Shown here piece by piece: positions 1 to 64,000 of a stretch of 64,000 nt of DNA (within the stretch, counting starts at the first letter, position 1; each line of letters opens with the position of its first letter). The stretch covers positions 2,232,001 through 2,296,000 of the forward strand of contig OU612065.1 in the NCBI GenBank assembly GCA_914767715.1. The letters are read 5' to 3'. The notes beneath the pieces are model-generated. The model had not been told where the DNA came from, made no database searches, and worked only from the letters and a program-made list of their open reading frames with translations. A program made the position numbers and the translations under genes. The DNA comes from Membranipora membranacea (taxonomy: Eukaryota; Bryozoa; Gymnolaemata; Cheilostomatida; Membraniporidae).

Positions 1-574
1 TCCCATTCCTTGGGCGTGGAAGAGCAACGAATGTGTAATCGAGGTCCTGTGGCACATTGACTCTTCTCAGTGGATGCACTGAGCCCACTGCTCCTTTTAC
101 TACATTTGCTACCGCATAAAAGGCGCAGGGGCCTTGGTGCTGACCTATCCTGCCGACTTCTTCATATAGTTCCTGCCGTCTCGAGGGTGCAAAGGTGGCT
201 AATGCACCCATATAGTGTTTGCAGACAGTTGATGCTGCGATATAAAATTCTGAATGTTCTTTGACCTCGAACAAAGCTAAAAGCTTTAAGCCCGCCCAAA
301 ACATCTGAGTGCCGTAGCATGATACTGACACAGCACGGAAAAAACAATTTCCGTCACCGTAAACTTGTACTGGGTTATAGGCCTGGAGGACATATGGAAT
401 GTGCTGGCTGAGCAGCACCATTGAGACATGGTCAATTCGCTGACTGTTGAGTGTTCCTGTAATTAAAGCAATGATATAGTCAGATATTTGATTGATTTTT
501 ATTTCTGCTGATTTTGGTGTGCAGTTTATTTTACTTTTGCAGGAATTGTAGAAGGATGTACTTTGACCAATGAA
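1..574 (-). CDS. OTU-family cysteine protease, partial (runs off left edge)
   Basis: The minus frame is open from 574 to the window edge, about 190 codons, with its first in-frame ATG at 421. It contains DGNCFFRAVS (Cys codon at 344-346), the nucleophile motif of OTU deubiquitinases, followed by a helix-rich stretch and CAFYAVANVVKGAVGSVHPL, which resembles the later core strands of OTU domains. Known for the family: the Asp and Cys of DGNC belong to the active site, and a His near the domain end completes it; that His would lie beyond the window. An acceptor-like ttaattacag sits just 5' of position 456, so 456 may be an exon start rather than 421 being the true start. OTU domains of this look also occur in repeats and transposon-linked proteins of invertebrates, so host gene versus element gene is open. 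The closing in-frame stop at 575-577 lies inside a small palindromic insertion. Confidence 0.75.
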
Positions 575-596
575 CTAAACCTGGTTTAGTTCATTG
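568..596. repeat. Tiny palindromic insertion, copy 1 (29 bp)
   Basis: The arms CAATGAACTAAACC and GGTTTAGTTCATTG are perfect inverted repeats around one base. The element is flanked on both sides by CTTTGAC (561-567 and 597-603), a perfect 7-bp direct repeat. Five further copies with the same ends and 7-bp duplications lie at 36.5-37.8 kb. Confidence 0.8.
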
Positions 597-799
597 CTTT
601 GACAATTTCAACTTTTTGGTTTGTGGATACATTTTGGCAAGAAATAAAATATTAGTTGAAAGGCCAGAAGGAAAATTAAACTTAACTTACTTTGTTAATT
701 ATAACACTTAGCGCTGACCTTATTTATCAACACAGTACTTTGCGGCAAATCAAATATGTAACAGATTTGAAAACCCTCTATTCTAAGCACTCAAATCAG

Positions 800-900
800 A
801 TGGAGTTGTGGCACTATGATAACGTAGTGCCACAACTCCATTCAATTTGGATTCTGATCGCTTAGACCAGGGAGGGTGGGATAACCCTCCCACCCTCCCT
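800..900. repeat. Two adjacent hairpins
   Basis: Positions 801-816 and 825-840 form a perfect 16-bp inverted repeat (TGGAGTTGTGGCACTA) around an 8-base loop, with weaker pairing continuing outward on both sides. Directly after it, 869-880 and 889-900 (AGGGAGGGTGGG and its complement) form a second perfect 12-bp hairpin that is G-rich on one strand. They look like the core of a degraded foldback element. The rest of 604-1228 holds no gene that I can support. Confidence 0.6.
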
Positions 901-1228
901 GCTTAGACTAGACGCAGTCCCATTCCATAAAAAAGTGTCCCAGCTTCCAACAAGATCCCTACAGTAACATGTAGATACAGTAATAATGTATCAGTCCATA
1001 GCAACTAATGTTAAATAATCAAAAGATTTCTAAGTCAACCCAATGGCATTAGCTTAGGATCCGAATCAGGTGTCACCTTCAGTCACCACTGAATCATTAT
1101 TACAACTAGCAGTGTCAATCAAATATCTGCATTATTTGTTTCAGTCAGCATTGTGGACCTGTATAGTAATTACAAGTGAACTGACCTGGTGAGATGGGTG
1201 GAAGAGTAACCCGGTAAATTTTATACAG

Positions 1229-4114
1229 CAGCTTCTCGGAGTTGATCGCCTTCTGAGAGAATTTCTTCTCACACAATCTAGGTGAGTTGGAAATAATGAG
1301 AATGATCATGACAGATTAAGGAGACTATTATGATAATCAATGTATTGCATACAAGACCATGTCTAAGTGCTTAGAGAGTCACGCTCATTACAACCGTGAG
1401 AGATCTTGCACTATAGATACATAGTTAAAGTGTTTGATATAGGCGCTGGTGGTGTACACCATCAAACACCCTGGAAACCTTTGTGTAGGGGTGTTTGCAA
1501 GTGAACGTTACTAACAATTGAAACTGTCCCCCACAAAGTTTCGTTATCATCCAGCAAGCAGGAGTGAAGATATAAGCTTATCAAGTTTTTTCAGGTCAAC
1601 CAGTGAAGCCAGACTCAGTTTGCACATGCTCATGAGCTTGTTCTTCGCAATTTCCTGTTTGAAATAGATTGTGTTTTATGCAAAGGTGGATGGGTGTTAG
1701 CAATGCAGCCCACACCAGTTAGTAGTGATCATGCATAGCGTTTTGCGCAATGTCAAAGCTGCTGCCTTTCTAATAGTGCAGCAGCTCTGAGCCACATATT
1801 TCAATAGCACTCAGAAGAGCGACCCAAATAATAATAATAATCTCCATGGCCGCAAGCTTTGGTCATGGCATATGTATCAGGCCTGTAGTTCTAGGGCCGA
1901 GAAACACTATAATTGAATAATTCATGTCAGAATCGGCTCCTCTCGGATTACCATTTACCAATTATATTGGCTGTGAGCTTACAGCTGTCGCACCCCTCCT
2001 GGTGATGCTTCCGATTTGCCTCAGACTTTTGCCTCCCCTACCATTTATTCTAAACTATGGCCCTGTGTATGAAATACATTTTTAGGCAATTACATTAATG
2101 AGAGAAAACATGTTTCAAAAGTTTGGAATCCCTGTAAAATAGTTTGTGCGCTACAGGATACAAATCATAGGGTTCAGCTCTTATTGCATATGAGTATGGT
2201 TGATCAAAAATGTGAAATACAAATTCCTACCGGATGGTTTCAATTATAGAGATATTATATATATCATATATAGTAACTCTATGGTTTCGATTTTGACTTT
2301 TACTCGCAAACTCAGGAAAGGATTCTGCATTGGTATATCAGAAAGCATAGGAAAAATTTAATATTTTTGCAGCTTTCATTTCATCTTTGAATCCATTCTT
2401 TGATGTTTTGGGCTAATGATTATGAAAATGAATACTTTCTGATTCCTAATTACTTGTACTTTCTCATAGTAAACGCCTACTTGCTAAACGAGGTGGAGCT
2501 GGTATCTCTGCGCGGAGTGGCATGAAAATCGAGGAGCAAAGTGTGAGTTTGGCGGGTGATATGGCTGTTAGTGAGGTTAGGTGAGTCCACACAGTGTTAC
2601 TTTTTTTGCTTTTCACAAAATATTAAACAATGTGATTTAGCTCCTACAGATAATGGAACAGTGCATTTCAAGTAAACAGTTCTTTATTATTTCAGGACTG
2701 CTGACACTAAATTAGGTCGTGTTTTGGGTCAGGTATTACGGGTCTATTACCTGGCGTGTCCCACTGGTTCTGGTCTTCGTTCACACCTCCCCCCCCCCCC
2801 CTAGAATCTTAGTTATGGCAGCTTACTGAAAGTATAACAAAGTGAGAAGGCAACTCCAAACACTAAACACTCCTGTTTGCGTAGCCTCACTTTCTGGCCT
2901 TTCTGCGACCTCCTACTAGAAAGAATGCCTGACAGGGAAAAGATGTGGTTGTCAAACTTAGCACTAATTTATTTTTCTATCCCCTTGGTCAAGAGGAGCC
3001 CCACAATTTCCAACGTGGATTGGTGCACCTTTTTTAAAACTTTGCTAACCTATCACTTTTCTCTTTTCATGTTAGATATGCGTGGACCTCAAAATGTTTA
3101 GAATGCTCCAGATGCCCCCTTTACAAACCCTAGTTTTAAAACCTTTTCTTTCTACTCCCAAGCCCCTCAACTGTCAGTGTCAGTCGCATAACTCAATATC
3201 TTAACAAGTCCATATTCATACGATGCATGATGATGTGGCTCAGTAATTTATTACCCAGAGGGAAGTTACAAAAAGTTGGGTGCCGGACCGGTACCTAGGA
3301 TTTATGCACACAAACATGAACAGCATTACTAGCAATGTAATGTTTTATTGTAGCCCACTAGCACTGTAATAGTACACACATAATCATCATAGTGCTACAA
3401 CGTAGCGTTGCGCCATAGAGTGAATCAGGCAAGAACCTTTCAATACAATACGTAACGCTAAGTTTTGCATGGTTGTCAGCTCACTCCACTACCTAGAAAT
3501 AACTAGTTTAGTTCAAAGTAATGGTATTCACCATACTGGGCAGAATTTAACCGCATAAATAACACATTTATACTCACCTTTCTAATGCTTTCACTGAGTA
3601 GTCATCAGAAGCACCACACACACATATCTGGCAGTAAAAGTACAGGGTTTTAAGTTCCTTGAACTCACTCTCCTGTACATTCAGACAAGCTCTATGCGTC
3701 CACCTTTTGCAGATACCACACGCGACACTGGCGTACGCAACACCTTTAATGAATTTACCTTGACAGCTAACACATACAACCTCCATTTTAATATTCAATA
3801 ACCATGTGCTTTCTGCTAACCGGATAACCTCAGAGATGGTTTTGTCAGTTCATGTTATAAAAATGGTCTGCATGATGATTAATAAAAAAAATTTATTTAT
3901 TCATTTATTTATTTATATATTTGTTTATTTCTTGAGGTTTTCTAAAAATTTATAATTAAAGCAAATTAAAAATAACTTGTTGACCTCATATATATTAGTT
4001 GGTCAATAATTTGGAGATTAAATTGTATGTTTGACAAATGTTTTATTTTTTGTATTTGCAGTTGCCTGCCCTTGGCTGCTCAGTTGGTGGGAATGATCGT
4101 GACAGATTGTGTCT
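1229..4114 (+). CDS. Three chained exons of an unrecognised gene (5' part)
   Basis: Exons 1229-1281, 2470-2580 and 4062-4114 each have a good acceptor (tatacag, ctttctcatag, tatttgcag) and donor (gtgagt, gtgagt, gtaagt). The phases fit: 2 to 2, 2 to 2, ending in 1. The joined frame reads QLLGVDRLLREFLLTQS, then SKRLLAKRGGAGISARSGMK and further, then SCLPLAAQLVGMIVTDCV, a hydrophobic piece that could be membrane-inserted. I do not recognise the family. The exit phase (1) matches an alternative acceptor at 8439/8440 of the exon set at 8.4-12.2 kb, so the two sets may be one gene with a 4.3-kb intron that holds a minus-strand gene. No start codon was assigned. Confidence 0.5.
3578..3786 (-). CDS. 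PHD-type zinc-finger exon
   Basis: The frame begins with ATG at 3786 and ends at a strong donor (gtgagt) after base 3578, giving 69 residues plus a split codon. Spacing of the ligands is CVSC, then CGIC, then the WTHRAC core, then YCQIC: a Cys4-His-Cys3 PHD-like finger. Known of the family: PHD fingers read histone tails; similar fingers are also carried by invertebrate retroelement proteins. No downstream exon was identified with confidence, so host gene or element remnant cannot be told apart. It lies within the 2581-4061 intron of the plus-strand exon set. Confidence 0.5.
3883..4010. repeat. Dispersed TTTA-rich repeat, copy 1
   Basis: A TTTATTTATT run followed by GAGGTTTTCT, then an A-rich stretch and AACTTGTTGACCTC. 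The same order (TTTATTTATT, GAGGTTTTCT, AACTTGTTGACCTC) recurs at about 61755-61845, inside another repeat, so this is a dispersed element. The short GAGGT...ACCTC ends could be terminal inverted repeats. Confidence 0.5.
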
Positions 4115-4811
4115 GTAAGTAAATGCCAGTTTGCATATTAAAGACACACTTCATAGTTACCTAACAGGGTCAGGATCAGATATGAAACGGAAATCAGTAC
4201 TTTTTGGTATAGCTTATCATTCTGTATGTGTTCATGTACAACTTCCATTGGTTGAAAATTCACAATCTGATTAAATGTATGTTGGAGTAATGTTATGTGA
4301 AATTTTATGAAATTTGTGTCGGCAGTTTAAAAAAATATACTTCACTAAAATTTGTGCCATTTTTTCGGACCAATTGATATATAATAATTATCTTTTGCAA
4401 CTGGAAGATTATTTTGGTGACTTTGACAGGCCACAGTCAAATTACCTAACATTAATATTATTAATTCAAATGGTTACAAATGTATAGTATTATCTCACCA
4501 CTTCTTTTTCAGAAACTTCTTTATTTCTCTTTCGACACTTTGTCAGCACCTTTTTGTCGGCACTCCTCAAAAAAATTTTAGTGATAAAATTTTATATACA
4601 TTTAATTCAGTGTATATGTGCATGAACAGAAGTAAATTACAGACAATAAACGCTAGCAATACATAACAGGATTTATGGTAGTGGTACTGAATATGTATGA
4701 CGAGAAGTGGGTATATGGAGGAGTTTTAGTTTTTTTGACAATATCGTTACTCTGTCATTGACGTACTGTTGTGTTTGATTCATGTATTATATGGTTGTCA
4801 AAACTTCATAC

Positions 4812-7800
4812 CTGAGAGACTGTCTGTAAACGTGGGAGTTGCGCTGGTGCTAGAGGTCGGTAATCGGTGGTCTAGCATAGACAAGGCCTTTATTTGTATT
4901 ATGCAATACTTATGACTCATAATGCAATGCATTCAAAATTGTCTTTTTGTAAACAATAGAAGGCTTTATTTCATATCACGCAAAACAATAGGGAAGGCTT
5001 TCCCATGCTATAGCTTTTCCATGATTGTATATCTTAAACACTTCACTAGTCATCGAGCATCCCAACTGAGCACATCATAACCAAGGGCACTACGTCTAAT
5101 TGTAAGTGCATTTTCAATATTCTACATATTGTATTGTATTAAGGCAAGCAAATACTCTTGTATCATTATCATGGCTTGTACAACATGTATGTGCATTATC
5201 ACATTTATCATTGCTGCTGATTATTACCAAACATTATGTCAATTAATTTCTGTGTTCACTATCTCTATTATATTGGATTGCTCTTTATATTTTGATACTA
5301 TATTTTGTCGACATAATTTACATTGCTACTACTATGGTGTATTCATCGATAGACAGTTTACTGAGCTCTGATTTAGGCCCCAATTTGGAGTTGTCCTCTC
5401 TCCAGTTTGGTACTTTTAACCCACGCCGCATAGGAAAAATGTGCTGAAAAGAAGGTTATCTTGAAAAACGCTTATAATAGGATAAAAATTATTTTTGATT
5501 CGGAATCTGCAACATTGAAAACTCACAAGGACATAGTTTGGGAATGAATTTTAGTATTCGGATAGTCAATTATAGCATTTTCTGCCTGTTTTGCGGACAA
5601 TTTGGCAGAACTTTTCATCATTTTCGTCACTAAAATTGAGATTTATCAACATTCAAGCCTCCAATGATTTGGAAACCCTGTCTCACAGGGTTTTAAGTGG
5701 TGCAGACTCTGAATCGAAAATCATTATTATCCTAACATAAGCGGTTTTCAAGATAACCCTCTTTCAGCAGGTTTTCCCTATGCGGCGTGGGTTAAAAGTA
5801 CCAAACTGGAGAGAGGACAACTCAAAATTGAGGAATAAATAAGAGCTCAGAAAACTGTCTATTCTTCCATTTTTCTCTCTTGCATGCTAAATCCTCATAT
5901 CATTTTCACAGGATTACCAGACAACAGTTACAGTCACAATAAAGTCACAATTGTACTGCTAATTATTCTACTGCGTGAGTCACGGGATATTCAATTGGCG
6001 ATCCCAATACACTGTCTTAAAATGTTTTTGCATTTATTGGTCTGTATTTTCAGGAATTTATATGCTGTTGGTATAATAATAAAAATATGAATTTTTTTTA
6101 ACTGATCAGTGCAGGGAAGCAAATAAGATCATGTTTTACAAAGGTTTAAAAACAATGACTAAGAGACAAGTTAGCGAACAATGATGAAAGGATAAAAACG
6201 GACGCTACATGTCTATACACAAAAATGAAAAGATTATGTCAGTTGCTCAGGATTTATAAGTAAAAAATGTGAAGATAAAAATATTAATGAAAAAGACTTA
6301 TACCTAGGAGCGATGTTCGACTCGTTGGTCTGGCTTGCTTTAGTGATATCTGCCTGTCGTGATAACAGGCAGGTATGGATGTAGCGGATGGCATACATTG
6401 CAGCTTCTCGACATATCTGAGGCATGTGATGTCAAGGTTGACACAGAGCTCATTTAGGTTCAAGTGCGCTAACAGTTCATCATAATTGTCAAGAGCAGGA
6501 TGAATGAGTCTTCAGCAAAGCTTTTGGTGGCGCTCAAGTAGAACACGAGATTTGTAAAAAAGTAACAAACACTCTGTCCCTACACCAGGTATTGTTTGAC
6601 TGGAATATCGATTCCAGGGACTATAGATATAGATAGATATATATAGATAGATATAGATAGATATAGATATAGATAGATATAGATAGATATCTATAGTCTC
6701 TGGTGTTCCTTTAATGTTTCTAATAGCGTCTCACAACCAGAAAAGTTACTTTGGATCCAGTTCGGTGTATCGCTGCAGAATAGTTCCAGGATACTGAGAG
6801 TGATAGAATTAGACCAGAATAAATCCAACATGATAACGTGTTAAATCTGTCGGCAATATGTAGGCCATAAGAAACAAGAATAGATGTATTAGGTTTGACC
6901 ATACACTAAATTTACTTACTACTGTATATTAAATCTATGTGTTCAACCATCAAGTCCCTCCTTTATACCCTTAGGGATCACCTTATGGCTGTTTATGACA
7001 CAGCAGTTGTTTTCTCATATCAAGTGGCTAATTTACATTTGATTCATGAATTATATGCATTGCTTTGATTTCATTTTGGAGAAAATCGGGTTCTATGGGC
7101 TTATACCATAAAAAATAATTGGGTGTAGTTCTCCTTTAATATTCAAGCTCATATATTAAGAGCTTTATTCATGTGACAAATGTGGTAAATTGATCACTCA
7201 CATCTTGACGAATCTTGGTTCCTGTAACTGCGTTGGGCTGCTGGATTTGTCCTGCCAATCGCTGGGTGTGCATGCTAATTGGGCTGGCATTGTATGGCTT
7301 TGGTGCGTTTGGGGCTTTGTAGCTATTGTGCCCAATTAGATGCACTGTGTATGTGACACTGTGGATATAATACCTTAGTTGCCCTCTGGAGCTCTGCGAT
7401 GATTCATGTTGTAAATGTAATTTTAAATGCTCCGCGTTCATAAAATTTTTTATTAATTTCTGGGCAAAGGTAAATTTGAATAAGATTAGGGAACTTCAAT
7501 GGTAAGCTTTATTACTTTATTTTCTTGATTAACTTCCAATTGAGTAATTAATTGATTGAGATCAGTTTGAGTAAATATTAGATTAAAGTAGTTAAATGGA
7601 TTACGACGGCTAATATTGAGGCACTTTTTTAACATCTTTACCTGCACCTGATTATTCACCTCTTTTATTACAGTTTCACGGCGGTTCAGTAACACCAATA
7701 AATCATTGCCAGTGACACAAAGTTCACTAAATTGAAACAAACACCTCAGGCTCAGAACAGTTCCTGTCACCTAAAAAAGTCTCTCCAAGATTTTTATATC

Positions 7801-8100
7801 ATTAATTTTTTTTAGCTTATTAGGCTAGTCATTTCATGACATATACCATGAATATTGTTCAAATGCGATGAATTGAACTCTAAAATTTTATGGAAAAATC
7901 TTCTGAAAACTAGCCTTACATTGTACCAAGGAAAAATATCTTAACAAGGAGGGTAGATTGTACATTTCAGGGGTCTTCTCAGAATTAAGGGTTAACAGGG
8001 ACAACTCTGTTTTCACTGGTGGGAGGGTAAATTGCAAAGGTTGAGTACGAGGGCGCCTCTGCCTCTTTCGCATAATGTGAGAAAAAGTGTCCCGAAACAT
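4812..8100 (-). CDS. Unrecognised multi-exon gene, partial
   Basis: Exons in transcript order are 8100-7927, 7770-7516, 7459-7202, 6416-6304 and, less surely, 4849-4812. All have GT donors and AG acceptors, and phases run 0,0,0,2,1. The intron 7515-7460 is only 56 bp. The product starts MFRDTFSHIMRKRQRRPRTQ (the ATG at 8100 also follows an acceptor-like ag, so the true start may be further up). It continues with a leucine-rich helical region (CVTGNDLLVLLNRRETVIKE), a Pro/Gln-rich stretch (YKAPNAPKPYNASPI) and ICREAAMYAIRYIHTCLLSR. That last piece resembles the ICREAA helix of AAA ATPases, but no Walker motifs are seen, so I assign no family. The 3' end was not found. The gene lies opposite to, and inside, the putative intron 4115-8439 of the plus-strand exons. 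Confidence 0.5.
5352..5859. mobile_element. Foldback MITE with long inverted repeats, TA target
   Basis: The outer arms start GACAGTTT[A/T]CTGAGCTC and run, imperfectly, for over 100 bp: the left arm segment GAGTTGTCCTCTCTCCAGTT near 5390 and its complement near 5810 match, as do the segments near 5450-5500 and 5700-5760. The element is flanked by TA (5350-5351 and 5860-5861), as expected of a Tc1/mariner-type target duplication. It has no coding capacity: a 508-bp non-autonomous element in the intron of the plus-strand exon set. Confidence 0.75.
6614..6703. repeat. GATA microsatellite bounded by inverted arms
   Basis: An irregular run of GATA/TAGA units fills about 6625-6690. It is framed by CCAGGGACTATAGATAT (6614-6630) and its complement (6687-6703) with one mismatch, so the microsatellite has grown inside, or was captured by, a small foldback. 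Confidence 0.65.
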
Positions 8101-8423
8101 CTGATTACAGTTTAAAATCACTAATCAGGTGCAGATACCTAGTTAAATGACAAAAAAAAAAGATTTGTATCAGCCTCTTTTACGAACCATTAAATACTTT
8201 TCTCTATTTTGGTCAAGACTTTGGATTACCATTTGTAAAATAATGTTGTCACATTTAAAAAATATACTGTGTGTTATTTTTTTATCATTACGTTGCTTTC
8301 ATTGCAATAAACAAACATGGCATTCCTTCACAGCAATTTCATACCCCATACTACAAACACCCTAAGTTTGCCTGCGTCAATCCTAATGATATTAATCTAA
8401 GCAGCCAGCTCTCCCAATAACAG

Positions 8424-11400
8424 GATCGTTTTCTGTCAGCACATTTACAATATGACCCAGGAGAACAGCCTATACTGGGTAAACGTGTGGGTAAGAATGA
8501 GGTAAGTTTTTCTCATCAAATACTCCATTTTCTAAGTTGTCTGTTCAACAACAATGAGTAGAAAACTCTGACTTTGGACGGTAAAACATTTATTTATGGA
8601 CTATACTAGTCATGGGAGGGTGGGATAGTCTTTGGTCTAATCTAGTATATTATTATGAGTGCGGCTATAAGAAAATGAAACAATAGCACTAATATGTGGT
8701 GGATTTGACTATTCACCTTGTCTAGAGCAGTAACCAGCGTAGAGTTTGTGTTATCAACAATTCCATAGCAATGACCATCATATTTTTAATTTTCTGGCAG
8801 GTTGTAACCAGCCAGACTCTTTGTCAAGGTAATTCAATTTAAAAAATAATGAGTTGATATGACATCATTTTTTCATCTAACCCTATTGATGGCTTTCTCA
8901 AGAAATTATGACTAGAATCTGCAGGATCCCGCGATCAACAAAGATCTAAACAATGTGACAGTACTAATTTAAATTGAATTACTAAAAATGTTATGATGTT
9001 AGACCTGCAATAAAAAACTGATGTTTGTCTTTATACAATGAGAAGTACCACTGATAGGATATTTCTGTGTTCTAGAATTGTACTAAAATAATATCAATTA
9101 TTTTATACAACTAATATAAAATCTACTCGAACTTACTGCTCACCAGCTTGGTGAACACTTTTGACTGACCAAATGTTTTAAGGCTAGAAGTATTCAGTAG
9201 TGACGCCAAGATCAAATCTACAAACAAAACATGAAGAGTGCCTATCATCACACATAATTTAGTAACACTTTCATTCTATATTATAAGTATATGCAAAACA
9301 TATTTTTTCTTTTGGAGATTCATGAAATGGAAAATATCTACATCATAATCATAAAATTCCTGTCTCGATTGGATTTGTACAATATGACAGCATCAAAAGC
9401 CCCATTTGCTTTGGAGGCAACAGAGATTGTTGGGTAAAACATGTTTGCTACAAAATTTAGTATGGCATGAGGTAATCAGATGGGCGGAGCACCTGCTATT
9501 TGATATGCAATGTTAGACCCCGCCTGGGAACTTACAATGCAACCTCGCCCTAAAGGCACAATGAGAAGAAAATTACATAACTCTTGTTATAGCCAATGAC
9601 AATATAAAAAATAGACAATGTTCATAAATATTTGTGAAGTGGCGGCGTGTGGTTTTTCCGCCACATAAACAAAATCATTACATCTCCCAATCAAGTGGTT
9701 TTGTTGAGTTGTCATATGGATACTATCCCACTCGCAGTAGGGTTTTATTTTGTTTAGGCTTCAGTTTATTACAGCTCCCCACCTGTTAACTTTTTCAGCA
9801 GCAGCGGTTCTGTGAAACAAGAAAGTATCAATAAATTCAAATAATTTACAGTTGATAACAAAATACAAAAGAAAGATTTTGGGCAGAATTAGTTTAACCA
9901 TTAATTTTAGCGCTCAAACTGTGTCGGGATAGTTGGTAATAGCATGACATTATCAGTCCCTTTTCCAGTGGTTGATAATGTTATGCTACTAACAGCTATC
10001 CTAGCACAGTTTGATAGAAACAAGATACAGCTGAGTATTCTGTGTTCTTGTACATGGTAGATTGGTGGCTTGTGCAATGATAAATGTGGATAATCCATCA
10101 AAACAGTAATTATGCGTCAAAATGGATATCCTAGGCCCTTCACTAGAATGTGGTAAAGTGACTAAAACACATTATTTCTATCCAACTTTTCTCATATTTT
10201 ACCCTTGCTGTGTATTGACATTTAATGAGTTCAGCACACATATACAGATCTTGTCACTGCCAAGGACTGAGATCAGCAGGCACATATGAAAATTTAATAT
10301 GACGCGCGAGTGTGACTCAGCATCAATTAAAACAATGTCAGCACTAAATCCAAAGGTTTGTCTGCACATGGTCAAAGAGACAACAATCACAATAAAGTGT
10401 GATTTTAGTTCCCCTGGAATCGGGGGGGGGGGGGGGGAGAGCTATGTATGTATGCGTTGTATTCTCTGAGAATTTAAGTGTTTGCTTAGGATGCTCTGAT
10501 AAAACTTATAAAATATAACTGATGGTATTATTATTCCCTGACATGTTCGTATGAGATGTGTATGTCTTCTCAATGATATGCATGTTTTGAACGGTTTTCA
10601 ATAATAAGGTTCTTATCATCATACATAAATGGGAAATAAAAGCGTGTAAAAATTACATTAATTATTATAATTATTAATTTATATGAAAACGTTATTGAGA
10701 TTCCTGATACATTCCCCTCTTAAGCACTTGGCACGAATCAATTCTGTTGCAATAGAGTTTATTTACATGCTGACATAAATTACCTAATGAGTGATGAACC
10801 CCTTAAATTTTCCGAATGTAAGTTATGCATTTTAAATTATAATTCTAATGCTATGTCCCTGTTACACTGGAAAGATAGAGGAAATGTTGCAAGAGAGAAA
10901 TATTTCACTACAGAATTCTGTGTTTTCTAACCCATTAGGGTTGACTGTCATATGTCCGTACATGACCACTTGGAGGTAGGTTAGATCCTTTGGAATTTGG
11001 AAACTAAATAATCAGGCAAGTTGTAGTTTATTGAGTAGCAAGCAGTTAGAGGAATCTGTATCTGTCAGTGTGTCAAATGTTTTATTGAACCATAGAATAC
11101 TTCACAACCGAATAAATTGAATGGTTTTTTTTGCAGGCATATATAACATGAATACTGTTAACGCGATATATATCACCTGACCTGTTTCTCAAAAACTACT
11201 TGGGGCCATTCCTAAAATCCCTCATTGACAAGTATTCTATCTATTTAATCATTTTCTGCCCAGAATGTCTGCACCATCGTGGTATTGCGGGCCAGTACCA
11301 AAATAAAGTGAGCTGAAGCTGCGATATGGTTTTCCACAGACGCTAGATGGTACAAAAAGATATGTTAACAAATGTACCTAGTGACCTCCACTACAAGAGT

Positions 11401-12247
11401 GACGCAGAAGTGATCCATCAAGGAAGGAACACTAACATTGGAGTATACTATTCGTAAGTCATAAATCACACGCTCAAAAATGCAAATTGTCAAGAACACA
11501 TTTAATGACTATCCCCTTTTTTTGTCCGAGGTTGATAAAGTCTTAGAGTAAATAAAACATACTACCAAACCTAACTGGTTGAGTTCATTGGAACTACTGT
11601 TTTAACTGGTTCATTGAAGGAACTGATAAAGCATTATAAGAAAACCTCCATAAAGAAATAAAAATGGTTTTTTTCCTTAGTTTAGTTCGAGGGAGTTGAC
11701 TTTTCTTGGAGTTACTGGCCCATGATGGCTCCAAAGAGAGCAGATAGAATGGCCCCAATAGTCCGATACTTATTTGGGCAAAACATGACATGGGCATTAA
11801 GTACATGTTGGAGCAGCGGACTAAAGACCCAAAAATCAGCGGAACATAGAGCCGAACGGAACATAGACCTGCACCCGTGTGGTTGTAGTAGTGAGCGAAG
11901 AGTTACTCCTCAAGGTATAAAGTGAAACTACAATTTCAACAACGTCCAATCATATGTAAGCTCACAGTTTTAGACCAATCATTATTGAATTCACAAATGT
12001 TAGCTGAAAAATCACGTGTACAGGTAAAAAAGTAAGATTTTTATATTCAGGACTCAATATTGTGTGTTGTAGCTGGTCTTGAGTGCCAAAATCAAATTGC
12101 CTTCTTGCATAAAAAGTACACAATAACAAGTGCTTTTAACTCAGGTGACAAACTATTTATTTATTATGGACTTATTTTTGTAGCAATAGTGATGAAAGCA
12201 AAGAGTTAGAGGTGAAAGTGAGTGGCCGTAACTCCATGGTCATGTGA
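8424..12247 (+). CDS. Five chained exons of an unrecognised gene (3' part)
   Basis: Exons 8424-8501, 8801-8828, 10939-10975, 11382-11453 and 12184-12247 have GT-AG borders (donors gtaagt, gtaatt, gtaggt, gtaagt) and fully compatible phases 0,0,1,2,2. They end at TGA 12245-12247. The frame reads DRFLSAHLQYDPGEQPILGK, VVTSQTLCQ, LTVICPYMTTW, then DLHYKSDAEVIHQGRNTNIG and NSDESKELEVKVSGRNSMVM. The agreement of five phases is the main evidence, since single exons are short. An alternative acceptor at 8439 (phase 1) would join it to the exons at 1229-4114. A donor-like gtgagt inside the last exon (12218) leaves room for a further exon. I do not recognise the protein. Confidence 0.5.
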
Positions 12248-12319
12248 TAGCATGCAGTTTCAATGGTTTTCACCTGATGTTGATTGATTGTCAACCCTCC
12301 TGCTTCTCATGTTGTTCTG

Positions 12320-12372
12320 CATAGGACTGCCGCAGTTCCAAGCCCAAAATCAGTAACTGCGGCAGTCCTATG
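12320..12372. repeat. Perfect 18-bp hairpin
   Basis: CATAGGACTGCCGCAGTT at 12320-12337 is exactly complementary to 12355-12372, with a 17-base spacer. It lies between the end of the upstream exon set and a tRNA-like SINE head, and is likely a small foldback insertion. Confidence 0.6.
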
Positions 12373-12544
12373 TTGTTCCGAGGCTTGTCAAGCAAACAAT
12401 TATCATCATGATGGTGACTCACCAGTTGACAGTTGTTGCATCCCCAGTGGCCATTGCTTGCACACATGGTATGTTCCACTGCAGAGATGAGTGAGAGAGT
12501 AACTCTTGACTGTAGTTTCTGAAAGATTTGTACTAACTGCTGTG

Positions 12545-12620
12545 ATGGGGATAGCTCAGTGCTAGAGGCGTGTGACTTAGGATCAAATGGACCTGGGTTC
12601 GAGCCCCACAGGGAGCACTG
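12545..12620 (+). mobile_element. tRNA-derived SINE head, copy 1
   Basis: Contains a box-A-like TAGCTCAGTGCTAGAG and a box-B-like GGGTTCGAGCCCC at tRNA-like spacing, the internal RNA polymerase III promoter. The flanks that should pair as the acceptor stem do not (GGGGATA against GGGAGCA), so this is not a working tRNA gene. An unrelated tail follows to about 12780. I infer a tRNA-derived SINE. Confidence 0.55.
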
Positions 12621-13639
12621 TTTGTCTAGTATTACCTGACTTGGCTGTCGCGGTCCATTCACCCTAGCCGACCTGGAACAATTAACGGATGCGGACTGGC
12701 ACATGTTCGAAGTCTTCAGAAATTGCTTGAACTTGCATGCATATAGTAGTACAGGCCTTCTGTAGTTGGCCCAAGTCCAGTACACGCAAAACCACTATAT
12801 TTTAGGCGAAAAGTAGTGACCTGTTGGGAATTTCATGGTATCTTCCCAAGTTTTGCAGATTGGTTCAAGACCGGTCAAGAGCATTGTCAATAATTTTTCC
12901 AAACCACCACATTTTAGAATAGTCAGTCAAGATTGCCTAGAAGTTAATACGCTCGCCTCTAGATTAGCCAACAGTGGTAATAAGGCCCTTAGCACTTCGG
13001 CTTACTTGCTGACTAGGATTTAATTAACGTGATCATTTGTGTTTATACCATCTGTATGCAGGTATAAAATCCACCTCTACCCTATTCAAGTGAAAACTGG
13101 CAGTGTCAGATCAAGCTTTGAGCAGCGCTTCCCGCTAAGCTCATAACCTGCAGTGACTTGGAGAAGTTGCAAGACTCGGTAGCTCATGCAACACAAGATC
13201 TATGATATGGTGATACAATAAAACACGTACCACCGACATACTCAAATATCGAGGGTCTGCCTACTGCAAATGTTTAAATAAGTAATAAGTAATAAATGAG
13301 TAATATATTGAAATAGCCAACTCTTTCCAGAAACATGGTACAAAAGCTCATCAGATTAATTGCATTGGTAAGCTGAGCAACAATTGCCTCATCAAATGCC
13401 TGTTATAGCAACAAGCCTTAGGACAATCATTTTGGTGTCAAATTTTTCTCACGATAAATATTCTATCAAATAACGGCGCTGCTTTTTAGCGGTCATTACT
13501 ATTCCCTTCGAAGTTGTATATTTGTTCATTTGCATCCGGGAAGCCTCAAATTATAGTCAATTTAAATCGAATTCTCCCTGACTTGAGAACCTTAGATGAG
13601 TCCTAAGTTTACTTTCATTATTTTAGTGTATCAGTAACG

Positions 13640-16600
13640 ATGGTATCAGAAAATGACATCGATCAACTTCCACTCCTAACAGCAGATACAAGTAAGTGAA
13701 TTCTCGATTGAAAGCTAGATTGACCGGTTTTCTTCTCTGAATTTCTTCTTCCCATTTTGTTAATTTCTTTATGTCATAAATGTTCTTAATTAAACACTAG
13801 ATAGAGAACATCAAGTCATAACGGGAGACATAATTTGGCAAGATGATAGGCTTACTGAAATTGTAGTTCATTTTCTTTCAGTACTTGAACTGCTCTCTGA
13901 TAGATATGCCAATGATGAGATATACACATGGGCTTGCACTACGTTGGTTGCAGTTAATCCCTACAAGGAGTTAGAACAGCTTTACTATCAGATTGCACAG
14001 CAGAAGTTCAGTGATACACTTTCCTCAGACTCTGTGAGTAGAGAGAAATAAAAATATGAATCACAGGGAAGCTGATAAAAACAGAATACTGCTTGATATT
14101 TTCTTCTTGCTTTAGACAATAAGAGTATTATAGGTTTTATAAAACAGTTGATTGATATAAGATATATAACATGATTTATATGTTTTCAGCCTCATATATA
14201 CAGCATTGCAGAAAGTGCTATCAACATAATAAAGCAGAGTTACTCGAGAAAATGTGATGCTAGTATAATAGTTAGTGGGGAGAGTGGTGCTGGAAAGGTA
14301 GGTCACTGCTCTGCTGTTAACGTCATATATTCATTTTCTTCGTCTTACCTTTATCTTCATCCAAGTTAAACAGTTTAATGTATATGCCAATATAGGTTTA
14401 GGTTACCAACAAACTATTGAAAAATTTTAAACTTGATATTTACACGTAATCTGATCAAGACCATCGTTTCTTCCGACATACTTTATTAATACACATATTA
14501 TCCGAGTTAGTCTCAAAATACGCATGACAACAAGGGGACTATATACTTACATACATTAGAAGTAACTCTGCCCTTAGCTAACGGCAGAGTAACTTCTAAT
14601 GTATGTAAGACGGATCTAACCTGATCTTCTAAGTATCTGAAATTTAATGAACCCCTGAACTTGGTTTCTTAACCTTATTATACAAAGAAAGTCCTTAGAG
14701 TCGAAATATTAATAAAAATATTAAAAAAACAGCTAACGAGTAACAGGCTTATGCCAGTAACGTGGCAAGATATTAAATGGACATCAACACAAAAGTTGTT
14801 TTTAGAGAAATGTAATAGATCATGGGCACTGTTTAAACATGTAATAGCTATCCGAAGTTGAATAATAATTCAAACACGACAGAAGTCTCACTAGTTCCCT
14901 ATGCCTTACCCTTGGAGTTATCATTGCTGCGTATCTCATATATTCTCAATAATACACAACCACGGATACAGTAAACAAGAAGGTCTTTTTGTCTCTTGAT
15001 GATTTGCAAATAAGGGGAAACTGGGATGATGGTAATAATATTGGCCCTACGATTTTCACATTATAAAATGAACAAGATGCTGATTACCTAAATATAAATC
15101 TTTTACCTGCAGACAGAAAACACTAAGCACCTACTGCGTTACCTGACAGTAGTGAGATCACAGCACAATTATTCCAGTAAGAGAGAGCAAGCTCAACGGA
15201 TTGAAGATCATATCCTTTCCTTCAGTCCTATGCTCGAATCATTTGGTATGGATGCTTTATTCAGCTCCCTGATTTGGGGAGTTTAAAGTTCCCATCAACG
15301 CAATAATGGTTAAGCAATGACCTGCAAATTGTTTACTATGAGGTGGCTTACCAATTTCATGATCCCTCAGCAAAGAAGTACTTCGCTCCACTGATTATTA
15401 ATTTTCTAATCACAGAGGTGTCCAACTTTAGCAAATTTTCTTTTTTTTAGGGAATGCATGTACAAGTTGTAATGATAACTCATCTAGATTCGGTAAGTAT
15501 ATAGTACTACAGTATGACGAGGATCAGGTCATAGTGGGAGCTCATATTCAGACTTATCTATTAGAGAAAACTCGAGTAGTCCATCAGAGCACAGGCAACT
15601 CCAACTTCCATATATTTTATCAGGTATGTATCAGCAGACTCAATCTCATATCTGACTGTCTACACAACTCCTTGGTCCGGAGAAAATGATTGAACACAAA
15701 CAAATTAACATAAGGACTGAGGAGTGAATATAATCAAGAAGTACTCCCTGATTATATGTTTTCCTGGCCTCCGGCCACTCGGACAATATTCTTATATTCA
15801 ATCAGGTGGTTATTTATAGATTATGGTTTATAGCAGCAGGGAGGTTAGGATATACCATAAACATATAAATACAGTATACAGTATTTATATGTTTATGGGA
15901 TATACCGTCAAATCCACCTTGATAGCAGTGTGGGGAGGGTTAACAACAAATTTGGAGTTTTCTGCCCGCCAGAGTGCTAAATATATTATTTATATCTATT
16001 CATGGTGTTGTTGAGGGATCGTTAATATTGAGGTTTCTGTTAGGCCTTGATTAAATCAAGGACTCTTTCCATTGAAAATTTTGTTGAATAGGTTTAGCTC
16101 ATCATTAGTTCTATGTCGCCTGGTAACTGTCAACTACACAATTATAACAGTCATTATTTAAAATCAAACACATCCTACCTTGATCCAACCCCTTTGTAAG
16201 GGTTTGTAGCCTACAATGATATTCAGTTTTTAGACGGATTATCAGATGAAGAAAGAGGGAAGTATCTAATAAGTGACACCACATCTTATAATTATGCTCT
16301 CACTCGCAGTCCACCCGAGGCTGGTAAGTTATCTTCTGCTGCTTATTTTACAAGTCATCCATAACAACTCTTACTTGATCAACGGTTTGTTTCATAATCT
16401 GCTGGAGAGGAATTGGAGTTAAGCCTCCAAGTCTCAGAGAAACATAACAGCCCTTGTGATATTACATCAGACGAATTATCCCTTTGAATACTCGATGTTT
16501 GATGGTTGATTATGTGTCGAGTAGATACTTTGCTTACAGGATGTAAGACACGTACATGGAATAAAACACTGCTAGCATGGCAAGCTGCTGGATTTTCTGA

Positions 16601-19600
16601 AAAAGACAAAGATCACATCTGTGCTGTATGTATTTCAATTTCAAATTTCCAGGACTCCTCATAACATCCGACCTGCTTTCATGATCATCTAGTTTTTACT
16701 GTTTGTGATTGATAGAAAATATCGCCAAACTCTGCTCAAGACCTTGTCCTAATATGAAGATTTATCTCCTTTTTTCTACAAAGAGGATAACTTGTAAAGT
16801 TTGTAACCCATGCATTGTAACCAGGCATATGTTTATGGCCAGAACATCCATACAAAAATATTGTATCACCCAGGGAAGACAGGTTCAGCTCAATTAACAG
16901 ATCAGTGAATATGGCTTTGAAGCCTCCAAGATATAATGTTAATCATAAATTTTTACCTGATATTTTTAGACACTTGGTGCTATTTTGTGCTTGGGAAATA
17001 TTGAAATAGTGCAGAACAGTACAGATGACACCATAAAGATAAAAGGTATTTACAATTTTTATATAAATAATTATAATCGAGATACAATTATAGCTCTGTC
17101 CATTTCAGCTACTCAGAAAAAAAAACGTACATTTATGTGTAGCACTGATCATGCGCTCTGTTTTGCAGATACTTCTGATGCTTTTATGGACAAAGTTAGT
17201 AATCTGCTTGGTATAGAGAGACGATCACTAGAGCAGACTTTACTGTACAGGAGGATCTCAGCGTCTCACGCTCGCAGGAGAAGTATATTCCACAAACCGT
17301 GCAGCTTAAGTGAATCTGTGTCGCGAAGAGATTGTGTAGCCAAATTTCTGTATGACAGGTGAATATGGATCTCTACCACTACATTTATTGACTTCCGCTC
17401 CTAAACAAATAATTATTAATTTTTGTTCTGCTATTGATGGCTTCATTGATAAACAATATTTATAGATTTGGCAGTGTGGCAATACTTGTGAATTATCATG
17501 GCCCTATATCCGTGTGGCATTTTTATTCACATTGTTTGATGGAACTTATCGTTTTAGATTGTTTCTCTGGCTTGTCGGGAAGATAAACTCACATATAAAA
17601 TGTGATGAATACAGCTCGTTTATCGGTGAGAATTAAATCACAAGTTACCGTTGTTATTATTTACTATGTTAGGTCTGAAGAATCTCTGAGCCACACATCT
17701 GAAAAGGTGGCAGAACTTGTTTGTGGAGGAGTATTAAACTTTGACTCGATAGAAGATAGTGTAATAGATAACAAAGACACAATAGGAATGTTTAGGTGTT
17801 TGATATTAATCTGGTTGTGACCTCACTGACTTCACAACTAGAGAGCCTATCAAGGTCCGCAGTGCCCCTGTGATATCCAAAAACAAAATAGATTGTCAAA
17901 TCATATCATACAGTCTATTTATAATCTATTAAGTAAGTTTTACAAGGCCTGAAAATGCGTAATATTGTGTATTCGTCTATTGTTCTGTATCTTTCTCAGG
18001 TCTGTTGGATATTTATGGTTTTGAGTCGTTCAGTGAGAACAGTCTGGAGCAGCTATGTATTAACTACGCTAACGAGAGGTTACAGCTCTACTTTGTACAT
18101 CATTACCTCAGAGATTTACAGGCTGAGTACACTGAGGAGATAATCCCATGGCAGCATGTGAACATGACGTCAGATAATGAGAGCTGTGTACGCCTCATGT
18201 CTGATAATCCTGGTATATTCAGCTTACTCAATGAGGTACGGTCTCTGTGGGTTAATAAAGTGAAAATATTCTGTGTCACTGCTATCCTAGTTAACTCAAA
18301 GCTCAAACTCTTTTTTTATTTGCTTTCTCTCAAAGATCAAAGCCATTATTATACACAATTCACCATCCACAAACCTACCTTTGTATTAACAAGTTTTGGA
18401 CAGATGTACTTTTACAGGTTTCTTATCATCTTTGTAGGAGTGTCAGCTAAACCGACTTGAAGCCCAAGATAACATATCAGAAAGACTCTCCTCTAGTCTA
18501 AGTGCACACTCCAACTTGGTCTCCACCCAAAAGGATGTCATGAAGAAAACATTCACAATTAAACACTACGCTCACCCAGTCCTTTATCGTACTGAAGCAT
18601 TGGTGGACAAAAATAAGGTAATAGAAGATGCCAGTTGAAATTGCCCGTTCCAATATACAGATCCAATTTTGCATACCGTATCACTCTTGAATGAATTGCT
18701 ATGGCTATTTTAGTGGACAAAAGTGTCAACTACTCCGGATAGGCTTGTCATTAAGCTAGTGGGATCTGGCTGATCCATCGCCACCCATTCTCATAAGATT
18801 ATTTGAGTGTGTAGTATGTATTTAGTATACGATACCATTACAAAAACAGTAAAAGCTACATGGTAGAAGTTTCTTGCAAGCTTCTGTGTTGACAGGGGTA
18901 GCAGACACACCAGTACTTGTTTTAAAATGTTGATTTAAATTATCAGCTGTCTGTGATTTTGTCCAGCAGTGCTGAGATACGCGGTTTCTTTTGCAGGATG
19001 CTGTTCCTGAAGACATCATTGCCCTTCTGAGTGAGAGTGAAAAACACTTCATTACTGGTCTGACCGATGGATGTCATAACCCACAGAGAGGAAAACAACA
19101 TAAGAAAACTGTGCTATCAAAGTTCAAGGTAACACACTAATTGCCTGTACTTTATTCGATAATATGCTGAACATAGCTTATTGGAATACAAATTGTTGTG
19201 TGGTGAAGTGATCACATTATATTCGATACTGTTACTGTAACTGATATATTGTGATGCGTAGGATGTTTTATTCCCGACAGCATAGTTTGGATGAGTTGCT
19301 GGTATTGTTGAGTAGTACGGAGTGTCAGTATGTACGATGTATTAAGCCCAACAAGCTGGCACAAGCTGGCGCATTCAATAAGCAGTATGTGGATAAGCAG
19401 CTCAAAGCCTGTGGTGTGATGGAGACAGTTAAGATAAGATGTCAGGCCCATGCTGTCAGGTGAGTATGAGATTGACTCAACATGAACCCTGTGTCTCAGT
19501 CACAGCTCGCATAGCTAACCTTCCAAGGCTTCACAATGAATTTCTCATTGTTGTGTTTATGTATTTCAAGGTTAATAAACTCGTGTCCATTTATAGCCAG

Positions 19601-22556
19601 CAATATTAAGGTGCGGCAATGGAAACACCATCCTATAACTGTTGCATTCTAAACATTCATTTAATCTTTAGTGTGTACAGTGTCACCAGCTGTATATTAT
19701 ACAGGGCCCTTTTGTTACCTAAGATTTCAAAGACTTGCTCATTTGTTATTTCATGGTTCAAATGGCTGACTTTGTAGACATTGTAGCTCAAAGTCATTGA
19801 TGACAAACGTTGAAATCCTCAAACTTACCTGTTCTTACCCCTCCATTTATTTCTATTTTACAGAATGAAATATGAGGATTTTTTTTCACTATACTCCGTC
19901 CTGCATAGTAGACAGTCACAATTCAAACTAGCTGACAAAGAGAATGACCTCGGTGTCACATCTACCCCGCTCACACCTCGTCAACGCAGGAGAACGTTAC
20001 TCCCTGTAGCTGATATCAACCAATCCCCTTCTATATTTATATCTGATTCTGGGATTCAAAATAAACAGACCACGCCCGGTATGTGGGAAGGCAGCCACAA
20101 TCGATCTGTTGCATTTTTCAACAAAGATTGGCTCAAAAAATCTTTTCTACTCACTCCATTCATTTTTCCTTGTCCAGCCATTAAACTCTTGTTTTGGCTT
20201 GGCTCATGAGATAAATGACTGGCATTCAATGATTCTGTCATTTCAAGAAAAGCGTTATCAGTTTAAGCCAGTTAGCAATTTAAATCTTTTGAACAAACTT
20301 GAACATTATCGGTTTTATGAACTTTGATGCATGTGTAGTTGATTGTGGAATCAGTATAGTGCATACATAGCGCCATATTTTGTGATTAATATTAGAAAAG
20401 ATAACCTCCCACTCAGTCTTAGTATGAATATGTGACCACTGAACAAAGCTGGCTTGACTACCAGAGTATGCCTCTTATCTTAAACCTCTTAATATGTTTC
20501 TTGAATTTTTGTGCGTCAAAAATACTACCAAGCATTGTCATTGAGAAGAATTTCTCATGATGGAGTCATTTTTATTTAATTTCTAGTGAAGAGTCATGCC
20601 AAGAGAAGCGTTACCAGCTTACTGAGGCATCTGCTTGGGCCATCTATGAGTAAATCTGTAAACTTTGGTACTACGAAACTTTTCATCAAGTCACAAGAGA
20701 CGGTCAGTTTACTCATATCTCAGGCTGAATATTAATCCTTCTGTGATCGTATCTTCATATTTACTCTTTTGACAAATTGATGTATACATTTTGTAGCTGT
20801 AGCTCAGTAACACTAGTTGATTCACATGGTTATCATGGTTAGTCACTCTGACTGACACATATTATTTTACAGCTTGATTATCTAGAAAGCGAAAAGAAGA
20901 AAAAGCTGAGTAGCTCAGCGTTCACCATACAATGTCTGTGGAGGAAGTACTCTACTATCAAAAACAAACAAATACAAAATCACGCAGCATCTGTCATAAC
21001 CCGGGGTAGGGATAACACTCTCCTTATTCTTTGTTTTAGTTCTTGAAAAAGTTTTGTCAAGACAGAAATTAAAAGTTTGAATATTTTATAAGGCACAAGT
21101 TTAATAATAATTGTCTAGACGACATTAAAGGCTGACAGTGATTATAATATTGTTTGGTTTACAAGCTGTGAGACAATGTAGAGACAGATTGGTGAAGCGC
21201 CGGACTGAAGTGCATAGATTAGCAGAGAGCAAACTGAGCACTGGAGACGACGATCCACTCAGAAATGTGACAGTCAGGCGGAGAAAGGCTATACACATAG
21301 AGGTCAAAGGTTAGTACACCAGAGTGATGTGTCAGCTATGTGTGCCCTTATACTACCAACATATGTAAGTACATCAGATAGTATAACAGAAAATATATCA
21401 GTGTGTATATAATTTGAACTATATATTATAGAGCATAAAGAAATGTTTTTGTGAGACCACACCGGAATTTATCTTTTTTTTTAATTAATCTACCTCAAAA
21501 TATTAATAATAACTGATAATCAAAAAGAGTAAGGGTTCGTCATCAATGTTTACTGTATGAGTAACGCTGATGTATCATGTGATCCCGTAGCTGATATTAA
21601 GTAATTATAGTTACATGGTTAATCTCCTGCCTAATCTCCTACCTAATCTCCTACCAGTCCAAAAGTCACATGACAGTACGTCACTAAGGTATAACTCATC
21701 ATCAGTAAGGGTTACCCTTGTTACTATGTATAGATTCAGTGGAAAGTGCTTTGTATCCCATTATATATTATCTCCTGATAAGCGATCTTAAGCCGGAATT
21801 AGAGTGATAACAGCCCGCCAAAGCTTAAGATAGCCATCCCTGATGAACAAATACCACACATTCCACATGTCCCACAAAATAAACGATGTAACTTCTACTT
21901 TAACCCCTGCCTTCCGATGAGTCTGTGTCAAGGACTCTCCCGAGTGGATGTTATGAAATTTTATTCCCATTTTAGACTATGGTGACAAAGTCCAATTATG
22001 GTCAGGGAGCCCCCATATACAAGATGATGTCACGTCTCAAATATCTCAAATCCACAGAAACAATATACACAGAAAGAATGGGATCATCTCAATACGTCAT
22101 ATCAGTAATGTATGAACTTTAATACGGTTATGTTCTTTTGTAATAAGAAAGTGAATTTGGTCTGATTTGTTCAACTAACTTGTTGGCATTTAATCAACAC
22201 TCTAAGCGTGTAAGGTGTTTTAAGATTTTCCAGCATATATGGTATATCCAGTTACTTTGTGAGATAATGAGACAAAACTCAATTATCAGTTAATCCAATA
22301 TCCTCTTTTCAAGGTTTTTTCTGTGTGGCCTGGGTCAGCTACTTTATGAATTGTGCCTTGCATCCAGCCAGCATGTTCACATGCGTATACGTATAACCTA
22401 TATGTTTGATAGATTGTTTTACAGACACGAGTGATATTTCACGTAAAGATGTCCAGCATGTTGAGGTACAGTCACATATACTCACAATCACATGTGAGCC
22501 ACAGTTTACTGGACTGTCTCGAGGATAGAGAGAAGTATATACGATCAGGGTTTTGA
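13640..22556 (+). CDS. MYO19: Unconventional myosin, class XIX
   Basis: Exons: 13640-13691, 13801-14033, 14190-14297, 15113-15245, 15451-15627, 16210-16323, 16540-16625, 16970-17045, 17169-17358, 17558-17625, 18000-18235, 18438-18617, 18997-19128, 19281-19459, 19864-20078, 20587-20702, 20873-21005, 21166-21309, 21976-22109, 22425-22556. All phases fit and give 945 aa (vertebrate MYO19 is about 970). Motor landmarks: P-loop GESGAGKT (125-132, split by an intron), switch [10 protein letters not shown] (183-191), switch [10 protein letters not shown] (416-423), actin-contact VRCIKPN (613-619), SH1 [10 protein letters not shown] (636-645), and an IQ motif near 784. [29 protein letters not shown] and [14 protein letters not shown] follow MYO19 closely. 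The family is an actin motor on the mitochondrial outer membrane, with a short basic tail after the IQ region. The exon 5 donor at 15628 (gtatca) is needed because the nearer gtatgt breaks the frame. The last two tail exons are the least certain. Confidence 0.9.
14546..14609. repeat. Hairpin in MYO19 intron 3
   Basis: The 27-base arms 14546-14572 and 14583-14609 are complementary with one mismatch near the middle, around a 10-base loop. The outer sequence is CTTACATACATTAGAAG. Probably a small foldback element; the intron (14298-15112) holds nothing else that I can name. Confidence 0.65.
15855..15898. repeat. Hairpin in MYO19 intron 5
   Basis: A perfect 18-bp inverted repeat, CCATAAACATATAAATAC at 15855-15872 and its complement at 15881-15898, around 8 bases. 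GATATA flanks both sides. Confidence 0.65.
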
Positions 22557-25500
22557 GGAGGTCAGATCTCACTATATCTGTGATTGAGATTTAAGCTGCA
22601 ATATTTTTTGACTGTTTAGATTTTTAGCTATGTCATCGATTTGTCAATGGAATGACATGTACCTTGTAACTGATGCATACATTATTGGTGAATATTCTAT
22701 GCACAAGTAGTCGCACCAGTAATGTGATTTTGTCTTGACATGATATCAATGATTAGTTTCACAGTAATTTGATATAATATTTAGATGTCCATTAAAAAGC
22801 ATCGCGATTTCTTGGTAGCTTTTAGTTTGTATTCAATGATGTGGTACTATATCAGAGAAAATTTAAAAGTTGAGGGCGATGGGTATTTTAATCAGGACAA
22901 AGTCATTTTATTCTTCATATTATAACAATGCTGGGAGGGCTGAAGGATTTTCTTCCATCACTGATATTTTACCTGAAAATACATACAGTGTTATTTAAAG
23001 TTTAGCTTACTGATATAGTAGCTGATTTGATTTAACTTACCATGATTTTTTTGCCATGATAGCATTGATGAAAGGTTTGTGAAATAGCTAATATTACTCT
23101 GTATAAAAATAGAGACATAAGACTGGACAAAATAACCAGGAACATATTTTCTACTACAGAAATAAAATGTATGCTCAAATTGGCAGCATCTTTAGCCTCT
23201 AACATAAAAATCTAATGATAACATTGTTTGCAGATGAAGAGACTTCCATGTCCTATAATACTAAATTTGGCGTAAATTTTGCTTAGTAAGAGTGATGTAG
23301 TTTGACCTTTGGTCGACTGATTCTCCGTCCTGCGCCCCTCACCACACCCAAGTTGATACTATGCATCGTGAATATCAGTTGACATAACCTCAGCGCATCG
23401 CCCCGGATTAAAGATACGTGTGTATGTGTGGTATTATATAACTATTCTCAGCAAAGCGTTGAAATGGATTTCTTATCACCATGTTAAGTGGTGTGCAGTG
23501 ATGGTTTGCTTCTTATGTATCTTTCTTGCCTCTCCCATTTTGTCTGGTTTAATCTTTCTTTTCATGATTGTAAATCACTTCAACCACTGCATTAACATTG
23601 GGAGTAGCTGAGAGTAAATTATCACAGATCACATCAGTAAACTTCTAAGAGTATTCGACAATGTCTTTGACCCTCCTTGCCAACCATGGAAACACCCTTC
23701 TGAAATCGAGGTGATAAAGTTAACCAACACACCACGCATAAGACTTTCAGTTCATAGGGAGATGGGAAAACACCAATAAGTAAATTTCACCATCATTGAC
23801 TACAATATCTCAATGCCTACTATAAGAGTGTGGATGGGGATATTATTCATTGCTTTGACTCTAACACCACCAATCAGCCTCCCATCTGAAGCATATTAGT
23901 ATATGAGAATCTAAATACTGAACATGCAAACTAGCGAGACTATGGTAGTTAGATATAAAATGATTTCATGCTGGTCATTGGCTGCTTGACTTATAGATGT
24001 AAGCTGAAATACACCATTGACCAAAGTGAAAAGCCAAGGATTCAATAAAGATTATAGACTGAGAATGTTTCTTTTACATCCCGGCAAACCCGCAGAGAAA
24101 TGAGGGAAATTATCTGAAATGATGGAACCTAATCAGTTTTCATAAATAAATACTATTTGAATCACTCTATGACATCACTGCGGAATAAAAGATAAATTCA
24201 TCCAATTAACCTCACTAGATATTTACAACAAAACATAATAATATATAAACTGCTATAGAAAATTGAGAAATATGGGAACAATAGGCATCATCTCTGACTT
24301 GTAAGCTGCAGAAAACAATGAAAATCAAGTTTCCAACATCAATGTCAGACTATCTTTATTTGCATTTGCATCTTCATAGATTGATTTGGTGAAATACGCT
24401 GATGATACTGTTTGCCATGAGTTCACTGTTACGACTTCCACTACACCGATAACGGGCGTTCAGGCATCTGAGTAGGCTTGGAATGTATGATGGCAGCCTC
24501 CAGAACTTCTGTGCAAATATTTGCTCAAAACTTTGCTATGGTGCTTTTTATCAATGGTTATCATCATAGACCAAAGATAGATCGGAGAACGTACATTTTA
24601 AGGATGGCTTAGAGCTCCTAGATTCAGCATATGTAGGGGATTTTAATTTTTGATGTTGGATGAAACATCTTAGGAAAATTGCTACCAACACCTCTCACCC
24701 TCTGAGTAACAGAGTGATTTTTAGACTACAGACAGTAAGAGCTACAGACAGTGAGAGCTAAATCTTACATGATTATTACATTTCAGCAACAAAAAGCTGA
24801 ATTTTATCAGCAGTATGAACATTCTAATTATCATGATGCTTAGTATTGTTATTAATAAATTTGAATCTGAAATTTCAAATCAAAATCCGAATGGGAAAAT
24901 GTGAGTATAAATTGAGCTTAGTTAAAATCGGTCCGAGTCCGACTTTCTATGTGAGGTTGTTGAGGTGCACCTAGAACAAACTAGTAAAACATTAAATAGC
25001 ATGTTTCTTTAAACTCTACAACATAAGATTTTATAATATGATATAATTCTACTTTATTGTGTGCGATTATGATATTTACAGCCTGTAGATGGATTTCACT
25101 ATATTATTTTAGATGAGTTGAATCTGCCATTGAATTCTTCGATCTGGAATGTTCAACTCATAAAAATTGGTCTGGTAGAACAAGATCTACATGGTATTCA
25201 GTTGTAGGACTGAGTCATACCAGTCTGTAGTTGTGTGGATAATCATGCCATAGCAGTTATGGGATTTTTATCTGCGAGGAGCTAAGTAAAGCATACATAG
25301 GCGTACAAATACCAACCAACCCAGTCGAGTGATAAGCAGCCCATGTATGAATGTACCACTACAAGTATAGACTCAACAGCTTCACTCTCCTTTTCTACAC
25401 ACCCATACTGGTAATTGATTTTGGGGCCAATCTATGTTTGCTCTCACTGATAAGGCATGCATATGATTAAGATATAAGAGGTGCGTGACGATAGAAGTGC

Positions 25501-25610
25501 TCACAGCGATCTCTGGGCGTGGTGGTAACACATCAAAAACTGACCATAGCAACCTCAACTTTTACTCAAACCACCTGCATAATTATACTTACTTGGATAC
25601 TTTCCTAAGA
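22557..25610. other. Intergenic stretch, no gene seen
   Basis: It is AT-rich with short frames only. A possible polyadenylation signal AATAAA near 23161 might serve the myosin gene. The only coding-like trace is a reverse-transcriptase fragment near 24.4 kb. Confidence 0.5.
24380..24470 (+). pseudogene. Reverse-transcriptase remnant (non-LTR type)
   Basis: The plus frame reads IDLVKYADDTVCHEFT (YADD at 24395-24406) bounded by stops at 24377-24379 and at the end of the fragment. YADD after a hydrophobic-Lys lead is the catalytic site of non-LTR retrotransposon reverse transcriptases; CR1/L2-like elements carry the similar KYxDDTT. A shifted frame after the stop reads AWNVW, where the family has a conserved AW. 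The copy is broken and short. Confidence 0.45.
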
Positions 25611-28400
25611 ATGGTGTTCAACAAAAACTTCTCAAGCATTCTGCTGGTGATTCTTTTCACTCAGGTAACTAAATTATTTTTAACTGAAATTTGTGTTATG
25701 TTGGGGCTGTTTTAAAACCCTCACTGAGCGGCTGTCCAACGTCAATTAGGCTTGAAATACATTTCTATGTTTTTTCCTCACAGATAATTTGTGGTGAAGA
25801 CTATTTTAGCATACTTTGTGTACGGCTTGGTTTGTCAAAAGCAAAAATTGTATCAAAAGAAAAATATTTTTCATAATTTGTCTTTATAGAAAAGTTGTAG
25901 ACAAATTAAATGTGCATGAATAATCCACTTTACATGTCTATTTAGTCCAACCTTATCCCACCCTTGTATTGGAAGATATACAACTTACTTACTTATTACA
26001 CTGTGATTACAACTAAGTTACATAAATTATTTGTGGAAAAAATCTTGCGCAAATCTGCAAATTTTGATCATTCATTTATTCCAACGTGTAATGCTCATCC
26101 GTGCATCGCCTGAAATGTTTGTTGTATTTTACAGGTATACTCTCAGTCAACACGAAAACCATGCATAGAATCCGTACCGGACTCTTCTCAGTGCGCAGAA
26201 TACACAGACAGCTGTACTGATCCCGATCGCCTGGCCGTGTGCCAAAGATATTGTGGAGTATGTGAGGATCTCCAGGCCACCACAGTCGCTGGACAGGAGT
26301 GTAAAGATGGAAGTCTATTGTGTACTATAAGGGCTGCCTCTAACTCTACATTTTGTGACTCAGGTTTTAACAGAGATAGGTGTAGAAAAACATGTGGTGT
26401 TTGTGGTGTTACCACAGCGTCAACCTCTACTAGAACACCACCAAAAGCCACCCCAGTACCAACCACCACCCCAGTACCAACCACCACCCCAGTACCAACC
26501 ACCACCCCAGAACCAACCACCACCCCAGAACCAACCACCACCCTAGAACCTACCACCACGCCAAAACCATCCACCACGCCAAAACCATCCACCACGCCAA
26601 AACCAACCACCACGCCAAAACCAACCACCACACCCAAACCAACCACCACGCCAATACCAACCACCACGCCAAAACCAACCACCACGCCAAAACCAACCAC
26701 CACGCCAAAACCAACCACCACACCAAAACCAACCACCACACCAATACCAACCACCACGCCAAAACCAATCACCACGCCAAAACCAACCACCATGCCAAAA
26801 CCAACCACCACGCCAAAACCAACCACCACACCAAAACCAACCACCACACCAAAACCAACAACTACACCAAAACTGACCACCACACCAAAGCCAACGACTA
26901 CAGGAACAGAGGCAACTACTGCTATCTCTACTTCTTCCGAACTCCTCAATGCCGGTAACTATAATAAGACGAACATGTAATTTTTTTTAAACATGTGCTT
27001 GTATGGCATCATCTCAATATCTTAAATGGATACTGAGCAATAATTCTCATAATTCTCATGTTGTCGACTCGTTTTGGCACGAACAAACTTGAAACATTAA
27101 ATGCAGCATATCATTTCAACTCGTTATTTTTAGTTCGTATCAGGATGATAAACGGCACTTTGCTGGAGATAAAACTGACAATGGACGGCTATGTGTTTGA
27201 TGATAAGTTCGACGATATCATAGGTGAAGTAAAGAAAGTCATGGAGGAGTTCCCTAAAAAAGTAACTAAGGTTGAGAGCATTGATGTGGAGGATGGTATT
27301 ACTGAAAGGTATGTTATACAACAATATTCTTGACAATGCAGGAAAACCCACCAATTTCTTAAGATTTATAAGATACTTTTATGGATCAGATTAATGATGG
27401 TGTTGTGTATTTGGTACAAAATACTCATCAAGCTAGGGACATCGACATGCTCATATCAAGCTCACATAAAATTGTTTCTTTTTCATCTTGTCTTTAATGA
27501 TGTTTATATTGTTATTCAGTAACAAAAAGGTGACCATACTAACTGTATACGCCCATGTGCCTGTCGGAGCCAAAAACATAGAAAAGGACTTCAACTCAGA
27601 CAACAGTTTCAGACTTGGACTAGATAAATCTCTGAATGATAAGAACATGGATTCATACTATGGTTTAAATAATGAGAACCTTGTAGAGTCCCAGGCACAA
27701 ACATCAGCACAAAAAACTGAGGTAAAACCATTCATTCTCTGTTTTTGGTAGACCCCTTCAGGATACTGTAGTAAGATTTTATCTCAAGGCATATTGGTTT
27801 CATAAACAATAATGAACCGCAGTGCTAATTGTATTACCCAAATAATATTGGTTTCACATATTGTAATGTAAAAAAAAAACCATAAAACTTGCACAGCTCT
27901 CACTGTAACCTCTTATTGAGCACAGACCCTTATTTTGAGTCCTATATAATATAAGCGTAACTGGATTTTAATTTTTTGCTGTCTTCATTTTGTAGTCGGA
28001 TAATTGGAGTATCAATAACTGGTATGTTATATTTGCAATCTGTGTGGGATTGTTACTTATCATAGGTCTGATCGTTCTAGCTGCTTCCGCTTCTGCAAGG
28101 TAAGAAGATATACTTGCTTGCTTTAATAATTGGTCAAAAGATCTGCTCACGTGTTTTTAATCTCATGCTATCTTAGTTTTGTTGAGCTATAATAAAAATA
28201 TGAAAATAAGTCAAATTATCACAACCATCATCCTTTGGTTTTATTATTATATGCCATCAGTATTCATTCACAATATTCGGGCATATTTGTCCTTTGAATC
28301 TAACTTAGCTCAACATTAATTGTACATCAATATCTGTTTTAGTCGGAAGAAGCAGAAAGTTATTCTACAAGAGAAGAAGTTAGCTTACTCAAAAGTGTGA
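25611..28400 (+). CDS. Membrane-anchored ShK-domain, Thr/Pro-rich protein
   Basis: Exons 25611-25664, 26135-26954, 27134-27308, 27520-27721, 27996-28099 and 28343-28400 give 470 aa with consistent phases. Exon 1 encodes a signal peptide (MVFNKNFSSILLVILFTQ). Two ShKT domains follow, six Cys each: C28, 38, 45, 54, 58, 61 and C74, 81, 92, 101, 105, 108. Next comes a stalk of 26 six-residue repeats of the TPKPTT type, a likely O-glycosylated mucin-like region. A domain of roughly 120 residues follows (ITER and VTILTVYAHVPVG inside) that I do not recognise; its alternating strands and helices would suit a SEA-like fold. A transmembrane helix lies at about 427-450 and a basic 19-residue tail ends in SKV. 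ShK domains occur in potassium-channel toxins but also in many secreted proteases and surface proteins; the membrane anchor favours a surface role here. Confidence 0.8.
26450..26905 (+). repeat. Coding 18-bp minisatellite
   Basis: Twenty-six tandem units of about CCAAAACCAACCACCACG encode the Thr/Pro stalk. Variants cluster: the first units carry Val, then Glu, then Lys at the third residue, and isolated Ile, Met and Leu changes mark later units, so the array grew by unequal exchange after the first units diverged. Confidence 0.9.
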
Positions 28401-29120
28401 AGCATTCTACATTTTTAAGGCACAACATGAGATTCTCATTAGGATGAAACATTTTTTATTTGTATCACATCTCACACAACGAGCACCATGATATGAGGTG
28501 TCATGCCTTGTCGACAGTGGAGAGTGTGCTCAATGATACAGTTACCCGTACACCTGCTGCTGCTGCTACTGTTGTGAAAGCAGAGAAGACATAATGAAAC
28601 CTTCCTCTGTGTTTATCATGTCATGATGGCGATGGGTTAGGTCTGGTGGTAGGTTGGAGTATTATCTCTATTAAAATCGTGATACCCCTCCCTTCAGTGT
28701 CTGAACTGGGTGAGGAACTGTGTTTGTATTTAGAAAGTATTTAGAGTAAAGACTATTAGATAAAAGGTCTGGTTTTGCAGGCGATAATCACTTCATCTAG
28801 AACTAAAGGCATAAGAGAAAACCTTTTACGCTACATTTTTCTTTTTTAATTACAAAAATTTCATGTATCTGTGATCGTATTTATGTTTGTTTTTTAAATT
28901 TCTAACTGGGTTGTCTTCCTGCAACAAGTATTATCATTGATTTATATATATATATCAGTAAGTATAAGCCTCTCATGTAATCGTTACTAAGATCACTCAT
29001 GTATCCCACATTCAATTAATACTTATTGGAATCATATATAGAGTGAATCTTTTATACTATATTATTTTTATGTTAGCTACTTTTCTATGTAAATACTAGA
29101 TAGCATTTTGACAGGTTTCA

Positions 29121-29126
29121 AATAAA
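29121..29126 (+). terminator. Likely polyadenylation signal of the ShK gene
   Basis: AATAAA about 720 bases after the stop at 28400, in an otherwise non-coding AT-rich stretch. Confidence 0.4.
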
Positions 29127-32100
29127 TTGATTTAATGAACTTCTCTCTTCTGGTGTAGACTGTTTATGTATTTATGTATAGAATGGGAAGGATGATCTGA
29201 TTATGTAACATGATATGATATGTGATAATTCTACTGAGAGGCAGATTCTTAGGAGTAGGAGGTAGTACAGCTGCAGTTAAGTGCAGTAATTCCTCTATTG
29301 AGAAAAAGCCAATATCTAGCTTCAATTCCAACTCTTCTCAAATTTTCCAAAAAGCTTTGTTAAATTACCTATATGAAACTCAAGATAAAACTGCACTCTG
29401 TTATTGATAAAAATATAGACTCTCTGATGTCCAGATTTTGAGAAAAAGATGACCTATCTGTGTTGAAATGAATTTTTGCATTATCCCACAGCAGAACTTT
29501 CTATATATGATATCTCCAAAATCCACAAAACCACAAACGCATCATTTTCAAAAACTAGGAATGGAAATTTACTACAAGGAGTTCTCATTTAGGCATTACT
29601 GCACCTATCTCCTCAGTTGGTAAGATTAGAAAGCGCCCTTGATTCATTCCCTCTTATAGGTAAGTACTTGTGTACTAACCCTGCTTCAGTTTACTAACAA
29701 CCGGGGTCTTTTGGTGCCCTGCATGTGCTCTGACCTGCCCAAAAACTGAGAGAAAGTCCCTTTGTAGTCTGCTTGAAAGACTGACAAACAATTTTAAATC
29801 CAGCTCCCGACATAGCTGATGTGGCTACCTCTGTAATCTGTCAATAACACAATTATACACCACCCTCATACTATTTCTAACCTTTCGGAAACTAGGTATT
29901 GGTGACTCAGTGCGGTCTAACAGTTCACTAGGATTCAATGTTGGATTTTTTGTACATTGGAAGGATATGGGTAATCTGATTGGCATGGAATACAGTTTAT
30001 TGGCTTGCAACGGTGGGATTCAAAGAACCTAACCCAATTCATTGGTGGGTTTATGTTCCCTGCTTGTCTGAGCAAGTAACTCCAAAGTGAAAGATTCAAA
30101 TGACACAAAAGTTGCCTACAAGTCACCCCAATCAAAATGGTCAAATAAAATCATTGAAGATTACCGCCAGACGAGGAGCGTTCTGATAAAGGCCATAGTA
30201 ACTGAAGGAGCATCCTTCCAAAATACAAAAAAAAGTGGTCGTTATAGGATTATTTGATAAAACCATCTATGCCATAATCATCTCACCACATTTTCTGAAT
30301 TTTTTCAGAAAAAGATGACCTACTTCTACTCCCAGATGTGTTATTTAATTTTCCGCCATGTTTTTCTATGACCATTCTGGTCTGCTAATTTACTTCACTA
30401 ATTTAACACTTTGCTATGTAAGGACATATTTGACACAAACTCCTTGGTTGACATTGTTTACCGCAACAGTTCATTAATCATAACACAATAAAAATTAATA
30501 TTTTGTTATTTTAGATGGGTTTTGCAGTAGCTAATGTGTTGGCTCTGATTGGCTAGCTTTGCAGACATTCTTTGTTTCAGAATAGGAATAAGAAACATCA
30601 TAACCAATGAGTAGCTTTTGAATACATACATACCCTACATAAACAGAACAAAACCAAACAAAACTTAAACAGAACTTAATTTTGCGCCCTGACCTACAAT
30701 TATTGTAGTTAATGGATAAAGCACTCCTTGGTTAAAACTTAAAGCATAAGCGGAATTTGATGATTGAATTTTGAATTCCATTTTATGGAGTATTACCGAA
30801 ATCTTTAAATATTAGTGGGATTAATATTTAGCTTTATCGATTAGCGAAATTAAAATCAAATGGAAACTTTTGTGAGGGACGAAAAACGCACACTCCCGTA
30901 ACTTTAGTATTAATTATAGGAGTGTAAGGCCCCTTACCTTTGCCTTGAACTGGAGCGTTATAATAATTATTTTATCAAACAAATATCAACCTTGAATATT
31001 GCCATGCAATAGGGATACAACATACAGTGGTGCGCGTACCACTGCACAACACACAGGTCTTCAGCTAGAAACCATGAGTCAAGCGCTGTTTCGAGGCCTT
31101 CTCTAGTACAACTTCCTCATGGCCGGCCCCAGCAGCATGAAGCCACCCCTGTGTGTTGATGAGCATCTCAATCAATCTCATCGATCCCTCAGTGCATTTT
31201 GTAAGTTTCGGTGGTTTGACATAATTGGTGTGTTTACGCTGTTGCGCAACCAGGGAGGCTGCCAACTCGTCATCGTTTCGGTGTAACAATGTTCGCCCCA
31301 TCACTCTCACGCTTATACTCTAAGCCAAACCAGTGCAGGGAGGTTTGCTTTCCATCAACTCATCGGCGCAACATCGCTCATCGTCAAGGCACCCGCCCCT
31401 CGTGCCATAGTTCACTACTCAAATTCACCAAAATTGAGCATAGTACAACTCAAACACAAGTCAGAGAGATGACTTGTTTGCGCTACAGCCAGTAGGCTGA
31501 CTGTGATCTCCTGTCTCGCTCTGCCTGCCTTTTATGCGATGGCCAAGCTTTTAATCCTATGTTTGTAATGCCTTAGATCTAACTCAGACTCATTTTGGTT
31601 TTTCACCCTGCAGAGATTAAAATATTTTAATTTAAGTATTAAAGGCATAATCCCGCTTAGCCTTCTACCCGAGCTTATCACTTCTACCCCGTTTGCTAAT
31701 CATCACTTAATCCCCTCAATGTAATCCTAACAAGGATTATAAACAAAGGAATTCAATGCTGGCCAACTCCACAAAACAAAGTGAGTGTGTTAAACCCCAG
31801 CTTACAAGCAATAGGATTAGTCCAGCCGATTTGTGATGAGCCTGTTATTGGGAAAATACTGTTATATTAGTGACTATTGTGGTTAGATAACAACTTTTGC
31901 AAATAAATGACAAATTCACTCACAAGTCAGTCTGATGACATAAAAGTTCAAAGGAAAGTTCTATAATTTGTATACACACTATTTGATGAGTTGAGACCGC
32001 TAATCAAAACAACCTTTATATCTGTTATGAGCCCATGTCGAAGAAAAGATTAGAAGAACAACTGTACATTACAATCAACGACGATGACTTTGACGCAATT

Positions 32101-33596
32101 CCCTGTCCGCTGTTTTTCAAGCATGAAAATGAGTGATTTTCATTTCAGATTTTCATTTCATTTCAGATGCGCTTGTTTGCTCTGTTAAAATAAGATTATA
32201 ATGGAGCAATGGATTTTTCCTGCTGACAAAGCCTTGCTTATTTCAGATTAACCCAAAAATGGTCCATGCAATGCTTTATAGTTTGTACCAAATCTTGCAA
32301 TTTACCCAACTCTAGCCTCCCAAATCAGATCCATACTGCCGAAATAACTCAAAAACTCGACAAATTAATTTCCTAAGTGACTGTTGCGTGCAGTGACATG
32401 TGCTCTCATAAGACCTGCTGCACTCAGTCAGTAATATTGATAGTCTATGTTAAGATGTGCTGAGTATCTGTGATGCACACAGATGGACAAGATCTAATGA
32501 AAAAATAGAAAGTTTCTCCAGGTATCCCGCTGCTAACACGATTATCAATACTCCTTTTTAGGAGGCAGTCAAATTCATTTACACTTTACATCACCCTGAA
32601 GTCCGAAACAACTAGATGACAAATTTATTGAGTTGAATTTACTTTGTGACTTGTAATTTCTAGTTTTTAAACAATGTAAACAACATAGTTTACCCAAAAA
32701 AAACTCAGAATATTTGCTAAAATTGTTGAAAAGATTGTCAAAACCTCAAATCACTCAGTATTAATCATTGCATGCTTTGGATTTCAACATCATCCTAATG
32801 CCTGAAATGTCGAGATTTACAAAGAATTTATTTTATATTTCTGTGCGATTTGGAAATACATATTTTCAAGAAAAACACACAATCTACCTGTGTAAATTTT
32901 GTATCTTCCATTGAAATTCTATTGAAAGCCGCTATTCATGAAGCTAATAATTGAAGCATATCACTGGTTTTCATGCGGGCTGAAGACGGAGTTTGATTGG
33001 AATGTCATAGCCACAATCTCATTTATTCATCATAAATTATTAATGTAAACAAATCCTTGAAATACTTAGCGATGTATTGATCTGCCTTTATATTGCCAAT
33101 TTCTATCTCGAGCAGTAACCATGGTTAACAGAAAATGTTGTATCTGCCAAAGCACTGTGGGTTATTTCCAGTGGCCGAAATCATACAGATTTAAACTTGA
33201 GTGGTGTGACTACCTCAGAGATATTTTCCCTCTGATAATCACATGGACTTGACGTCGATTTGCTACAAATGCCTCCTAAATGATATTCAATCTTCCTCTC
33301 ACTAGAGCTGTTAATCTCCCTGTAATTTTCATTCTCACTGTCGCATGAGCTAGCGCTGTAATTTTTTGCCATGTTCGATTTAGATCGTTAGCTTTGTCAT
33401 TGAATTATGAAATGTCATACACTATCCCATTTTACCAGCTAAACAACATGGGACAGATAAATAATGCCTTGTATTCACTCATTCATTCAATAGATAAATT
33501 CTGCGGTGTTTTGGTATCACATGCAGAATATCAAAACCACTGTGTCATAACAACACACCTTAGTTACAAAGTACTGTATATTCCCATTATAATCTG
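29127..33596. other. Gene-poor stretch
   Basis: No gene that I can support. Only weak coding-like traces occur: a minus frame at 31310-31065 (MRVMGRTLLHRNDDELAASL and on, locally GC-rich), and a plus frame from 33121 (MVNRKCCICQSTVGYFQWPK) that overlaps a minus frame at 33372-33181. None has confirmed neighbouring exons. Confidence 0.4.
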
Positions 33597-33670
33597 AGGT
33601 ACTAAAAAGGTACTATTTTCAACAAGTGATCACAACCCCAAAGGAAAAAAATAGTACTTTTTTAGTACCT
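33597..33670. repeat. Short foldback element
   Basis: The arms AGGTACTAAAAAGGTACTAT and, on the right, its complement differ by one base over at least 20 positions, with a 30-base centre. No target duplication was recognised. Confidence 0.55.
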
Positions 33671-34235
33671 TCTCATCCCAACTTTGACGGCAAATAAGTC
33701 TTATCTGGTCCACAGGCTGCTTTTGAACATAGAATAATGTTCTAAACTAGACTGAGATCTCTTGAATGATACCAAAAACCTGATCCTTTACAAACACTTT
33801 AAGTGTAATTCTGAGTATTTCAGTAATATCGCCAAGTTCTTGATGTGAAGTAGACATTTATTTAATCCCACCGAAAACGAAGTTTGAGGTGGTATTATGG
33901 CAATGCCCATGAAGCAGTTCTCATAGGGGACTTCTGACAACTTATGTGGCAGCTGAGCCCTATTTTTGCACACAATAAACACCTACAGTTTTGCCTATCC
34001 ATCCTCAATTTTTGTCAAGATAACTAGATTCATACCTGATCTTCTCTTTGGGAGTAGTATGAAAAACAGCAGGTGATGCTATGACATAGAAAACTTGCAA
34101 CAGCCAGCACAGGTTTTTTGGCTTTTTCTAGCCATTTTTATTCAATCCCATAGACATAGTTTTGTCTATGTCTATGATATTGCATAAAAATGTTTTGTCT
34201 ATGTGCAATCCTCAATCAATCATCAGTGCAACTTA

Positions 34236-34490
34236 ATAAAGCCTAAGTGCCTGGGCAAAATGTGTAAAATCTGCTTCAATAGAAATGTCGATGGTTAAAA
34301 TTTGCTCAAATAGAAATTTCTATGGTTCAAAGGCTAATATCTAAAAGGACAGTCATACCTGAGCAAATCATATAAGCCTTAGTGCCTGGGCAAAGCGTTT
34401 AAAATCTGCTTTAATAGTATTATCAATGGTTCAAAGCCATCTGCTTTGATAGAAATTTCCAAGGTTCAAAGGCTAATCACTAAAGAGGGC
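34236..34490. repeat. Diverged tandem duplication, period about 136 bp
   Basis: The stretch from 34236 (AAGTGCCTGGGCAAA, then AAAATCTGCTT, then GGTTCAAAGGCTAAT) recurs in the same order from about 34378. Several substitutions separate the copies. Confidence 0.6.
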
Positions 34491-34621
34491 CCGATATACC
34501 GCAGTGGCGTATATTAGCAATCCGTGATTACTGTGTGCAAGTCATGGGGACTGGGTGTAGCTTACTACTGTAATTCCTCACCTATAAATTGCATATCAAA
34601 GCACAGTGTTTGAAGTCAGGC

Positions 34622-34705
34622 TGAATAGCTCAGTGTGTAGAGTGTCTGCCTTCAACTCCCTGTTTAGTAAAAGTGTTGTGGGTTTGAGTCCCAACATCGT
34701 CAGAT
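34622..34705 (+). mobile_element. tRNA-derived SINE head, copy 2
   Basis: Box-A-like TAGCTCAGTGTGTAGAG and box-B-like GGGTTTGAGTCCC as in the copy at 12.5 kb, again without a closing acceptor stem. About 160 bases downstream (34860-34925) lies a GC-rich block with three stem-loops, for example CACGCCTACGGCGTG and TGATCG...CGATCA, which may be the element body or a neighbour. Confidence 0.5.
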
Positions 34706-35497
34706 TTTTTTCCAAATGGGTGCTTTATAACTGGAGAATTTTTACTGTAATCTTCTACTGCTATTGAGTTGTTTTCTGCAAGTACCCAACAGCTCAGTGA
34801 GCTATTGAAATACCTCTCTGCTTGCACTATTTTGCTACCGATATGCAAAAATTTCCGTGGTGGGAGGGCGCTAAATCGCCCCTCCCCGCCACGCCTACGG
34901 CGTGTTGATCGTGCTGCGCCCGATCATTATGCTCATCTCTAAAAAGTCAGTGAGTGAAATCTTTTAGAATATACGCTCCTGGATATACCCATCGTTAAAC
35001 TCTGTGCTCCTAGGAGTTATCATATAAAATAATTGTCATGTAATCTGCTTTACACTTCTCCCATGTGAGTTTAAATAACAGCAGCTATTGCTATGATTTC
35101 TTAATTATTTTCATTCATTCATGCAAACTTGTCACAGATTATACTATTATTCAGTTCTCTTATAGTAGCTGCCCATGTACGGCCTGTCATAAGTCATAAT
35201 TTTTTATCAAGACCAAATCGCTTGTATAATTTGTTGTGTCGTTGTATTTGTGACGTGTAACACCAATCATAGATATTCCTATTCGTTAAAAGCTAGCCAC
35301 AGTTCTTTTTTTACCAGGCAGCATTTATCATGACATGAGATGAATTATGTCTCAGTAACAATTACCTAATGGGCTGCAAAAAAAGCTGTGGGTTTAATTC
35401 TCAGACATAGTTGTGTTTGTGAGATATTGTCGGATTTTAGAATTTTACACCGCTAATTCCTTTTGGGTGGAAGTAAAAGTCCTGCATACCTCTAGAT

Positions 35498-36218
35498 CAG
35501 CTGTCGGCAACCTGGTCTATTTTCCAGTGCAGCCTAATGAACAATATTTTGCGGGCTGATTGTGGCTTTATGCCTGAAAAGATATATATTACACATTAAT
35601 TTCGATTCCCATCTCGCATTTTGTAATCTTGATATTCAAGTATGTAGGCACAATATATTTCAAAATAGTGGCCATTCAGCATTAAGCATGTAGCTTCCAA
35701 AGCCGTTTCTAGACATAATCATCTTAACTTTCAAGTGCTTTATTTTCAAAATAACCCAGAACGGTGACCTTTGGAAATTCGAATAAAAAATTTCGTTAAT
35801 ATCATAGTAATTAGTTTTTTTAGCAAATCTGTCACCTTGAACAAGAAATGCAGATGAGTATCAACAAGTTTTCATGTTACAAATGCTCCTGCTTTATCGC
35901 TGAAATGTTCCAGTTTGCATCTAATTTTACAAGCATTGGCAAAAAACTTCCCCGTTGCGGAGGAGTGCCAGCACCCCTCCCACACCCACCCTGCCCTTTT
36001 CCATACACATGCAAAACTTCACAAGATTTTTTAAATTAGTATTTCTGTTGAGCTGAAGTTCCTTGCAACATACCACAGCTTTTACAAATAAATCTGTTTT
36101 AGTTTGTACATAGTTGTTACTCCGGTTCCGATTTTTTACCTGAAAGATATGTTGCGCCTAATTGTGTTGAGCCTGTGTAAAATGTGGAATATTTTTAGAA
36201 AAAGGTTGCCCACCCATG
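35498..36218. mobile_element. hAT-type non-autonomous DNA transposon
   Basis: The ends are CAGCTGTCGGCAACCT and, as the complement of the right end, CATGGGTGGGCAACCT, matching the CANNGGTNGGCAACC pattern of hAT terminal repeats. The element is flanked by perfect 8-bp duplications CTCTAGAT (35490-35497 and 36219-36226), the hAT signature. It is 721 bp with no intact transposase frame. Confidence 0.85.
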
Positions 36219-36235
36219 CTCTAGATCAATATTGA

Positions 36236-36306
36236 TCCATTGGCCTAAATTCGGAGTTGTTTTTCCTCCAATGGACAGGGGAGCAACTCCGAATACAGAC
36301 AAATGA
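36236..36306. mobile_element. Small foldback MITE, copy 1
   Basis: The arms begin TCCATTGGCCTAAATTCGGA and mirror GGAGCAACTCCGAATACAGA on the right. The same family occurs at 40372-40454 and 61701-61955, whose arms read TCCA[A/G]TTGCCTGCATTC. Confidence 0.6.
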
Positions 36307-36537
36307 ATCGTATATGTAATCACTCTGACCAGTGAACCATGAGTGAACTAAGCTACGATCTGTCCAACTGAGCCGAATAGTTTTGCTCCTTTTCGGTGGT
36401 CTCTGATCTTATCAGTTCTAGTTATAATTATTCCATAAAAAATAATCTAGGAAAATTGCACATAACACAACCTTCGTCAAGGCTGTTCAAAAATGAGCTG
36501 ATGCTTGCATTTTCTGCAGCACTTTATATAGTCACAG

Positions 36538-36560
36538 CGATGAGGAGAGGCAGTTCATTG
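36538..36560. repeat. Tiny palindromic insertion, copy 2 (23 bp)
   Basis: Ends CGATGA and GTTCATTG, flanked by GTCACAG at 36531-36537 and 36561-36567. Confidence 0.7.
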
Positions 36561-36798
36561 GTCACAGCAGGTATCGTTTCCTAATCGAACTAATAGGTCC
36601 GTTTAAATGTTGACATTATTGCAACATTTTCTTTGTTACCACTTACAATGGTCTTGTCATCTTTCTGAAGAGTTCTAGAACATTCTTAAAGAGTTCTCGC
36701 ACATTCTTATACTGGTGTAACTATCTTTTGATCATCCTGCTGTTTTGATTTATCAATAGCATCCGCATAGATTGATCTTATTCAGAGCATCGCTTGAC

Positions 36799-36817
36799 CA
36801 ATGTTCATTGTTCATTG
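36799..36817. repeat. Tiny palindromic insertion, copy 3 (19 bp)
   Basis: CAATGTTCATTGTTCATTG flanked by GCTTGAC at 36792-36798 and 36818-36824. This is the shortest copy; its interior looks rearranged. Confidence 0.65.
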
Positions 36818-37082
36818 GCTTGACAATGGGGATGAGTATCCATTAAAATGAAATCAAAAATCCCAAGTCCAAATCAAGCACTTGAATATCTAAAGTCTAA
36901 AACTCAAAAATATAAAATTATAAAATAATCTCAAGTTAATTAGAAAAGTAAGGCAGCATCAGCTAAAAGTAGTAAAACATCATAATATAAAAATTCATAT
37001 CAATGTATTAGTTATCATTATGTATGGTATTTATGTGCAAATATAGAAATCATGCAACTTGTGATTGAACTAACTGTGCTAG

Positions 37083-37108
37083 CAATGAACTAAAGGTTTA
37101 GTTCATTG
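37083..37108. repeat. Tiny palindromic insertion, copy 4 (26 bp)
   Basis: CAATGAACTAAA, GG, then TTTAGTTCATTG: perfect 12-base arms. Flanked by GTGCTAG at 37076-37082 and 37109-37115. Confidence 0.8.
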
Positions 37109-37368
37109 GTGCTAGTAATGGTCTGAGCATGGTATCTATCTGGGAACTCATGAAACACTTGTGCATGACTAATGCTCAATAAATGATAAGAGTGTGCTAA
37201 CATAATTGCCTTATAGATCTAATAATGTGGCCAATAGGACAATGGATGTTAGGTAGTACCCTTGCCTAGGGTACATCCAGACCGACTTGGTGGTTGATGG
37301 TTTGAGGTGTGTAAAAGGTGTGGCCAAAATATGGCATTGTAATTGGTCGAATCTTATTGATTGGCCAA

Positions 37369-37380
37369 TCATATCATAGT
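37369..37380 (+). promoter_or_regulatory. Palindromic CCAAT site, possible GPCPD1 promoter
   Basis: GATTGGCCAATC is a double CCAAT box of the kind bound by NF-Y. About 160 bases downstream a stretch ends at a strong donor (AAG|gtgagt, exon end 37538), which could be a 5' untranslated exon spliced to the acceptor tttttcag before 38537, just upstream of the GPCPD1 start at 38562. The link is inferred. Confidence 0.35.
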
Positions 37381-37707
37381 ACTTATGTAAATAAATGAAG
37401 CAACGAGTAGTTGTTCAGTTTATCAGAAGACTTGTGAACTCGACTGTTCGACTCAAGAGCTGAGCTCACAACTGACTTTGAACTATATTGTTTTACAAAG
37501 TTCAGCTGAGCAGTCTTACACCTGAAGCAGTTTACAAGGTGAGTATGTGAGCTATTTAAGGTGTTTGTTTTGGTTATGAACTGATAATATGCTACTGAAA
37601 ATCTCAGTGAACTAGTAACTACTAGACTTTGCTCCTTGCATGGTCTGTGTTGGGTTTGTTTGGTCACCAAACAGAGCCAACATATATCTAAGCTGGTATA
37701 GTTTCAG

Positions 37708-37732
37708 CGATGAACTTCCTCTCAGTTCATTG
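37708..37732. repeat. Tiny palindromic insertion, copy 5 (25 bp)
   Basis: Arms CGATGAACT and AGTTCATTG around TCCTCTC, flanked by GTTTCAG at 37701-37707 and 37733-37739. Confidence 0.75.
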
Positions 37733-37800
37733 GTTTCAGCACCGAATTTTCATCATGACTATGGAAACTTGGTTTCTCATAAATTCGTTAATCGTACCAG

Positions 37801-37826
37801 CAATGAACTAAACCTTTAGTTCATTG
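37801..37826. repeat. Tiny palindromic insertion, copy 6 (26 bp)
   Basis: CAATGAACTAAA, CC, then TTTAGTTCATTG: the same arms as copy 4 with the centre complemented, as if inverted. Flanked by GTACCAG at 37794-37800 and 37827-37833. Confidence 0.8.
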
Positions 37827-38561
37827 GTACCAGGTCAATAATCAATAATGCCAATTTTAGTGGGGATCAGTGGGTGGATGGGTGGGTGGGGTTCCTACCC
37901 AACAGCCAATAAGAGCCAACAGTGGGAGGGAGACCATTGATTTGTACCATGATGAGTAGAGTTTCCAGCACCAGCGTCTGCTGTGACTTGAGAAACTGTT
38001 TTTCTCGTATGTCGTTTAACAATTCCGATCAGCTCAACAATTTTGATAATTGAACAGCTTTTGGGGGTTATACACACGGGGACAAGAAGTGGGCTCCCAG
38101 TGGGTAGGGCGTTCCAGTCCTTGGCAGTACGGATGAAAAACGATCTCTGGTAGTGGAGGGTGTTTGACGTAGGTATAAAGTACTGCTCCGCATGTCTCCT
38201 AGCTGATCACTGACTTTCAGGGGTAAGGGAAAGTTGAAAGGGGTTAACGGCACTCAAAGTTTGTTTGCAGACTCCAGTCTGAGTACTTGCTCCCTGAGTG
38301 ATGTCAGCCTATGAAAGTTTTTCTGTCTGGTATGTGCAGTATCCAATGTTGGCTAAGGTGCAGTGTTACCCAATTGAGAGTTACCAACACATTAGAATGA
38401 ACTCTCTACCTATCCTCTAATCTTTCCTGACAAGCTGTTTTGCTGTAGTAAATATGTAATTCTCTAACCGTATCATCCCTTGATTGTAGGAGAACCCGGT
38501 AGTTACATTGGCTTGGAATTTGTGTGCCTTTTTTCAGTTTTTCAACCAAATAACAGACCTG

Positions 38562-41500
38562 ATGAGTGCTACGATAACGATCACCCTGCAAGTGCAAATA
38601 TCCACACAGAAGAGTGACAAGGTAGCTGTCACAGGATCTCACAAAGTGCTCGGCGAATGGGACCCTGAAAAAGTGCGATTTCTGAAGCCAAAAAAATCAC
38701 AAAATGAAAGGTATGATTACTTGCCACAATCCAGTTGTTCTATGTGCAAAGCAGTTCTATGAAGATGAGCCATTAACACACGCATAGCACCGGAATTATT
38801 CCGCGGAAGCGAATTGTATCAAGAAAGAAACAACTATCGGTACAAAGGTGACAATTTGGGTCATTGTCATAACATTGAGCTGAATTATAACATTAGAAAT
38901 GTTATGGTTACAGCGATATTTGGCACACTAAAGTTGATCTGCCTCTGTCATGTGATGGACTTGAGTATCGGTATCTGGTATGCAGAAAGTCAGCACACGA
39001 AGGAAACGAAGATGAGGATTATCTTATAAGGCATTGGGAGTCGGGGATTATGCCAAGATACAAGAAAATCATCGGTACGCTCATGTGGTCCTCTTTTGTT
39101 ATCTTTGTGTGTGTACAGGAACTCATGCCATGGATAACACACATTTTTTGTAGTTCTGAGCTGCTGGGTGCTGGCGTTGAGAAACCACTTATTAGCCTCC
39201 AATAGTTTCATAACAGCACTTATTACATCAGATGTTACACACACAGAGAAATTAAGCCAGCCCATAAACTTTATATTAAGGATTTGAACTGCTGATTCTT
39301 GATGTGATGAGAACATTTTTGGATGATGTAACTAAGGATTTTGGTTGTCATAACATATTTAAAATCAAATCGAAAATCATGTGTTGACCTTTGTACCTTC
39401 TATGTTCATCACTGAGCTGGTATATCATATTATGTTATATTGTGAATTTATGTTGGTAGAATTGGGCTCCAACCCTGTAGTGGATGTATATGGCCAGTTT
39501 GAACCTGGTAGGAAGATGTTCGTTGATAGAGGATGGCTCATAAATGAAACTGAAATACAGATCAGATTTTATAAGGACCCTATACACATGTTCAAGGTAT
39601 TTACATTTACCAAATACTTTTTATACTTCCACAATCTTTATTACAACCGCCTGCCCGGGTCATAAAGTTGCATACTTTAGCAAACCAGTTTAATCCAGTT
39701 AGAATAAATAATTAGGCCCATGGGTATGAGGCTGATGTAAGGGCAGTTTTCTGATGGTACTCCTAATCACGGCAGTACCAAAGCACTATATTATTGCTAC
39801 TTGTTCTTAATAATACTAAAATATGCTGTAGTGACAGATTAGGTAATATCAATAATAGTGGTCATCACAGATATGTACGTCATAGTTAGTCAATAATTGT
39901 CAACAAAATTGGATGTGCACTGTGACTCCTCTTTGATTCTGAACAGTGAACCGCCCCCTGTATATATTATGATCTTTCCTTATAGAAGCAGGACCGATAC
40001 TCAGACTATTATGTAAAATGTTCGGCGGTTAATCTTCTACACAATGATTTCTCTGGACCAGAGACTGTGTCTAATAAAACCCACAGTATGGACGACTACT
40101 TCGAGCAGATAATTCACTCCAGTAACCCACTTATTCGTGTCACAGTGAGTTCAAACGACTTTTTTTTTCGCTGTTCCTTGTCATTTGTACCTGTGTGCAA
40201 CACCTTGCATGTTAAGGTATGCAGCAAAAAAGTGTGTGGTTATTAAAGGTGAGTGGTTATAAAACATCACCTGGTTAAGTCATGTAACCTCAAGATGACC
40301 ATAAAATGTGTATAAAATATAAAGTATTTCTTCAGGATGTCAATGTAAGGACTGTCTTAGATCCATTTTGATCCAATTGCCTGCATTCCCTTTGCTCCCT
40401 TCAAGCGTGGCGTGACCAGTGGAGGGGAAGCAGCTCCAAATGCAGGCAAATGGACCAATAATCCCATCTCACATACCGAAAGGAGCAGTTTCTTCTCTTT
40501 GATTCGGTACATATGAGCCTGTCTCTGACTGACTAGCAACACATTGATTCATGTTTAAAAAATATCAATAACTCGCACTCAGGGATATCTGCAAGCGCAA
40601 ATATTTATGGATTGAAAACCTTCCAACATTGCAAACGGTAAAATGATGCAGTGCGCTCTCTGCAGCATTCGACTGACAGTCTGTTGCTGTGATTGCCCAA
40701 TATTCTCATTACAGTCACTGGGTAAATACAGTAACAAGATTCAGGCAGCGTGTGGAATGTCAGTTGGCAGCACAGATTATGTAATATACAAATTACGTAC
40801 TTTTGAGCCTGATAGCCATGTAAGTATACTTTTATGATAATTAGTGCGTCAAATGCAGCTAATAACCTTATATTTACTTACTCATATCCTCCATTTTGCT
40901 TTTAGAACAGCTCATACAGTGACTAGATGTTAAATCGTTCCATAAAAAAACGTTATTATTATAATAATTCTCGCATGTTTTACTTGCCATCATCAGTGTA
41001 CTTGTTTTGTTGGTGACAGGGTATAAAGGTGGATTTCTTCAGACCATCTTTAGATGGACGATGCGATCCTCAGACACTGGGGTATACTAACCTGTTACCT
41101 CTCCACCTGGAGAGCGGGTCTGGTGTAGTGGTGCTAGCTGTCAATAACAGTCATGGCTTTCCAATCGGACAAGTGACAGGTAAGCTGCCTATATCACATT
41201 CATACTCAGCTCACCTGTCTCTGTGACCGACTGATTGGTACATTTTCTTTTAGCAGTCAATGTGAATAACCTGGCTAATCGATGAATTGAAATAAGTTAC
41301 CTCATTATCATTTTCATTTTTGTGTGTCTGTAATTTGTGACCCACTACTGTAATTTTTTGTAGTTCGATACCTTGTGTGCAAGCCTAACAAGATTATCAA
41401 GTGCGATTTGAGCAGATCATTCACTAAATGGTGGAATCAGGAGAGGCCTACCCTGGATATAGGTCACAGAGGTCTCGGTGATACGCACTCATCGGATATT

Positions 41501-44500
41501 AACTCCACGGAAGCGTAAGATTATCTGCTCAAACATTAAATTTTCTTCTCAATAAACTCTATTTTTGACCTTGACGATGCGAAATAAGATAAAACCAATA
41601 TAAACATAGATCATGAATTGTGTTACTCATGTCAGTGGCTATCTTTGGCAACGAAACAATGAATGTCTATCTAAAAGAATGAAATACCATGTATGTCATG
41701 TTAGTATGTGATGTATGTCACATTGATTAATGTCCTGATAACTTGGCATCTGAATGTGGATAATCTGGTGAGAACCTGGGACATTGAGAAACATGGCGGA
41801 ACACAAAAAATAACAGCTGACTCATGATATTAATATTATTATAAATATGCCATATCATATCATATAAGCTTGTGATTACAGATCTGTAAGAGATAGAGCA
41901 CATGAGAATACACTGGGATCTCTGATGACTGCAGCAGGAGCAGTAAGTTATAAGTAAATCTCGCTGACAAGATACTGGCCATTGTGTTGGTTCCGGCCAA
42001 TCAGAGGCAACACATTGGCTAACCTAAAACCACTAATTTAAAATGGGTTATTTCAAAAATAAAAGACGAAGACAATTGCTGGTAAATGGTGCGTATGTCT
42101 CAGTAAAGGCTTAAAAAAATTCTTGTCTTAGATAATTCTGTTTTTGTGTTGAATATTTTTATGTGGAAGAAGCGAGACCGTATCATGATATACTTTGTTG
42201 GTTTTTTCCTGTAGGCAGATTTTGTGGAGTTTGATGTGATGCTGAGCAAAGACAAAGTGCCGATTATATGGCATGATTTCAAAGTCTCTATTTTGTTACG
42301 TAAAAAAACAAGAGGTCATCATAGAGTGCACCATATCCCAGTGCACGAGCTCACGGTGTCTCAGCTGCAGGATCTACGAGTCGATTTCGCCAAGGAGAAT
42401 TCCCAGCCTGACCACATAGATCACTCTGAGTCTATCGATGAATCAACGACAGTGTAAGTATAATTTGTTATAATTTATCAATATTAGATCGCAGTCCTTC
42501 TCACCTGCTGTAGTAAAAAGAAAACAGTCATGACCATGATTCACTTTCATGCATCCTGTGCTTCGGGCTTTGTCTGAACTTAAAACGATAACAATGAGAT
42601 GCTTCACAATCACTTGAGATATAATAACACCACGAGCAAAATCTGACTGCTTCAAGAACAACTTCACTGTTATCCTACTTCCTGTTTGAATTATATGTCG
42701 GACAGTAGCATCAATGTAATATATTTCCAGCGATCACCGCTTGTCCCCCTTCCCTACACTCAAAGAGGCACTGGAGGTGGTCGATGATTGTGTAGGTTTC
42801 TATGTTGAGCTCAAATACCCTCAGACTTTATATGTAAGTAAATGGTGTCAGCTGTTAACTCAGCTATACAATTTTGAGAAAATGGGCCACACCCATTTCA
42901 GATAAAGGTTTGACCTGTGTGGCAGACATGTGGTGAAACGCCTGTTTGATGCCGGATATAATGTGGAATGTGTATTGAAGAATGATCTAAATTTTAAATC
43001 TATGATATTTTTCCTCCACTACACAGCCAATATGCACAGTTTTGTTTGTTCTTTTGAAGGAGACAGCAGTCAAGGAAGACGAGATAGAATCATATATTGA
43101 AAGGAATGCTTTTCTTGATGCTATTCTCGAAGTTTTGATCAAGAACTCCAGGCATAGGAGGATTGTGCTCGCATCATTCGACCCCGATGTCTGTATTATG
43201 TAAGTATTAACTGACACTAGATATGATCATTGCAAGATGAGTAGCTGATGTTGTGCAGAACTATAATTTGATTCGGCTGGCTTATTTTATGAAACTCTGA
43301 ATTGTATGTCTACAGAAAGAACCCAATGCACAATTATATTCTATACAGAGCGGCCACGATTATAAGTATTGTTTTCAATTTATGGATTGCTATGTACAGC
43401 TCATCTAAGCAATGACTTGCATAGTCACAGTATGGCTAGTCCAGTGCACAGTAGTACAGCTTGACTTGATGAAGTGATGTTCTATGGTTTTATTGTTCTC
43501 ATTGTATCACTGCAGGCTTATAGGGTATTTTTGAGTTTCATAATGGTACAGAGCAAAGTTTACCTCTCCTACATTTGATGTGCCTCTTACTCCTAATTTG
43601 CCTAAAAACAGCTGCACCATTCCTCTGTGTGATGGAGCTTAGCCTTTAAAATATCACAGTGTCAAGACCAAAGCTTCCCTATTGTACTGTAATAAACAAT
43701 CAGTATAATATCATGAGTCGTTCTCTCTTTGTCATGGTGTGGGCAACTCCACATGTATGATACCACTCAATATTACCAAATTAAGTTTCAACGCATTGTA
43801 AATGTATCGTTTTCAATAGGGCAAGGCTGAAGCAGAACCTGTGGCCAGTGATAATGCTCATCGAGGATAACGGAGTTAGCACAAAGCCATATTACCGTGA
43901 CCTCAGGACACACAGAATACCCACCGCCATATCTCTGGCAAAGAGCGAGAAATTTCTGGTACATGGTAACATATGTCATTATATCAATATATAATTATAA
44001 TAACAGGTTTGCTAAAAGATTGCAAGAATCAAATCAAGAAAACTTATCATTTCATTCGAGCAAACAATTGGAATATCATCCCTCATGCTCAATGTATCAC
44101 CAAATCATATGTCATCCGCTTCAACTCCAAAGCTGCATTTTTTACTGCCAATTGGCTGGACAGACAATCAATTGGACCAACTTCATATTTTCAAATTTTT
44201 GTACATATTCTCATCTACATAGATGAGATATAATCGAATGCATCCATGAATGTAAGGTTATTCATATAGAGGGTTAATCCTTGTCCGTCTAACTTATTGG
44301 CAGCATATATTCAGCTTGATCATAGTAGATACTCCTAGATCTAGATCATAGTGCACAATACTGGGTTTCTCTACAGGGCTTATCTGTGAATGCTGCATCA
44401 CTGATGAGATCAGAGGAAGATCTCCTAGATAAGATCCTCTCTAACAACCTCATATGCTTTGTGTGGGGGCCGGACGCCAACAATGCTCAAGTGAGGCAGA

Positions 44501-45875
44501 ATCTCAAACAAAGGAACGTACACGCTATCTGCTATGATGAGTATGTGTTGAAATTGTAACATTAGTGTATTTTTTTATAATAAATTTATGATTTCACACA
44601 TGCCGTCGGGCGGTGGGGAAAAGTCTGGGGGGCTCAGACTAGTTTGTACAAAGAGTTATTTCACCGCTAATATGAGTGAAACAATTTGTTACAGGATAGA
44701 AACAAATGGGAAGATTTCCATATATCGAGCAGAGCATGAAGAGAGACTTCGGAAGCTAATGAGTGGAATGGTTCTAACACCGGGAGGTTCTCCTACAGGG
44801 TATGCTCTCCTATCGTTTATAGATTGACCATCTTTCATCAACATGGTTGTACTGCCACATTCAAAATATAACCTCATGTATAAAGTATGCAGATTGCGAT
44901 AACTTTTATGCATCAACCATTTTCCAAATTATTTTAAGAAGTACAAGATGATACCACATGAAATATACTCCATGTTGGATGCTTGCATTGCATGTGCAAT
45001 CATGCAAATTATCGATCACATTCAGATCTTATACGTCTCGTATTTCAGGTCCTCAACAAACTCTCTGCTTGGTTCCGCTGGAGACTTGACCACACTTGTT
45101 AATGATGGTGAGCCTCAACAGGTCAACGGAATGAATAACTTGTCACCACAGCAGGCTAACGTCACTGCAAACAACATAAACACTCATTCACCAGGTAGCA
45201 TTCTATTGGTCACAGCTTTCAGAGATGACTCTTGAAAAGTACAAAACATAATTAGCATCGCAAGATTCATGTCATGACCGAATCAATGATGTTTGAATTG
45301 CCTCCTTTTCTACCAGTAGGGAACAATTTTTTTCCATTTCCAAGCTTTCATTGTGATCTTTGTCAATTTTTTCTCTCAGACCTCATCATAGACTTAATAA
45401 TACTAAGTCTATCATATCATGGTCCTCATCCATTGTCAAAAAATAGCCATCAATTGTTCTTCACAAGGTACATTCCACATCACTTTTGCTTAATATCTGC
45501 CAACTTTACTATTTCCTAGATCAAATAATTGGGGACATTTAGCATAATACTTCTTTTCACTTAACCTTCCCTGCCAGTTGAATGAAGGTTTGATAGTAAC
45601 ATTGATCTGCAATTGTATATTTTCTAGACTTGAGAAGTTCCATATCTGGTTTTGTACCTGTGGTGCGCCTTTCACCAGCGTCGGCAGCAGCCCCTCAGTA
45701 TCATAGCAGCTGTTCAGACTCTAGCCTTAATAAGATGATTCAGACTAACCAAACAATCTCTGAGAGCTCTCCTGCTAGTTTATCTGACCGCTCAGATGGT
45801 TTCAAGCCTTCTCCCCCTAAGAATAACAGCTTCCATAGAGCCCAGGATGAGGATTACACCACTGATTTCTATTAA
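38562..45875 (+). CDS. GPCPD1: Glycerophosphocholine phosphodiesterase GPCPD1-like
   Basis: Exons: 38562-38710, 38914-39074, 39460-39596, 39986-40144, 40715-40819, 41020-41179, 41364-41514, 41882-41942, 42215-42453, 42731-42833, 43060-43199, 43820-43958, 44377-44540, 44695-44799, 45049-45194, 45628-45875. Phases agree; the product is 788 aa against about 670 in human. The N-terminus is a CBM20 starch-binding-like domain (VTGSHKVLGEWDPEKV, DIWHTKVDLP, GLEYRYLVCRK). The C-terminal half is a GDPD domain with GHRG (His325), HENT (Glu349), EFDV (Glu366, Asp368), WHD (His381) and YVELKY, all catalytic or metal-site positions of the family. The enzyme cleaves glycerophosphocholine to glycerol-3-phosphate and choline in the cytosol. 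A Ser/Pro-rich tail of about 140 residues extends past the usual end. The ATG follows an acceptor at 38536, suggesting a spliced leader exon upstream. Confidence 0.93.
40372..40454. mobile_element. Small foldback MITE, copy 2
   Basis: TCCAATTGCCTGCATTC on the left mirrors AATGCAGGCAAATGGA on the right, with a GGAGGGGAAGCAGCTCC-like inner arm. Inserted in GPCPD1 intron 4. Confidence 0.65.
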
Positions 45876-46130
45876 GCTACTAGATCTTTCTCCCTTGAGG
45901 TTTTCCCAACGCCATAGAATATTTTGACCTAAAGACAAGGGTACAACTCTTCACATAGGATGAGATAAGCCTGCTCAGGGTATTGTGTATATAAAATTCC
46001 CAATTGACTGATTGTATTGATGTTGGCTTTTGCCTTGAATTGTATTGGATTGTAAAAGATATCCCATGTTAAGATCCCCATTAAGATCGAAACCAAATAT
46101 TTTTGCTACCATGTGATATCAATGTAGTTA

Positions 46131-46136
46131 AATAAA
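46131..46136 (+). terminator. Polyadenylation signal of GPCPD1
   Basis: AATAAA 255 bases after the GPCPD1 stop. The next gene on the other strand ends at 46265, so the two are tail to tail. Confidence 0.6.
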
Positions 46137-46264
46137 CAGCAACCTTTCACTTTACAACTGGTGTTTTCTCTGCCATCAGAAATCAGATGGAGGGCGGACG
46201 GTCGCAGCACTATGTATACTCATGATAGATTGACATGACTCATTGCTTTTTGAATGACTAACTG

Positions 46265-46391
46265 TTAACTTGGCTTGCTGTCTTCACTATCCGGCAAAAA
46301 TTCTTCGTAAGCGACTTTCTTCAAGGATAGGATTACTCCCGCAAAAATCATAAGCAGAATCAAATCTTCTCTGGGGACAACATTGATGATA
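46265..46391 (-). CDS. Last exon of a small membrane protein
   Basis: An acceptor tttttgcag precedes base 46391 and the frame ends at TAA 46267-46265, giving 41 residues: IINVVPREDLILLMIFAGVI, then LSLKKVAYEEFLPDSEDSKP and Ser. This is one hydrophobic helix followed by a short acidic tail. The exon needs a phase-2 donor upstream; one fits at 47339 (gtaagc) after the frame ENSQLAD, but that exon is not secure. The gene should start between here and the eRF3 stop at 47651 on the same strand, or within eRF3. Family not recognised. Confidence 0.5.
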
Positions 46392-47650
46392 CTGCAAAAA
46401 CCGTAACAGACTCAGCTCAAACAATATGCACATAAGTCATAATTAGTTTTTTTGAGTCAGACATATCGATACAGTGAGATCACTGTGCTGTACCCCATCC
46501 CAGAGGGAGCTCATTGGGACAACAACTACAACTGGATATCATCTTCAAGTCATACAAGCAGAAAACTGAATGGGTGGTCTGATTGTAGGATAATAATATG
46601 TATTCAATGTCTGAAAACAAAAATTAGGGGCCAGGCAATAAACTTTGACAGAGAACGAAGACCTAGCAAAGTGACAGATATTGCTAAAGATTGACCAATA
46701 TCTGGTTTTATATGCCGGGTGTGCACAGTACGAGCTTAGACACCCAGCTTCGAGACACCTCCCACACTATGAAGGGGGATGTGCATCATTATCAATAATC
46801 GATGAACCCATACACCGAGTATGGTCACACCCACATTATTCACTGCCAATGTTAGGTAAAACAGGTTGCGAATTGACCAGTGGTCAAGGGAATTAAGATG
46901 GATAAACATTTTGCTTTTTCAAATAAGGATTTTGAGTGTTTTTGAGGAAGGCCAGGATAGCATACTACACATTCACTATAGCAGCACTCCTGCACCATTA
47001 GCAATCAGGTGTTGGTGCCCAATTGTCGCTCAACAGGTACTCGGCAGAGATGAATGACCTGGAGACATTTTGTGAGCTAAGTGTGTGCGAGACAACATAC
47101 TCCTGATCCCAGGATTTCAAACTATACAATCAAGAGCATAATACACTCAATATCTAGGTCAAGTTGAATTTGTTTTTTTTTCAGTCAATTATATACTGTT
47201 GGACTGTTATAGACACTTCTGGGCAATTAATTCAAAATGTCAGCTGCTTGAGCGGTCTCTAGTAATTGAATAAGGCTGTTAACTTGATAACTAGCACCAA
47301 TTGACCATTTTGAATGAGTCGAGTAAGAGCTTACTTGTCAGCTAACTGACTGTTTTCTAAGATTCTTGTTGCGATGAATTTAAGTAATATGATAAAATAT
47401 TTCAAATGAGGAATTGCAATGTGACGTCGAGACATATATTTCAATAAATAAGAAGTAGTTTTTACTTTTCCCTTCATCAACAGCGTATAGTAAATAGATG
47501 AGATTAAAATATTGGTTATATGAAGCAGTGAATAAAACATCACTTCTACGCATTTTCGTATCAGAAGCTGCGTACTAACGTTAAGTCCTTGTAATAATCA
47601 GCAACAATTGGTGCCCTTTGCACCGTTGGGGAGTCTCAAACATGGAAAGA

Positions 47651-50600
47651 TTAATTCACGACTTTCAATACTTTTCCAACAGCAATAGTTTTTCCTACAA
47701 AGAGACAAGAAAACAAGTTACAAGTTCATCCAGCTGCCAGGAAGTCGCATATGAGGAAAACAAGCACCCGATGAGTTTTCGCTCTTGTTACCTTTTATTT
47801 GTATTTTTATTTTGATGAGCACAAGGCAGAGAATGAAACTACTTTCTACAGCTAGAACACTCAACACAGGAACTGATGATCTGACATTGATCTGATTGGC
47901 TGTCCCTATTGGCATGAATAATAACATAGCCTGGAAAATGGTCTTGGTTTCAAAATTGCAAAAGGTAATAAATTGCCTTCAGCGTCGATGATATGGACTA
48001 GCTAGCTGTTTCTGAAGGTCCTTTGTTGGTCAAAAGAGAGCTTATTATGCTATTCCAAATATGGTGTATAATGGTACAAGGTGACTAAAACCCAGATATC
48101 ATACACGAGCTTGGAGTCTGTATACGACTGATGAAGCACTGACATATCCATTATAACCAGTATACTATAATGACCTACCTTCGTCTCGTAATGTGAATCT
48201 TCCCATCTGGGGGAAATCTTTGAATGTTTCTAGACAAACTGAACCGCCCACCACTTCTAATCTCACAATGGCTATCTGATCTTGCTTAATGAATCTTGGT
48301 TTAGGAGTTTTCTCTCCTGTTTTCTTGTCAACCAGTGCTATCAAATTCTAAAAATAAAAGTAAGACCTCTAAAACTGGATAGTAGCCAAGCATTCAACAC
48401 ATGTCCAGGTATGCTGTGGAGTTCATTATTAGGCTCAATACTCAAGAAAGGTAATTTTACTACTGTCCAACCCTCCAGAACCTTATGGATTTATAAGTTA
48501 TACTTATTTACAGGTAGAGATAGTAGAATAAGTACATGAGGACTTGTGGGTCAGGTAATCCTTTGATATTGTGTTGAAGAAGAAGAAGACAAACCTTGAG
48601 TGTACACTCTTCTTCACATGTGTGTATGTGTAATATGGCGCTGTATCCGGCGCATATAATAGATTTATGTTCTAATATTACTATCTGCAACAAAATATAA
48701 ACATTTTGCCAAGCGTTTTTCAAACAAAATAGGATCAGTTCATGGAGGATTTCAATATTTTGTTCTGTTCTCTCAACTTCTCCCAGAGAACTATGAGACA
48801 GAACATATGTAAATGTTACATCACTAGTCAGATACAATATGCTGCCATAAAAACTGCTCTCCCTGTTCAAAGTTACTGGTGGTGAAGCCACAAGATAAAT
48901 TACCTGAGCGTCAAAGACATGTGACGTTCTGACGAGACTCTCCGGAGAGCATATTACAAATCCTCCCTGTATATCCTCCTCTTCTGTGTTCTTCAGTTTA
49001 AGTTTGACATTCTCACCAGTGTTAGCTAATTCTGTTTCTATCTCATCTGACCATAGACTCATTATCTCTACTTCTTTCTGTATAAGAGCAGCAATGTGTA
49101 TATATATGTATTTATATAAATATCAGGGCATGTTAATCACTAGAAATATGAACATAGGCAAACCTGCTGAGCTCAGCAATGCAAGATGGTATAAAATAAA
49201 GACTACCAACAATCAATTAAGTGCCATTTATCAAGTCACCGTATATATATATATATATATATATATACCCTATTTGGCATCAGGACTAGTTTCTGCCCCA
49301 CGTAGACTTGTCCTGATTCCACTTTGCCTAGAGCTATAGTTCCCATGTCTTTATATCTGTCGACCACGGGTATCCTGACTGGTCCTTCTGACTGGCGGAC
49401 AAATGATGGTAATCCTTCTACATAGTCTAAGAATGTAGGTCCTCTACAATATATAATATAAATATATTATATTGAACCACAGATGAGTGTTACACACATG
49501 AACATAATAAATACTTAGTATGTTTGTAATTGGTTATTAAGTATGTAGAAAGCCTTAATTTTCTTTTCACAAACAAACTCAGGTACGCCATTAAAATGAT
49601 CAACCCAGCAGTAATACTTTCATAATTTTTCTACTTCTCAGCTATATTGAGATCCTAAGCTAAAAATTCGAAGCACCTTTCTGTCCTAGCTGCGCATAAT
49701 TGTGTTAACTGACATTCTGTTCACAGGAGCCAATATGCAAGCTTCAGATATATAATACAGGACGACTTACTTGTACCATGGGCAAACTTTAGAAGCATTC
49801 TCAGGTGCATCCTTAATGAAAGCTCCAGTCAGACCAGAACAAGGTATAAACTCTACCTCTGCCTTCACATTATAGCCCAACTTTTTCAGGTACGGAGTGA
49901 GTTTGTCTTTGCACTCTTTGTACCTGTTCACAGATAAAAATCAGGTTTGAATAATCAAAAATATAACTTTAACATACACGAAGAAACTGAAGTAGACATT
50001 CTCGATATCAAAATATAAACTGTCACTGTCTACTAGAATACATAGAGATCAAACCCTAATCCACATTGACAATGCTTGAGCTGGCAATGCTGGGTAGTAC
50101 CAACTAAAAATATAAAAATGGAACAGGGCCAGCCAAGAGGTCTGTTCTGTTACTTACCGAGTCTCATTCCACTCAACTGTTGGATCATCCATCTTGTTTA
50201 TTAATACTACCAATTTTTTGACACCGGCCGTTTTGACCAACATAGCGTGCTCCCTAGTTTGACCTCGCCTCTCAAATCCAGTTTCAAACTCTCCTTTTCT
50301 GGCTGATATAACCTTAAAAAATACAACCGGGAAATGAATAGAGCATTTGTGCTGTATAGCTGAAATGGCATCAAACTGTCCAAGAAAAATCGAAATGGAG
50401 CATCATAATATTTCAATGTTCAAAATATCCTAGGGTTACCAACTCATCAGGTATGAGAAAGTTCAGCATGACCTGTATCAGGATATCACTGGCATACATG
50501 TTTAATTAAAGATTATATGTGGATAACATCCAGTCTGTCCTTTCTTAACTGACAATTATACCTTTTTTTCTGTTTAAGATTCCGAATGGAAAACAATCGA

Positions 50601-53600
50601 AATGATTATTACGGTCAACAATATATATAATGAAAAACGGCTACAGCAGGTAAGACAGACATACCAGTACAGCTATATCAGCCTGTGCGGCTCCTGATAT
50701 CATGTTAGGTACGAAGCTGTTATGTCCTGGAGCGTCTAATATTGTGAAATGTCTCTTATCAGTCTCAAAATAGGCTCGTCCAACTTCTACTGTCTTTCCT
50801 TTATCTCGTTCCTGTAGAGAGAATGGAGGTCAGTACTTAACTATATGTGATCAGGATATGACTTCTTATGTAGTTTAGAACTGTTGCCGGAGTATAGAAT
50901 ACATGAATTAATAATCAACAAGCACTTATTTTTGGGAAGGAAATTAGAACACACAAATGTATCCATGATTGAAGTTCATATACCTCTACATTGGTATCCA
51001 GTGCCCAGGATAAGTACCACGTCTCTCTGTTCTTTTCTTTGGCTTCTTTTTCATATTTTTCTAAAGTTCGTTTATCAACCATACCAGTCACTTGTCTGCA
51101 ATATAGAAAGCTTAGTTTGACCAGTTGAAAGGTCAGTTAGCTTGATGACCCGGTTACGATGTACTCTATTGATATTAGATGTATAACATGAAAACTGCTA
51201 CGGGTAATGTATTATGCCTATTTCGATATTGTGCGATTTAATGTTCCTCCCGTATACATATAAATACTTTATTTGGTTATGGTAGCTCCATTATGACCCG
51301 GAGCCCCGCAAATCTTCAGGCCCATTTCAAATGCGGATATAGAGTGATGATTTGGAAAAGGTAAAACTAGAGCCTGACATCGTTGGTTCTGTTCTATCAG
51401 GCAGCATGAGGATTGATTAAAATAGACGCAGCAGTCGAGTATTGCTTTGATTGGTCAGGGGTATAAAACGCACACAGACAAAATTCTGTCATAGACAAAA
51501 TCAAATTTTTTTTCCAATCAAAGGAAAGGGGCATTAATGGGAAACACCCAATATACAGCATCACTGTATGTCTCCCAATATACAGCATCACTGTATGTCT
51601 CCCAATATACAGCATCACTGTATGTCTCCAATATACAGCATCACTGTATGTCTCCAATATACAGCATCACTGTATGTCTCCAGTTTGTTAGTGCTTTTTT
51701 GCCTAAGAGTATATGTGTAACAAATAAAGAACTGTCCTAGTAAAACTGGTGGGAGGAGTTTTCGAGGATGATAATAGCATAGTTTGCCAGAATGGCAGTT
51801 ATACGGACTTGGGCAATATTGATTGGATTTTAATGAACTTCCACTATTCCCAGCCTACAACACATTAAATAAAACGTTAAGCTATATATTTTTTTGTTAG
51901 CTCATGCAATGGCCATTTCAACTGCAGAGTTTACAATATCACAACCGAAGTTGCCTCAATAATTCATCCCGAACACTCAGAATAAATTGAATTTAGTCTT
52001 CATTGCACAACTTGGATAAAACATTTTGAAAATGACACAATCTGCCTCCATTAATTTAATAGCAATGCCATTGTACAATATATAAATATTGAAAATAAGC
52101 ACAGCTAAATACGGACTTGGCAAGACCAGGCTTTTTTTTTTATCAAAACAACACGGGAAGGAAGTGAGCGGTCATGTTTGATAATTCTGGTGAAAAGAAA
52201 TAAAAAAAAAAGGATTTTAGAATCAGGCCGCTAATACTGCAGATTATAGCTCTTCTGGATAGCCTTAGGATTTTAGATTGGCTGTATGTACTGTGCAAAC
52301 TCCAAAAACTGTCACTTATATATAATTTCAATTATAGTAAAGGCCGTATTTATCCGCAAAAATTTCAAAACATAATGTTTTAGCAGGACCGCTGTGTACA
52401 ATCGCTAATAGCTTCATTTTCCAGCATTTACAGTGATCGGACATGTGCAGATACAAGTGGCAGCTTTTATACCCAAAGTTGGTTGAACAGAGTAAAGACA
52501 GTTCAATATTTCTCCCTTCTCACCGGTACATAATTTGAGCAGAAGAGGCAACCATAATATTTAGTGCCTTCACTGTAAAAAAGCTAGCATAACTGCCATT
52601 AATACTAAAAACCTGGCTGATTTGGTCTACAAGTAGCCTTTGAGGAATTCTTGAATCATTTTGGGGTCGAAACATCAAAAAGCTACATTGGCCCTATACT
52701 TACAGTACTCTTCCACCTATGGTTGATTTCCCAGCATCGACATGACCGATGAAGACAATGTTGACGTGTTCTTTCTTGAGCTGTGCAGACAGATCTTTGG
52801 GCTTGGCCTTTACTTTGGCTACTTGTGTTGCTTCACGAATTTCTGTAGCTGCCGGTTCTGGTGTTAAGTTTTTTCCTTCTTCAGCAGTTTCACTCCCTTC
52901 TTCCAACCATTCCCCTATGAGACACAATATAATGAGCATCACTAATTCAATAACTTCATTGTGAGCACCTTCTATGAATTTTTGATGTCAAGTGAAACAA
53001 AATACAGGCAAATTTACCGAGTAGGTGTGAGCCATAGACATATTAAGTATGTGGTATGAACATCTCATTCAAAGAATCTTGGGGTGGGCTTGTCAGGTGA
53101 AAACAATTGATGACAACTGATTCTCTATACAATATATTCAAGGTTTTTGTGGTAATGGCACAGGTTGAGATTTGGTGGGTGGGGGCTAGCCTTATAACGT
53201 GGCCACGGGTTTTGGTCAGAAAAACCAGAACCTGTGGCCGCGTGATAAGGCTAGGTGGGGGCACTGTCAAAAGAAAAGTCATTTGGTAGAAACAGACAGG
53301 CCTAGTTTACAGAGTCATCATTGGATATGGTGAACAGCCAACGATGGAGACTTATCATACTTGCTGTCTCTCACAACAACGAGATAGTGATAAGTGCTCT
53401 ACTCAAAAAAGCATCCTCATTTCTAAAGCCTTGTAATACAATGTAAATTTTTCCACGGCTTTTTCGGGTTTAAATGAGTCCTGGTTTAGGAATATCACTA
53501 TATATCAAACGATGAGAATAAACCCTAACAAAACCGACCTGTCTCAGGTGTAGATTCTGCGCTAGGTGCTGTGTCTGCAGCTTGTGTACTGTCTCCTTCA

Positions 53601-54710
53601 GCATTGCCAGTTTCTGTAAAATATAGTAGGAATATGTAGACCTAAATGTCCACATGTATATAAATAGATACTGGTGAGTGATAAGAACAAACAGTAGGCC
53701 TATCTGTTTTGAACATGGTTGTGGATGTTACATGACATGGACAATTAGCACTATCGTGTCACCAGAGATCAGACAAGACTATTTTAAAATTACATATAGA
53801 CTAAAGTCACACTGATGAAGACCAGCGACTGTGATTAAGTTTCGCCGAGTCAAAACATAGGATTATTTATGGATTTATTTACTGACAAAAAATTCAGTTC
53901 TAGTCTAGATAGGCCTGACACTGACACTGTCACTGACACTACCGTTCATGTCAATATGTCCTTTGAGTTGACACCTCTTACAGTTTATCATTACAGCTGA
54001 GTCAGAAAATAATCGGCAATGAATGTGAGTTCAGCTGAATGATGAATCCTGTGATCAAAGACAAGCTCTCTATGAATACTGGAATTGGTGAACAAACGGC
54101 GGACCACATAACACTTTCCTGGACTAGGCTTGTAAAAATAGTGTCAGCAGCAGTCACTCTCTGTCTGTGTATTGAAATTTATAGGTTAGTAAATAGTGAG
54201 GAAGCTCTAAAATGTCCTAGGCCTACTTGACTGAATCAAGAACCTAAAAATTAAGTCAGGGTGACTTAGAGCAATATCATCATTATTGTATTATACCAAG
54301 GACTTAACTCCTAGATTATATTTACTATAGGTAGATTATTCAACATTCATTCATGATAAATAAATAGAATAATATTATTTATTAATTAGGCCTACTTACT
54401 TTACTACCTAGTTAGTAGAACTAGAAGTGGCTCATAATTCATGTTAACCAAAACAGTCTCATAATTACCCATACTCACCTATAGCAGCTGGTGTAGACTC
54501 TTGAGGCAAAGGTTCATCAGATTGCGTAGCCACGGGTGGTGAAAAAGTACCTGGACCTGGTACAAAGGATGAAGCATGTACATTTTTACCAGGAACAAAT
54601 GACATTGCATTTGGGTTGAATGACAGTCCAGCTAATGGTTTTTGAATAGATGCAGATGTATCTTGGCCATCATTCTGGTCCCAGCTATCGGGGACACCTG
54701 GGTCTGCCAT
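47651..54710 (-). CDS. GSPT1: Eukaryotic release factor 3 (eRF3)
   Basis: Exons in transcript order: 54710-54479, 53613-53539, 52914-52704, 51095-50984, 50811-50665, 50312-50158, 49923-49771, 49443-49269, 49077-48904, 48684-48595, 48347-48179, 47694-47651; phases fit and give 578 aa. Near the N-terminus lie two adjacent PAM2 motifs, [11 protein letters not shown] (30-40) and [10 protein letters not shown] (42-51), which bind poly(A)-binding protein. The GTPase core has GHVDAGKS (159-166), DAPGH, NKMD and [26 protein letters not shown] and [18 protein letters not shown] are near-identical to animal eRF3. The C-terminal barrels bind eRF1. The protein is the GTPase that drives translation termination with eRF1. 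The middle linker (acidic, Thr/Glu-rich) is shorter than in vertebrate GSPT1. Confidence 0.95.
49242..49267. repeat. AT dinucleotide run abutting an eRF3 splice donor
   Basis: An uninterrupted TA/AT run on which the exon 8 donor (GT at 49268-49267 on the minus strand) sits directly, so the intron begins GTATATATATAT. Confidence 0.8.
51548..51680. repeat. Minisatellite, five 26-27 bp units
   Basis: Units begin CCAATATACAGCATCACTGT and end ATGTCTC. The first three are 27 bp and the last two 26 bp; they are otherwise identical. Each unit holds the palindrome ATACAG-CATCA-CTGTAT. The array lies in eRF3 intron 3. Confidence 0.9.
53186..53254. repeat. Foldback element in eRF3 intron 2
   Basis: CTAGCCTTATAACGTGGCCA and following (53186-53215) is complementary to 53225-53254 with about five mismatches in 30, around a 9-base loop. 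Confidence 0.6.
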
Positions 54711-56076
54711 CTCATAAGTAGCAGTTGTAGTGTATCAGAGGTGGTGGCAGCCAACTTTTTCTGATAAATTGTAAAAAAAAAGAAAAGAAAAAAGGTTGTC
54801 CGCGTGTGGTGAAACAGCCAGGTTTGCGCACATGTAACATCCGGGGCGTGGCTTGTGTCATTTTTATCACGTGACCGTCTGCTATGAATTCACATGGCAA
54901 TTTGCAGCAGGTGTTTGTGTTTCAACTCAACTGGTAGTCCATACACCAACAGACTGACAAGGATGAATCAGACTTTCAATAAAGCATGAGAAGATATATG
55001 CACCATGTATTACTGATGGTAAGCTGTACTAAATGTTATTATATTCAGTATATCAATTAAATCAGAGAGAATTCTCCCTGACTAAAGTGCAACAGGTAAA
55101 AATACTGCTCTTTGTAGTGTATATTTATCTGTCAATCAAGGAAGGTGTTATACTTTTGATGCACATTTATCTCTATACTAAATGAACAAGTTTAAAAAAA
55201 GTGTGTACTGTATCAATAATTTTCATTAGAGTTGTCTTTCATTATGAATATTGGTAGCATCATAATAGTTTTTTTATTTGCCTTTGCTTTAACAGCAATT
55301 CAAATAATAGCGGCAGGCTGTTAGACCAATTGTTACCTTGGCGGAGTGAAAATTTTGCCATTTGACAAAGACTAGAGATAGCAAGTTACGCCAGCTAACA
55401 TTTACTCAACAGTTAACTTCCAATACTTAGTTTTGACTCCACAGCGTATAGATAGTAGTACTAACTAACTAAAATTAAGTGACCTAAAATAGCTAAGCAA
55501 TACTACATGGTTATTCGGGGGTTTAGAAATGTTTGGAAGTGTTTAGAAGAGGAGTAAGGGTACGTAAAATCTCTGATATGTCGACACTAGGAGTTGATGA
55601 CTCTGTGATCAGAGGTCAGCATACCGAGTTATGATAATTGATAACAGTTGACACTTCTGAGACTGGGTTAAATTTTTAACCTATTAGTTGTTGTGTTGCT
55701 GTTTTATGCAAAAGGATTTCATCATGACCTCGCCTCTAATTGAAATTTTGTCAAATATGTTGAGGCCTGAAACAAAGTGACACTTATATATCAGTCCTAT
55801 TAGTGGGAAGTGTAAATATCAAAGGAGCATCGACTTAGAAGTTACAGTTGAACTTAGTTTAGGATTTTAATTTAATTACAAATGTGTGTCATTGACAACA
55901 GGTTCGGTTAAGTTGTGAATGCCCATACTCTGAGGTTTTATCATACACCAAGAAAAACGGATATCTTGATGTGTGTGCAAAGATTTATCCATCTTCCATA
56001 ATAATGATTATTGTAATTATTTCAGAGCTGCTGACAATTCGTTCTATAGTCTGAGTGTGAGAAGTAAAACGTTATC
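54711..56076. other. Divergent intergenic region, eRF3 and SLC22
   Basis: It separates the two start codons. Besides the E-box I see no gene, repeat or clear TATA element. Leader exons may lie here. Confidence 0.5.
54868..54873 (-). promoter_or_regulatory. E-box in the eRF3 upstream region
   Basis: ATCACGTGAC, an extended CACGTG site of the USF/TFE3 type, about 160 bases upstream of the eRF3 start codon. The interval to the divergent SLC22 start at 56077 is otherwise AT-rich without recognised genes. Confidence 0.4.
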
Positions 56077-59000
56077 ATGGAGTTGGACGAAATACTAAAC
56101 AGAATTGGAGGCTTTGGGAGGGTGCAAATTGTGCTATATATACTGCTAGGTATTCTGGGAATTCCATGCGGAATGCAAAACCTTGGCATGGTGTTCTTTG
56201 GAGCGTCAATGGATCACTGGTGTCAAGTGGATGGGTTGTCCGACCTTTCTCCTCAGCAAGTCAGAACAGTGTCTGCTGTGTACACTGAGGATGGAGAACT
56301 AGATGGTTGTAGTTATTACAAACTCGATTATTCTCTATACAGTAATGAAACATTGCTCTCTTGGAACCGTACTGTCATGCTAGAAAATATCACAGAGACA
56401 GTGAAATGTGACTCTTGGTATTATGACTATTCAGAATTCAAGTCTACAGTCAGAAGCAAGGTGAGATCATAAGAGTCTAGACGGAAAACGAGTGATTTTG
56501 CATCAATGAGTCATTTTGCATCAATGACATAGACCTCTTTCATTTGGTACAAATTGCCACGTTTATCAAGTTTTTTTAGCATTGCCCCAAGGCTCTGATG
56601 GTAAATGTTGTGAAATTTTGATTGGTTTCACTATTAACAGTTTGATCTGGGCTGGATGACTGGAATAGGAAAGAAAAACCATGCGATATATGGTGACTCA
56701 ATAAAACCTCAGAACAAAAGTTCGATGAAATATAGTTAGACCAATAAAGGATCAATGCATCATTGAACTCCATACAGTTAAATGTTTGCAAAAATGAAGA
56801 TTATCAATGCAAATCTGATCCTTTCAATAATGTCTTTCAAAAGCTAAAGGTTATACAAACAGTCACCATAGGCCTGCAGGGTATTTAGAAATGAAATGAG
56901 GTCCTAATTATCAGAAAAAGTTGTTTTATGTGGAATCCATCTTTGCTAATATTTACTCGACAACCAGTGCAGTCTAATGGTTTGTGTGCAGATACAGTAA
57001 GTGGGTTGGTAATGACAATATCTATCCATCTAACCTAGCAGGGACATGAGGGTTAGTCGATATCATGAGAGAGTTACTTATACTTTAGTGATCATTTTTG
57101 AGGTTCCCACACAAAACACAAGATGAAATCAATGTGTTGGTGCCGGCGCCTAATTCCAGTTCATCGGCTACCATGATGAACAATTACTTCATGTCAATAA
57201 TTTGGCTAATGTCTATAATTTCCTCACAACAGAGTGCTAAAGTGGGAACTCGAGCAAGGATACCGTACCAATTAATGACATTACTATAGTTTGAGTGAAC
57301 AACCTTCACCTATGCTGACCTGCAATATGGTGTATGCATGACAGAACAGCTTTCCTGTATAGCCAGTTCTATCTTATGGTAGTTATCGATGCTTGGTAGC
57401 TATTATAAAATCTAAGATTGTATTTTTTTATTCTATCCGTTTTTAGTGGGACCTGGTATGCTCAAAGTCCTATATAAAAACTATTATGCAGACATGCTAC
57501 ATGATCGGATTTCTGGTCGGTGCTGGCTTGTTTGGAATTGTCTCAGATAGGTAATTGTCATACTGAAGTTCTTTGTTCGCCAAAAAACCCTATATACCAA
57601 TGTTGATGTTTTGCAGGGAAAACGACTATATGTAAGTGTGTGATGTTTGCCATTTGTGACGTGAGAGGCTAAAAACATATGTAAACATTATAATGTTTGT
57701 GTATGCTTATGAATTCTCTGTACTTGATTTCCTATAATGTACGAATCGATCAATAATCAATGAAAACTTAACAGTTGAAACTTAATAAACTGTTATTGTA
57801 ACTCACATATTGCCGGTTTGAAAACAATTTATAAATGTGATATAATATAATGCAATACAATATAACATCTTTCGTCAAGTGAAAACTACCATATGGCAAA
57901 GGGTCTTACAGAATACTAATATATTTCGGAGTTGGATATCGAGTCACTGACTCACTATTGCTAAGGGCCCAACCTTGTGATATGATGAAAAATCGGAGAC
58001 ATTATGTTATTATTACAAATTACCATCTAAACGCCTGGGCCCTAAACCTTTTATCCCCTAATAACATAAAATCAAATAACATCAAATGTTCTATTTCTTG
58101 TTTTCGAGCAAAATCTTGCATTTCTTGTTTTTGTAATACTATTTGCAGGTTTGGCAGGCTGAAGACCATGTGTCTATGCTTGCTGCTGCAGATTATACTT
58201 GCCTTAGTAGCGACAGTGATATCTGTATACTGGCACTATATGGCCTTCCTTGTGGTGAGAGTATTGGTGGGTGTGGTCACAGCAGGTCTCTTCACTGTTA
58301 CTTTTGTTTTAGGTAAGTATCCATTAACAATAATAATATGTAAGGTCATAGCCAGCTTCTCTCCGTCATAATATACCTACTATTACTACAACCATAAACA
58401 TGTCTACGACTACAACAAACCACTGTCCATTATACAATTTACAGGCCAGGATTTTGCCAGGTCTTTTCATAGCAGATATATTTAGGTTGATGCAGTTTTA
58501 TCATTTTTCAGTTATGGAAATAATTTCACCTAAATACCGTACATATACTGGACTGTTCTTCCAAGGGTTCTTTGCAATAGGATTTTGCACATTACCAGGC
58601 ATATCATATGCTCTGAGAGATTTACTACATACACAATTGGCGATGTGTTTACCTACCATTTTACTTCTTTCTTATTATTGGTGAGTTAATTTGTTTCATT
58701 TTGGATTCTGATACCTTTGAGACTCATTCATAACCTTAGAGTACACTTCAGTTCAGCTAGTATTTTATTCAGACCTGGTACCACTAAATTCAATGTCTCA
58801 GAATAATTGCGACATTACCCAGGTGGAAAAAAAACCTGTTCCTTTTCAAATCAATAATGTTGAAGAGTAACCTTTTGGCTTGCTTTTAATAGGATTGTGC
58901 CTGAGAGTCCTCGTTGGTTGATACAACAGGGACGATTTGATGAGGCAGAAAAAATACTCAGGAAAATCGCCAGACTGAACAAACTACCTCTTCCTGAGGA

Positions 59001-62000
59001 TTTTAGCATTAAACCGCTAAATGGTGATATAATGAAAGAGGACAGTACCCACACATCAACCATCATTGATGTGCTGAAGAACCCAACTCTGAGAAGGAGG
59101 TGGTTCATCTCAGCGTACTGCTGGTGAGTTTGTGTATCTCATCTCAATCTAGTTGAGACCTGAGGCGCAATCTAAAGGTGTCACCCACCTAAGAGAAGAT
59201 TAAATTAAATTTAAGTTGATCTTTATCTAAATGAAAACACATTGTTAGCAGGTTAGCATCTCATTGATGTGTTTTTGAATTGAGCTTTTCATTTTGTGAA
59301 ATGTACAAAACACTAACTTCAAACCTGGCTTAGATTAGAAACTTGATACTCAGGATGCCAACCTTTAACACCCTGGAGGCACTTTTCAACTAATAATTGA
59401 TATTGAGTGGGTAATTTATGTTTAGATCGGCCTGTAGTGATCCAGAGAATGTCGAATATGTGGGAGCCATTAGAGCACCACTAACAAGCTTCATCAGTCA
59501 CATGCAGCAATTTTGAGGGGAACATAATACAGGCTTGGTCATATGGATAATTCTTATGTGTACATATGAAAAAAAACCCAAGGACTTCAGCATTTGAACA
59601 GCAAGAGAGCATTGTTATTGACAGTTTGCTTGCAAAACAATTTGGGTTGAATGATAGGTAAAATAAGACAGTTCAAACAGTGAGCTCTCACTGGATACCA
59701 TCAATTAGCTTCATTTCTCAAGACACTCTGATGAAATCAGTTGTCCTCCTAGGTAGATATGTGATCTAATATGAACTTATGACACATAACATGAGAGGAG
59801 ATGCAAACTTGACACAGCTAGGAGAGGGTCTTCAGTGCTTAATCTCAGGCAACACAAATCTATACTAATACCCTACTTGTGTCAATAGTGCCTTTGTTAG
59901 TCATATTTACATAGAGATCTAATCAGTATTTTCTTATGAATTTGATTACTTGGCTTAATGGAAATAAATAATAATCATAGGTCTGTACCTGTGTAAGTTT
60001 GGCTACCTTGGTACAATCAATTAAAGGTAGCGTGGTAGAGCATATGTTACTTTTTGCTTCGCAGGTTTGTTTGTGGGATGGCATATTACGGTATATCTTA
60101 CAGCGCCGAATCTCTTGGTGGTGACTTATTTTTGAACTCTCTCATCTCTGGACTTGTTGAATTTCCAGCTTACATCCTCTGTTTCTTCATAGTTGGTCAA
60201 CCTAAAATAGGTCGCAAGTTCAGCATGGCAGGCTCCTTCTTTGTGGGTGGAGTCAGTTTATTAATCTGCATACCACTGCTTGATAAGCCAGGTATGTCAA
60301 ACGACTTCCCTCCAATGAGCGCCTGGTGATAAAACTCTCGCTTCCAGAATTTTTAGTTAATTAAAATACTGCTTATTAATTTCTCTTTTTGATAAGGTCA
60401 GGACAGTGTAGGAATTAGTTTAGCCATAATGTTGGTCTCATTGATAGCCATCAATAAAACAGTAAGCTTATGATGACATGCTAGATGGGATATATCCCCC
60501 CAAAATGCTGCCTTTTGGCAATAAACAGCATTCATCTTATCACCCTCCCTGCTCTCATCACCAATAGCCTCTGCCCCTCACACTGGTTGAGAGTTGTCCA
60601 GTCAGGAGTAAAAGGTAGACAACTCCTTAAGTAATGTCAGACTATAAATAATTACAATGTTAATATCTTTACGAAGAAGATAACCTGTTTATTGTATGGA
60701 ATATTACCTGTATATTTTTATCGCACAGATTTGCAGATAGTTCTCCTATGTTTGGCGAATATTGGAAAACTTGGAGCATCAGCAGCGTTTGCTATAGTGT
60801 ATATTTTCACAGCTGAGATATTCCCGACTGTGGTGAGGTCTGCTTCCGTCGGTACATGTTCTATGTGTGCTCGTGTCGGAGCTTTACTCGCATCTCCGAT
60901 TATGCTACTGGTGAGAACCGTAATCATCTCCCATAATCACATACGGAGTATCCTAAATATTATATTTGAAATTAGATTTTACTGTATGATATGTTTTGTT
61001 GAATTTGATCCGCAATAAGAAATTCTGGATCTCTTGTCGGTAAAAAAATAGTAGGCTACCGTCAGCAACAAATTGACTGCATTTCGTATTGTTTTGGTCC
61101 ATATAACAGCTTGAGGGGAGCTCTAAATGCATAAAAAATAGAGTATAAAACCCATGAAGTTTAGGTGCTATTACCTAAACTACCTGCTTGATCTTAATTT
61201 GAGTACTCACACATTCATATCCAAGTTATTTGCACTCACATTCGTATTAAATTCAAATCTTCTTAACCTCAATGGTATGATTTATATATCTTGTTAGTGG
61301 AACACTTGGTATGGTATCCCATATATCATATTCGGAGTGATGGGCTTAATGGGAGGTCTTCTAACGTTACTTCTCCCCGAATCTGTAAATGAAATACTTC
61401 CCGAGACGATCAAAGATGGCGAGATGTTTGGCACGTAAGTACAAACAAATACTTAATGAAAATTCCAGCTGCCGTTGATGGTCTTCATTGTTTCAGCATA
61501 ACCATGGTTATTTGACGTGTGTGTAGACCACCAGCAGTTCAGCACATTTCATCCGAATTCCGAAAGGAACAAAATTCACCATGTTTGGACACGTAGGGAT
61601 TGCATTTTGGATATTTTATACAAGCGACAACCTTCTCTGTCTCCAATATCTCAAACCAGAAAGTTTGGGACCCAGAACTCCCTGCTCAAACCAAGCTTTG
61701 TCCAGTTGCCTGCATTCGGAGTTGCTCCCCCTCCACTATTTGCGCCGTGACCAGTGTATTATTTATTTATTTATTTATAGAGGTTTTCTTAAAAGTGTAC
61801 AGATAACAAAAGGAATTCTATTATAGTTAACTTGTTGACCTCTGAAAACATAAAAACAAACATATCAAGCTTACTACCAAAGTTAAACACAGAGTTAATT
61901 GTAATGAACAACATATCAACATGTATGGGGAGCAACTGGAATGCAGGCAACTGGATCAAACTTGATAAAACAATAACCCTATGTAGTTGGTGAGGGGCCA

Positions 62001-62444
62001 GATTGGCCTGTCTGCTTAATGACGATCAACCAATTAACTTGAGGTTGATGTGTTTGTTTTATTCCCAACAACAAAATGTATACACAATTGCAAAAATACA
62101 ATTTTCTCTCTAGAATTAGCCTGTTGGCAAATCTAAGATAATCCCTGCTTGATCACAATCCAGTAGTCAAAGTGCTGACAATAAAGAGTAACTAGTATCT
62201 TCTTATCAAGAAACACAGCAATGGGTTGAGACCTTACCATACTGGACATCACATCACAGCGTTACAAGAATGTAAGAAACATCTTGCATTTTTATTTTAC
62301 AGGAAGGAGTGGAGACAGAAGCACCACCTGTCCACAGCTACTGACAGCAATGGAGCAGCTAATGGTGATGCGAATGTGGAGGGTGAAAGTGGAGCTGAGA
62401 TGACTCTCTTAGATGATCAGAATAATAGCAAACATCTGGACTAA
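56077..62444 (+). CDS. SLC22-family organic solute transporter
   Basis: Exons: 56077-56460, 57447-57550, 58149-58312, 58512-58680, 58893-59123, 60065-60291, 60729-60910, 61298-61434, 62303-62444; phases fit, 579 aa (family about 550). A first membrane helix (about 15-42) is followed by the large extracellular loop typical of SLC22, with glycosylation sites N90, N97 and N104 and several Cys. GLFGIVSDRFGRLKT is the MFS loop 2-3 motif, PESPRWL follows helix 6, FTAEIFPTVVRSASVG is the SLC22 signature near helices 10-11, and LLPESVNEILPETI marks the end of helix 12. The cytoplasmic tail is hydrophilic. The family moves organic cations, anions or carnitine across the plasma membrane; the substrate cannot be told here. 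Intron 5 (59124-60064) is the longest near-empty one. Confidence 0.92.
61701..61955. mobile_element. Small foldback MITE copy 3, split by another repeat
   Basis: The left arm TCCAGTTGCCTGCATTCGGA (from 61701) and the right arm AATGCAGGCAACTGGA (ending 61955) belong to the family at 36.2 and 40.4 kb. Between them, from about 61755 to 61925, sits a copy of the TTTA-rich repeat first seen at 3883-4010. This is a nested insertion in SLC22 intron 8. Confidence 0.7.
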
Positions 62445-63237
62445 CATTAAAAGCAACGCTTTAATCAACCCTGAAAAAAATGTGGCAATGTTTGCTTTGG
62501 AAAGGGGAAGACCTAGGGTCACAAATTATATTTGTATGAGCGGCAGAATCAAAAAACTTATGCAAGGTATATTTTCAATTTCCACGCGTTCTATTCACAA
62601 TGCAGCTTTTATTTCCACAGCCAGCCATGCTATTTCAAAGGTCATGGTCAGTGCCTCAACTAGCTTGAGTGCTCAAACTGCTCTCTACACAAAGATTATG
62701 CTACTTGATTATAGTATGTTGGTGAAGTATGAAGTTCTATACTTAATGCTTTCTATTCTATGTTACACATTTACAGTACTTAGTTTAGATCATGTATCCA
62801 CTTTCTTAGCTTAGGCGTGGTGGCATGTGATAACCGTAGGTGGTGTGATTAATTACAGCATTTTTTCTGTGTTTCACTTTAGAATATTTCCGTATAAGTG
62901 AATCATTGAAATAGGACATTTCACGGTCACATGTTGGTTCAAAATTTCTTACTCCTCGGTAAGATTATGCTGAGCCCCCAGACTTTTGCCCCTCGCTCGG
63001 CGAGGGAAAATTTAGGTAAGATAAATCTAGAAGTAAATAACCCAGGGTAAATACAATATATGTAGTAATCATAATAACATGAGCCATTATACTATGTGCA
63101 ATAAGTACTATAAATCAATTATGTAAATCCCTTCTTCTCTTACATAATAATGGCTATAGATTTTATTTGTCAATCACCTATAATGCTTTACTTATGGTCT
63201 CATAATAATAAGTATTGGGATGACACAATTTTTAACC

Positions 63238-63243
63238 AATAAA
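63238..63243 (+). terminator. Likely polyadenylation signal of SLC22
   Basis: AATAAA about 795 bases after the stop; a long AT-rich 3' untranslated region precedes it. Confidence 0.4.
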
Positions 63244-64000
63244 GTACATTGATTTGAATAGTATATATGAATACTTATATTTTTAATTTTACTAAATACA
63301 CAGAAATTTTATTCTATGAGAATTAATCATAAAATCAAAGCCTTTGGATGGATGTAGAGCTGGTCCTTTGGACATGGATATTAGTAGCTATATTTGCATA
63401 CTTGGATCATGCGTGGAGAAAAAAAAAAGTACTCGTGAATTTGGGTCGAGGCCCGAGGGTGGCCTCCTAAGCCCATTCATAGCAGCAGGCTGAGCATAAA
63501 TAGGATTGGTTTACGCTTGATGTTATAACCTAGATTTATCCAAGTCTTTTGTGATTCCGCTGGTAGTATCACTTTGTATATTATTGAGTAGTTTGTATGC
63601 TATGTTCTCACAACAATAAGGAATATTTTGAATAAATGCCAACCCTGAATGCCCTCATTCATAAACAACACAATCAGCTATTGAGCTAATAGTCATGCTT
63701 GCATAGATATCGTATTATTGAGTGCTGTGTGAGAGAAGCATCAACAACTTCACACTGACAAACACACATTGAGGGCAGCAGGCAGCGACAGCCACCGGAC
63801 AGCCTGTCCCAGATACTCTTATTGTACCTATCTATATATACACAATCACATGTCTGCTGTACTACTCTTAGTAAAGGGATTTATTAGTATATAAGATAGA
63901 CGTAAGAAATTTCAACCTGATCAACGGAACTGCTCTGGAACAAAGCAAGGTAAATAATGAGGAATTATGTTTGTAGAGTTTACCATGTATTGGACGGAGT
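63244..64000. other. Right-edge stretch, no gene assigned
   Basis: No long frame. A donor-like AAAGCAAG|gtaaat at about 63950 could end a 5' untranslated exon of a plus-strand gene beyond the window. Confidence 0.3.

Follow-up and report, generated by a model that had tools for sequence, protein, structure and literature searches.

Short palindromes between 7-bp repeats in Membranipora membranacea are probably excision footprints of a P-like transposon

Short palindromic inserts, each lying between two exact copies of a 7-bp sequence, are found in a 64,000-nucleotide stretch of the Membranipora membranacea genome (contig OU612065.1, positions 2,232,001 to 2,296,000; hereafter the window), and they raise the question whether units of this size are mobile themselves or are what a larger element left behind. 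We argue that the palindromes are excision scars of a larger transposon which duplicates 7 bp of its target, most likely a member of the P superfamily, and that they are not ultra-short mobile elements; we give this reading a probability of about 0.88.

Palindromic inserts in the window and their 7-bp flanks

All six inserts of the original prediction, together with their six perfect 7-bp repeats, are present in the window letter for letter, and no strand is assigned to any of them. The first footprint (561..603) consists of a 29-bp insert (568-596) between two copies of CTTTGAC, with arms of 15 and 14 nt that belong to terminal inverted repeat (TIR) A. In the second (36531..36567), GTCACAG flanks a 23-bp insert (36538-36560) in which the TIR variant CRATGAACTKCCTCTCC can be read by eye, its left arm short and its right arm longer, while the fifth (37701..37739), a 25-bp insert (37708-37732) within GTTTCAG, has by eye a long left and a short right arm of the same variant. 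The third (36792..36824) is a 19-bp insert (36799-36817) within GCTTGAC, made of the arms and a repeated TTCATTG filler. The fourth (37076..37115; 26-bp insert 37083-37108 within GTGCTAG; arms 12 and 15) and the sixth (37794..37833; 26-bp insert 37801-37826 within GTACCAG; arms 15 and 12) each show 1-nt microhomology, and their inserts are exact reverse complements. The claim that these two copies are one sequence in opposite orientations is thus correct, and that of insertion in both orientations holds in the sense that the longer arm may stay at either TIR. A left arm of the form C[A/G]ATGA had been described for the whole set; it is seen in five of the six copies, the insert at 36799-36817 starting with CAATGT instead.

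Just downstream of the five-scar cluster, at 38490-42454, lie plus-strand ORFs with domain matches, that at 38490-38759 to the starch-binding CBM_20 domain and that at 42215-42454 to a glycerophosphodiester phosphodiesterase. The two may be parts of one gene, of the GPCPD1 type, and the cluster may lie near the promoter of this gene. Elsewhere in the window, an ORF at 26114-26977 has a ShK-like domain and then a long, mucin-like, Thr/Pro-rich TTPKPT repeat.

The window was compared with 40 dinucleotide shuffles, in which we counted inserts of 8-45 bp that start with C, end with G, have at least five of six inverted terminal bases and are flanked by exact 7-mers; as the flank test is symmetric, the reversed sequence is of no use as a control. 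Eight matches were found in the window against a mean of 0.275 and a maximum of 2 in the shuffles. They comprise the six inserts described above, one at 14568-14587, which lies within a larger palindrome and is probably no scar, and one at 868-901. The latter, a 34-bp insert (CAGGGAGGGTGGGATAACCCTCCCACCCTCCCTG) within CTTAGAC, is a footprint of a second TIR family (861..908; no strand assigned; TIR CAGGGAGGGTGGGA...) which was absent from the original prediction and has arms unrelated to those of the other six; it can alternatively be read as a 33-bp insert with an 8-bp flank match (GCTTAGAC).

We then turn to a 190-kb sample of the same chromosome, picked by position only, in which we collected inserts of 15-61 bp that start with CA, end with TG and have six or more of seven terminal bases inverted. 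Exact flank matches of 0 to 6 bp were seen at 736, 252, 91, 22, 3, 2 and 0 inserts, respectively, after which the count rose in a spike, 10 inserts having a match of exactly 7 bp and a single one a match of 8 bp. These 11 inserts carry 11 different flanks, one of the ten 7-bp flanks being the simple repeat CACACAC. The shuffles and this spike together uphold the view that the flanking 7-mers are beyond chance. A looser test, covering the sample together with the window and four loci (the window and these loci having been pre-picked for the feature), gave 28 inserts with an exact 7-mer at offset 0 against 0-3 when the left flank was displaced. The excess is smaller when inverted ends are not demanded, with 25 CA...TG inserts having an abutting exact 7-mer in the 190 kb against 3-10 with displaced flanks. 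The ends found among the inserts are of several types (CAATGAAC, CAAGGAGT, CAAGGATTT, CAGGGAG and CACAGAGTAAGGAT); the 7-bp flank belongs to a class of inserts and not to a single family, and other TIR families leave the same kind of scar.

The genome-wide scan for the palindrome that the original prediction had put forward gave a clear excess, CRATGA-N(3-20)-TCATTG having 6240 forward and 6244 reverse matches in the 339-Mb genome against 882 and 895 for the reversed pattern, where the 6240 and 6244 matches are places and not events, part of them being amplified repeats. Extrapolated from one region and a small count, the 11 inserts per 190 kb would amount to ~58 per Mb, or near 20,000 scars in 339 Mb. 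Palindromes of other origin do occur in the window, such as that at 800-841, which has 17-bp arms (ATGGAGTTGTGGCACTA...TAGTGCCACAACTCCAT) and no exact flanking repeat, but tandem duplication or chance hairpins without any insertion are ruled out as the source of the footprints by the shuffles, the displaced-flank control and the spike at exactly 7 bp, and the existence of a parent element that shares their ends speaks against it too.

Resident elements, truncated ends and junctions

With a 17-mer of TIR subfamily B, which starts CAATGAACTCCCTCTTC, we fetched 20 loci, picked partly for two copies lying close together. Short inserts with exact 7-bp flanks were present at 12 of the 20 (the repeat of L058 being displaced by 5 nt) and short inserts without an exact flank match at three (L060, L066 and L068); at three more loci (L051, L053 and L063) there are resident ends with flanks that do not match exactly, and two have long elements with exact 7-bp flanks, namely L050 (892 bp, ATTGGCT) and L052 (1590 bp, CAGTCGT). 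We rejected L052 as a simple 1590-bp element, for it is a composite with a third TIR inside and pieces in both orientations.

L050 has the same ends as the scars. Its 33-bp TIR, CAATGAACTCCCTCTTCCTCAGGAATAACAACA, which is common to the resident B elements, stands at both ends, and the whole element lies within its exact 7-bp duplication. When L050 was used as the query, 115 matches were listed from the best 40 of 154 candidate places, a good many covering no more than a TIR; at least 24 of the 115, its own place included, span all 892 bases, nearly all besides L050 itself at 92-97% identity. The ends of ten further copies of ~886 bp were fetched and exact 7-bp flanks were found in all ten, none of which extend to 8. 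In one pair among them the flanks are reverse complements of each other; this pair probably stems from duplication of a single locus, leaving ~9 independent copies. No coding sequence was seen in L050 by inspection, and the ~886-bp resident elements have the characters of MITEs, being short, noncoding by inspection, homogeneous and multi-copy, with TIRs and a target duplication. Larger elements that share the ends of the scars and duplicate 7 bp, as the original prediction had envisaged, are thus found in this genome.

Places with an exact TIR B prefix number 889 at 17 nt, 165 at 20 nt, 88 at 22 nt and 63 at 33 nt, while the reversed pattern gave none at any of these lengths. This drop in the counts implies that the junctions retain at most ~20 nt of each B end, and that most of the ends which keep 17 nt diverge from the element, the loss falling before 22 nt. 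Truncated B ends exceed intact ones several-fold; their ratio is at most 826 to 63, since mutated resident ends are dropped and scars within amplified repeats are counted repeatedly. Among the matches listed, one 20-nt arm directly adjoins another in at least three places (C1:24798695-24798734, C1:26119194-26119233 and C5:10763587-10763626). A common limit of 17 nt for the arms of every family was rejected, B arms of 18-20 nt having been found. Where TTCCTC is followed by the AGGAAG of the other arm, the two may imitate the TIR, which would give seeming matches of 21-25 nt such as that in L059.

The 17-mer of subfamily A (CAATGAACTAAACCTCA) occurs at 87 + 78 places in the genome. The flanking 7-mer was present at 16 of 20 A loci (displaced by 5 nt in L039, and with L029 and L042 being copies of one repeat), and the exact flank test fails at four of the 20. 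The A arms reach the full 17 nt of the query, and the sequence that follows differs between loci; an intact subfamily A element was not seen among the 100 of 165 17-mer places listed and the 20 loci read.

The junctions of 41 distinct inserts fall into 15 that share 1-3 nt, 7 direct joins and 19 with filler, counts which are skewed because most loci were selected for a full 17-nt arm. Some of the filler repeats the arms, as in L001 (17 + ATGAA + 17) and L032. Both ends had to match TIR A or B, by which the window's two CG-starting copies were excluded, and a few rows, among them L044, L058 and L068, allow more than one reading and are doubtful. The flanking 7-mers vary from site to site. In 59 of 82 symmetrised targets, T occupies position 2 and A position 6, and T is seen only once at position 1; the palindromic preference is weak.

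These data bear on the possibility that the 19-34-bp palindromes are themselves mobile, as two fused TIRs which are moved by a transposase making 7-bp staggered cuts. The 20-bp form CAATGAACTAAACCTCATTG does recur with distinct 7-mers, and the 26-bp form of the fourth and sixth inserts recurs elsewhere in the genome among the matches listed, which would suit such a mobile unit. But recurring forms are expected from shared microhomology as well, the inserts comprise many sequences which vary at the joint, and full-length elements with 33-bp TIRs exist; the inserts would also lack the internal transposase-binding sites that P elements carry (PMC7776569). We consider mobile palindromes very improbable, and the ultra-short non-autonomous elements of the original prediction are not borne out, there being no single unit sequence. 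Its other suggestion, excision footprints, and its P-like lead are both supported by the full-length elements, which share these ends and duplicate 7 bp, and by inserts that vary as truncated TIR prefixes with filler or microhomology, as expected of end joining.

P-type transposases and the source of the footprints

At least 134 matches to PF21787 were obtained in this genome, 150 of 211 candidates having been scored, against none in 14 control genomes. ORFs of the genome carry PF21787, PF21788 and PF12017 (P RNase H and, in some, GTP-binding and HTH domains), and that of L071 also has a THAP domain, PF05485. The Drosophila P transposase structure 6p5a is matched by the L025 ORF at 3.2e-38 and by the L071 ORF at 5.4e-17. 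Two P elements, L026 (C2:20.17 Mb, 5972 bp) and L027 (C2:0.14 Mb, 4933 bp), are flanked by 8-bp duplications and have TIRs that start with CATAG (CATAGAGTTATCCCCC / CATAGACCTACTAATAATAAACC), and other PF21787 matches with the same scores suggest near-identical copies. A TIR pair was not found at the P loci L025/L028, L069, L070 and L071; the L025/L028 repeat has one clear end, ...CTCTG (right end CAGAGCTAATATATCAATAGAG), and no matching left end. In the window itself, which has 120 ORFs of at least 70 aa, no P transposase was found among 10 ORF stretches scanned. A 42-bp palindrome at 15848-15905 of the window (CATAAACATATAAATAC...GTATTTATATGTTTATG) has an exact 8-bp flanking repeat, GGATATAC; this scar may have been left by a P element which, like L026 and L027, duplicates 8 bp, if it is a scar at all.

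No PF21787 match was seen within 10 kb of any of the 63 exact TIR 33-mer places when these were compared by eye with the 134 matches, and no transposase lay between CAATGAAC-type ends in the loci read. The footprints could accordingly belong to a superfamily other than P, with an undescribed transposase that duplicates 7 bp and also cuts well inside its TIRs; the lack of a P transposase linked to these 7-bp elements in the loci read speaks for this, as do the 8-bp duplications of the resolved P elements of this genome and the retained ends, which reach ~20 nt and not 17. Against it, we know of no other superfamily which leaves such long TIR stubs, and P transposases are numerous in the genome. 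Moreover, Galileo, itself of the P superfamily, duplicates 7 bp at a palindromic target, and 33-bp TIRs with CA...TG termini resemble those of P elements, which are of 27-31 bp in Anopheles. We regard a source outside the P superfamily as rather unlikely.

A P-superfamily transposase of the 7-bp-duplicating sort, like Galileo, would most likely be responsible. A target duplication of 7 bp, where 7 or 8 bp is expected of the superfamily, was found in 10 of 10 resident copies; and the TIR is of about 30 bp and starts with CA (33 bp at both L050 ends). TIR stubs, such as cleavage well inside the TIR may leave, are present with a bound of ~20 nt in B, near but not equal to the 17 nt of P, and with up to 17 nt of known sequence in A. 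According to the excision-footprint reading, a cut-and-paste transposon whose TIR starts CAATGAAC would insert and create the 7-bp duplication, as observed around resident elements. Its transposase would later excise the element by cutting one strand ~17-20 nt inside the TIR, and the donor ends would keep single-stranded TIR tails, to judge from the reach of the retained arms. Host end joining would trim these tails, anneal microhomologies or copy short fillers, and seal the break, in line with the junction shapes observed; the joining enzyme may perhaps be polymerase theta, which the junction shape and the analogy with Drosophila suggest. The product would be a target copy, a left TIR stub, a right TIR stub and a second target copy.

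A close likeness is with the Drosophila P element. Cleavage by its transposase lies 17 bp within the TIR and yields 17-nt 3' extensions (PMC7776569), and its excision products, as described in PMC2895639, show an 8-bp target copy, a truncated TIR of at most 17 nt, microhomology or templated filler, a second such TIR and a target copy. The order of parts is the same here, but those products come from laboratory assays with an 8-bp target and 17-nt tails, whereas the present scars have a 7-bp target, B arms of ~20 nt and are natural copies found genome-wide. Galileo of Drosophila shares with our elements the 7-bp duplications, which are mostly of that length (8 bp in three copies) and lie at a palindromic target with the consensus GTANTAC/GTATTAC (PMC4168063 and PMC2775673); it differs in its long TIRs, the elements here having 33-bp TIRs and no linked transposase in the loci read. 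The P elements of Anopheles have TIRs of 27-31 bp and 8-bp duplications, and the P-MITEs of Anopheles gambiae are like our elements in their ~30-bp P-like TIRs, unrelated middle and many copies, but duplicate 8 bp and not 7, and the accessible text makes no mention of a footprint record (PMC1562414). Zebrafish Pdre2/THAP9 offers a P-type transposase that was shown to excise its own element in cells; its TIRs are however of 13 bp with 8-bp duplications, and in fly cells Pdre2's own transposase gave larger flanking deletions, in contrast to the tidy scars here (PMC10983969). A genome-wide study of DNA-transposon activity in Asian and African rice is similar in mentioning excision footprints and different in that it concerns plants and compares two species (PMC4423477). 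The Dada superfamily, as summarised in PMC3706591, inserts target-specifically into multicopy small RNA genes.

Amplified and nested scars as a record of excision and repair

Not all of the places counted are independent events, because one repeat can multiply the same footprint. A 281-base repeat at L029:1000-1280 (C2:7593999-7594279) carries an A-type scar, and among the best 40 of 351 candidates at least 31 are copies of its full length, with identities of 96-100%; the excision thus seems older than the spread of the repeat. Of the 100 A 17-mer places listed, 17 fall in copies of this repeat with the same footprint. Seven same-strand A places at C3:18945700-19382625, of which one locus, L030, was read, may be another duplicated set. 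For 58 footprints, no empty allele was found within the sequences analysed, where each footprint was met at its own locus or in co-amplified copies bearing the insert and nowhere else, and no L029-repeat copy of insert-lacking length was present among the best 40 of 351 candidates; the 31 copies show amplification of one scar and not an empty site.

Scars of different families may also be nested, each with its own 7-bp repeat. At positions 48782-48859 of the joined sample L006-L024, GTAGAAG-CAGGGAGGGTGGGAT...-GTAGAAG encloses GTGGGAT-CAAGGAGTTG...-GTGGGAT, and such nested footprints allow relative ages to be read.

Whether the scars represent a new P-like 7-bp branch which cuts ~20 nt inside its ends, and whether the ~20,000 of them, those of relatives included, form an archive of thousands of repairs, with some parents perhaps gone, are matters on which we see the odds as evenly balanced. 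In the literature as represented by titles and the beginnings of abstracts, a coverage beyond which most subscription papers fall, we met no comparable record across a genome for P-like elements. On the present reading, every scar would be the outcome of end joining at a break of known position, and the collection would double as a natural repair assay. If the reading is right, transposon activity which is nearly invisible to ordinary annotation, its remnant being ~20-40 bp, would become countable and could be grouped by family, and the cut position of a transposase and its target preference would be readable from fossils alone.
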